DNA of 64,000 nucleotides from Antedon mediterranea (taxonomy: Eukaryota > Echinodermata > Crinoidea > Comatulida > Antedonidae), in contig NC_092670.1 in the NCBI RefSeq assembly GCF_964355755.1, forward strand, positions 18,537,201 through 18,601,200, in the 5' to 3' direction. The position numbers were made by a program, and so were the translations under genes. Below the pieces are notes generated by a model. It was not told where the DNA came from. It did no database searches and saw nothing but the letters and a program-made list of their open reading frames with translations. Shown piece by piece: positions 1 to 64,000 of this stretch (positions within the stretch are counted from its first letter, which is position 1; every line of letters begins with the position of its first letter).

Positions 1-198
1 AGGCCTTTTCCCCTTCGAGGGGAGAACATATCGAAAAGTAAAAATATTCAGAACATGATTCAGAATCATAGAGACGACCCAAGTGGAAATACAATATTGC
101 TTCCCCTGATATGAATTTTAGAAATGATTGCTTGATTTGTTCATAAATGATAAATACATAACCATATTATTTGATAACATGTATTTGTTTTTATGTAG

Positions 199-3100
199 AG
201 GGTGTACGTAAAATGTTCTTTGGTGCTTCTATGGTGGTAATACGAGCAATGTTGATGACATTTGGTCAGGTACGTGACAAACCCGGCCTTGCACAGGTTT
301 CACCCTAAACTAAAACACCAGTCTCATCATATAGATAACAGGGGCTGACACTAATAAAATTTATAGTTGTTCCTCAAAGAATGAAGTCATTTCCTGTTAG
401 TTTCCATTTTATATCAGAAGATCATTTTTCCCCTGTCCATTATTGACACCATATTGTATGGCAATCCTTGAAATTGACAATTAAAGATGTATTGTCCCCC
501 AAAAACATCTAGTTCTGTAGTAAAAAAAACCCAAAACAATCATTTCACTTATAAAAAGACAAAATAAACAGTTCATTTTAACCAAAAACTCATTGTTTGA
601 CAGACAATTAAATTAAATTTGAAAATTACATTTTTTCAGGGAAAAAAGTTTTTTTTTTTATCCAGTTTTTTTTATTAAAGTGAATAACTATTATGTGACA
701 TATTCAACAACAAAAATTATTTTTGAGGGGGACATTATATTATCTTTAAAAACCTCTATTAGGGAAACACTTTCTGCGAAATGAACTAGATGCAACCCCT
801 ATTCAAGGGAAACCCCTATTAAGAGGACACTTTGTTGGGTCCTGAATGCGTCTAACTGTATTATGGCATGACTGCAGATTGGTTAAAATTGTATTATTAG
901 CAAACAAGATATAGTTACTTAACTTACCAGCACATGGGTACCTTTCAGGGGCGCAGCCAGTGGGGGGGTCACGGGGGTCCTGACCCCCCCTTTTTTTTAG
1001 AAAAAATAAATAAAAACATGAGACAACAATACAGATCAAATCATCCTGGAGATACTGTGGAAGATTACTACCGAGCAGTATTACCAAATCAACTTCTTGA
1101 TTACAAACCGAGTTAAAAAACCCGTTTTTCTGCCGATAACAGGCCATGCTTTAAAATATTTGGCGTAGCACCCGAGTCTATCGTGAAGTGTAATGTTGAA
1201 GAAGTCTTCAAGGAACTTGAATTTGGTACGATGATCTGCCAAGACACGAACATCTTCATTCCGAGCTTCAGTGATGGAAGCGACTGTGTAAAATTAGCGG
1301 ATCCAGATGTGTTCCCGAATGTGTGTGCACTTCTTCTAATCGCGTAGGCCTATGCCCGTAACGTCTGCTTAAGCTGAGCGGAGTTTTTCGACTTTATGAA
1401 GAACGAAAACCTGTTTGGGAAATCACATGTCTTATGAGCAGCTTTCGGGATTGTGCCTCATGAACATACACTTTAACATGAACATTAATACAGAGAATGT
1501 CATTCGCGAATTCTGTCTCCACGCCAAGAAGAATGTTCCAAACTTATGTTTAAAGATGCATCACGCGATGTCAAGAGCGCCGTTATAGTAACTAACGTAA
1601 AATGTATTATAATAATTTAGAAGTTAGTTATTACAATTATGTATAAGCTATCACCTATACTATACATTCGAACAAAATAGGTATATTTTTAAACAAAATA
1701 TTGTATGTACTGGGTATGATAAGCGTCTCACATACACACGGAGCCAAGATAGCTTCTTGGACTTGCATAGTGTATGAACTCTAACATTACGGTTCTCATT
1801 TAATAATATCACTCCCTCCATGCTATCATTCTAATTTCTTTTTTCAAACTTTTGCATCTCACGTTCATTTCATGCAACTTTTGTATTGGTGAAAAGGGAG
1901 GAATTCAAATAATTCCTCCTGAGTTTACAGCCTCTCTACACAAATCAACAAACAAGCAAGAAAAAAAGTGTTTGTCTGTGGCAGCCTGGAATATAAAAAT
2001 GTTCTGTAATGAAAATGAGAGTTGTTTTTTGTTTTCTTTGTTTCAGTTTATTAGTGTTAACATTGTCATATTTGTGTGTGCGTAAACCGATTCAAATGAT
2101 CTAGATTGCCCTAGACCGCCAAAGCTTCCAGGGGGCTTCGCCCCCTGGACCCCAACCGGGGGCCCTTGGCGGCCCCCTGGCCCCCAGCCCATGGTTGCTC
2201 GCTTCGCTCGCAAAATACTCACATATTGGTTGACCCCCCCCTTTAATTCTTTGCTGGCTGCGCCCCTGCCTTTAGCGATTGTAAACCTGTACATTCATGT
2301 GACTATGTATGATCAATTTATATTTTATTTTCAGCTATCGTTATATGATCAATACAAGCAAATGCTATTACAAACAAAGTATTTTGAAGATAACATGATT
2401 ACACATTTCACTGCCAGTCTCTCTGCTGTAAGTTGACTTGCTCCAATATTCTTATTTGTAGTTAAATACCATATATTATTATTATTACTGCATTATTGTA
2501 TTGTTTGAAGGTTTGCATGGCGAAATCAAATGTTGATAAAAAGTTTGCGGTACACCACGTGCATTAGTTCTAAAAAGAACTGTTGAGTTTCTTGACGTTT
2601 CGATCAATATGCTTTGATCGTATCGTCCTCAGGAGTGAGAACTCGGAACTAATTTTCGTGGTGTACCGCAAACTTTATATCAATATTTAAGATTGATAAT
2701 GGAACCGCGTATGTAATTGTGAAAAGAACTGTTGAGTTTCTCGACGTTTCGATCAATATGCTTTGATCGTCCTCAGGAGTGATTATTATTAGTTCTATAT
2801 ACAAGGGAAATCTGAAGAGTATGTATTTATGTACACTTCTACTATTTTGACAATGACTAATTTTTTAATTTAAACTGATCATCATCTTCGGTGTATACAC
2901 AGTATTTGTATGGATGTGTACTTAACTGTTTGTTTTTACTTAGGCAACATGTGCAACGGCCATCACTCAACCATTTGATGTGTTAAAAACTCGTATGATG
3001 AACTCACCTAAAGGCAAATACAAGGTGTGTTAATGTTTAAATATATTTTAAAGATTTTCTAGGCACAGATGTGAATTTGTATAGGTAGTGCTCATTTGGC

Positions 3101-3638
3101 CCTAGCCTACCAGGCAGAATGAAGTAGTGTCAGCAGACTAATATTAAAATGAGTATTGTTATTATTGAGCTTATGGTTTGCATACATTGGTGTCCTACCT
3201 AGGACCTATGCATACTGTGTCGTTAATCATTGCCTGCACCTACAATCCACCACAACTGTGTCTAATAATTAAGCTCCCTAATAAAAAATTTAGATGGATG
3301 TTTGACAAGGAAAATTTAGATATATAGTATTATATAGCAGAATAGAAATGTCTTTGGCTTTAGGATTAAGTAATACAGTAAATCATCGTCCTATGGGACT
3401 TTGGAACCTCAATCAGGCTACTCTTCCATTGACCAAACTTCTTCCCCTTTAGTCAACAATTTATGTGATTTTTTTTTTACAGAATTTGTTTCATTGTGGG
3501 TTTAACGTGGCAAAACTGGGACCATTAGCATTTTACAAAGGATTTGTGCCAGCGTGGATAAGGCTGGGACCGCAAACAATTTTCACGTTTATATTTTTTG
3601 AACAACTCCGAAAACGTTTTGGAATTAAAATTGTATGA
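199..3638 (+). CDS. SLC25A10: Mitochondrial dicarboxylate carrier, 3' part (SLC25A10), 5' end outside window
   Basis: Four exons are visible: 199-269, 2335-2427, 2944-3024 and 3483-3638 (stop TGA 3636-3638). All have GT-AG borders and one continuous frame, giving about 133 residues. The family exchanges malate or succinate for phosphate across the inner mitochondrial membrane. Exon 3 carries the carrier signature P-x-[DE]-x-x-[KR] as QPFDVLK, followed by RMMNSPKGKYK. Exon 4 gives GPLAFYKGFVPAWIRLGP and a C-terminus ending FGIKIV, both typical of SLC25A10 repeat 3. Exon 2 (LSLYDQYKQMLL...THFTASLSA) matches the end of repeat 2 and start of repeat 3. The first visible exon starts with two bases finishing a codon from an exon upstream of the window, so roughly the N-terminal half is missing. 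The oxoglutarate carrier SLC25A11 is the main alternative; the third-repeat wording fits SLC25A10 better (from memory). Intron 1 holds a TTAA-flanked MITE and a hAT-like element. Confidence 0.9.
481..749. mobile_element. MITE, TTAA-type family, copy 1
   Basis: The element begins TTAAAGATGTATTGTCCCCC and ends with the inverted counterpart GGGGGACATTATATTATCTTTAA. TTAA at both ends suggests a TTAA target, as for PiggyBac or Kolobok superfamilies (inference). Related copies lie at 16863, 22517 and 26353. No coding capacity. Confidence 0.7.
946..2268. mobile_element. Degenerate hAT-like DNA transposon in SLC25A10 intron
   Basis: Termini are CAGGGGCGCAGCCAG (946-960) and its inverse CTGGCTGCGCCCCTG ending at 2268. 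Both sides are flanked by CCTTT (941-945 and 2269-2273). CAGGGGCG-type ends are common in hAT elements, although hAT normally makes 8-bp duplications and only 5 bp match here. About 70 bp inside the left end the plus strand reads MRQQYRSNHPGDTVEDYYRA, which resembles the stretch near the hAT dimerisation domain of ZMYM1/TTF-type transposases. The frame breaks soon after, so the element is dead. Confidence 0.6.
2536..2790. repeat. Inverted-repeat element with partial tandem duplication
   Basis: AAGTTTGCGGTACACCACG near 2538 is inverted as CGTGGTGTACCGCAAACTT near 2657-2675. The internal block, about 60 bp starting AAAAGAACTGTTGAGTTTC, is repeated at about 2722-2785 outside the hairpin. It lies in the SLC25A10 intron before the exon at 2944. 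Probably a small non-autonomous transposon. Confidence 0.55.
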
Positions 3639-5625
3639 TCTAATCACTTAAAAGTGGATGATTGAAGAGAAGGGAAGCAAGTCGATAATTTGACAGCACA
3701 AACAAAATAACTAAGTTGGTGTAGCGGAGAAAAAAAATTGGTTTCAATCGTTGTACGGTAATAAATGGAGGGAGTCGTTTAGAAAAACCCGCACAACAAG
3801 GTACTGTCAGGTGTGATAAACAAATGTTTAATAGCAAGTACATTATATTTACATAGCAACAGTCCTGCATAGCAAGTATAAAACGTGTGCATATTATATT
3901 CTCAATGCTTAACTGAGAATATAATTTTCCCGAAATATTTTTATATTTATTTAAAAGGATTTAGAATCAGTTATGAAATAGTAATGGTATGAATAGATTG
4001 TGTTGTCTAGACAGGAATGTATTCACAGGTAGAATGTGTCTGTAAATTGTGCATTTTTTACCATGTTAAACTTTTTATTTCTCTAGCCCTAACAATTTGC
4101 ATAGCATTACTTGTACAGTTGTTTACAGCCCAAGAAATGCGTTGAGATCAGTGATACGATTAGAAAGTTATTGTTAAACAAAGATAACCAGTCTAGAATC
4201 AGGATTGTTTCTTTTCCAAAAATCAGTGTCGAAAGTAAAGGAAAAAACCTTTCACATTATTCTTAAATAATTATAATAGGAGAATTTTGAATATTTTAAT
4301 ATTAGAAGTTGAGTTATTAATTTGTTTTCACAAACAGAAAAATTGTGCTCCGAGCACATTTATATTTTATTGTAAATAATTTTACGATATAAGTTTCAGC
4401 CAATATATGAATTTTAATAAGACCCTATGGGTCTTTGTAATAATACTGCATTAAAATTGTAGTACCAGTAGTTCATTTTGTGAATGGAATATTAAATGCC
4501 ATGTTTTATCAAGTCAACACTGTGTAGGTGGTACTGTATCAACCATTTATACATATTACTGTACACTATAGTCCTTTCCTAGCAAAACTACACACAGCCG
4601 AATTTTAAACACCAGAGGCGGATTGCTTTAAAACAGTCTTCCCGATTAAAGACGGCTTTATGAGATAGATGGTCTTACTACCACCTCTGTTAGACCATTG
4701 CTATAAACAGTCTTAGCTAAGACCATGTACAGTAACAAGTTGAAAAAAACAAGGCCATATACTGTACATACTGCAGTCGTGTGCGCAAATTTGAGTTCCT
4801 GTTTACCGATCAACCGACCGACATAGTGACCTATAGTCGCATTTGCACGCGACTGAAAAAGAAAGGGTGTATTTTATGCGTAGAATACCAAATAAGGCAA
4901 TGCTTTCTCAATTCACAATCGTTAATAGTATACCTTGCATACATTTCTATGCAAGAAAATATATTCTAGGCCTATAATAAGAATAAGATAATCAATAATA
5001 AGTGCTTAGACGACTTATGGCAATCCGCGTCAGGGTTTAACAGCTGAATGGACTTTAGGGACAAATACTCAGTCAAATATGTAACAGAAAAACTGATTTT
5101 GCAGGTATTATGAGAATGGGTTCTCCATATTTAATTGATACAGTACTAGCATTATGCACACTGTTTAATCATGGCATTTAATGTGAAAGGGATACGTGAA
5201 AGACATGGTTGAAGAACACCAAGGGAATGTTATTAACATTGTGAAATGTATTATTGTTACAGTATTATACTTGCTCAGGTTACAGAATTGTTTGCATTTA
5301 TGATTTGTTTGAATGACTTGTTTGTGCACAACCGCACACATTCACTGGATGGGTACTATTGTAGACGTCAGTCACAAATTGCAACTCAGTGTGGTACAGT
5401 AGTTTCCGCCATTTAGAAATGCATGGTTTCTATGTAAAGTAAGCAATCCATTGAGCCTGTAGCCAGAATTTATATAGAGGAATTCTTTTTTCCATAAAAG
5501 ACAAGTTAAGCAAAAAAAAAAAGAGGTTTGTTCAAAGTTAGATGGATGGAAGAATGTGGAACGTTATAAAATACAGTGTAGTCAATGTTGTTCTCTTAAT
5601 GTAGACAGACATTCCAAATATTCAG

Positions 5626-5631
5626 AATAAA
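5626..5631 (+). terminator. Likely poly(A) signal of SLC25A10
   Basis: AATAAA lies about 2 kb after the stop codon and just before the PIGQ 3' end on the other strand. The interval 3639-5625 shows no gene and is read as 3' UTR. Earlier cleavage is possible. Confidence 0.45.
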
Positions 5632-5696
5632 GTTTTGATTACGGTGTTGGGAGTGCAAAATACATAACTGCCAAATAATAGTAAACAAAAAACACA

Positions 5697-5702
5697 TTTA
5701 TT
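5697..5702 (-). terminator. Likely poly(A) signal of PIGQ
   Basis: AATAAA on the minus strand, about 125 bp past the PIGQ stop codon. With the SLC25A10 signal at 5626 the two genes end tail-to-tail within about 70 bp. Confidence 0.45.
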
Positions 5703-5825
5703 ATTTTGTTTATTCAAAAATTAAATGAAATAAATATTTACATAGCTATACTGTATACTACTGTATTTAGAAATATTTAAATTTGCATGTGTATTGCTTC
5801 AGCAATTTACTCTGGACAAATATCC

Positions 5826-8800
5826 TTATTGCATCTCCTGCTTGCCACCCCATGGGTACACCAAGTAGCCAGTCAGCAAGTCTTTTCCAACTGAATGCCA
5901 CAAGGCCTTGTACTTAGTCTGTTTATCATCCAGTAGATCTGCAGCCATCACCTTCCGTAACGACATTGGTTTCATCTGCGGACAGAGTAAATTTCAAGTT
6001 CAATTGTTTCCCACAATACAATATACTGAAACATTTGATAAATTAGTAAATATAATTGTGTGAGGACGCATTAAGCCAAGGTTTTAAGTTAAACAAATTG
6101 CCTCATATTTGCAGGATTGTCATCACTGGAACCAAAGGCTCCAAGCTAGGAATGTAATGTGAATCCAAATAATCATCGGCAATGCAGACATTAAAAACAC
6201 ATCAATAGACAAAGCATTTTGGCATTAGACAACCTGCAATCACATATGGACATCTACTCACTTTTAAAAGCAGCCAGCCACATTTGTTATTTTGCAACAT
6301 TGAATGAAAAGTAATGCCATCAACCATGAAGCCTCCAGTCCACAAAATTAAGGAATACAGTGGAAATGTGTTTATAGATACGATTAAACTGGCAACCAAC
6401 GATTGTGGAATTAATACTGCAAGTCGAAGCTGGTGGTTAAAAATAAAAAATTATTTTAAAAATTTTCTCAATGAGAAATCAAACCTGTAATGTATAACAA
6501 ACATTTTATAGCCAATTTTTCATACAATATACATAAACTATTATATTTAAATGATTAAAGTCATTTACCGATGTAAACACAGCATAAAAGAATGCAGTCG
6601 TTGGAAGAAGAAAAAGCAGTATCGTGAAGAGCAATGTTCCGATGAATAACTGATCCACACGGAAGTCGCTGGAATCAACACGCTGACGAAGAACATTCCA
6701 CTTTTTACCACGGAATAAACGCCAAAACGACATCAGCCCATGCACTTGTAAGCAGTAAATCCTGTAAGATAAATGTGATAAATAAAAACCTAAAGATCAC
6801 ATTAAGCCAAATTTAAATGGATTAAATGATTTTAAATTGTTCTTAGATCAGCAATTAAAACAAATTATAAAATCATTATAGGCTTTGCTATTCAATGAGT
6901 TTTCTCATCATTTCCAAGAACATTGTGTCCAATCACAATTTGTATTCCATTTTGTTATCCAATCAAATCAGACTGCTTTAAATGTATTTGGTTAAATCTC
7001 AAGAACCATAGTTGACAGACCACTTTGAAATAGTTCCCTATCATTTGATGGCTGCGATTTATCAATCATCTGCTTATTTTTACATTAATATTTGTTTTTT
7101 TTTAAACATTAGAACGTTTTTAAATCCGAGCCCCAGCATATGGCAAGTATTGTATTACTGTCATGTCCACGTACCTTGCTGCGTATACATAGAAACAGTA
7201 TACATGGAATGTTAGAATAGATAGGACATCCGAGGCCAATGCAATGACTACACTAACACCTAGGCACCCACAGAGGCTGGCGAACTTGATGGCGACTGCT
7301 AGAAACGGAGCAATGGTGTTGAGGTAGCCCACCCAGAGGTAGATGTGGTAGAGAAAGAACTGGCCTAGGAATGAAGCCAGCTCTCTGTTGAGCTTTAGGC
7401 CGGCTGGAGCACCCATCAACCAATGCAAGAGCTGTTCTAGAGAGGCTGCAGTTATCTGAAATCAAAAAGTAAGACAGTTACAATACCATTACACTCTACA
7501 ATTTAGCCAATTTAAATTGAAAGGCTTTTGGCCCAATTGTATCTTCCATGATTACACCCTCCCTACACCTATCTGCAATATATTCACTCACATTGACAAA
7601 CTGCAAAAACATGGATGCTAGAATGTTGAAGAAATCAACCTGGTGAAAATAAAATACTAGAGCCATACCTAGTACAAGGTCAACCACCAGAAGCAGCAGC
7701 AAATTCATTTCCCTAAAATACATTAAAAAAAAATTACTAAATTAATGTGATAATTATTAGATAAATATTAGCAAGATCTGGATTTTTTTGCAAGAATTAT
7801 CAGATCGGCGAGTGAAGGTAGTTTATCTTCAACCTTGATGTCAGAGCACATGATCATCATCAAACCATCTTGCAATTTAATACAAACCCGAGAAATATTG
7901 GTTGGACCACATACCTGTTAAAATGGCGATTTGTTTTATAAAGCATTGAACATTCTTTAATTTGATTGTACTTTTCCTTTAGCTGGCACCCAGTTGCTGG
8001 CCAACAAAGTATTTTATCAAAAATAAAATTATGGAATATTCTGCGGGGAAAAATGATATCAATGCATAAATTACTGCAGGTCTTTTATGTTATTTACAGG
8101 AATTATCTTTTTCTATTCTATGGAGGTAAATTAAATGTGGTTTAAAAAAACTTGAGTTCAGACCGGCGAGTGAAGGTAGACTATCGTCACAATAACTTCA
8201 GAACACATGATCATCATAACAAGTTTGGTAGATATTTGGATAAATAGGAGTAAGAAACGATTATATTTACTTATGTGAGAATATATTCAGGATCCAGGCA
8301 AGCAGGTTTAGAGAACATCTAGCTATTAATAGCCAAACAGAATAGCACAAATCTCGAAAGGAGGTATTTAATTTCTTTATTTGTATTTGTTCTAAATCAC
8401 AACATTCATTCAATGAGTTCCAATCGTGCAGGCAAGCCATCACATGATTCACCAATTTGCCGTTTTTTAAGCAGCTATCCCGAATAGAATAATGCGCACT
8501 TTTTGTTTGGTATTCAACTGATGGGTCATATGCAATAAACATTGTATTGTCCTCTATCGAAACATGCCTGCCCTTCGTTTGGCGAATAACAACACATTCA
8601 TGCGGTGAGCCTCGCCAATCAGATTGCATTAGTAAACATATCTCCATCTCCAAACACAAATCATCAAAATGTTTACTCTTCAAAATCTGTTCATTCTCAT
8701 TTACTAAAATCCCAACAACTTGAAAGCTCTTCTCACCTATGACCGTACTTTTATCCTCAATTCTTCGGATACGTGCATTCAAATCTTTGATAAACCCCAA

Positions 8801-8944
8801 CATTTGTTCCTCTGGAAACTCCTGTTGTACAACGGATGCGACAGTTACAGACGATTGTTTCTTGTTGACTACTCCAATCAGTACTCCAGAGGGCAGGCTC
8901 CATGAGCTTTTTGGGTAAAACACCTTCCAAAGCGTTTGCTCCAT
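5826..8944 (-). CDS. PIGQ: Phosphatidylinositol N-acetylglucosaminyltransferase subunit Q (GPI1)
   Basis: PIGQ is a membrane subunit of the GPI-GlcNAc transferase of the endoplasmic reticulum, which makes the first GPI-anchor intermediate (family knowledge). Seven coding exons on the minus strand, in transcript order: 8944-8271, 8040-7915, 7712-7592, 7455-7175, 6761-6569, 6429-6262, 5975-5826. All phases join cleanly to 570 residues, close to the shorter human isoform. The diagnostic core is very well conserved: [62 protein letters not shown] and [20 protein letters not shown]. The last four exons hold several hydrophobic membrane segments. The start [15 protein letters not shown] is chosen because an in-frame 3' splice site lies 5 nt upstream and the N-terminus resembles the human start. 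Introns 1 and 2 of the coding part, and the 5'-UTR introns upstream, carry snoRNA-like sequences. Confidence 0.94.
7795..7865 (-). ncRNA. Box C/D snoRNA-like copy 1 (PIGQ intron between exons 8040-7915 and 7712-7592)
   Basis: Read on the minus strand: C box ATGATGA (7860-7854), D' box CTGA, C' box TGAAGAT, guide TACCTTCACTCGCCGAT, D box CTGA (7803-7800). The D box lies 87 nt upstream of the 3' splice site at 7713, close to the spacing favoured for intronic C/D snoRNAs. The terminal stem is weak. It is in the same orientation as the host gene. Confidence 0.72.
8151..8224 (-). ncRNA. Box C/D snoRNA-like copy 2 (PIGQ intron after the start-codon exon)
   Basis: C box ATGATGA (8217-8211), D' box TTCTGA, C' box TGACGAT, guide TACCTTCACTCGCCGGT, D box CTGA (8161-8158). 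Flanks CTTG and CAAG can pair as a terminal stem. The D box is about 117 nt from the 3' splice site at 8041. The core is nearly identical to copies 4 and 6. Confidence 0.78.
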
Positions 8945-9017
8945 CTTTACTAAAACAAAGAGAATATTAATTAATACCAAATTTAAACTGCAACAAAAAT
9001 TAATACAGTATAATATA

Positions 9018-9090
9018 AGTTTATCAGACCGGCGAGTGAAGGTATAATTATCATCAAACATTATGTAAGAACACATAGTCATCATCTAAA
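9018..9090 (-). ncRNA. Box C/D snoRNA-like copy 3 (last 5'-UTR intron of PIGQ)
   Basis: C box ATGATGA (9085-9079), C' box TGATGAT, guide TACCTTCACTCGCCGGT, D box CTGA (9027-9024). The D' position reads TCTTA rather than CTGA. TTTA/TAAA flanks give a short stem. The D box is 74 nt from the 3' splice site that opens the start-codon exon (8949). Confidence 0.72.
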
Positions 9091-9129
9091 TATCTTACTA
9101 AATCAACAACTATACTAGTCCTTTCTTAC

Positions 9130-9174
9130 CACTATAGACTGTGCACTTCTGTTTCTAGGACATCAGCATTATTC
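9130..9174 (-). other. PIGQ: Predicted PIGQ 5'-UTR exon
   Basis: A 45-nt exon between acceptor CTGTTTGCAG and donor G/GTAAGAAAG on the minus strand, lying between snoRNA-like copies 4 and 3. It holds a short upstream frame (ATGCTGATGTCCTAG) and no coding similarity. Confidence 0.55.
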
Positions 9175-9252
9175 CTGCAAACAGATAAAAAATAATGTAT
9201 TAAAATATGAATCCGTAAAATGCACTCATTGTTTTTTAAGGGATTCAACGAC

Positions 9253-9323
9253 TTGTTTCAGATCGGCGAGTGAAGGTAGTTTATCGTCACAATAACTTCA
9301 GAACGCATAATCATCATAAAGTT
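9253..9323 (-). ncRNA. Box C/D snoRNA-like copy 4 (PIGQ 5'-UTR intron)
   Basis: C box ATGATGA (9317-9311), D' TTCTGA, C' TGACGAT, guide TACCTTCACTCGCCGAT, D box CTGA (9261-9258). ACTT/AAGT flanks can pair. The D box is 83 nt upstream of the acceptor of the 9174-9130 exon. Confidence 0.78.
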
Positions 9324-9363
9324 AGACATACTTTTTTGGTTCTTAATTTTATCTTCATCTTAC

Positions 9364-9400
9364 CATTATTTTCGCGTCAGTAAACTATTTGATTTCACAT
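9364..9400 (-). other. PIGQ: Predicted PIGQ 5'-UTR exon
   Basis: A 37-nt exon on the minus strand with acceptor ATTCCCCAG and donor ATG/GTAAGATG, between snoRNA-like copies 5 and 4. Non-coding. Confidence 0.5.
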
Positions 9401-9473
9401 CTGGGGAATATAAATGAAATAATAATAAACAGATGCTAAAAATAGATTTTATAAAAATCTTGAATACGATTAA

Positions 9474-9548
9474 GACATTTCAGATCGGCGAGTGAAGGTA
9501 CTGTATCTTCATTACAAGTATCTGAACACATGATCATCATTTCGTGTC
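9474..9548 (-). ncRNA. Box C/D snoRNA-like copy 5 (PIGQ 5'-UTR intron)
   Basis: C box ATGATGA (9540-9534), a D'-like TTCAGA, C' TGAAGAT, guide TACCTTCACTCGCCGAT, D box CTGA (9483-9480). GACA/TGTC flanks form a stem. The D box is 79 nt upstream of the acceptor at 9401. The spacer between D' and C' differs from copies 2, 4 and 6, while the guide is unchanged. Confidence 0.77.
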
Positions 9549-9678
9549 AAAATAAAACTCTGCTGCTTCCATTAAAATTCTAGTTTTAGTGTTTGTCCAT
9601 AAAACCCCAGCCCCCATATTTACCCAGAATACATTTACATTTCATGCCTTTAGTGGTAGTGCCATACAATATTCTCAC

Positions 9679-9740
9679 CTCAGACCTGGTATAGAAATCA
9701 GTGGTAACTATTTTACAGTTAAACATCTTGGGCCTATATC
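9679..9740 (-). other. PIGQ: Predicted PIGQ 5'-UTR exon
   Basis: A 62-nt exon on the minus strand: acceptor with a good pyrimidine tract, GATTTTCTTATAG, and donor GAG/GTGAGAAT. It separates snoRNA-like copies 6 and 5. Non-coding. Confidence 0.5.
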
Positions 9741-9798
9741 CTATAAGAAAATCGAAACAAGCTTATTTATTGCATTAACATCTATGTATAGACTCGCT

Positions 9799-10750
9799 TA
9801 GTCTGGGTTCCAGACGGAGTTTTGTCTTAATATTAGTAAAAAGATAAATATTTTGGCACATATGGCGTTTCATACGTATACTACTTGATTTTGGATACTC
9901 CGTCTGGGGAAACACGCACAAGTCACGTGGTTTGACACCAAGAATTCTTGGTGCATACGATTATCCGGTTGACTAGTTTCAGCTGCATGCGATTGGCTAC
10001 TCACTCGTACACCGTTTTAATATTCATATTTCAGAATTTCAAAGACTTAACAACTAAGATGATGCGCATGCGCTATGTTACTTTTAGACAATGTGTACTT
10101 GGGTATTTTCTGAAGGCTAGAAATTATTTTATATGCCTAGTAGTCTGGTAAACATTTGATGGGATTTTTCCCAAGAACATGAAAACTCGTCTTGATATGA
10201 TAGGCTAGCTTCTCCGCAAATCAAACATTGAATGGATCATTTATTACGTGGAGATAATTTTGATTTCCCACCCAGACCCTGTCCTGTTCTGTGTGGTGTG
10301 TAGCCCTGTTGTGTGCCGGTGGTATAGGCCTACTTTATTGGCGTTTTATTTGGCAGGTCATACGTGCGAGTTGAGTAGGACCTACGAAAGAGGCCTAGCT
10401 AGGCCAAGGACTAAACAATTAATAAACCGGGTTAATAAACAAAACAACTTGGCATTACGATTTAGTATATTTCAACAGTCTCGATCGTACATTCAGCACT
10501 GTCCGTACTCGATCTTTTTCATTTTGAAACAAAATGATCATTGGTTGATTCGAAATCCATATTTACATACCGCCCGCCCCATATAGCCAAATACGGTATG
10601 ATAACCTACGTCATTCTTATCGGATGTTTGCGGTCTGCAAATCGATTTCTATACGTGTTTCACAAGTCTGTATTTTCAGACAAAAATCGCGGTCGAAATA
10701 AAAACAAATAAATTTAAAAAAAAGATAATACAGACTTGGGGCAAGTCTAA
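9799..10750. mobile_element. Non-autonomous hAT-like element, copy A
   Basis: Starts TAGTCTGGGTTCCAGACGG and ends GGGGCAAGTCTAA. It is flanked by an exact 8-bp duplication GACTCGCT (9791-9798 and 10751-10758). It is close in sequence along its whole length to copy B at 27129-28071. The 8-bp duplication points to hAT. It sits in a PIGQ 5'-UTR intron. The 112-residue open frame inside is not kept in copy B. Confidence 0.85.
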
Positions 10751-10811
10751 GACTCGCTCATCAAATTTATGAAAAAACTGCCACCATATCAGTAATAATT
10801 TTTAATAAAGA

Positions 10812-10889
10812 GACTTGTTCAGATCGGCGAGTGAAGGTAGACTATCGTCACAATAACTTCAGAACACATGATCATCATTTTTACAAGTC
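10812..10889 (-). ncRNA. Box C/D snoRNA-like copy 6 (PIGQ 5'-UTR intron)
   Basis: The best-formed copy. A 7-bp terminal stem GACTTGT/ACAAGTC encloses C box ATGATGA (10878-10872), D' TTCTGA, C' TGACGAT, guide TACCTTCACTCGCCGAT and D box CTGA (10822-10819). A 952-bp hAT-like element (9799-10750) has inserted between this copy and its 3' splice site at 9741. Without the insertion and its duplicated 8 bp, the spacing would be about 118 nt. Confidence 0.8.
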
Positions 10890-10999
10890 ATTGTCTTTTT
10901 GTCATTATATTGTACTGTATAATATTGTTGGTCCAGATCCTTCACTGAGTTAGTGAGAAGTCGAATAAATAAAAATAAATAAATACTGTAAATACCTAC

Positions 11000-11046
11000 C
11001 TTTTGGTTAATCAAGGATGCTTTTGAAGGCTTCAGTTTAGTTCTAT
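11000..11046 (-). other. PIGQ: Predicted PIGQ 5'-UTR exon
   Basis: A 47-nt exon on the minus strand with acceptor AATTTTCAG and donor AAAG/GTAGGTATT, between snoRNA-like copies 7 and 6. Non-coding. Confidence 0.52.
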
Positions 11047-11120
11047 CTGAAAATTAAAAAAAACGTGAACAAGAAAGTTTGAAGTTTGTAATTGCAATGT
11101 TAATTATTATTAATATTAGG

Positions 11121-11188
11121 ACATTGTTCAGATCGGCAAATTATTTATATCACAACGAAGTTCAATTAATTTAATCATCATAACAATG
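11121..11188 (-). ncRNA. Box C/D snoRNA-like copy 7, guide diverged (first PIGQ intron)
   Basis: A perfect 7-bp stem CATTGTT/AACAATG flanks C box ATGATGA (11181-11175) and D box CTGA (11131-11128). Only GCCGAT next to the D box survives of the shared guide; the rest is AT-rich. It sits 81 nt upstream of the 3' splice site of the 11046-11000 exon. Either a decaying copy or one with a changed target. Confidence 0.55.
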
Positions 11189-11336
11189 CCACAATAATTA
11201 CAGCAAGTACTTTTTGATGCATTTTGAAAAGAAAAAATTTACAGGCACCCCACCCCAATTGCTTTAATTTAACAACAACAGATTGCTAAAAAAAATTGTG
11301 AATGAAAATAGAGCCACTATAATATGTACTATAATA

Positions 11337-14300
11337 CAGCCCACGAATTTCACGTCGGCAATCGGCAATTGCCGACCTTATTGCCGACCTTAAATTGTCA
11401 GAGGACGGCAAGAGATTGCCGACCTAGAAACTAGGCTAGATCCCTCCTTTCAAGCCTCCTAGTAGGGATAACGATGTAAAATTAAAAGTTAATATTTTTC
11501 CAACAAATTATACATTGCCTGTTAGTATTTTGTATCAATATTATAATAAAGAAAGAATTATGAAAATATGACTTGTAGTTTTCGAAATATAGGGTTTAAA
11601 ACATCGCCGAAAATGATCGTTTTTAGCCACGAACGATGTAAACAAATTGCACCCTCAGTCGACAATTGTATGAACTAGTCATTTTTCGTAAAAATAATTA
11701 TATAAAATCACGATTTTAAGTAACATATTTTATATATCAACATTGTAAAATTCAATAAAATATGATATTACTTATTTATTATATAAAAAAGAGTGTTTAT
11801 TTAACCTCGTTCGAAGAATTTCAATGCATTATTTTCCTGTGTAATTGGACAGGCCTGACACCATGTGACTTCACGGCACTCGCGAGAAAATTATTCCGCT
11901 GTGTGTTGAATCGCGTCAACCAATCAAAGGGCGAGAATCCAAAATCGTTCAACCGTGAGACTTGTGGAGCGGTCGAATGCGGAGGTTTGATTGGCTTGCG
12001 ATGACATCATACCATAAAATGGCGTTTTTGTAGTTGAGCCCCTCGGAATTTTTCAAAAATTATTTAAAAAATGGACTAAACGGATATTTTTTATGGTATA
12101 TGGGTTGTTACTATGAAATATTCGAATCATAAAGGCCTCATATCGGGATAAAATTGTTTTTTTAGCAGTTAAAATTAATATTTTTCTTAGTAACAAGCAC
12201 ATGGTATGTGGAACTATATTATCTTGGTGTAGGAATAAAAAACATTTTGAGGTCATAAGAGGCTCAACTACAAAAATAAGGTTGAAATGGTAGGTCATTG
12301 AGCCTTCCGAGGGTTTCGTAGTAAACAAAAGCTATACGCGCTAGGCGATAACGATCTTTTAACCACTATATTCACATTTTTGGTTGAATGAAATGGAAAT
12401 AAAAAATACTTGATCTTATAGAATAATAGGTAAATAAATATATACTCAAAATGATATATTTATAATTAATTTATTTTCAGAACAATTACCTAATAAAAAG
12501 TGTTTACCAAAGTAAAAAAACACCGCGTAAATGACATTGCGCGCATAGTAACGTGCGCGCTGTTTAATCGTGGTAATGAAAATGGAGTCAGCTCTCGGTA
12601 TCCCTACTCCTAGCAACAACATGGTACTTTAAGGGATCGTATCATTGAAATTTTAACAGGCATATTCACCACCATGTTGTGTTTAGTTAACAAACCATGG
12701 AATTAAGATGATCCCTGAATTCACTCAACCATTACATCATTTTGTGTGTGAGCTGCATGCTTTCGATCCTATCAACCATGGATTAAAGAATAGAAGGATA
12801 TGCATCGACGGTGACATCAAACGATTTTACAACGCGCTTGCCTATACTAAAGCACTGCTGCCAATCAAACAAACACGTTCATTGAACTCCATGTCTCTAA
12901 CCGCGGCCCTCTGTAAAACGCTGCGAATCAACTGTTACATTTTTTTGAGACCAAAACGTAACCATGTAGAAATCGTATGCGCAGTCTGAATGTTCTATTG
13001 ACATGTCTGCGTCGATGATTAATTGATAACAAACATATATTGCTGAATAATTCTGTTTTAGTTTCATCACAATCGGACTACGAAAAGTTCACTTTCTTAC
13101 GACTGGTAATTTTAAGTAGTTGGTAATATTAATAAAATATGCAATTTTTATATTTGAATTATCATTATTTGCCTGCCATCTTCTGTCATTAAAAATTGCG
13201 TTAATCTATAGAATATTAAATTTTGCATTTGACCATGTATGTTGTTAGCGTGGCCTGTGTTCAGACATACAACAATCGTGTTTTTTAATATATGGCTAAG
13301 CAGTGGTTTCTTCATAAATCTCCTTAATTATCGATGTGATTATATTTAAACTGTAGTGCCTGGTGATTGGCTAGTGGTTATGTCATCCACATCACATCCA
13401 ATCACCGGGCCTAATTGAATGAAAACAGCGATCCCTGATCCGGGATTGGCTGGCTATGTATAGTTGCGATTCGTTACCTAGCGGTCATTTTGAAAAGTAC
13501 ACGCAGGGCAAACTTGATCACGAACAAACGAAGTAGGCCTACCTATTATTATTCACACAAGAAGTAAGACAACGGTGAGTATTTAAGATTAGCCTAGGCC
13601 TACCTAGGCAGTATCAATGTCGGCAAATCATAGGGTTTACTAGCCCAGTTTAGCCTAGTTAGTACAAGGCCTAGCTAGGCTAGCATTCTTGCTGATTTTG
13701 TAATTTTACAACAAATGAGACAACTAATAGTTATTGTCTCAGATGTAGGGCTACTACAGGTCATAAAATGCTACTTTAATCATCATAAAAAAATCATTAG
13801 CGTAGATCAATCGCGGCAGAAACCAACATAGTCAATAGTTGACCATAAACATCATGCAACCAAAGAACGCGCGAAAGAAGCGTAGCCAACTAGGTTAAAT
13901 GTCGTTGCACATGTGCAGTAAACAATATATTAGGCACGCGACCGTTTCGTTGTTACCCTGCGGTTAATTAAACTGTAACATTGTGGGCGGTCCGCAGTCT
14001 GTCGGCGAGAGTCAAGGAACCCTTGATCTCACGTCGATGCATATCCTTCTATTCTTTAATCCATGTATCAACCAAGCTGGCTGGGCACAGCGCTGTGCGC
14101 GACAGACCTGTGTAGGGGAATACCCTGTTATGCCAAGCAAGCAACTATGCTCTGTGTACGGCTAGCTCCAGAACCATGATGTTCAGCAATTAATTATCAA
14201 ATAGAATTTATCTTGTAGATTTTAGTGTTAGGTTTTTATATTTTAGTTAATTTTGCTAGTTCTTTTTGCATAACATATAGGCCTAGGCTCTAGCTAGCTA

Positions 14301-14444
14301 GCTAAGGAGGCTAGGCCTTTAGGTTAGCAAGAGGTTAGGCCTTGGTGAATTTTCTATTTTTAGAACTGCCGAGACTGCCGACCTTGGCGAATTTAAGGTC
14401 GGCAATTTTTTGCCGACCTTCTTTTTTCTGAATTTCGTGGGCTG
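11337..14444. mobile_element. 3.1-kb TIR element in the presumed first intron of PIGQ
   Basis: The left end CAGCCCACGAATTTCACG and right end (inverted) CAGCCCACGAAATTCAG match. Each is followed by sub-repeats of GGTCGGCAATT/AATTGCCGACC. ATAATA flanks both sides (11331-11336 and 14445-14450), a possible 6-bp or nested 3-bp duplication. The interior holds no credible transposase, but has CCAAT-rich, promoter-like sequence near 13360-13580 with a donor ACG/GTGAGT. Superfamily unknown. It could instead be two nested insertions. Confidence 0.6.
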
Positions 14445-14805
14445 ATAATAACTACCTGTGCGATGATAAAAACATAGCCTACCTAGGCTAGTTTAAAATT
14501 AAATATATATAGTCTTATAAGTTACATAATAGTTTATAGTAATACATCAATACAGTATCATACAGGCGGCACAGTTTGTTGTAGAGTACACTCAGCCTCA
14601 ATCAGTACAACAAACAGTTCAGTAGCATCTTTATTTAAAGTTTAATATCATTATTGAATATTGATTTAAAAAGGTGTCCGTCCTACAGACCTACTATTAA
14701 GATAAGGTCTAACAAAGAGTAATATTATAATGATTAACCTTTACTTAAACTATTTTTTTTGTATTAATGTATTACACAAAATGCTCTTGTCACCAACAAC
14801 CATAC

Positions 14806-14889
14806 CTTCCCTCATGCTGTTTTAATTGCAAAAGAGCGGTTTGGTCGCCACGTGCTGGTGTTAAAAGGTACGTCTTGTCAAAAGAGGGC
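14806..14889 (-). other. PIGQ: Candidate first exon of PIGQ with TOP-like start
   Basis: On the minus strand a donor GAAG/GTATGG ends at 14806. Upstream, CCCTCTTTT at about 14889 resembles a 5'-terminal oligopyrimidine start, common in snoRNA host genes. Both limits are inference; there is no acceptor because it would be the first exon. Confidence 0.3.
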
Positions 14890-15218
14890 GACAGTCTTTC
14901 TTGTATATGAATAGCGTCCTCAACAAGAACCGAACCAAACAAAACACAAAAAGGAGAAGAGGTATAATATTCAATACCTCTGTGTTTACATCAACAATAA
15001 ATCTACCAATAGTCAAAAAAATTAATTATTATTATTCTCATAACTTATAAATATTCATCCATATTTTCTTTCAATTACATTGTGAGTAAATACCAACAAT
15101 ATTCTTAATATCATCAGTTAACCTGGGCGCAGACATTTTGATTGCGCCCTCATCGGACAGGATATTTTCTTTAAATATTTTTCGCGTTCCCAATAACAAC
15201 AAATAATTCACGAAAGTT
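14890..15218. promoter_or_regulatory. Probable shared PIGQ/B9D1 divergent promoter
   Basis: About 330 bp separates the candidate PIGQ first exon (minus) from the B9D1 start codon (plus). GGCGCAGACATTTTGATTGCGCCC (about 15125-15148) includes an inverted pair of GGCGCA/TGCGCC. No TATA box is evident. The promoter role is inferred from layout. Confidence 0.35.
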
Positions 15219-17958
15219 ATGGCTTCAAATCCAAGTGTTTTTTTACTTATGTTAAGTGGTCAGATTGAATGTGCTGATGTGAGTATGTGTATTTATATAT
15301 TAATGATGTTACAAATCAATTGTAAAAGTTTAAATAACTTCTTTAAAAAGTTCGAACAGCTTGATTTAAGCTAGGCCTATCCCCTCCTACTACCTAGCTA
15401 GCCAGCGAGGCTCAGCAGGTTTTTAGTTCTAAGTAGGTGTAGGTAGGTAGGCCTAGTTAGAGGGGTGGCCTTGTTGCTAGAGTAATGAGGTATACGTAGC
15501 TAGTAGGTATACGAAAAGAGCCTATCTAAGCCCTAGTAGAATCACAGTCCTCAGTTTCTTCCGGTTAATTTTTTCCTTTGATTACCAATTATTATTTATT
15601 TATTCTTTATTTATTCATATGATGATATATAATATTAATAATTAATAATGTAAGGTAGGGCCTACTATAATTTTTATGATTATAAAAATATAATTATTAT
15701 ATTATACATGTGTTTATTATTTATATAACCGCATTGAAGTGAGCAGATAAAAAAAAAATGTGTATGTATATAGGCAGCGTACTACTAGTAGATTAAAATC
15801 ATTCTTATCCTTTTTATTATTATTAACAATTTTTAACAATATATTATTATATTAAATGAGTTAAAATTGTCCTAACTTGTTTTCAGTTTCCAGAATTTGA
15901 CAACATCTATTTCAAATACAATTTTGTATTTGGTCAAGACTGGGTAATTACATCCGTGAGTTGGTCCATTTATTTTAGACAAACAAATTTTAATCATCAT
16001 CATCATTCATGCTGTTCTGCATAATGCTAAAAACTAACATAAAATGACAATTTTATCAATTTTTGTTAAAATTTCTTTATGATTGATTAATTTTAGGGCT
16101 TAGAAGAGGGAGTGTCACAAGTAAGTAAGAAAAGCCAAGATGGTCGGCAAACGTTTGTGTGGAATTTTCCACTAGAAGTGACGTTCAAAAGCACAAATCC
16201 ATTTGGGTGTAAGTACATACAATTTCATATACTGTGCAGTGTTTATATACTCCTCATTGACAGTTGATACAGTTTGTTGTTTTGTTTTTAACAGGGCCTC
16301 AACTTGTTCTCAGCTGTTACGGACAGGATGTCTTTGGAACGGCTGTTGTCAGAGGCTATGGAGCAGTACATGTACCGATATCACCTGGAAAGTAGGTTTA
16401 TTTTTGTGTTGCTTTCACGCATAGTGTTTAAATGATAATGATATAAATGCAATGGACTTGGGGTTTCAGAAGGCAAACAACGTATGAGCTACTCACATAC
16501 TCATAAAAGAACCCACTACTGCAGATGTGAATTCAATTCAACTTGATTTCAGACAAACTGTTCATATGAAATAAATCTGCATTAGTGGGTTATTTTATGA
16601 GTATGTGAGTAGCTCTTACGTTCATTGTTTTCGCAATTTTTTTTAAAGAAACCTGTAAATTGTCAGCCTCAAGAATTCATAAAAAAAATTGAAACATGAT
16701 GGTGTAAATATTCTCAACTGGTATTACATTTTCCCTGAATCAATTCTGACATTAAATTATCTTTTTCAGACATGTTAGAATTATTCCAATGTTTGTGCCA
16801 GAATCATCATCAAGATTTCAAAAGTTCACAAGGTAAAACTTTTTTTTGTTCCAAATGTTACCTTAAAGGTGTATCGTCCCCCAAAAACATAAAAAATGAA
16901 GATTAAAAAAATCGGGATTTTAATATGCCATTTTGTAGTTTCACTTAAATAATGTTTTCAGTTATAAAATGACAAAATAAATGGTTACAATGAACCAAAA
17001 ACCCATTGGCTTTTTCTTTAAAATTCCATTTTTTTTTCAAGTAAATACTGTAGTTTGTTTTTGGTCAAATTGAATAACTATTATGTGATATTAAAATGGC
17101 ATATTCGACAATAAAATAAAAAAAAATGTTTATGGGGATAATACATCTTACATAAAAACTCCAATCATATTAAGAAAAACAAATGATTTATTATCTACTA
17201 GAACATTTACATTCATAAGCTTTGAAAATGTTATTTAGTTAATAGCATTAACATATTCATCTTATAATTGTCTATTATTCAGCTGGTTCATGGGAAGAAA
17301 ACCTGAATATGTTGATGCAAACATAGTTGCTAGGGGTGAAGGCAGAGAAGGTAAACACAATTTTACTTGACAGTATTACTATTTTAATACCACTATTTTT
17401 AAATGTGTATGTTTTACAGAATGTAGTCTTTGTATTATTTCTATTCTATGTTATCAGTTGGAGATCCAGGATTTTGAAATTGGGGTGGTTGGGGCCAGGG
17501 CCTAGAAGTAGTGAAATGAAGAGTACTGAACTTAATTTGATGTCCTATCTTTTGCATTAAAATTTGTGAAATTTAGAGGGTGACTGGGCCGGCTGAGCTC
17601 CTCCACCACCCTTTGAATCCGCCCCTGGGTATATTTTTATTTGGATCATCAGCTGTGTCCAGAAAGTTAGTAGCATTCCCAGGAATCGAATAATTTATTA
17701 TAAATTCAGTTTTAAAGGAATTAATTACTGTAAATGTCTTTCTTTTATCTCTTAGTAACTAGAGTGAGGTCACAAGGTCACATAAGGGTAACCTTTAATA
17801 TCGTGACTCGTGATATGAAGAAATTAGGCTATGATGTGCATCCATCATCTCTTAGTATTCCTAGTGCAGCAACAGCTAGTGCCATGGCCGGGAGCTCAGC
17901 ACCTGGTGCTGCCGCTGCCGCTCTGCCTACTGCTAATGTTGCTAAAGAAGCAAGGTGA
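15219..17958 (+). CDS. B9D1: B9 domain-containing protein 1 (ciliary transition zone)
   Basis: Seven exons: 15219-15278, 15887-15955, 16097-16208, 16295-16391, 16770-16832, 17283-17350, 17756-17958. All phases join to 223 residues. B9D1 is a B9/C2-like subunit of the MKS complex at the base of cilia, which gates entry of membrane proteins (family knowledge). The start [17 protein letters not shown] matches the human N-terminus. The B9 core is near-identical: [78 protein letters not shown] and [10 protein letters not shown]. The C-terminal tail after [12 protein letters not shown] is a low-complexity Ala/Ser-rich stretch (about residues 182-215) not seen in the human protein. Intron 4 carries a hairpin MITE, intron 5 a TTAA-type MITE, intron 6 a hAT-type MITE. 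Confidence 0.96.
16482..16624. mobile_element. Hairpin MITE in B9D1 intron
   Basis: GAGCTACTCACATACTCATAAAA near 16486 is mirrored as TTTTATGAGTATGTGAGTAGCTC ending near 16614. AACCCACTA/TAGTGGGTT is further inside. The ACGTA/TACGT flanks belong to the inverted repeat. No coding capacity. Confidence 0.65.
16863..17150. mobile_element. MITE, TTAA-type family, copy 2
   Basis: TTAAAGGTGTATCGTCCCCC at the left end and an inverted GGGGATAATACATCTTA at the right. The interior matches copy 1 (GACAAAATAAA, GAATAACTATTATGTGA). Located in a B9D1 intron. Confidence 0.68.
17455..17627. mobile_element. hAT-type MITE fragment in B9D1 intron
   Basis: Ends resemble CAGTTGGAGATCCAGG and the inverted GAATCCGCCCCTG. 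The interior block about GATGTCCTATCTTTTGCATT recurs inverted at about 62940-62980. No matching target duplication was found. Confidence 0.5.
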
Positions 17959-18334
17959 GGGCAGCTGTTGGAACATCTTGTTATATTACTGGACAATCAA
18001 TGATCAACGCCACTGTGTGTGTAGTGTTGAAATAACTGATGCTGCAAGCAACATCAAACCATGCAGATGGTCATCTCCATGCTGGAACTAGATTCTGTTT
18101 CACCACCTTTTTCAGAAGTTAAATCAGAATTTGTTTAGCCTAAAGTGGATTGTAAATTTGCAATATAAACAAAACCACCTTGATATGTTATGTCATTCTC
18201 ATTTGACCAATAGCTTATCTATTAATTGAAAATATCGATTTTAAATTGTTAATTGTAAACAATCATTCTTAAACTTTGTCTATATTGTAAATAGTGAAAG
18301 ACATTTCAACTGTAAATTCTGTACATATGCAAGT

Positions 18335-18349
18335 TTTATTTGTAATAAA
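18335..18349. terminator. Back-to-back poly(A) signals of B9D1 (+) and VEZT (-)
   Basis: TTTATT at 18335-18340 is AATAAA on the minus strand. AATAAA at 18344-18349 is on the plus strand, 3 bp away. B9D1 ends at 17958 and VEZT at 18465, so both convergent transcripts probably use this stretch and overlap at their 3' ends. Confidence 0.55.
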
Positions 18350-18464
18350 ATAAAATAAATATGCTTGTTAGATAATGTTCACTATATTTGTGTACACATT
18401 TTTCAGTTATTTCCAGGCCGTTTTGTATTTAACTACTGTATTTTTATAATTAATTTATTCTGTT

Positions 18465-20869
18465 TCATCCGCTTAATTCTGAATCTGATCCAAATATCTC
18501 CTCTTCTTGATGAAAATTACTGGACATTGTTGCAGCCTGGGATGCAAGACTAGCCATCCCCCACAATCCACCAAACTGTGGTGGTGGTAAACTCGTTGAC
18601 TGGTCACTGTTTTCATTTGAATCAATGTAGGAATCTGTAAACGCTTGTTGAGTTTCATCGTCAGTTAAGTTAGTGTCTGTCTCCTCAACGTCTTGTTTTG
18701 ATTCTTCTTTTTGAAATGGATCACATATTTCTAAACTTTCCACAGTGTTCTTGTCTTGGCAAAACTCCCCCTGACCTATAATATTAAAAGATAGGAATAC
18801 ATTACCAGGCAGTAAAGGCAATAGTAGTACATGGAAACAGAATATTTTATATTGACAACATTATCATATCTTTACAAAAAAGGCAGACAATTTTACAATG
18901 TATTGACAATGTACAACAACAACAAAATACAAAGCCACTTGTCATATATACCAGAATTACCTTCTCTATTTTCTGGAACATCTCTATATCTTGGCATTCC
19001 CTGGTTTTCCACTGTATTTTGGATATCACCATCGGAATTGATTATGTTATTAGTTTTGCCATCTCTACCCTTTTGTTTAAGTTCTTCTCTTACCGCCATT
19101 CGTCCTGGCAAGACTGATCTCAATTCTACAAGGAGCTGCAATGATGCTTGCCGTTCCTTACGCTGCTTCTCGGTTTCTTCCTGATACAAATGTCTATTGG
19201 AATATTTATCCGGATCTTTCTCATCAGGATCAGTGTAAGCCTCAAATGTCTCATCATCAAATTTAATCTCATTATCCTTCAAACCAAATAACTGGATTGG
19301 TTCTTGCGATGGATTTTCTAAACTGTCACCAAGAAAATCTGATTGGTTAGGAATGTCTGGTACTTTTTCTTTATCAGTGAATAATCTATTCACTTCTGTT
19401 TCCACCTCTTGATAGCAAACCAATGAAGCTTTTAACTCTGGATTGACTGTTTCTAAAAGAGAGCTCAATTCATCTTTGATATCTTCAGAACAATCAATAG
19501 AATGGCGTCTATCTTGATTCAGTGACTCACATTTTACTTGCAAGGCGTGGATACGTTCTGCCGCAACCTGCAAGTGCAGATACATGCTGTGAGCTGCTGT
19601 CCAGATCTCTCCATATTGCCCCTTTGAATGAGAATCCAGACTGCTTCTATTAAAAACTGCATTATCATATTTGGCAGCACCAATTTTATGTGTTTCACTA
19701 ATTCTATCAAGATCGTAAAGATTTTTAATAGTGTCCGACAGTAATGATTTTGTGACTTTTTCTAAAATTGGCAAAACATCATTAAAATTTGTTTCATTTA
19801 TGTCCCATGCTTTTGAACAAAGTGATAAACCAATGCGACGAATGAACTCTGACCTCTGAACTGTCATTGTCTGCCAAACAATTTTGATGGCAGATAATGA
19901 GAAATTATCTGAAGCTTTGGTCAATTCTTGGTGATCTTGTTCTGACCAGTTACTTCTGATAAGTTGCATAAGATTCCCTTTGAACCCAAGATCCTCAATT
20001 GAAACATTTGCAATGTAGTTACAAACATTATCAACCTCTGATTGCAACCTGACTTGTTGTAGAAGCTGTCTTGTGCCATCTCGATAAGATAAAAATTGAC
20101 ACAAACATGCTTTAAAAATTGCTACTCTCAATTGTTGGAATTGTCTTTGAGATTGACCAAGCAACGAACTATTCTCCAATTTCATCAATGGGACTTTGTG
20201 CGAAACAATTGTAAACCCCCTGGCTATGAGTTCAGCTTCTTGGATATTCCTTAAGGATTTCCGAATACAACTATCCATATTTTCCATCAGACTTAGCTGC
20301 TTTGTAAACGATTTAGTGAAAAGTTTTTGTTTATTATCATAGTAGAGTGTAATAATAAACGAATACAAGTGACCAATTCCAAATAAAGTACTGGATGTTA
20401 AACAAATTGCTGTAACTATCAATTTTGATGTTATAATATTTGTTAAAGAGTTTTGTAACAGAAACCACAGACAAGCTATAGATCCAAATATGGCAGAATT
20501 GGCAATGATTAGAACTTTGGAAGCAGATTTTCGTTGTTTAATTTCTTTTCTGTCTTCTTGCAATCCATATGACAGCAGCCACTGGTGATCTCCAGGCATC
20601 AGTACTTTTGAGTTCAAGATTGAGAATCTCGTAACAAGATTCAATGAATACGGTGGTGGCGACTTTGGAAGGATAAATGAATTTACGTTCTTTAAACACA
20701 TTCTCAGGGATAACAAAACTCGTAAAAATAGACTCTTAGTCTTAGATTGTTTTCCTGCACGAGTAGACTTGGAATAAGAGGAGCTCTCAAAATTCCCAAC
20801 CATTCCAACATCCTTGAGATATTGATGGAGAGGTGAATTCTCAAACACTACATCATCGTCTTCTTCCAT
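18465..20869 (-). CDS. VEZT: Vezatin, adherens-junction transmembrane protein
   Basis: Two coding exons on the minus strand: 20869-18961 (within an exon starting 20905 after TCTTTTCAG) and 18775-18465. The join completes a Gly codon and gives 739 residues, near the human length. Vezatin is an adherens-junction membrane protein that links the cadherin-catenin complex to myosin VIIA (family knowledge). The N-terminus EDDDVVFENSPLHQYLKD matches the human start, so the Met at 20867-20869 was chosen. Two membrane segments lie at about residues 119-139 and 150-176. ARGFTIVSHKVPL and the acidic EAYTDPDEKDPDKYSNRHLYQEETEKQRKERQ region fit the vezatin core. The tail LPPPQFGGLWGMASLASQAA...EEEIFGSDSE matches the vertebrate C-terminus. 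Nearly the whole protein is in one 1.9-kb exon, unlike the many exons in vertebrates. The upstream non-coding exon was not located. Confidence 0.94.
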
Positions 20870-20965
20870 ATTTCTATCACCGAGATCGGAGGTAGTACAG
20901 TAGACCTGAAAAGACAAATAGATTAGATATAAATGGCATGCGCAATTTGTTTGTTATCAATGATT

Positions 20966-21155
20966 CAGGGAACATTTTCGCCAGTGTAGCATAGCAAAAA
21001 GCTATACAAAACAACCTTTTATTGCTACACATTTCTAAAATTGTGTAGCAAAAAAATACAATACAAAACTAGGCCTATGACTATGTTTCTAAACTTAAAA
21101 ATCAGTTTGATTAGCAATATTGCTAAACCAAATTTTTTAATGAAATTTTTCCCTG
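20966..21155. mobile_element. CAGGGAA-type MITE, copy 1
   Basis: 190 bp from CAGGGAACATTTTCGCC to AAATTTTTCCCTG, an imperfect TIR pair. Flanked by the 5-bp duplication TGATT. Very similar to the copy at 53744-53918, which also has a 5-bp duplication. Lies between VEZT and RGS9. Confidence 0.75.
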
Positions 21156-21814
21156 TGATTGTACGAAAAATTCAAGCACGGTTAACCATGCTATTGTACC
21201 TACCACCCCACTCCAATATTATGATATATTAGGCCAAACAATTCAACCAATTAAGTGGACCACATGGAGAGTGCCTTCCAGAACCACGTTTTTCCCTCTC
21301 TTTCCCACCAATCACACCAAGTTTTGTGGGCCTAACAATTATTTTGTGTCTTTATTCCCGTTATTTAATATTTCAAAGCACCTTATACTACTATATTACT
21401 AATTTATCAATATAAAATTATTGTACTAATAAACAATTTAAATAAAAACACACAACAGAAGATAATTCGGTCAAATTCTTCCTTTTTCCACACACAGAAT
21501 CTTCCACTTTTCACACACAACCCTCTTTTTAATTTATACAGAACGCCCTCAATAAACAGAAATGACAGGAGCTAGAGCGCTGCTGCATGCGAGCTAGCTA
21601 AGCTCTCTGCTGCTAGCTGTATGTGCTGCAACCAAAGATTGTACAGCGCATGAGTCTTTCTGTCAAAGATAGTGTGCTGTGTGTGATCGGCCTAGCTTTA
21701 GAGGAAGGCCGAGTTTGTTTGTGCTGTCATAAAAAATATCATTTCTATTATGTGCCTATCATAAGCTTTTAAGTTATAACTGGCTTCACATTATGAGATT
21801 ATATTCAATACATA
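21156..21814. other. VEZT/RGS9 intergenic stretch, probable promoters and first VEZT exon
   Basis: No coding similarity. A CTGCTGCATGCGAGCTAGCTAAGC-like purine/pyrimidine mix near 21580-21680 is relatively GC-rich for this window, so the two divergent starts may lie here. I cannot place either start site or the VEZT 5' exon. Confidence 0.3.
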
Positions 21815-24800
21815 ATGGATTTAGAACAAGACTACACGCCAAAACCTTTGGTTTTTGGGAAGGTAAGCTAAATAAACGGTTCCATCCATCATGATAAATA
21901 AAGGGAAGCAGCCGCCACGCTCATCACACACAGGAGGTGTCAGTGATTGAGAGATCATAAACCCAACAAGTGTTTGATAGCTGTGGTTTCAAGGCTAGAT
22001 TGATAAAATATTGATTGTTATATTATTGAATTTTTACTGATCCATACAGTAATTAGCTGTGAGTTACTGGTAACACCTTTATCTTTCGTTTCATGTTTTT
22101 TTTAATATTTCAATTATATGAATTTACACAGTTTATTTTATTTTTTATATTTTATCTTACCTGTCAAATATGTCAAATTAGCAGGAAATGTTGTACACTT
22201 CCACCAACATGTCTCATGTTTCCGCATCATCATCAATCAAAATTATCGGTTCATTTTTTAAGCAATCGGGGGAAAAAAAAAATAAAGTGAGCATGATCAG
22301 ACATTACAGAATAACCAAGTGGCCAATCACAACGCAACGATATGTCAAAGGTTAAAAATTATCGTATTTATTTGATAATTATCTGGTTTGAATTAGATAA
22401 TTATCAGTTAACTTTTCTTGAATCGTTTAAACCCTGTTTCCGCAGGAACTTTATAGGTTACTTATAATACCTGTAGGTTAATTTTTGTCTGCGAAAACAC
22501 AGACTCAAAATTATTATTAAAGATGTCCCCCTGAAAAAATAATTTTGAACACAATTTTTGTTGAATATGCCATTTTAATATACATAATAGTTATCCACTT
22601 TGACCAAAAATTAGATACTTGCCTGAAAAAACTGGGCAGACCAACAGGGGAGGGGGCCTAGCATCTCTACCTAGCCTACTACTAGAATGGGGCTAATTTC
22701 TATTACAACGAAATGGGAAGCCATCTTCCACAAAAATAATGGCAGTCAAAACAAAACAAATGAATGAATATATAGGCATAGACTAATTTGTATGGTGGGG
22801 ATCAGCAAAAAAAGGTCTAGATGCTACTCAAACAAAAACAAAATGAATCCTAGGCTGGTTAGTGGGCAGACCTAGACTGGGGCCATCTACAAGTAGGCAT
22901 AGTACTCGCATTACAGAATCGTCAGCACAACCAAGGTACTGAATAGTTAAGGGAACTTTTAAGGGACCTCTGAGGTTCCTTAAAAGTTAAGGGGAAAATA
23001 GACCAAGTTAAGGGTTTCCCTTAACCTTAAACCCTTTGTGAATACCACTTAAGTGAAACCCTTAATATTTTCTTGATTTAAGGTAAATCCTTAGGATTTA
23101 AGGGAAATATCCCACTTAAGTGTGATTGGTGCTTACGGCCACTGTATTCTAAATTTTCGCTCATGATAATTTTTTAAGTAATTAATTGTCATATTTTTTA
23201 TTTGATTATTTATTGACTATTGAGCCACCAAATACTGCCCGTGTATTTATGCTATTAATTATTATTGTCGTCTATTAGTATTATCATATTTGTTCAGAAT
23301 CTAGACACTATGTCTCTTGTTGCAGTATTTCTATCATCTTTCTTTTCAGTAATCAGCAAATGTAGTAGACTAGCATCAGGGTTTTTTTTCTAATTAAAGT
23401 TAATTAAAATTTTAAGATAGTACAGTAGAAATTGGATTATCCTCCCTATACAAAATATTTTAGGTTAACTTACAAGTACGAGATGATTACATGTTGAAAA
23501 TTATTTCTGTACTGTAGTAGAATATCATCAGTTTTTATTTTAATTAAAGGAAAGGTAATTTTAAGATGGTAGAAATCTGATTTATCTACGGTATACATAC
23601 TGTACAGTTGTTAAACCTTACAGTACAGTAGTTAGATCATAAACAAGAAATATTTCTTACAAAAAACGCCGCTCGACAGTTTTAATCATTGTTCTTTCTT
23701 CAGATATAATGATGATTTATTATATCAATTATTTTTGTTTTACAATCAGTAGTATTTACATTTTGTGTAAATATAGTCTGGCCTACTGTACAGAACAAAA
23801 ATACAATCAAAGGGCGAGAATTCAAAATTGTTGCGTTTTCCGAATTAATACATAAAACATGCTCCTAAGATTTTAGATATAATCATTTTGTTCTGCGCAT
23901 GTGCACATAAATTTGTGTTTATGATATAGCCAAAGATGACCCTTACATATGAAGCATTATTAGTTTTTAATTTACAGTATGATAAAGAGTAAAAGTAAGT
24001 TGTACAGAGAAAAATGTCCATTTCCTTTTTACTGTACACATCTGTTGTTTTTTTTCTTTCCCCATCATTATTGTATTTCTAATTAAGTAATGCTAGTTTA
24101 AATACAATAGGTCACCAGTTCTCATAAAATATAATTGAAAAATCTATCACACAAAGTAAATTCTAATGATGAAATCTACTGTAGCATTTTAATAAAACCT
24201 TGTATCCAGGAATATTAATAACAGACTTTTATTGCTTTTTGGAACAGAAGTTCGACAGACTTGTTCAGGTTATTAACTATTAACTGTTATTTTAATTTTA
24301 TATACTTTGTATATATTATTAGGCATATCACTTAAAACCTTGAATTTAACACTTTTAATTTAATTTTTTATTAGTATATTCTTGAAAACAATTGATAGTA
24401 TGCAATATTACAAATAATGAATGTTTATGAGTAAAAATATTGATCTAGATTTAACCAAGGCAGTTAAATAGATATATACAGTATGTTGCCTAGTATGTAA
24501 AAAATAGTACCAATAAATAGACCTTCTTTACTACCCAGTAGATAGAACTATTGAATGGCACAGATACAAAATTAACCAATCAGAGTAAGGATATACTGAG
24601 GTGTGTGAAACCTAAATGGTCATTATTGTTGGTTACAGACTTCCAGTATTTTGTAGGTTGTATACGAAACCTGTATTTCATAATTGTGGTCATTTTCATA
24701 ATTGTAATAATAGAGTTTGTCTTTTACAGACATACTATACAGATTGATATTATTAATATTATTTATAGATGTCAGTCATTGTGTTATAATTAAATTTTAT

Positions 24801-27800
24801 CATTATTAATTTATCTGTTGTATCTATCAATTTTCTAATGATGACATCGCAGTTTGATGTCGACACAGACACACAATAAGTAAAACGCCAGAGAATAGAC
24901 AACAATGCATGCTATTTAAAGTTAGTTCTAAATATTTAATATACTATCACTATTAAAATTACTTGCACCTAATTAAATTTAATTTAATTAACAATTTGAT
25001 TTACAAAAATTATGTAGAGAAATCTAGGGATAAGTTTTAAAAAGGGTGGTTGGTAAAAAATAACAGTACATTTGGTACCGAGACTTGTCTTGGGTGTAGG
25101 TGTTAAAATTACGTTGAGTAGAAGGCAAAAATAAGTTTTAGGCTGGGTATAGAGACTTTAAGATTCACCTCTGCCCCAGCACAATTATCTATCATCCATG
25201 TACTGCAGTATTTTTAGCATTCCACTCTATGTCGACGATATATCATCATCAGTACTTTAATAATAATCGTGTTTCCATGACAAGCTTAATTTAAAACCAT
25301 GAATATTAAATGTTTGTATAGTATCATATTTCAGACTACTTGCTTTACCTTTTCTTGATTGCACATCTTTGGAATTTGTTTTAATTCAAGAACAGATAGA
25401 CCATCCTTGCACTGTATATTACAGTACACTACAGTACAGTATATCAAAAACTAATAAGGCTAGAGGACAAACTGTACTTTAATAGATTGTTTGCTATTTA
25501 TTATTAATATTAATAATGAGAAAAAAATAATAATAAAACAGCACAGCAATATGAATAAATTTATGTGTATCTAGGGTGATCTATTTATATTCACAATTTT
25601 TATTGATTATTTTTCCATTATGATTGATTTAAATAATAAAATATTATATTAGCTATTATTAAAAAAATAGGCAGAGTAGAATACAATCTATGTATATTAG
25701 CAAGTTATGATAATTTTTTTTTCTTTTTTCACGTTCATACAGTACACATTTATTCAGTTATATTATAAACAATAAAAACTGGGCCCGTACTAGAAGCAAA
25801 AGCTTCTCTCATGAAGGCCCAAATGAGATAAAAGATTGTAAATAGCAAAAAAATGTAAATTAATTTGAAAACAATAAAATAAGAATATAACAAGTTGTCA
25901 TTCCAATATCAGTTACTGTGTATTGCTATAGTACTGTACTATCTATTCCAATATCAGTTACTGTGTATTGCTATAGTACTGTACTATCTATTCCAATATC
26001 AGTTATTATATAACACCTATATAAATTCCTGTCATTTGATTGGACGAATGTGGGTCACATGGCGTGCAATAGTACGCACTATTCAACGATCGTTAAATAG
26101 TACTTTTTGAAACATTTTTGTGTACGAAAAAAAAACGTCTAGATGTTATATAAAACAAATAATGAATGTTTTGTATTCGTGTAATGGTACAAATAATGGC
26201 ACTTGGTGAATGATGAAAGGTTATATCAACTCGGCTTTGCCTCGTTGATATAACCTTTCATCATTCACCTCGTGCCATTATTTGTACCATTGCACTCATA
26301 AACATTCATTATTTGTATACTGTGTATTGCTATAGTACTGTACTATCTTTCCTTAAAGATGTATTGTCCCCCTGGAAAAATAATTCTAATAAAAAAATTA
26401 TTGTTGACAACGCCATTTTAATGTAACATAATAGTTATCCACTTTGACCAAAAATTGGATCAAAAAAATGTATTTACCTGAAAAAACTGTAATTTAAAGC
26501 AAAAAAATTGCCAAATTGGCTGCCAGTCAGTGGGTTTTTGGTTGAATTTAACCATTTATTTTGTAAATTTATAGATGAAAACATTATTTTTTTTCATTTT
26601 TTTTTTCTATGGAAGTGATTAACTTTATCAAAACTACAAAATAATATATTCAAAGTCTGATTTAATTAATCTTCATTTTTCCTGATTTTGGGGGACAATG
26701 CCTCTTTAATGTTTAATTTTCGCTTACAACAATTTTAGTCATACAGTAAAGAGGGATCAATGTAATGTAAACACAAAGTTTTCCAACATAGTTTCAATGC
26801 CAAATTTACTGAAAACTATAGTAATAAAAATGTATTTTATGTAGATTTTGTTGTAATCATCACTCATTTAACTTTTTTGTTTTCTTTTCAGATGGAAAAC
26901 TTAATAACCGATATGCAAAATGTTGAAAATGGAGTTCCAGTTGGAAGCCAGAAGACTTTCCTCTCAGTTGTCCCCAGTGCTTTCACAGGTACTGTATACA
27001 GTTCAGAAGGTTATTGAAACAAGGAGTGGTGGGAAGTGGGAGAAGAATGGTTTGTTTTGGAAAAGTGTATTGCTGATAGGAATGCTAGTAATAATTGACA
27101 GAGTATTGTAAAGATACAGAGTATTGTTTAGTCTGGGTTCCAGACGGAGTTTTGTCTTAATATTAGTAAAAAGATAAATATTTTGGCACATATGGCGTTT
27201 CATACGTATACTACTTGATTTTGGATACTCCGTCTGGGGAAACACGCACAAGTCACGTGGTTTGACACCAAGAATTCTTGGTGCATACGATTATCCGGTT
27301 GACTAGTTTCAGCTGCATGCGATTGGCTACTCACTCGTACACCGTTTTAATATTCATATTTCAGAATTTCAAAGACTCAACAACTAAGATGATGCGCATG
27401 CGCTATGGTATGTACTTGGGTACATTTATGAAAGTTTCTGAAGGCTAGAAATTATTTTATATGCCTAGTAGTCTGGTAAACATTTGATGGGATTTTTCCC
27501 AAGAACATGAAAACTCGTCTTGATATGATAGGCTAGCTTCTCCGCAAATCAAACATTGAATGGATCATTTATTACGCGGAGATAATTTTGATTTAATTCC
27601 CACCCAGACCCTGTCCTGTTCTGTGTGGTGGTGTAGCCCTGTTGTTGTGTGCCGCCGGTGGTGGTATGTAGGCCTACTTTATTGGCGTTTTATTTGGCAG
27701 GTCATACGTGCGAATTTAGGACCTACGAAAGAGGCCTAGGCCAAGGACTAAACAATTAATAAACAAAACAACTTGGCATTACGATTTTATATTTCAACAG

Positions 27801-30800
27801 TCTCGATCGTACATTCAGCACTGTACGTACTCGATCTTTTTAATTTTGAAACAAAATGATCATTGGTTGATTCGAAATCCATATTTACATACCGCACGCC
27901 CCATATAGCCAAATACGGTATGATAAACTACGTCATTCTTATCGGATGTTTGCGGTCTGCAAATCGATTTCTATACGTGTTTCACAAGTCTGTATTTTCA
28001 GACAAAAATCGCGGTCGAAATAAAAACAAATAAATTAAAAAAAAGATAATACAGACTTGGGGCAAGTCTAAGTATTGTTGTAAGTTATGCATGGGCTTGT
28101 ACCCACATGAATGTCTTGGAGAGGTGTTCTTCCCTCTTACGGGAAAAGGGTCATGTTGGTTTATCCAGGTAAGTATAGACTACCAAACCACCTTGGTTTG
28201 TGTAAACCTAATATTGATGTGATTGAGAATTTAAAAATAAAGTGTTCATGCTGATGAGGAAAAGGAGTTGGTGATAGTTGAGTGGAATTTCAGATGAGAG
28301 ATAAAAAGGGAAAATCAATAAAATGAGTGGAGGCATCAATATCATAGTATGTAAAAGTCATGTTATTGTTTTTAAGGTTATGATTTTATTGAATGGTTAA
28401 TGGAAAGATTAGGAACACAGGATTGTACAGAATCTCTCCATCTTGCCAATCTTTTATGTCAGTATGGTTACATATTTCCTGTTCAAGAAATGAAAACGCT
28501 TGTTGTCCGTGATGATGGAACGCTCTACCGATTTCAAAGTCCATATTTTTGGCCTTCGCAAAACAGAAACCCTGACAGCACAGATTATGGTTAGATTATT
28601 AATTTTATTAATTGTAGAAAAAAGCATGGATAATTTATGAACTTTATTTCAGAATAAAAACTGGAATTGATGACCAAAATCAGCAGTTGAATAAAACGAG
28701 AAATTATGAATTTCCTAAACTTAATCTGTGTACCAGTATAAACACTTATCTGCGTGTCCAATCTTAAAAACAACATGGGATAATAATATTATATGTAGTG
28801 GTTTGATTTATTGCTGGTAATATAATATTACAATGAAGAATTATTATTACTTTGACAAAGAAGAAACTGTGCCAATAGGATTAATTACACTATAGAACAT
28901 CAAAGACTGCAAAGTATAGCAAAATGCTTGAGAGAGCATAAAACACATCTGCACTTGCGCACATGATTTATTTGTTTGTAACATATACAGTAAAACGAAG
29001 AAAAACTGTTGTTGTTTCTTGACCTAATACTCAGACAAGCTTAGCTGAAACTGTCATCTCAATGTTTTACATTATTACATACACATCATTCGTAGACTAC
29101 AAAGCAATAGACTCATACTATTTATAACATTAAGCCAAGACAACCCTAAAACATTTTACTTCGGTATATAGTGTTAAACATTTTTGGTTTAGTAAGCTTA
29201 GCAAACCAACAATAACACACCTTTGTAGTTATTAACGTACTAAATAAATTTGATTTTAATAATCTTCAACCTTGGGACTTTTGTGCTGGTTTATTCTAGC
29301 ATGTTTATACTGTTGGTCAGATATTAAATAATGATGATGATGCACAGTTTGCAGCAACAAATGTTAATTTGAAATTGTTTGTCTATTATAATAACCTTAA
29401 CAAATCTGTAGTGATAATTGACAGTTCTATAAAAACTAAAGCATATAAACGCTCTTTATTAAATATCAGAAAAACACTGGTGGTAATTTTGTGTGGTTAA
29501 AAACACAATAGTATCATCATAGTCTTTTAAAATACTAAGGTAATAGGTTAACGATGTTATTATTGTTTATTTATAGCTGTCTATCTTGCAAAAAGAAATT
29601 TGAGTAATAAACAAAAACACAGCCTTGAAGAATACGAAGTTGTAAGTGTATTCATTATAACATTCACCTAGTATACAGTATGTACACCTTAATATTAACA
29701 CTGCCCTAAAGATGCCACAATAACATAGGTCTAGATTAATTTATAATAATGTAACTGGCTAGTTCATGGACTATACCATTTGTGGAGAGGGGTGTTCAAA
29801 GAAAATGTCTACTTTTCAAGGTATATCTCGCTCTTTGAGGAGAAAGACTATTGTCGGTTTATCCAGGTAAGCTAGCACTCATGGTCTGCCAACACCACTG
29901 TTGGTGTATGTATGTATGTATCTTTACGAAGACTTGTAGGTCAGGCATCAGTGTCATTTTTTGTTGTACATGCAAAAAATTTTTTTATTTTTACATAGAG
30001 TGCTCTTACAAAGCTGAAACAAATGCTAAGTCATAAATGGGAGTTTGTATTACTTCAAGCCCAAGAACAAATAAGGTACAGTTTTTGTGCAAAAGATCAT
30101 TTAGATCTCTAGTGGTCTTAGTGGTACTGGTAATCAGCGTATATAGGAACTCTTTGTATAGTATGTACAGTGTACAATTCTAACACTTGGTATCATACAA
30201 CGTAATGCTCTCACGTTACGAAAGAAAATGATGACGGTGGTAAGTTGGTACGTTCCCACATGAGGGCGTGGTTGCGGACTGGTTCATTATAATACAGGGG
30301 TGTTCTAGGAACTTTTCACTTTCGTATCTAAAGCCCTCCCTCTGGAGAACACGGGTTATTGTCGGTTTATACAGGTAAGCTAGCACTCATAGACTACTAA
30401 CACCACTTCTGGTTTGTGTATTTAGATCTCTAGTGGTCTTAGTGGTACATAACTTTATGATAGACACAGTTGCCATTAATGTTATATTTTGGACTATTCA
30501 TTATTCAACACTGGTACTATTTTACAGATGATTAAAATAAAATTATATCAATTTCCAAGAAAATTAGTCAATGATGCATTCTTTTCATTTATGTGAGGAA
30601 AAAAAATTAGTTCATCTGTTTTATTAATTTTTTTTTAGGATTGCAAAACAAAGGAAAAAAACTGACCGATTAATTTTGAACAGTCAAGAACGTGCATTTT
30701 GGAGAGTTCATCGGCCCCCTGTAAGTCCAGTCATTGACTATTAAATTCCATTATTTTTGTTTTTTTTGTCTTGTATTATTCAGTCTATAAATCCTCAATA

Positions 30801-33800
30801 TCACAATAATATAATAGTTTTGCTATTTGTAATCTTTAGCCAGGGCAAATAAATTGTTTAGAAAATGGAATCAGGGGAGCCTACACACTAAGAATAGCAT
30901 GTCCACTACAACGCAAGAACACTGTTGAGAGATACAAAAAGCAGGTAAGGCAGCATATTCATTGGGGTCTATGGCTTTGATTCTGCAGCCAAATAAAAAA
31001 TTATTGGTTGATTTTTTAACCAATCAGATAATTAATTAAAAAACACAGTTGGCAATCTCAGTTATTACCGAACAACCAAGTGCCTGATCACAATGCAACA
31101 ATGTTGTCCTCAGGTCAAATGTTAAAAATTATCGCATTTATCGGCTAATTATCTGATTTGCGATGCGATTTTTATCAGTTAATTTTTGGCTGCAGAAACA
31201 TGGCCTATGAATGTACTATCTATATTTGTTATGTATACAGTGTAAAACTATTAAGGTGTTGTTTTTGTTGTACGCTGCCCCTTCTGTCGTTTTACACCAA
31301 AGTGCTCTGACGTCCTTATAAGATGCGCTTTCTCTTTTAACGAACAAGCGTGTCCTCTGAATAGGGTTTTTCCAAAAGAAAGCTTCCACAGTAAATTCAA
31401 AGACTTTAGTGCCAACAGCTCCAATACAACATAAAGCTTATGTAAGCAACGCCTACTGTATATTTGTAGTGTTATTTAATATATAGTTTGAATCATGTGA
31501 TTGTGCGGTTGATTGTCGTTTCAAAGAGGTCGCAGATAATCATTTTGATTGAACAATAATAATGGCATGCTGACATTGCACAAAAAATGCTTTTATTGAT
31601 CAATTATTTACTCAGTAATAAAATAATTGTTTTTATTGATTGTAAATATGTTAATGATATTATACAATTAACCATGAACATAGTAGCATAGTGCATTTAA
31701 CGGTGATTTTCTCGTACCACCAGACACCATGTTACGCTTCATTGCTCATGTTTATTCATATTTGTTGTTGTCATGGTGATAATTCCATCTTTGAATGATC
31801 CCTGACAGAGCCACTCCTGCCTTGATTACATTTTGTGGATGCGTTGTCGTGACGATGTAAATTTGTATTGAGTTGTAATTGGTGTTATAACCATGCTTGT
31901 CCTAATAAGCAAACTGATAAGGAAATGTAATTTTAATAGCAAATAAATTCTTGTGATGCTAATATAGATAGCCATTTCTTTTACGCTATGTATACTTGAT
32001 ACTATCAAGTTCTAGATTCTCTACAAATCATATTCAATGCAAATTATTTACAGGGGCAGATCTAGCTAAAATGAAATTATTAACTACTACTGTATTTGAT
32101 TATCTATTTTTGACAGATTTTTAGTATTATGTATATTTTATTTTTACTATATTTAATGAGGGTGATCCATCCAGCAATTGCTAATCATTAGGGACCCTCA
32201 GAGAGAGGTTCACAAGACAAACATACACAAGATTATCTACATAAACAAAGTCTTATTACAAGTCTTTGGGAGTGGAGTTGTAATTTTGTCCTTAGAAAAA
32301 ATCCTGACATGTGATGGGACTTGAAGCCAGGACCCTTGGAGTAGTAGCCAAGCATCATAACCACCAAGCCACAACTCCACTCCTATGCTATCGCTCCTCT
32401 ATTTAAAAATCCTCACTTCATATAGTAATACTATTAGTAAAGTGTTACTTATGTTTTGATAATATAGGCCACAATTTGGATGATTAAAATTTTAACAAAA
32501 AACACTATTTCTATGTTTAAAGTTATTATCATTTTATATTCAAATAAAATATAAATGTTTTGTATTTATTGCTCCTTTTATTGATCTTACACTGTTGGAC
32601 AAAATAAAATAAAAATCAATAGTTTGAAAATAATTGAATTTACTTGAATTTACTCATTTAATGAGTAATACAGTTGTATATCATTCTTATTTGAATAGTA
32701 TGGTGACTCATATTTTATAGTATGTATAAGTTTTTCTTTCCTTTTTTAGATTTGTTTTTTAAATATGTTACTATCAAGGTCAAAGATCAAACTGTCTAAG
32801 GCAATACCAAGGTAAGAGCAGGCAACAATTCTATTCTAAAAACTTCATTCTTTGAACCAGACTCAATGTAAACAGATCTTTGTTTTTGCCAAGCTTGCAT
32901 TCATATGACACATTTCAAGAATGTTGATGAACTACTAAATGCATATTTATTTTTTGTATATCTTTATAATCTTTAATTGGAAATCATATATGTTATTTTT
33001 ACTAGCTATTTTGAGTTTGGAAAGAAATAGCGGTACTAAAAAAAATATTTTTTGAATGATCAGTGAAAGTATATGATGTTGTAGAACAGCCTCAGAAGGT
33101 TGTGCCCAACCCATTTCCTTAATAATCATTGGAAGGTAAACAGTATTTTTTTAGAGCAGCCTTTACATCAGGTTATGCCCAACCCTTTTCCTTAATAAAA
33201 ATAATCACCGCGAAAAATAACAGTAAAGTTTTGTTGCAAGAATTAAAGCACATGCTCAAACAGTAGCAGGTGTTTTTTTATCGGCTGATCCTATAACCGA
33301 CAAATATTACATTTTACAGAAACAACAAGGAAACTAAAGCTCTGTCGCTGTCAAACTATTTTGACCAAAAAAAGTGCGATGTGCACTAATATGGTAGTGA
33401 TATGCCCAAATATGGTAATAATATATCAATATATGGGCACATCCCATTTTGTTGTCACATAAAGTTTGATAGTGTAGACAGAGACTTCCATTGTTTGTTA
33501 GTTTACTATAAAGCTTCACAAAATTAACTTTGTGCACAAAGGGTTACAAAATGTGTGATGAACTGAAGCAGTGAAAAGAAGTGACATTTTGTAGGCATAT
33601 TATGCAAGGAACGTTCCACACAACTAGTGAACAACAACATACCAACCAATTTTGTTTTTGATTTATTATAGACATCCCACAAATTAATATACATTGAATT
33701 ATTACAATTTTTTATTAATAATTAATTATTATTAATGAATTAATATGTCCTAGGATGGATACATACATTGGTAGTTTAAAGCGAAGTAATTATTCTGACT

Positions 33801-36800
33801 AAATTATCTATATGTCGATACTTCTTTGTGCCAATGATGAAGAAATAATCTTTTTTCTTGTAGTTCTGTCAAATGGTGTACACAGTACATGGATCATGAT
33901 CCTTTAATATCAGGAGCTCAGCCATCTAATCCCTGGATTAGTGATGATCCCACAATGTGGATATTAAACAATGTATTGTAAGTAAAAATACTAGAAAAAA
34001 TAATATAAAAAGTATATTGCAATTATAGGTGAATGTATTATCTGCATTATCTGGATTATTGAATATTGAACAATGTCGTACTAAAAAAATTATAGTTATA
34101 TAAATGTATAAAACCTTGTCTACATGATCAAACTTTATGTGACCAAAAAAATGTGATGTGCCGATATATGGACATGATGATGTCATATTACTACCATATT
34201 TGGGCACATCACACTTTTTTTGTCAAACTAGTTTGATAGTGTCACCAGTCCATGTGGTACAATTCTGTATTCATCATCATCTTCATATACTGTGCAGAAC
34301 CTCATTTGAGGATAGTCGCACATGGGTTGGTCACATTTATGCAGGTGGGCTTACTAATTGTGTGGCGGGTGGTGCATGGTGTTTAATAGGACCGATGCTT
34401 ATATGATTTGAACATGCAATATGATATAAAACACATTTATTTTTAGATAACCGTTTAATCCAGTCAAATGAAAGAATTAATAAATAAATATATATATGTT
34501 TCTTTTTAATGACAGAGTTGATATCCCTACGGAACGACGAGTGTTGCGGTGGTCAATCAGTCTTTGTGATCTACTACAAGACGCAACTGGTCGACATCAT
34601 TTTGAACTTTTTCTGAAGAAAGAGTTCAGTCAAGAGAACATTCGATTTTGGAATGCTTATGAGGAGTTAAAATATGCACCACAATCAATGGTTGCTGAAA
34701 AAGTGAAGGAAATATATGAGTAAGCAGTTATCTTTGTCAACAAATAGAAAAAAACTGTCATAGAGTAGGGGTCACATTAAGGGAAGGGTCACATTAAGGG
34801 AAATGTCCACTTAATAGGATGGCGTCCCCAGAATTGAGGTGGGTCGTAGTGTTACCCCACATTTGTTTAATGAGAAAGTGTTCCTGAAGATTCTTCTGTA
34901 TATTTTATGTGCAATTTAATACCAGTGGAGCTGTAGCTATTCTTGCCTTCCAATCCTAAGGTCCAGGGTTCAACCCTGACTAAGGTTGTAACTCACGACT
35001 CTTTCAACTCCACTCCCTAAGCCTCAAACTTAGTTTATAAGCACTATCAATTATAAAGTAGTTAATCCATCCTGTAATTTTCCACCGTGGAAATGAATTA
35101 TTTTTTTTAACGCCCCAATTTTCTTGTCTTTACAGAGAATTTCTGGCTCCATGTGCTCCTTGTGAAATCAATGTTGACAGGCAAACGGTTCAATTAACTA
35201 ATCAGTCACTGAAGAAGCCAAACAGATTCTCCTTTGAAGCTGCACAGAAGCATATATTCATCCTAATGAAGAAAGATAGCTATCCACGATTTTTGAAGTC
35301 AGAAGCCTACAAAAACTTGCTTGCTATGTCTTCACAATGCAGTGGGAAAAAGAAGTAATTTTCGCTATTTTTTACATTTTTAAATGTCACATACAGTACT
35401 TATTGTAATGGGGAGTATAACTTGCGACTTGCAGCCTACTGGGTTGAATTGCGCACAGGTGTGGACAACACATACCACAATTTTTTAGTCAAGTGCTGCC
35501 ACCAAATGGTGCCCGTTCGTCTGTCCATGTCAGGGGCTGAATTGACCAGTACACTGTGGTAACCCCCTACTCTTCTGAAAGATGTACTGGGTTCTTTAAA
35601 GTGCACACGAGCCAGTTTTAAGACCTTATTCGAGAAGACGTGTTTTACCACCAGAACAATGGTCGAGGAGTGACTTGAACCTGTGCCGATTGTATAGCTT
35701 TGGTTTGTCTTAAACGATCGGCCACTCGACTTGATTGTTAGTCATAGACTAGACATAAAGTTGATACATTCAACTCTTCCAATACCATACACTGTAGGGA
35801 TGAATGTGGATTTGATTATGGTAAAAATAATTTTGGACCATTTAGACTTCATGAAAGTTTTGGAAGAGTTTTCAGTTTTCATAGAGACCATTATTGAGAG
35901 AGCCTACTTTAAGACTTAAAAATATTGTTTAAAGGTTTGCATGACAAATAGACACAAAGTAATATTATTTAAAGGTTTGCATGGTGAACAGACACGAAGT
36001 AAGTGCAACATTATATTTTCCAGATTGTTTGGACGGTTTCGTCCCAAAATAACCCCAGTAGGAACCAAAAGGCGTGGAAGTAGTGGCAGTACTGAAAGTG
36101 ACAGTGAACCAAACGGTGACATGCTTGTACATTCATTAAGTACGGGTAACCTAACAGATACAAACCATGCTTTGTACATGCAACAACGGAAGGAGGATGG
36201 TGTGAAGAACATGACTAGGTATTTATCGGGTTTTTTTTTTTTTTGACAAAATGCCACTTTTACCCTCTGGATATACCTTAAAGCAACCTTTAGAAAGTAA
36301 AAAAGAAAGCCTTTGTGGCCTAGCCCATTACAGCCTAGAAAAATGATATTTTACTGTAATAAATCTCTTTCTTGTAAGTAATGTTGTAAATTTGTTAGCA
36401 AGATGTGATATTTTTCACAGCTGGTTTCATCGTAAGGCCGCATCAACCAAATCATATTCACCAGTATCGGTCAGAAATCCAAGGTAACAAGCCTCAACTG
36501 ACATTAACTAATGTCACATTTTGTTTAACCTCACCCAGGCTTACTGTTTGAGAAACTGACGTAACAATTTTAGCAATACTAACATTGCAAGATACAGTCA
36601 GCTTACCCATAACTGAAAACCAGAATATTTTATGGTGAAAATTGCATTCAGAAAATTAGAAATTTGGTCCTGCCAAAAAGTATTGGGAAAGTTGACTGTA
36701 ATATCATGGCTTTTCAGGAAAAATAACAAAGAAATATACCATTTTGGTTTGTAGCTTATGTGTATTCAAGATAACATAACAATGGTTACATTAGGAAAAT

Positions 36801-37956
36801 GTATCATAAAGCTCTGTCTACACAAACTAGTTTGGCAAAGAAAGTGTGATGTTCCCAACATCATGTCCATATTATGAGCACATCACATTTTTTGTGTCAC
36901 ATGATAGTGTAGACATAGCTTAATATTGTACCACAGCTATACCAACAACCCTTACTATATATTTTAATATTTATGCAATTAATACATTATACTACTGTTG
37001 TATGTATTCAATGCAGGCATGATCATCTTTGTTTCATTTAATTGAAATTTTTTCATTATTTGGTTTACTAATTATAATATTTATTAATATCATAATAATT
37101 CTTCAATATTAGTATTAATTCAAATATTTTATTTTAATTTTACGGCAGATTTCTAGATATTTCTTTCTCAAATTCGCCAACTGCTTTATACCATCATACT
37201 TTCACCAGTCAATTTTCTAATTTTGACTTCAATTTCTTAATTTGCTAACCACCGTTTCTGTCTTAAATAGTTTTTGCATGTTGAAACGAAATACCATAAG
37301 GCTTCTAATAATCACCCTCAGTGAATAATATCATTATTTAATTATTTTTTTACGGTGGGTTACTATTATATGGTAATAGTATATGTATATATAGTAATAT
37401 GTTTGGTTACAGTTCAGAACATAACATAAATAGTAACCGTGTTGGTTACTATTAAGAATGGAGGTTACTAATATTATAAAGAGATATTAATAGATTATGT
37501 TTTTGTGCCACTCATTAAGGCAGTTATATTCAAGAGAATGGAATCATTAGGAAACAGTTACCATGCTGTAGCTTATAGTTTACTACAGCTGAAAAATGGG
37601 TATTTGGAAACTCGGACTCGGAACACTCCCCAAGTGGGAGAAAAGAGTGAAAACATTTGCTGATAAATATTAAGATGCATGTAGACGGTAGTTGTCGTGA
37701 GATGAGCGGCGTTTTTTGTAAGAAATATTTCTTTCGTATATTCATCCTCTCCGCACGTTTCTGACCAGATTCTGATGTTTTTTGTTTTCGTAGATTTCAA
37801 TCACTGCAACCAATCAAACCAACCAAGGACAATTATTTAAAGCCAAACTACCCCCTCAACGTACCAGATGGCAACGACGTCATCAACACCAAACTGTCAG
37901 AAAAACATTTAATACCAAAGAAAAGCTTGATAACTCCATGGGAGGATGAAGCCTGA
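21815..37956 (+). CDS. RGS9: R7-family regulator of G-protein signalling, RGS9/RGS11-like
   Basis: Fourteen exons: 21815-21862, 26892-26988, 28377-28589, 29577-29641, 29999-30075, 30639-30720, 30840-30944, 32750-32811, 33864-33977, 34516-34719, 35136-35354, 36024-36218, 36421-36483, 37794-37956; 568 residues in one frame. R7 RGS proteins speed GTP hydrolysis by Galpha-i/o and bind Gbeta5 through a GGL domain. Visible in order: DEP domain (about residues 25-120; GYDFIEWLMERL, RFQSPYFWPSQNRNPDSTDY), linker helices (YLAKRNL..., HKWEFVLLQAQEQ), GGL region (about 200-270), LISGAQPSNPWISDD, then the RGS domain (about 290-415; FELFLKKEFSQENIRFWNAYEELKY, FSFEAAQKHIFILMKKDSYPRFL). FLKKEFS, EELKY and LMKKDSY favour RGS9/RGS11 over RGS6/7. 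The tail ends SLITPWEDEA, like the ICPWE end of long vertebrate RGS9. Exon 1 (MDLEQDYTPKPLVFGK) is supported by frame and splice sites only. Confidence 0.9.
22517..22635. mobile_element. MITE, TTAA-type family, copy 3 (truncated)
   Basis: Starts TTAAAGATGTCCCCCTG. Its CCATTTTAATATACATAATAGTTATCCACTTTGACC segment matches copy 4 closely. The right half is missing. Confidence 0.55.
25901..26350. repeat. 45-bp tandem repeat interrupted by a hairpin element
   Basis: Units at 25901-25945 and 25946-25990 (start TTCCAATATCAGTTACTGTG) are identical. A third starts at 25991 but breaks at about 26006. Its remaining part, CTGTGTATTGCTATAGTACTGTACTATCT, resumes at about 26320. The intervening 310 bp is a separate insertion. 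Confidence 0.75.
26006..26319. mobile_element. Foldback element inserted in the 45-bp repeat
   Basis: The right part (about 26156-26318) is a long near-perfect hairpin: ATAATGAATGTTTTG...AATGGTACAAATAATGGCAC...ATGATGAAAGGTTATATCAAC folds onto its inverse about a CTCGGCTTTGCCTCG loop. The left part (TTATATAACACC..., ACGCACTATTCAACGATCG) is single-copy here. No coding frame. Confidence 0.65.
26353..26709. mobile_element. MITE, TTAA-type family, copy 4
   Basis: A complete copy, from TTAAAGATGTATTGTCCCCC to the inverse GGGGGACAATGCCTCTTTAA. TTAA at both ends. It lies 180 bp before RGS9 exon 2. Confidence 0.72.
27129..28071. mobile_element. Non-autonomous hAT-like element, copy B
   Basis: Same ends as copy A (TAGTCTGGGTTCC... 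to ...CAAGTCTAA) and collinear with it apart from small indels. Flanked by an exact 8-bp duplication GTATTGTT (27121-27128 and 28072-28079). In RGS9 intron 2. Confidence 0.87.
29785..30450. repeat. Dispersed repeat around CGGTTTATCCAGGTAAGC
   Basis: TATTGTCGGTTTATCCAGGTAAGCTAGCACTCAT occurs near 29850 and, with one change, near 30360. A related copy lies near 28155 (GGTTTATCCAGGTAAGTATAG). AGATCTCTAGTGGTCTTAGTGGTAC is also repeated at about 30103 and 30424. All lie in RGS9 introns and look like degraded copies of one element, starting about GGAGAGGGGTGTTC. Confidence 0.5.
32158..32392 (-). mobile_element. tRNA-derived SINE in RGS9 intron
   Basis: On the minus strand, GTTGTGGCTTGGTGGTTATG resembles a tRNA A box and GGCTTCAAGTCCC a B box about 35 nt later. 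A non-tRNA body with ATCCATC-type 3' sequence follows. It shares the GGAGTGGAG head and AACTCCACTCCC block with the element at 34920. Confidence 0.6.
33336..33486. mobile_element. Small TIR element, AGCTCTGTCTACAC family, copy 1
   Basis: The family pattern is an outer inverted repeat AAGCTCTGTCTACACTATCAAA and an inner inverted repeat around GTGTGATGTGCCCAAATATGG / CATATATGGGCACATCACA. This copy has TCTGTCGCTGTCAAAC on the left and GTTTGATAGTGTAGACAGAG on the right. Confidence 0.7.
34111..34243. mobile_element. AGCTCTGTCTACAC family, copy 2
   Basis: Starts CCTTGTCTACATGATCAAAC and ends GTTTGATAGTGTCACC, so both outer ends have drifted. The inner arms GGACATGATGATGTC and TTTGGGCACATCACAC are kept. 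Confidence 0.65.
34920..35095 (+). mobile_element. tRNA-derived SINE in RGS9 intron
   Basis: GTGGAGCTGTAGCTATTCTT resembles an A-box region and GGTCCAGGGTTCAACCCTG a B box. AACTCCACTCCC and AATCCATCCTG follow, as in the copy at 32158. Confidence 0.55.
35405..35737 (-). mobile_element. tRNA-derived SINE in RGS9 intron
   Basis: On the minus strand: GAGTGGCCGATCGTTTAAG (A-box like), then GCACAGGTTCAAGTCAC (B box) from about 35735 down to 35665. A longer tRNA-unrelated body runs to about 35405. A different family from the copies at 32158 and 34920. Confidence 0.6.
36808..36922. mobile_element. AGCTCTGTCTACAC family, copy 3 (short)
   Basis: AAAGCTCTGTCTACAC left end and ATAGTGTAGACATAGCTTA right end. 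The central hairpin is partly deleted. Confidence 0.65.
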
Positions 37957-38427
37957 TTGTCTTATCATTAGTATTATAAAGGTTGGAGAATGAGTTTAAA
38001 CAAATGCATGCGGTAACACGCCACAGAATTAGTTCTAAAAATATATACTTCAATGGACGATCCAGTGGCCGTATTCACCATTCACACTGGGGCTAAAAAC
38101 GCTCACCCTTAAAATTGTAATAATCTCCTGTCTACATGAATACAATTTAATGGGAATACTTTTGATATTTATTGAGTTGAGTGAAATACTGAGGAAGCAT
38201 AATACATGTGCTCCTGTAAGAAGAACCAATTGTTGATATCGCATACCTTTGTTTATTATACAGTAGTAGTATTATAGATATGCTTTCACTCGTGCATATC
38301 TAGCTATAGTCTTTCATTAGGTGAATTTGAGAGTTTGTCATAAGTTTTAATTAAATAGGGAAAATGGTGAGGTAGTCAAGTACTATGCACATACAAACTC
38401 TTGCTATCTTTAAACCATATCAAATGC
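37957..38427. other. RGS9 3' flank
   Basis: No gene or repeat recognised and no clear AATAAA near the stop, so the RGS9 transcript end is not placed. Confidence 0.4.
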
Positions 38428-39195
38428 AAGGTTCACATGTGCGCATATAACAGGTTGGTTCACATGTGCACATATAACAGGTTGGTTCACATGTGCACCT
38501 ATAAAAGTTTGGTTCACATGTGTGCATATAACAGGTTGGTTCACATGTGCACCTATAACAGGTTGGTTCACATGTGCGCATATAACAGGTTGGTTCACAT
38601 GTGCACATATAGCAGGTTGGTTCACATGTGCGCATATAACAGGTTGGTTCACATGTGCACATATAGCAGGTTGGTTCACATGTGCACCTATAACAGTTTG
38701 GTTCACATGTGTGCATATAACAGGTTGGTTCACATGTGCGCATATAACAGGTTGGTTCACATGTGCGCATATAACAGGTTGGTTCACATGTGCGCATATA
38801 ACAGGTTGGTTCACATGTGCGCATATAACAGGTTGGTTCACATGTGCACCTATAACAGGTTGGTTCACATGTGTGCATATAACAGGTTGGTTCACATGTG
38901 CGCATATAACAGGTTGGTTCACATGTGCACCTATAACAGTTTGGTTCACATGTGTGCATATAACAGGTTGGTTCACATGTGCACCTATAACAGGTTGGTT
39001 CACATGTGCGCATATAACAGGTTGGTTCACATGTGTGCATATAACAGGTTGGTTCACATGTGCACCTATAACAGGTTGGTTCACATGTGCACATATAACA
39101 GGTTGGTTCACATGTGCGCATATAACAGGTTGGTTCACATGTGCGCATATATCAAGTTGGTTCACATGTGCGCATGTTAACAGGTTGGTTCACAT
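38428..39195. repeat. 27-bp minisatellite, about 28 units
   Basis: The unit reads CATGTGCGCATATAACAGG followed by TTGGTTCA. Variants fall mainly at three places: GCGCATA, GCACATA, GTGCATA or GCACCTA; AACAGG or AGCAGG; and CAGGTT or CAGTTT. Because 27 is a multiple of three and the unit lacks stops in several frames, long artificial open frames appear on both strands (up to 259 residues). Not coding. Confidence 0.95.
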
Positions 39196-40241
39196 CACTT
39201 AATTCATACATTTGACTGCCTGTACAGATATACAGCCAGCTGTTGTTTTAACTGGAATTTTGACTGCATTATGATATAGTGTAAAAAGTAAACAATATAG
39301 CAAACTTTATATAATAATAATATAACAGTATAATACAACATTTAAATGGGAATAATTATTATACTTTGTATATGACAACATTCTCAGGTTAATTATTGGA
39401 GAATGGCAATTCTGCTATTAAATTTATTTATTTTGCAATTTCTTTTCGAAAGGTGCAGCTTTGAACCTCTTTTGAATTGTGTGCTGATTGTAATTAAATG
39501 ATGGTGCAATATCTCAACATCGAAAGCTGTTGTATTCAATATTCAGCTACCTACAGTATGTGTGCTTTCGTATATTATTTAAACACTTTTATCCTTATAT
39601 TTTATGTGTCATTTTTAAAAGTACTTTTTATTACACTACTATTTATAATTAATATTTTTCTTTTGTTATTTTAACCATTCCACCTCATATTTTATGTGTT
39701 TGTCATTTTTTTTAATTGAATTTTATTATTATAGTGTCATTTTAACATTTTTCAATTAATTTCACATTCCAATGTAATGTCAGGTGTGAAATATCTCACT
39801 GTGACAGGAACATATTCTCCATATATATATATATATACATTTAATGCAAAATATAATATACAGTAGTTTTATATATTATTTCTGCAGCAAGTTGCTGGAA
39901 GTAGTAGGCCTAAGCAACAACTAAATGATGCATAGTAGGCAGTTATGTACATACTGCAGCAAGTTAGAATTACTGCAGCAGTAATAGTGCCTTAGTAGCA
40001 AATATTATATAATTGTTATGATTTTAAAAATTACTGGATTGATAATTTTGTATTGGTGGTAATAGAGTAAATTACTATAGAACCTCTCTTTGGTGACACC
40101 CCTATTAAGGTGCAACAAACGAGAGGTACCTCAATTCAAAGAACCCCACTATTATGTAACACTTTGGTTTCTAAAGGTGTCCTGTTCAATTCTACTGTAG
40201 TGTTGCTACTATGTTATGAGGTAACATTCAACAGGTCGTCT

Positions 40242-40455
40242 TAAGGCCAACTCAGACAGTGTCGTACGACGAAGACCAACGAGTCAGCTCGTTAGGAGAA
40301 ATTTAAACATGTTTAATGTTCTCCCGACGACCTGAAAACTATGTTCGATGGCTATCTCAAGACGACTTGTCTCGTCGGGATTCAACTCCGACAGCATTGA
40401 CAAGTCGAGACGTTTCGTTGGGCCACGTTGTACGATGCTCTCTGAGTTGGCCTTT
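40242..40455. mobile_element. TIR element AAGGCCAACTCAGA
   Basis: Left end TAAGGCCAACTCAGACAG and inverse right end TCTGAGTTGGCCTTTA. The interior is unusually rich in CG dinucleotides (TCGTACGACGAAGACC..., CTCGTCGGG). No coding frame. TA or TTA at the ends. Confidence 0.65.
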
Positions 40456-40540
40456 AGGCAGCTACATTGAGCGTTAGGCAGTAGGAACTTTTCTAGTCGT
40501 TTAATTATCGATAGACCTTCTTCAGGTTTGCTTTTAAGCT

Positions 40541-40690
40541 AAAACTCTTTCTACACTATCAAACTTTAACTGACAAAAAAATGTGATTTGCCCATATATA
40601 GACATGATGATGTCATATCACTACCATATTTGAGCATATTACTACCATATTTGGACAGATTTGGACTAGTTTGATAGTGTAGACAGAGCC
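40541..40690. mobile_element. AGCTCTGTCTACAC family, copy 4
   Basis: Starts AACTCTTTCTACACTATCAAA and ends TTTGATAGTGTAGACAGAGC, with inner ATAGACATGATGATGTCAT. Confidence 0.7.
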
Positions 40691-41092
40691 CTTTATTTAA
40701 AAAATAGTTCCTATTGCTTTGTGTTTTATATATACTGTAAATATATTGTATACATTTGTTACATTCATGTACAGTACTGTAATATACATTTATTAATAAA
40801 ACAATAGATACACAGTACTGTATTCTATTACATAAACATAAATAATACACACTCAGTAATAACTAATACAACTAATTTCATTTACAACGTATGTATAATT
40901 TTACATTTAATTCATTTATAAGTCTGTTATGGAGCAAATTCAGAAGGGACCAACTGGTGTTATAAAGCAGTATAAAAATAATATTAATATTGAGTAACTT
41001 CCAATTCTTTACTATAATAAGTTATGTAATTATTTTATATTGTTGTGTTTATCATTATGAAAAGAACACTATTTGACATCATATAAGTCAAT

Positions 41093-41098
41093 TTTATT
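41093..41098 (-). terminator. Possible poly(A) signal of EEF2KMT
   Basis: AATAAA on the minus strand 19 nt after the stop codon, implying a very short 3' UTR. Later signals are possible. Confidence 0.35.
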
Positions 41099-41116
41099 CC
41101 AATTTTCATCATTCCT

Positions 41117-43767
41117 TCATTGACTCGATAGTTTCAGTAATTTAATAGCAACATCTTTATTATAATAAAATACTGGTGTTGGTACATTCTTTACCTCCTG
41201 CCAACAAATAGATTTTGTATCTGAAAAGAAAAAGAACATCATTATTTACCCAACAACAAATTATGTGTGAATACAAATGACAAAACTTCATAACTTTTTT
41301 ACTTATATGAACAATAGTCAAACCAGTAATCAATAGTAAATATATAATAATGTATTTTACCTTTATTAATAGCTTATTTAATTAATGGTAGTAATAAACT
41401 CACCTAAAACATCAAGGAATTTGCTAAAAGTTGTATCATTTCTAATTGTTGACGAGACATATGCGACTGATGATGATGATAATAGAGATGAGAGCACCTT
41501 TACAAGTGGTTCAAGTAACCGGTCATCATAAACTACATCTAATATTCAACAGGTTTTAGGGAAGTTAGTTAAAGTATTGACAGATATAACAACAAACGAC
41601 GGACGACTCCAGCTGCTTTAAAATAAAGTAGCTGGAGTCATCTGATGGACACGATGATGTCATATCACTACCATATTTGGGCACATCACACTTTTTTTGT
41701 CAAACTAGCTTGATAGTGTAGACTGAGCTTTACTGCAGTACAATTGACGGATATAACGAGTAAACAACAAAGAAGGAGCTACTTTTATGAGTTACTGCAG
41801 TACTTACCAGAAGCTAATATCACATCTGACCGTAAATCTTTCACTTCCTGTTCGGTGAACGCTTCCCAATCCAAGTGTTTAATACGTGTTATGTCCTGTC
41901 TGCTGCCATCAGTATCTGAACACACGAAATATGAGTTGTCATCGTTTTCTGTTTTATCACATCTTTGTTTTTGTATGTTACAACAATCATCGTTTTCACT
42001 GTATGATTCTTGCACAGTGTTTAATGTCACATTTTTCCTCAGTGTTCTTAGTACATTTTCATGACCGTCTGTAAATGTGTATGTTGCTGGGCAACAGAAT
42101 TTACTGATGACTAGACCGGTTAATCCAAGACCACTTCCCAATTCTAAAACATGTCTAAAAATAACATATAAATATAAAACACTATTTGTTTTCTTTGCTT
42201 CCAATAAAAAACAAGCTACATGTAAAATGTTTCTTAATATTTCTTTGGGACTTACTTATCTTTTAGTATTTGTTTATTTTCTATTGCCCATTCTGTGAGG
42301 TACTTGGCTGCCTGCCAAGTACACAGGCCAGTTGTCCCATGGGATATCATTTGAGTTGATTCCTGTAATGTAATACACTCATCTGGTGACTAAAAAAGAA
42401 ACGGTTGTTTAGATATTATATATTATATTGTTATGGATTTTGAACTGTGTGTGGTGTGTAATTTGAAATCCACACTGCCAGTTAGTCTGTGTGTGCTGCA
42501 GTGAGGCAACAACTATTATTATATTTAATCCACACTGCCAGTTAGTCTGTGTGTGCTGCAGTGAGGCAACAACTATTATTATATTTAATTGCGTTGAGGG
42601 TATAGGAAATTAATGAAAACTTACTATAAAGTAGGTCTTGTAACAGACTTCGCTGACCTCATTTGACTTTCCAATGAGCATTGTATATGATTCATAAAGT
42701 TCATCACAGATTTCAAAGTTATTTTCTTCACACTAAAATATAGATGTATTGACAAGTTAAAACTGTGTCAATATATTAAAAAATGGATGATGAACAAAGG
42801 GTTGGTTAACCAATGTTAGTGTATAATATTTAAGGTATGTTTTGATTGTACCATTTCAATGTGTGTACAGGTCTAAATATTTCTTAAAATTGAAATTTGA
42901 AACATTTAATAATGCATATTTTTCTGATTTTTAAAATGTTTTTCACAAATAAAAGTTGTATAATAAAAATATAAGTAGCGGTATAATAAAGCAACAACCT
43001 TTCCTAACCTAACCATATCCTTTCATGCTCACAAACCTTTTTCAGAATTGCTTTCACAAAACACTGTTGGTAAGATGACGACGGTGCAAACTGTTGACAG
43101 AGGGCACTATTCACAGTCTGGAAAAAAATTTTTAAATAATAGTACTGTATTTGAAAAATCTCGTCGAGATGTGAATTTCACACCTTTTGTGAGTATATGC
43201 CATGACAGCACAACCACGTCACAACAAATTTGAGTTCAGAAATATATGTAGTGTCTAAACAAAAGCAGTTCAGCAGTATTCCTAACCATGTTTAATAGAT
43301 CGACTTGCTCTTCCAATGTTTCAAAAATAAAATGCCCCTCATCATCCTGAAAAAATAATTTTAAAATAAATTGATTTAAATTTGATTTAATTTACATAAT
43401 CAAAAATAAAAATGGTATTAATAGAATTATCACTGTAATGTTTTAATCCATGGTTCAATAATGCAAATTTACAACGTATTTAGGTCCTCTTGTCCACATA
43501 CACATCTGACATCACCACCACCACGACCTTCCCGTTGCTAAACTCAACTCAGTCAGGCATATATACCACTTTAGCCTAGAAATTATCACTGCTATCTATA
43601 TGCATCTTATGTTATTAAAGTAATAATAATAAATATAATACACTATAAATATTTGGTATTATAGACACAGACACTACCTGAAATGTAAGATCTTTTATTA
43701 AAATAACGCTAAAAAACTGTGTTTTTATAGTGTACAAACTTGTACACGTTCTCTTTCCACTTGCCAT
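41117..43767 (-). CDS. EEF2KMT: eEF2 lysine methyltransferase (FAM86 family)
   Basis: Eight exons on the minus strand, in order: 43767-43678, 43346-43287, 43117-43037, 42732-42625, 42389-42256, 42154-41808, 41538-41404, 41220-41117. Phases are continuous and give 352 residues (human about 330). The family uses S-adenosylmethionine to trimethylate a lysine of elongation factor 2. Motif I of the seven-beta-strand methyltransferase fold is VLELGSGLGLTGLVISKFC (about residues 169-187), preceded by STQMISHGTTGLCTWQAAKYLTEWAIEN, typical of FAM86. The motif-II-like TFTDGHENVLRTLRKNV follows. A polar, Asp/Asn/Ser-rich insertion (about residues 210-245) is longer than in the human protein. The N-terminal FAM86 helix region (YQQCFVKAILKK) is present. 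Introns contain a 60-bp tandem duplication and a partial small TIR element. Confidence 0.93.
41643..41732. mobile_element. AGCTCTGTCTACAC family, copy 5 (right half)
   Basis: Only the GGACACGATGATGTCAT...TGATAGTGTAGACTGAGCTTTA half remains. In an EEF2KMT intron. Confidence 0.6.
42469..42588. repeat. 60-bp direct tandem duplication in EEF2KMT intron
   Basis: ATCCACACTGCCAGTTAGTC and the following 40 bp are repeated exactly once more, with no substitutions seen between the units, suggesting a recent event. Confidence 0.9.
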
Positions 43768-50427
<6,660 letters not shown>

Positions 50428-52199
50428 AAGGACAAAAACGATTGTAAATGAAGAACTGAAACTATTGAGTCAGAATTTACATTTCTTTGCACCATAACTT
50501 TTTTTTATAAATATTTTTGGGTATCCTGAAAAATTACAAAGAAAGAAAAATGAAGCGAATACTGATATCAGGAAAATATGACAGAAGGAGAAATTTGTTA
50601 TATATAAAGGTCTGTCTACACTATCAAACTGTGACAAAAAATGTGATGTGCCCATATGTGGACATGATGATGTCATATACTACCATATTTGGGGATATTA
50701 CCACCATATTTGGGCACATCACACTTTTTGGTCAGTTTGCTTTAGTTTACTTCAACTAACATCACATGTATTTATGAAATGAAATTTACTACTATTTGTG
50801 AAGGGAATTGGTGAGAGAAGAGGTACCAAGATTTGAGAAACTATACCGTCTTTCGTGAAATAAGATATTGCTATACGGTTTATTATGTAAAAAGTATATT
50901 TTTAAAAGAAAATTATTAAAGATCTATATTCTTGTAGTTACCTAAGGTTATCGTTTCGTAAAATATTGCTACAGAAACCAAAAAAAAAAAAAAAAAAAAA
51001 TCAGATTGATTAGGGTTCTTGTGATTGGTAGGGAAGGGATGGCTGAGTACAGGTGCTGGCATTTTTGTATTTCTAAGGTGAAAGAAGACTATTCCTGTTT
51101 TATACACCCACCTTATACTACTGTACTTATAGATTTCATTTTCGTAGAATACTTACTGCACCAAATGCAAGATTACTGTACTGTAAAGTGATAAGTAGTA
51201 TAAATGCATACATCTTGCATCTACCTCGACTATTGCACTCATTTTGTTATTTACCAAGAAGTGTCTATAATGCTTGTTTTAGAAATTTAAACATTTATTT
51301 TTGTACCTCTCGTACTTTACAGAAGAATGTCGTACGAAATGTTATGTCTGGAAAATTGTTTATAAATGGGTTTTGACTTTTGAATGATTATACATGTATA
51401 TTTTTTTTTTGGGAAATTGAAACATTGAAAAAGCAGTTTTAAACAGATATTTTAGTAAAGCTGGTTTGTTATATGTTAGAATTTTTTCACATTTTTCAAC
51501 CATTGTGTTTCATAATTTACTTTAATGTGTATTCTGGCCAAAAAGCATTATTTTTAAGAGTACAGTATTTTCTTTGATTTCACTTGAATGCAATGTTTAT
51601 CCGTCTTAAATACGTTTTTTGTTTCATAGTATTTATTTTTAATAACATTTTGTTAATTATATAGGCTATTTTCATTTGAATTTACACTGCCAACCACGAT
51701 GCATTGCAAATGTATATTTTTTAATGAATATTTGTTTATAAACAATGTCTTGCCCTCAAATGAATATCACATTACAACAATGTGACATAAAGATTATTAG
51801 TCAAATGAGATAATTCTGATTATTCAAATATATTTGAGAACAAACTGCAACAACAATTACACCATGTCCATGAAAAAGAAAAGTTTTGTTAATTTAAGTT
51901 TTATGATCATAGAATTTATTTTTGTATGTGTCTGATGTCAGAATTTAATTCTTTGGTAGTTTTATGTATTCGGAAATCTTTGACTTTAATCTATCTTTAC
52001 TACTGAGGAAACACAGAATACATTCATAATGTAATTATGTAATGAGTAATCTATTATATTCATGAAATACATACCATAACTTGTATAGGCCTAGTAATGC
52101 AATTATGTGCAACTGCAAGGTGTATCAGAGATATATCATAACAAAGGCCTAAAGTGTAAGATTCAAGATTGTATGTTTCTACTACTTGTTGGCAATAAA
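50428..52199 (+). other. Presumed GRB2 3' UTR and poly(A) signal
   Basis: No coding similarity between the GRB2 stop and AATAAA at 52194-52199. A run of 22 A occurs at 50979-51000. Earlier cleavage is possible. Confidence 0.4.
50608..50745. mobile_element. AGCTCTGTCTACAC family, copy 9
   Basis: GGTCTGTCTACACTATCAAAC left. The right arm is degraded after TTTGGGCACATCACAC. It lies in the presumed GRB2 3' UTR, 180 bp after the stop. Confidence 0.65.
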
Positions 52200-52746
52200 C
52201 ATGTGTACTATATCAAACAAGTTTGTTTACTTGCAATACTGTAACTTTGCGATTGACATATGCTTACTTCTGTACGTGTATAAGCCGAATAGGCACACAT
52301 TTGATGATCGACGCGTCGTGATTGGTCAAATTAATTTTGCTGTGCGCGACTAAAAAGTGGGAAAACCACACCCAAGCTGCACAGTTTGTCGTTTACAAAT
52401 GGCTACTTGCGCTTTATGAAAATGATATTGAATAAATAAAAATAATCAATATTAGGCTATATTAACGAAAAAAAATCAAGTATTTTTAATGAGATGCAAA
52501 ATTGTAAATGGAACCGGGAAACAGGACAGCTGAGATTAGCAAAATGGTCTTTGAGTTTTAATAAGTTAGCTCGATTATTTTTAATGTTGAGGGCGCTGTT
52601 TAACACAGAGTTTGCGCACAGGCGAAATTCACATGTGCCATTAATTTTGCGTTTCTCGGTGGACAGATTGTTGTTAATTTTATGATTATTTGAGATAAAT
52701 CCTTAAATATTTTAATACATTAATGAAAAGAAGTTTATGTTGAACG
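52200..52746 (+). promoter_or_regulatory. EIF3L upstream region
   Basis: Contains CGACGCGTCGTGATTGGTC (inverted CCAAT box) and GTGCGCGAC near 52310-52350, the only CG-rich patch before EIF3L. Start site not placed. Confidence 0.3.
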
Positions 52747-55700
52747 ATGTATGGTCCAAATGATGATTTTGCTGACGATGTAAGTGTGTAAACCTTGTTG
52801 TTTTTTCTGTAGGCTAGGCCTAGGCCAAACTGCCGCCGGTTTGCAGGATAGATAGGTAGGCCTAGAGGAGGAGCGTGCTAGATTGCTTGGATTGAGTAGC
52901 GGAATAGGTTGACCCCCGCCACTCTTAAACTAGAAATAGACTAGCCTAGGCCTAGCTAGAACGTAATGGGCGCTACTGCTGCCGTTTCGCACTCGCATCA
53001 CACCATTAAATCTTCTATTTATATTAATTAATTGCATTGAATGATATACATACGAATAGGCCTAGCTAGCCTATATGGAACGCCGTTTATGCAACATTTC
53101 GATGATATGAATTTTTTGACGAGATATGTGAATGAAATGCATCGATATGAATTGAATGGCGCGATATAAGATTGAAATGTTTTGAATTGAATGCTTTGAA
53201 TTGAATTTTTTGAATGAAATGTTTTAAATTGAATGTTTTGAATGAAATGTTTTGAATTGAATGCTTTGAATTGAATTTTTTGAATGAAATGTTTTGAATG
53301 AAATGTTTTGAATGAAATGTTTTGAACGAAATTTTTTGAATGAAATGTTTTGAATGAAATGTTTGAATTTGAATTGAAATATCAAACTATTGGCGGCGTA
53401 TGTCATTCACGCTAGCGATTTTTTTCTAAAAATATGCATTCCACTGTTTCAGGTCTGTTAGGATTCTCTGTAAAGGATCCATATTGATGACAGCGTGGAA
53501 AGGAGATGAGGGTACCCAGGCTTAGGCCTAAGCGGTTGATAAATAAATTGCGAGCGGGAATGACATACGCCACCAATAGTTTGACTATTCAATTCAAAAC
53601 ATTTCATTCAAAACATTTCATTCAAAACATTCAATTCAAAACATTCAATTCAAAGCATTCAATTCAAAACATTTCATTCATCTATTGGGCCATTCAATTC
53701 ATATCGATGCATTTCATTCACATATCGCGTCATAAAATTCATACAGGGAATAATTTCGCCAGTGTAGCATAGCAAAAAGCTATACAAAACAACCTTTTTG
53801 CTACACATTGCTACAATTGTGTAGCAAAAAATACAATACAAAACTATGTTTCTTGACTAAATAATCAGTTTGATTAGCAATTTTGCTAAACAAAATTTTC
53901 AAATGAAATTTTTCCCTGTCATATCATCGAAATGTTGCGTGAACGGCGTTCCATATAGCCTATATCTATACATTTTCTCTTGTAAATTTTTATTAAAAAC
54001 TAAAAATATTTTATTTAAGCAGGGAGTCAACTTCCTGATTTATTTAAGTATGTAAATTTCTCAATCAATATTTAATGTAATTTATTATTTATTCTAGTCT
54101 TTAAAATTTGTTTATATTTATTTATTTTACAGTATAATTCGTATGAACATGACGCTGGTGAACGACAGTATGAAGGACATTCCGGTAAGTACAGTATCTT
54201 CTCTAGTTAAAATGGACAATGAATATATGTAAACAATAACAATGTTAAAGTGTACTCAACAGTTCTTAAATAATATCATCTGTTTTTTACTGTAGGTGAT
54301 CCTAGGCAGGATTTAGAGTTTGAAAAACATGCAAACAATCCAAATTACCACATACCTGATGAGGTTCGGAGCTTTATATTACACTTCCAGCGTTGCATGA
54401 AGGAAGCTAAAATATTTGAAGTTGGAAACTGTTATGAAACGAGGTAAGTATTGCAATTCTAAATTTTTAATAATTTAATTAATTAACAAAACAAGACATA
54501 ACAGCGGTGCAGCACCCTGAGGATTGCCATGAGTGCCAAGATGGCTCTCCGTATACTGCACTTGAACATATAGAAGAAGTAGAAGTAAACAATAAAAATA
54601 CAAAGATATAAAAATTGAAATTTGACTTTTGTGAGCATTAGTAATAATAATACCACGCCCCTTTCATGAGTAATCCTGCTCAAAGGCGCTTTACAAACAT
54701 TATTACTCCGATCATTTTTTAAAAATCAAAAATGTTTGGAAACATACTCCCATACTGCAGCTAGTAATCAATGCAAAGTTGTGTCTTGATCTAACTGGAT
54801 ACCCATTTAATACACCTGGGTGAGGAGAGGCAAATGTAAGTAAAGTGCCTTGCCTAAGGAATCAAGCAATGCGGCGAGAGTTGAATTCGAACCACGACCT
54901 CACAATCGGTAATCCAGCATCCAACACACTGCGTCACATGCCCTTATTAGCAATTACTAATTAGAACATATATATTTTCAGATTATTTGTCCTTGTGTAA
55001 TATAATAATAATGTGTTGTTTACTTTTTAATTAGTTATCCAAAATTGACGGAGAGGTATTTCAAAACAGAACCCTGGCCACTACCAGAGAGTGTTATTCT
55101 ACTAGTTGAGAAAGGTGTGTTATTTTACTACTTGACTTGGTTTTTAAAAAATTTAATTTATGTAAAAATAATAACTTATGCACCGTAATATTTCCTTAAT
55201 CGAAATAGTATCAGTAAAAACATATTTTTATTTGCAGACGTTGTATTTATGATATTGTACAAGGAACTGTATTACCGCCATCTGTATGCTAGGATTCAGA
55301 GTGGTCTCACACAAGAGCAGCGGTTCGAATCCTACTACAACTACTGTAACCTATTCAATTTCATACTTAGTAAGTATTTTAGTTTTAATCAGTTTGTCAA
55401 ATACAAAATACATACAAGTAAACACTAAAGCTCTATCTACACTATCAAACAAGTCTGACAAAATAAAGTGTGATGTACCCAAATTTGGTAGTTATAATAT
55501 CATCATCATCACCATATATGGGCACATCACATTTTTTGGTCACATAAAGTTTGATAGTGTAGACAGAGCTTTAGAATGAACTGTAAATACCCAATTATTA
55601 GTTCCAAATTGTCTTCCTCCTCACGACAGAAATCTGATAAAAAGTCATGTACCTAAACTCCCAACCAAATACATCTCATTAAAAACATTTTTATATTTAT

Positions 55701-58700
55701 ATTTTGAACTATAAGTAGATATAATATAAACAGATTGAGTAGATGTATGTGTGTTGACTGCAATAGTGTTATGTTGTGTATTTAGATGCAGAAGGTCCAG
55801 TTCCATTGGAGATACCAGATCAGTGGCTTTGGGATATCATTGATGAATTCATATACCAGGTAAACTATTTGGTTACTCACTCATGCCCAATTAAACAGTA
55901 GTTGTTGAGAAATAACCAATTGAATAGGACCTTTTCGCTGATATGCGAAATGAATAGTTTTTTTTTGGAAGTAAAATACATGGTTGTGGTTCATTTTAAT
56001 AACTTTTTTACCATGGCTAAACACTTTATATAAGTACAGTTATTTGGAAAGTATAATACACAAAATGAATTATGTTCTTTATGTATAAAGCCTTGTTTAC
56101 ACTATCAAACTTTATATTACATCAAAATAAAGATGTCATATTACTACCATATTTGGGCATATCACTACCAACCATATTTGGGCATATCGATACCATATTT
56201 GAGCACTTTCTTTGTAAAACTAGTTTGGTAGTGTAGACAGAGATTAAGTCCACAAATATAAGGTTTGTTATTTAGTATTAATGTGCTGAAACGCATCCTT
56301 TATCATTTATTTTTTACAATACTAAGTGCAGTGAACTAATAGTGTGGTTTATTTATATATTAGTTTCAAGAATTCAGCAAGTATCGATCCAAATTGAACA
56401 ACAAAACAGACACTGAAATTGAAATATTAAAACAGAATCCAAAAGTAAGTTTTATGTGATGTTAATTTATTTGTTTACAAAATTATTATTTATTTTTACC
56501 TTGAACTTTTATTAGTATAAATAATTAAATGTCACTATTTAAATTTAAAGAAACTCGTTTTTTTATTTCTAATAGATCTGGAATGTACACAGCGTTCTCA
56601 ATGTACTTCACTCTCTTGTTGAGAAATCAAATATCAACCAACAATTAGAGGTGTATGCCACGCAAGGTATGTAAACATTTTCTTTCAATTCATGCTGGTA
56701 CTGGTACAAATAGCTATCTTTTCTAAGATATTCAAAATACAGTTTAAATCAGTGTTCCAAAGACAGTGATTTTAAAATATGTCCTTTAATGGTAATTGGG
56801 TCTGTACCACTGTTATGGTGGGTAATGATAGAGGGTTGATTTACATACATAGGTGATCCAGACAGTGTGGCCGGAGACTTTGGACGTAATCCACTCTACA
56901 AGATGTTGGGATACTTCAGTCTTATTGGTCTTCTTCGTTTGCACTCGTTGCTAGGCGACTACTATCAAGCAATTAAAGCACTTGAAAATATTGAGTTGAA
57001 CAAAAAGGTATGTTTTTGTATAATAATGAATGATACTTTTTTAACTACTGTGGAACAATATTGGTGCAGTACCCGCTGCTTACTTCAGCTCGAACCCAAC
57101 TCGGCCATCTGCGCAGGCTCGGTGGTCTAGATGTATGAACGCCAGGTTAGTGATCTGGAGGTTGTGGGTGAGAGTCCCATCCTGAGAGTTACTGAATGGT
57201 ACAAAATTACATCAGAGTAAGGCAAACATCTGAACAAATGTTTCTTTGATATTGATTGATTACCTTGCAGTATCGTAACAGCTATAAGCGCTCACTGGCT
57301 AAACCCAGGGTCCCCAAAGCTCAAGGTGCCCCAGAGCATAAGCAGTCCAATGCAACTAGCCAGCGTTAGAGGGCCCCTTAGGTGTGCTAAACCAGGGGCT
57401 TTTTCCCTGTGTGTTACGCCACTGTTGCCTTGGGTTGTTTTTCTTATTTTGTTTCTTTTCTCTTTGTAGAGTTTGTATTCTCGAGTACCAGCATGCCAAG
57501 TTACCACATACTACTACGTGGGGTTTGCATACCTTATGATGCGCCGGTATCAGGACGCAACCCGAAGCTTTGCTAACATCCTGCTTTACATACAAAGAAC
57601 GATGCGTCTGTTGCCACCAACTTCCTATCAGACTGACTTTGTAAGTATACTTAAAGATCTGTGTCAACATGCTTACTGTAGTATAATTACCAAAGATTAA
57701 GCACATGTAATGTAATTATTAATGCAATAGTATTGTGGGTAATATTCTATTTTTAGATCAAGAGTCTATTACTAAAGATTAAGCACATGTAATGTAATTA
57801 TTAATGCAATAGTATTGTGGGTAATATTCTATTTTTAGATCAAGAGTCTATTACTAAAGATTAAGCACATGTAATGTAATTATTAATGCAATAGTATTGT
57901 GGGTAATATTCTATTTTTAGATCAAGAGTCTATTACTAAAGATTAAGCACATGTAATGTAAATATTAATGCGCTTGCATTGTGGGTAATATTCTATTTTT
58001 AGATCAAGAAGATGAATGAACAGATGTACACTCTGCTTGCTATGTGCCTGACTCTTCATCCAATGCGAATCGATGAGAGTATTCACATGCAGATGCGTGA
58101 TAAAGTCGGTGATCGACATGGCCGTATGCAGAAAGGGTAAGTTTCTAATTAATAAATTTGTTGCTATGGTTTATGTTAATATTTGATAATTAATAACACA
58201 AAACTTCCTTACAACTTGAATACAAATTTTCAGCATTGAAATTAATTGTATAAACTTTTCTTATCTAGAGACATTGCAGCATTCCAAGAGTGTTTCGTGT
58301 TTGCTGCTCCCAGATTTCTGTCACCAGTTCCACCAAATTATGATGTCCCTCTAGCCAACTACCACAAGGAACCCTCAATGTTGCAGACAAAAGTGTTCTT
58401 GGAAGAAGTCCGACAACAACTGCTGATTCCAGAAATTAGAAGGTACGATCTTCTTAGGTAGTTGTAAAATAAAAAGTAATGCTCTGTCTACACTATAAAA
58501 TTGTATGCGACAAAAAAGTGTGATGTGCCCAAATATGGTAGTGATATGGCCAAGTATGGTAGTGGTATTACATCATCATGTCCATATATGGGCACATCAC
58601 ATTTTTTGGTCACATAAAATTTGATAGTGTAGACAGAGCTTAATGTAATTTCTATTGTATTTTAATTTGTTATCTGTTTATCATATTAATTTGAAACATT

Positions 58701-61098
58701 CTATTTTGTGTAGTTTCTTGAAGCTGTATACAACAATGCCAATATCAAAACTTGCAGCATTCCTTAACTTGGTAAGTGGTTGTACAGATTATTCCCATTG
58801 GTAAGTGGTTGTACAGATTATTCCCATTGGTAAGTGGTTGTACAGATTATTCCCATTGGTAAGTGGTTGTACAGATTATTCCCATTCGTACTCTTCAGGT
58901 AGACCTTAACTTGGTAAGTGGTTGTACAGATTATTCCCATTGGTAAGTGGTTGTACAGATTATTCCCATTGGTAAGTGGTTGTACAGATTATTCCCATTG
59001 GTAAGTGGTTGTACAGATTATTCCCATTGGTAAGTGGTTGTACAGATTATTCCCATTGGTAAGTGGTTGTACAGATTATTCCCATTGGTAAGTGGTTGTA
59101 CAGATTATTCCCATTGGTAAGTGGTTGTACAGATTATTCCCATTCGTACTCTTCAGGTAGACCTTAACTTGGTAAGTGGTTGTACAGATTATTCCCATTC
59201 GTACTCTTCAGGTAGACCTTAACTTGGTAAGTGGTTGTACAGATTATTCCCATTCGTATTCTTCAGGTAGAGCTGTTTTTCACACTTAAACATGTTATAT
59301 CATTTGTACAAACTAAAGCCTTATCAAACTTTAGTGAAAAAAAAATGTGAAGTACCCATATTTTGACATGATGTTATATCACTACCATATTTGGGTATAT
59401 TACTACCATATTTGGACACATCACACTTTTTTTGTCTTTTGTCAAACTAGTTTGACAGCATAGACAGAGCTTAAGATATTTTCATGATATCACAGCAACA
59501 CGCATCAAAAAAATGTATTTATGTGCGAGTCATATAATAATGATAATATTCATTTTTGTTTTCAATTTTCAGTCAGAAGAAGAGTTCAGGACACAATTTT
59601 TATGTTTCAAGGTTTGTACATTGGTATTTTTTATCACTAGTGTTAATGCAAATGTCAACACCTTCACACAGTATCACACTGTTTAGGAAGATGTGCTAGT
59701 TTTTATTATTATTAAATTTTTATTTCACTCTTTACTGTAACCTCAACATTATTTTATGTTTGATTTTGTTGTTGTTGTCATTGCAGCACAAAATGATGAA
59801 CTTGGTCTGGACAAAGGGATCCAGCGGTCTTGATGGTGAATTTCAAGCTGCATCCGAAGTTGATTTCTATGTTGATGGTGTAAGTTATACTTTGATCTAC
59901 ACAGGTTATTGTCTGGTTAAATTACAGTTTCTTTGGGACACACCTATGCAGGGGATACTTTCTGGTATGAACGAGGTTCGATGTTTAGCCCCATATAAGT
60001 CCTAGAGTATGTCTGAAGTCAATAATTTGTTTATAATGGTTGAATAGGGAAATTTGGATTTACGATAACCTAGGAACAAGTTGAGTCATGTAAGGTCATA
60101 TTGCGCATGCATGGAACTTAGTAAATGCTTTATTGCTTGATATAGGTGGTTCTAGGTTCAGATGACAACAGATGACGCATAATGGGTAGGTCGTAGGTCA
60201 TCACAAATTGAAATACCAATAAATAAATAATTGTTAATCTAGAATTCTAAAAGTTTCTCCAATCATGACAGAAATAAGAATTAAATATTTTGAGTTACTC
60301 TTACGACGTCATGCAGTGGATAGCCTCTCGATTGTTATTTTTAAAATAACATTTTTGTAATCCTGCCTCATTGTTTTAATTTTGTTCTGTGCCTGCGAAA
60401 TAAATGATACAGATTATGTTTATTATCCAATATAATGGAAATTACAATGCTCATATCTTGGCTTGCCTTAAATAAGTATAAATAAAGAAAAAGAACTATC
60501 TTACAAATCTAAAATGATATGATATATACTTTATACGCTGTTTTTTACTTACATCTTAGGACATGATTCATATAGCTGATACTAAGGTTGCTGCTCGCTA
60601 TGGTGATTTCTTCATCAGACAGATCCACAAGTTAGAAGAGGTCAGTTATAAGTATTCTCATTTTAATATTTTCTCCTTTATGAAGAATACTCAATCTTCA
60701 TGTTCCTGACACCAATAACATTCACAGTTTCTTTTCATTTATTCCTTAAATCTCTGTCTACACTATCAAACTTTATGCGACAAAAAAGTATGATGTGCCT
60801 ATATATTGACACGACATGTCATATCACTACCATATTTGGGCACACTTTTTTTGTCAAACTATAGTTTGATAGTGTAGACAGAGCTTTACGGTATAGAGGA
60901 TGTTTGCCTAAATGGTCTGGTTTATCTTGACCACATATTCTATTGTCCATATATATATAAGAAATCTATATATGAAACTAGATTCAGATTCAAATTATTG
61001 TCTAAGTACAAAAGCTTTGTTAATATCAGTTATATTTATTTTCTTTTCAGATGAATCGAACATTAAAAAAGAGTGAATTGTCTCTACATCAACAGTGA
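52747..61098 (+). CDS. EIF3L: Eukaryotic translation initiation factor 3 subunit L
   Basis: Seventeen exons: 52747-52779, 54133-54184, 54296-54443, 55035-55114, 55238-55369, 55786-55859, 56364-56444, 56576-56666, 56853-57007, 57470-57640, 58003-58136, 58269-58442, 58714-58771, 59573-59611, 59787-59879, 60560-60640, 61051-61098; 547 residues (human 564). eIF3l is a PCI-domain subunit of eIF3, which helps load mRNA on the 40S ribosome. Almost every exon aligns on sight: [11 protein letters not shown]-like [164 protein letters not shown]. The PCI domain is in the C-terminal half. The start [11 protein letters not shown] is short but in frame, with no upstream alternative. Tandem repeats have copied the exon 11 acceptor and the exon 13 donor. 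Confidence 0.97.
53071..53958. mobile_element. Long foldback element in EIF3L intron 1
   Basis: Arms of about 340 bp: CTATATGGAACGCCGTT at 53071 is mirrored by AACGGCGTTCCATATAG ending 53958, and TCAAACTATTGGCGGCGTATG near 53382 by its inverse near 53562-53585. The arms carry tandem TTTTGAATGAAATG-type units (about 53180-53370) and their inverse (about 53585-53680). The spacer is about 150 bp. A CAGGGAA-type MITE sits in the right arm only. Confidence 0.75.
53744..53918. mobile_element. CAGGGAA-type MITE, copy 2
   Basis: CAGGGAATAATTTCGCC to AAATTTTTCCCTG, flanked by the 5-bp duplication TCATA (53739-53743 and 53919-53923). Highly similar to the copy at 20966. Confidence 0.8.
54475..54965 (-). 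mobile_element. tRNA-derived SINE in EIF3L intron 3
   Basis: On the minus strand: GTGACGCAGTGTGTTGGATG (A-box region), GTCGTGGTTCGAATTCAAC (B box), then a body with AGGCAAGGCACTTTACTTAC, CACCCAGGTGTATTAAATGG and GTAAAGCGCCTTTGAGCAGG. The body style resembles SINEs I know from other deuterostome invertebrates. Confidence 0.7.
55426..55573. mobile_element. AGCTCTGTCTACAC family, copy 10
   Basis: AAAGCTCTATCTACACTATC left and GATAGTGTAGACAGAGCTTTA right, near full length. In EIF3L intron 5. Confidence 0.75.
56086..56246. mobile_element. AGCTCTGTCTACAC family, copy 11
   Basis: AAAGCCTTGTTTACACTATC left and TGGTAGTGTAGACAGAGATTA right. The CATATTTGGGCATATC inner unit is repeated. In EIF3L intron 6. 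Confidence 0.7.
57098..57185 (+). mobile_element. Possible degenerate tRNA-derived SINE head
   Basis: GCTCGGTGGTCTAGATGTATG (A-box like) and GAGGTTGTGGGTGAGAGTCCC (poor B box) at tRNA-like spacing, in EIF3L intron 9. The B box lacks the canonical GGTTCGA, so this is weak. Confidence 0.4.
57687..58002 (+). repeat. 82-bp tandem repeat carrying copies of the EIF3L exon 11 splice acceptor
   Basis: The unit contains ATTCTATTTTTAG/ATCAAGA. AG occurs at 57755-57756, 57837-57838, 57919-57920 and 58001-58002, exactly 82 bp apart. Only the last continues as the true exon (ATCAAGAAGATGAATGAAC). The first three read ATCAAGAGTCTATTACTAAAG and soon reach an in-frame TAA. Confidence 0.92.
58479..58642. mobile_element. 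AGCTCTGTCTACAC family, copy 12
   Basis: ATGCTCTGTCTACACTATAAA left and ATTTGATAGTGTAGACAGAGC right, full length. In EIF3L intron 12. Confidence 0.75.
58771..59275 (+). repeat. 29-bp minisatellite carrying copies of the EIF3L exon 13 splice donor
   Basis: Fourteen units of GGTAAGTGGTTGTACAGATT plus ATTCCCATT. Each contains the donor consensus GGTAAGT. Four units are followed by CGTACTCTTCAGGTAGA or its variant, and three of these lead into CCTTAACTTG, the last bases of exon 13, so a larger repeat unit includes the exon end itself. The first GGTAAGT at 58771 is the real donor. Confidence 0.93.
59312..59474. mobile_element. AGCTCTGTCTACAC family, copy 13
   Basis: The left arm is shortened (AAAGCCTTATCAAAC); the right arm is GTTTGACAGCATAGACAGAGC. 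In EIF3L intron 13. Confidence 0.65.
60746..60890. mobile_element. AGCTCTGTCTACAC family, copy 14
   Basis: AAATCTCTGTCTACACTATC left and TTTGATAGTGTAGACAGAGC right. In EIF3L intron 16. Confidence 0.75.
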
Positions 61099-61450
61099 AT
61101 CAATCAACAAATTCATTTACACCCAAATCTCTTCTTTTTTTTTCAAAGAGAGTGTTCAAGAACTCAAATTTATATACAATGACCTATGACCTGGACTGTT
61201 ATTGTCATTGCCTTAAAAGCAATAGATTTTAGTTTAAACTATTTGTGAATTAAATAGGCTAATATAAAATGTTTTACCTACATTGTATCAGCTATAAAAG
61301 TATTGTGTATCATTTCTTATCAGTTAGTTTTGAAATTATTTAACTGTCAGACTTAACGTAGAAATCCCCCCAAAAAAGGCAACACACCTGAATTTGATTT
61401 TGTAAGACTATATTAGAGAAATTAGAATTTACAGATCACTGTATAAAAGA

Positions 61451-61456
61451 AATAAA
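61451..61456 (+). terminator. Likely EIF3L poly(A) signal
   Basis: AATAAA 353 nt after the stop codon, with no other gene signal between. Confidence 0.55.
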
Positions 61457-62050
61457 ATGCCTAAAAAAGCAATTTGAGCAGTGTTTATTTTGTTTACAAT
61501 GTAATAGCCACAACAAAATGTTTGTACGATTCTGAATAAGTTTTCTATACACCACCATCGGGCTCTGATGACCGGCCAATGGTGGCGCCCTCTATTTTTT
61601 AACCTTGATTATTATTATGAATCAATCGCGTGCACCACCGCCGGCGTGGCGGCACAGAAGCACATCACTCGCAATTAGGCCTAACTAAGAAAAAGGGTAG
61701 GTGATCATTTTTGGCATAACAAATACTTTTTAATTATTTTTGAAAAAGCACAAAAATATTATAATTTTGAGCTTCAATATTGACATGTTGTTTGTATGTT
61801 AAATAGTAGTACAATAGTAATAGTTGAAGTACAAAATTATTGGACGCTTGGTACCAAATATAGTCGACTGGTACTATGCCTAGGCCTAAGCCTCTAGCGC
61901 GCAATGGAATCCTCCACTATTTGTAGCGGAAGAGAAAGGTGGCGCACTATCCATTTAATATATATTGGTCAATTCGTACCAATTTGTGTCACTTAATAAT
62001 TTGAGTAATTATAAAAAACAAAAAATAGTATAATAAATAATTTTTGCTAG
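61457..62050 (+). promoter_or_regulatory. Upstream region of the FLYWCH gene
   Basis: A CG-richer patch at 61560-61680 (CCGGCCAATGGTGGCGCCC with a CCAAT box; CCGCCGGCGTGGCGGC) is a likely promoter. AAAAAGG/GTAGGTGAT near 61697 could be a first-exon donor. The acceptor TTTTTGCTAG at 62041-62050 opens the exon with the start codon. Confidence 0.35.
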
Positions 62051-62088
62051 GGAGAAAGGAAGTGTTCTTTGCAAGTTTTGAATTAAAA

Positions 62089-64000
62089 ATGCAGAACTCT
62101 GACACTGTTGTTGAATCAACTGAAGACGAAGTTAATCGCTTAATTGAATATACCTGTGCAGAACCTGAAGATGATGGTTTAGATAAAGATGTGCAAATTA
62201 TTAAAGGTATAAACTAATAATATAATAAAGGAATTCTATATTAATATTAAATTAATTAAAATAAATTCAATTCTACTGTGGACTGCTGTCATAGCCTGTG
62301 ATTGTGTATAGCGAATACAGTTAAGATTTTCTGAATGTTTCATCAAAAAAAAAATTGTCTAATTAAAAAACAAATTTTTAGTAAATATTGCTGTTCTGAC
62401 ATAGAGAAGTGGAAATAAAGGTGCCCTCACACAGAACAACATGAGTATCGATCATGCGGTTTGAGGGGATATTACAGAATATACACATTTTGAGTTAATG
62501 CTATTATAATGCTTATTATTATGCTTTTGTCATTTCAGACAGTCTGATTTCAAAAATTGAAAGTGCTGATCCAGAATTAAATCAGTAGGTTTTTTATTTT
62601 TAACAGTTTTAAAATCCTACCATAAGTAAAATAATGTATTGTCCTTGCTTGTGGCTCATTAACCATGGTGGAAAACATATTCACAAATTTATTTCCACAT
62701 TTCCTATAACCTGTGTATTTGCATTATTCAGGAATGATGGAGTAGTCCCAGAGACTGAATCTGATGTGGTTTTTACTGTTGCTGAATCCGGCTCACAGCG
62801 TGGATGTCGTCTTCTCTTGGACAGCAGAGGTTATTCATACACAGTTAAAGTATGCACTTCTTGTTCATGGTACATATAAAGGCCTCAGGGGAGGATCCAA
62901 AGTGGGTGCCCAGGCCCCCAGCCCCCACCTAAATTTTGCAAATTGTAATGCAAAAGATAGGACATCCAATTAAGCTCAGCCCTTCATTTTACAATTTTTA
63001 GGACCTGGGCTGCCTATTTCAATATTCTGAAAACACCACTAGGCTTGCCCGACTTTGGCTACACTGGTATGGTGCAACCAGTTTCAAGGAGATATAGTTC
63101 TTAACTAGAGTGTTAACACCATTCAGGAATTAATCTATGTAACTTATACAATTTTAAATGTTTTATCCGTCATTTTACAAGATTTTAATAGTTTTCTTGT
63201 TTTAACATTCTGCTATTTTTTATTTTACCATTTTTTATAAATATTTCCTCTTTTAACTGAACTCATACTTACAACCTATTTTAGGGTTTTATTGAGTTCC
63301 ATTTTTTGTCAGTAATTTTAACTTTTTATTGTATTCATGTTTTTTAAAAAACAAAATAAAGATTGAATTGAAGTGAAAGCCGTTCACTACTACCAAATGA
63401 AAAATGAAATGAAGTTCCTCAATTGAAATGTTCTATTTGTTTTCAGCTTTATGGGAAAACAGGCACTTGGTGGTGGTGCTCAATGCGTAACAGGACAAAG
63501 CGTTGTCTGGCAACTGTGAAGCAGATGCCAAACGGATTTAGGATAGGCAAGAAAGAACACAGCCATGAGCCTAAACCGAAAACAATATCTAAAGTTAACA
63601 TTTATACAGAGGTAATTTGATTGTATTTAATGACGCAGAAACATTTTGATGTTGAAATGATTATTTATTAAATAAATCATCATTCAAATTAAGTGGCTCA
63701 TAGCTGGATGGAATAAACTTTAGTAGATTGGGAATGGTTGTTTTATGTATTTTTCTGCTTTTCTCATTGGTGAAAGGACAGAGGGAAGTATGCTATTTTT
63801 GAAATTAGCCCTGATTTGGATACTTGTGAATTTAACTATAATTATTACTACCATGGGCTTACAACTGAGCTTCTTAATGCTTATTCATTTTTTTTCTAGA
63901 TTAAAAGGCTCTCAAAATCACAGATCAATGACACTGCTCGAAACATAGTAGCTCATGTAATACGTAAACATTGTGATTCCCAAACACTACTTGAGACATT
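62089..64000 (+). CDS. FLYWCH-type zinc-finger protein, 5' part (continues past window)
   Basis: Five exons so far: 62089-62206, 62539-62584, 62732-62849, 63447-63611 and 63900 to the window edge, in one frame, about 183 residues. Residues about 55-149 form a FLYWCH-like zinc finger, whose usual spacing is F..L..GY.Y..W.C..C..H.H. Here: DVVFTVAES, CRLLLDSRGYSYTV, GTWWWCSMRNRTKRCLATV, then GKKEHSHEP with the Cys and His ligands present. The domain is known in DNA-binding and transposon-related proteins. The N-terminus is acidic (MQNSDTVVESTEDEVNRLIEYTCAEPEDDGLD). After the finger comes a basic helix (IKRLSKSQINDTARNIVAHVIRKHCD). The normal multi-exon structure argues for a host gene; a domesticated transposase-derived gene is possible. 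I do not recognise a specific orthologue. Confidence 0.8.
62886..62990. mobile_element. hAT-type MITE fragment in FLYWCH-gene intron
   Basis: CAGGGGAGGATCCAAAGTGG end plus AATGCAAAAGATAGGACATC, the inverse of a block in the element at 17455. Truncated on the right. Confidence 0.5.

Follow-up and report, generated by a model that had tools for sequence, protein, structure and literature searches.

The PIGQ transcript very probably hosts a family of intron-encoded box C/D snoRNAs, six of which would guide methylation of 28S rRNA. The family lies in the window analysed here, a stretch of 64,000 nucleotides (positions 18537201–18601200 of contig C1) from an animal genome of 354 Mb in 18 contigs. 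It consists of seven related copies (c1 to c7) with aligned lengths of 54–62 nt from box C (ATGATGA) to box D (CTGA), all on the minus strand, which is the sense orientation for PIGQ. A first-pass annotation of this DNA had described a 60-nt sequence recurring at seven positions, and all seven copies lie exactly where it placed them (Table 1). Its reading of the copies as box C/D snoRNA-like intronic RNAs is strongly supported by their boxes, guide, and conservation, and it gains a predicted 28S target that had gone unnoticed.

A profile built from the seven copies matches, by construction, the same seven in the window, with E values of 4e-10 to 4e-20, while the next match has an E value of 0.026. 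In the other PIGQ introns, this profile search of the window revealed neither a further copy nor the remains of one.

Table 1. Features of the PIGQ locus, in window coordinates.
Feature	Position	Strand	Context or evidence
c1 snoRNA copy, 61 nt	7800..7860	-	PIGQ coding intron 7914-7713; D box 87 nt from 3′ splice site
c2 snoRNA copy, 60 nt	8158..8217	-	PIGQ coding intron 8270-8041; D box 117 nt from 3′ splice site
c3 snoRNA copy, 62 nt	9024..9085	-	Putative intron directly preceding the start-codon exon; D box 74 nt from 3′ splice site
c4 snoRNA copy, 60 nt	9258..9317	-	Putative 5′-leader intron; D box 83 nt from 3′ splice site
c5 snoRNA copy, 61 nt	9480..9540	-	Putative 5′-leader intron; D box 79 nt from 3′ splice site
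c6 snoRNA copy, 60 nt	10819..10878	-	Putative leader intron of ~1.3 kb; 7-bp terminal stem
c7 snoRNA copy, 54 nt	11128..11181	-	Putative leader intron; changed guide; 8-bp terminal stem; D box 81 nt from 3′ splice site
D-box guide of c6 (TACCTTCACTCGCCGAT)	10823..10839	-	Same element in c1-c5; 12 bp with 28S rRNA
Changed D-box guide of c7	11132..11143	-	12 bp (one G-U) with second 28S site
PIGQ exon with start codon (ATG at 8944)	8271..8949	-	Spliced frame
PIGQ coding exon separating the c2 and c1 introns	7915..8040	-	Spliced frame
Remaining PIGQ exons (7712-7592, 7455-7175, 6761-6569, 6429-6262, 5975 to stop)	5826..7712	-	Pfam Gpi1, spliced frame
Putative leader exon, 45 nt, between c4 and c3	9130..9174	-	Splice-like sites
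Putative leader exon, 37 nt, between c5 and c4	9364..9400	-	Splice-like sites
Putative leader exon, 62 nt, between c6 and c5	9679..9740	-	Splice-like sites
Putative leader exon, 47 nt, between c7 and c6	11000..11046	-	Splice-like sites

Box C reads AUGAUGA in all seven copies, in agreement with the RUGAUGA consensus, and each copy carries a CUGA box D near its 3′ end, as had been described. Most copies had also been credited with C′ and D′ boxes. This holds for C′ (TGANGAT), which is present in six of the seven, but D′ reads CTGA in c1, c2, c4, and c6 only. Likewise, the flanks, said often to pair, do so clearly in c1, c2, c6, and c7 but weakly in c3 and c5 and poorly in c4. Only the terminal stems of c1, c6, and c7 are better than those formed by random flanks, at a level of about 2% or better, and no copy except c7 folds more stably than its shuffled counterparts. 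Weak terminal stems and folds are usual for C/D RNAs; those observed here give no positive support for a C/D identity.

The host frame encodes 570 amino acids and is assembled from seven exons on the minus strand, joined via GT–AG junctions. We assign the gene to PIGQ because two exons of the spliced frame match the Pfam family Gpi1 (PF05024) at about 1e-31; a PDB sequence search with the protein returned no match. The position of the start codon places c1 and c2 in coding introns and c3–c7 upstream, in putative 5′-leader introns. The remaining four introns of the coding region, all within 5826..7712, contain no copies. Between the upstream copies, splice-like sites delimit four small putative leader exons, one of which (9174–9130) has an in-frame TAG ahead of the PIGQ ATG, as expected for a leader. 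No first exon was found upstream of c7. The earlier proposal that each copy occupies a separate PIGQ intron in sense orientation is thus borne out for the strand of all seven and for the coding introns of c1 and c2, whereas the introns of c3–c7, which precede the start codon, are predicted ones. Accordingly, PIGQ is a sound assignment as the host of c1 and c2, a good one for c3, and a putative one for c4–c7. If the leader-exon model is right, the seven copies would fill seven consecutive introns.

A less probable arrangement of the upstream region would assign its five copies to a separate non-coding, GAS5-like host gene that ends near PIGQ or is spliced into it. PIGQ itself would then host only two or three copies, and the function of the RNAs would be the same. 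In favour of this arrangement, the upstream exons are tiny (37–62 nt) and accompanied by upstream ATGs. There are also CCAAT-type boxes and an NRF1-like site (GCGCATGCGC, about 10064) in the stretch separating c5 from c6 and upstream of c7, and a gas5-like host has been described as a hotspot of snoRNA expansion (PMC2653536). However, small exons and copies continue to alternate without interruption into the coding introns of PIGQ, and no separate transcript is known.

The placement of the copies within their introns is consistent with intronic processing. The 3′ end of intronic C/D snoRNAs typically lies about 70–90 nt from the 3′ splice site, and in five of the seven copies the D box is 74–87 nt from this site, although for c3–c7 the distances depend on the putative leader introns. 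The first-pass annotation had given a range of about 74–118 nt for most D boxes; six copies fall within 74–117 nt, but c6 is an exception: its D box and the closest credible 3′ splice site are 1078 nt apart, provided that no exon near 10740 has been overlooked. Convincing sites for such an exon, which would bring c6 into the usual distance, are absent. The terminal stem of c6 could compensate for its long distance from the splice site.

Comparison of the copies reveals a sharp difference between functional elements and spacers. Among c1–c6, 16 of 17 guide columns are invariant, together with all seven columns of box C, all four of box D, and six of seven of C′, while only 6 of 23 spacer columns are (Fisher p 2e-5 for guide versus spacers); since the copies share descent, these columns do not count independent events. 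None of the nine columns between D′ and C′ is invariant. The mean pairwise identity is 0.96 over boxes and guide and 0.65 elsewhere. Such a contrast inside the same molecules is what is expected of guide RNAs.

This pattern also makes it unlikely that most of the copies are duplicates decaying as pseudogenes around one or two functional masters. The loss of the shared guide from c7 would fit such drift, as would the 98% identity of c2 and c6, which could be young duplicates. However, the spacers of c1, c3, and c5 have diverged while their guides and boxes are intact, suggesting that several copies are under constraint or have been homogenised.

The guide common to c1–c6 (TACCTTCACTCGCCGRT) forms 12 consecutive Watson–Crick pairs with the animal's own 28S rRNA at AGCGGCGAGTGAAG, through guide positions 3–14 upstream of box D. 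The rDNA of the genome was located on contig C2, where the 28S sequence reads CTCAGTAGCGGCGAGTGAAGCGGGAA in two of five copies and the others carry variants. The duplex has an energy of about −24 kcal/mol and falls in the register that box D requires, with guide position 2 mismatched to 28S in all six copies. Guides of this class have about 10–21 nt of complementarity to rRNA or snRNA, and the pairing spans 12 pairs in c1–c6 and 12 bp in c7. Against the 18S, 5.8S, and partial 28S of one unit (4486 nt), runs of at least 12 pairs arose by chance in 16 of 20,000 random 20-mers from the window and in 6 of 5000 shuffled guides. The short C–D′ spacer, of only about 9 nt, led us to reject a D′ guide, and the longest rRNA match of every copy lies in the D guide.

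We infer expression of these RNAs from spliced transcripts, whose introns would be debranched and trimmed down to an assembled snoRNP protecting about 60–75 nt. In c1–c6, the stretch before box D would pair with 28S at AGCGGCGAGTGAAG over 12 bp, and fibrillarin would methylate the G that pairs with the guide base five positions ahead of box D. This D+5 rule points to the second G of AGCGG, 65 nt past the first C of CCCGCTGAATTTAAG, and on this basis the complementarity predicts a Gm at the position that we take to be equivalent to human 28S G91. To our knowledge, this site near the 5′ end of 28S is not among the human 28S sites. No published guide or report for it was found in the open-access full texts searched. 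The first human-specific region of 28S has been placed at 398–400 (PMC13228274).

An extended, uninterrupted match close to the 5′ end of 28S, present in several copies that could meet a dosage need, would also fit RNAs acting mainly as pre-rRNA folding chaperones in this region. We consider this role very unlikely as a replacement for methylation guiding: the pairing sits exactly in the box D methylation register, and C′ is retained in six copies.

Several observations concern the rDNA itself. The units at C2:15.71–15.97 Mb (L006–L010, L020, and L021) differ at the predicted target, reading AGCGGCGAG, AGCGGTGAG, or AGCGCCGAG. In L009 and L010 the predicted methylated G is itself the variant position, which suggests either degenerate units or genuine rDNA heterogeneity. 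In the minus-strand unit L021, the 28S reading breaks near CTCTCTTAAGGTTAGAAA. R2 retrotransposons usually insert at TTAAGG/TAGCC, and the break at this insertion site suggests an insertion in that unit. On the antisense strand of 28S, three sites (L028–L030) read CTTCACTCGCCGCTACTGA, which corresponds to the guide core, one extra base, and CTGA. This may be a coincidence, or the guide may derive from antisense rRNA.

The family, including any distant paralogues, was sought throughout the genome by pattern and by similarity. The similarity search of the 354 Mb recovered five copies and no match beyond the PIGQ locus; for c7, too, it revealed no relative elsewhere in the genome. A 21-nt pattern of guide plus box D, allowing up to three mismatches, gave six matches, all at the PIGQ locus, and none with a control pattern. 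Genome-wide, the 12-nt guide core has a CTGA within the next 4 nt only in the same six copies and at three antisense rDNA sites. A short transposon or dispersed repeat that resembles a snoRNA by chance, which seven short copies dispersed within one gene might bring to mind and which the first-pass annotation would have recognised by occurrences at many non-intronic sites, is highly improbable and, for the assembled 354 Mb searched in these two ways, excluded: there is no further copy within three mismatches of the 21 nt or by similarity, the orientation is single, and the boxes and guide show selection-like conservation.

The manner in which the family expanded differs from what had been proposed. 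In blastn comparisons, the copies are alike up to the boundaries of the snoRNA and over at most about 10–15 nt of flank, which rules against the duplication of exon plus intron suggested earlier. Because similarity ends at these boundaries, the snoRNA alone appears to have moved or been converted between introns, and spread into the neighbouring introns would have occurred by such events.

Copy c7, previously listed among the occurrences of the 60-nt sequence, departs from this description: it is 54 nt long, its guide is changed and shortened, and the guide common to c1–c6 has been lost. It may now address another 28S site, GTCGGCAAATTA. Its new guide pairs there over 12 bp, starting from the position adjoining box D, with 11 Watson–Crick pairs and one G–U pair and an energy of −16 kcal/mol. 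An 11-pair run is expected by chance for 0.2% of random 20-mers and for 0.6% of A/T-rich guides in which the inherited GCCGAT is retained. The second target (p about 0.002–0.006) is tentative, since the match is partly inherited and several guides were examined. The site is presumably equivalent to human G2799, near Am2802.

The copies resemble the intron-encoded C/D methylation guides of animals in having boxes C, D, and C′, partly D′, and a 12-bp guide before box D, as well as in their sense orientation, their occurrence as one per intron, and their distance of mostly 74–87 nt from the 3′ splice site. Unlike those guides, they fit no Rfam family. When the Rfam C/D models were run on the copies, a check that the first-pass annotation had proposed, none reached the gathering score; there were no matches at this threshold, and the best sub-threshold ones were C/D families with E values of 0.16 and above. 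We therefore reject membership in a known Rfam C/D family.

Among the publications inspected, no relevant report of PIGQ as a snoRNA host was found, and the best-ranked matches were unrelated. Intragenic C/D duplication itself is already well documented. Members of human C/D families mostly share one host, as is typical of these families (PMC8178906), intragenic (cis) duplication is dominant for chicken C/D snoRNAs, with gas5-like hosts (PMC2653536), and snoRNAs in introns of sponge ribosomal-protein genes have been duplicated in neighbouring introns (PMC3412847). Compared with the chicken and human intragenic paralogues, the PIGQ family would comprise seven copies in seven consecutive introns, running from the leader into the coding region, with a GPI-anchor gene as host and one copy with a changed guide. 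The sponge hosts are ribosomal protein genes with few copies, whereas PIGQ is a non-translation gene. The novelty appears to lie in the host gene, in the 28S position targeted, and in c7 with its possible retargeting.

A bolder reading, which we offer tentatively, is that PIGQ acts as a one-per-intron snoRNA factory for an unreported, possibly lineage-specific methylation near the 5′ end of 28S, with c7 switched to a second 28S site. If this is true, c7 would offer a snapshot of a guide undergoing neofunctionalisation, and a single gene would display the duplication of a snoRNA, its spread into adjacent introns, and a change of guide, which bears on the origin of new rRNA modification sites. 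With its multiple copies and unexpected host, the snoRNA family also yields a specific and directly testable methylation prediction.

Other features were observed in the window. The segments 9990–10075 and 11850–12000 contain the NRF1-like GCGCATGCGC, CCAAT/ATTGG boxes, and CTCGCGAGA, and are possibly two promoters, the first of which would lie between c5 and c6. A 686-aa open frame at 18893–20953 on the minus strand marks a neighbouring gene, upstream of PIGQ and on the same strand. Finally, a long tandem repeat of HMCAYNRLV-type units occupies 38371–39202, with multiple open frames on the two strands.
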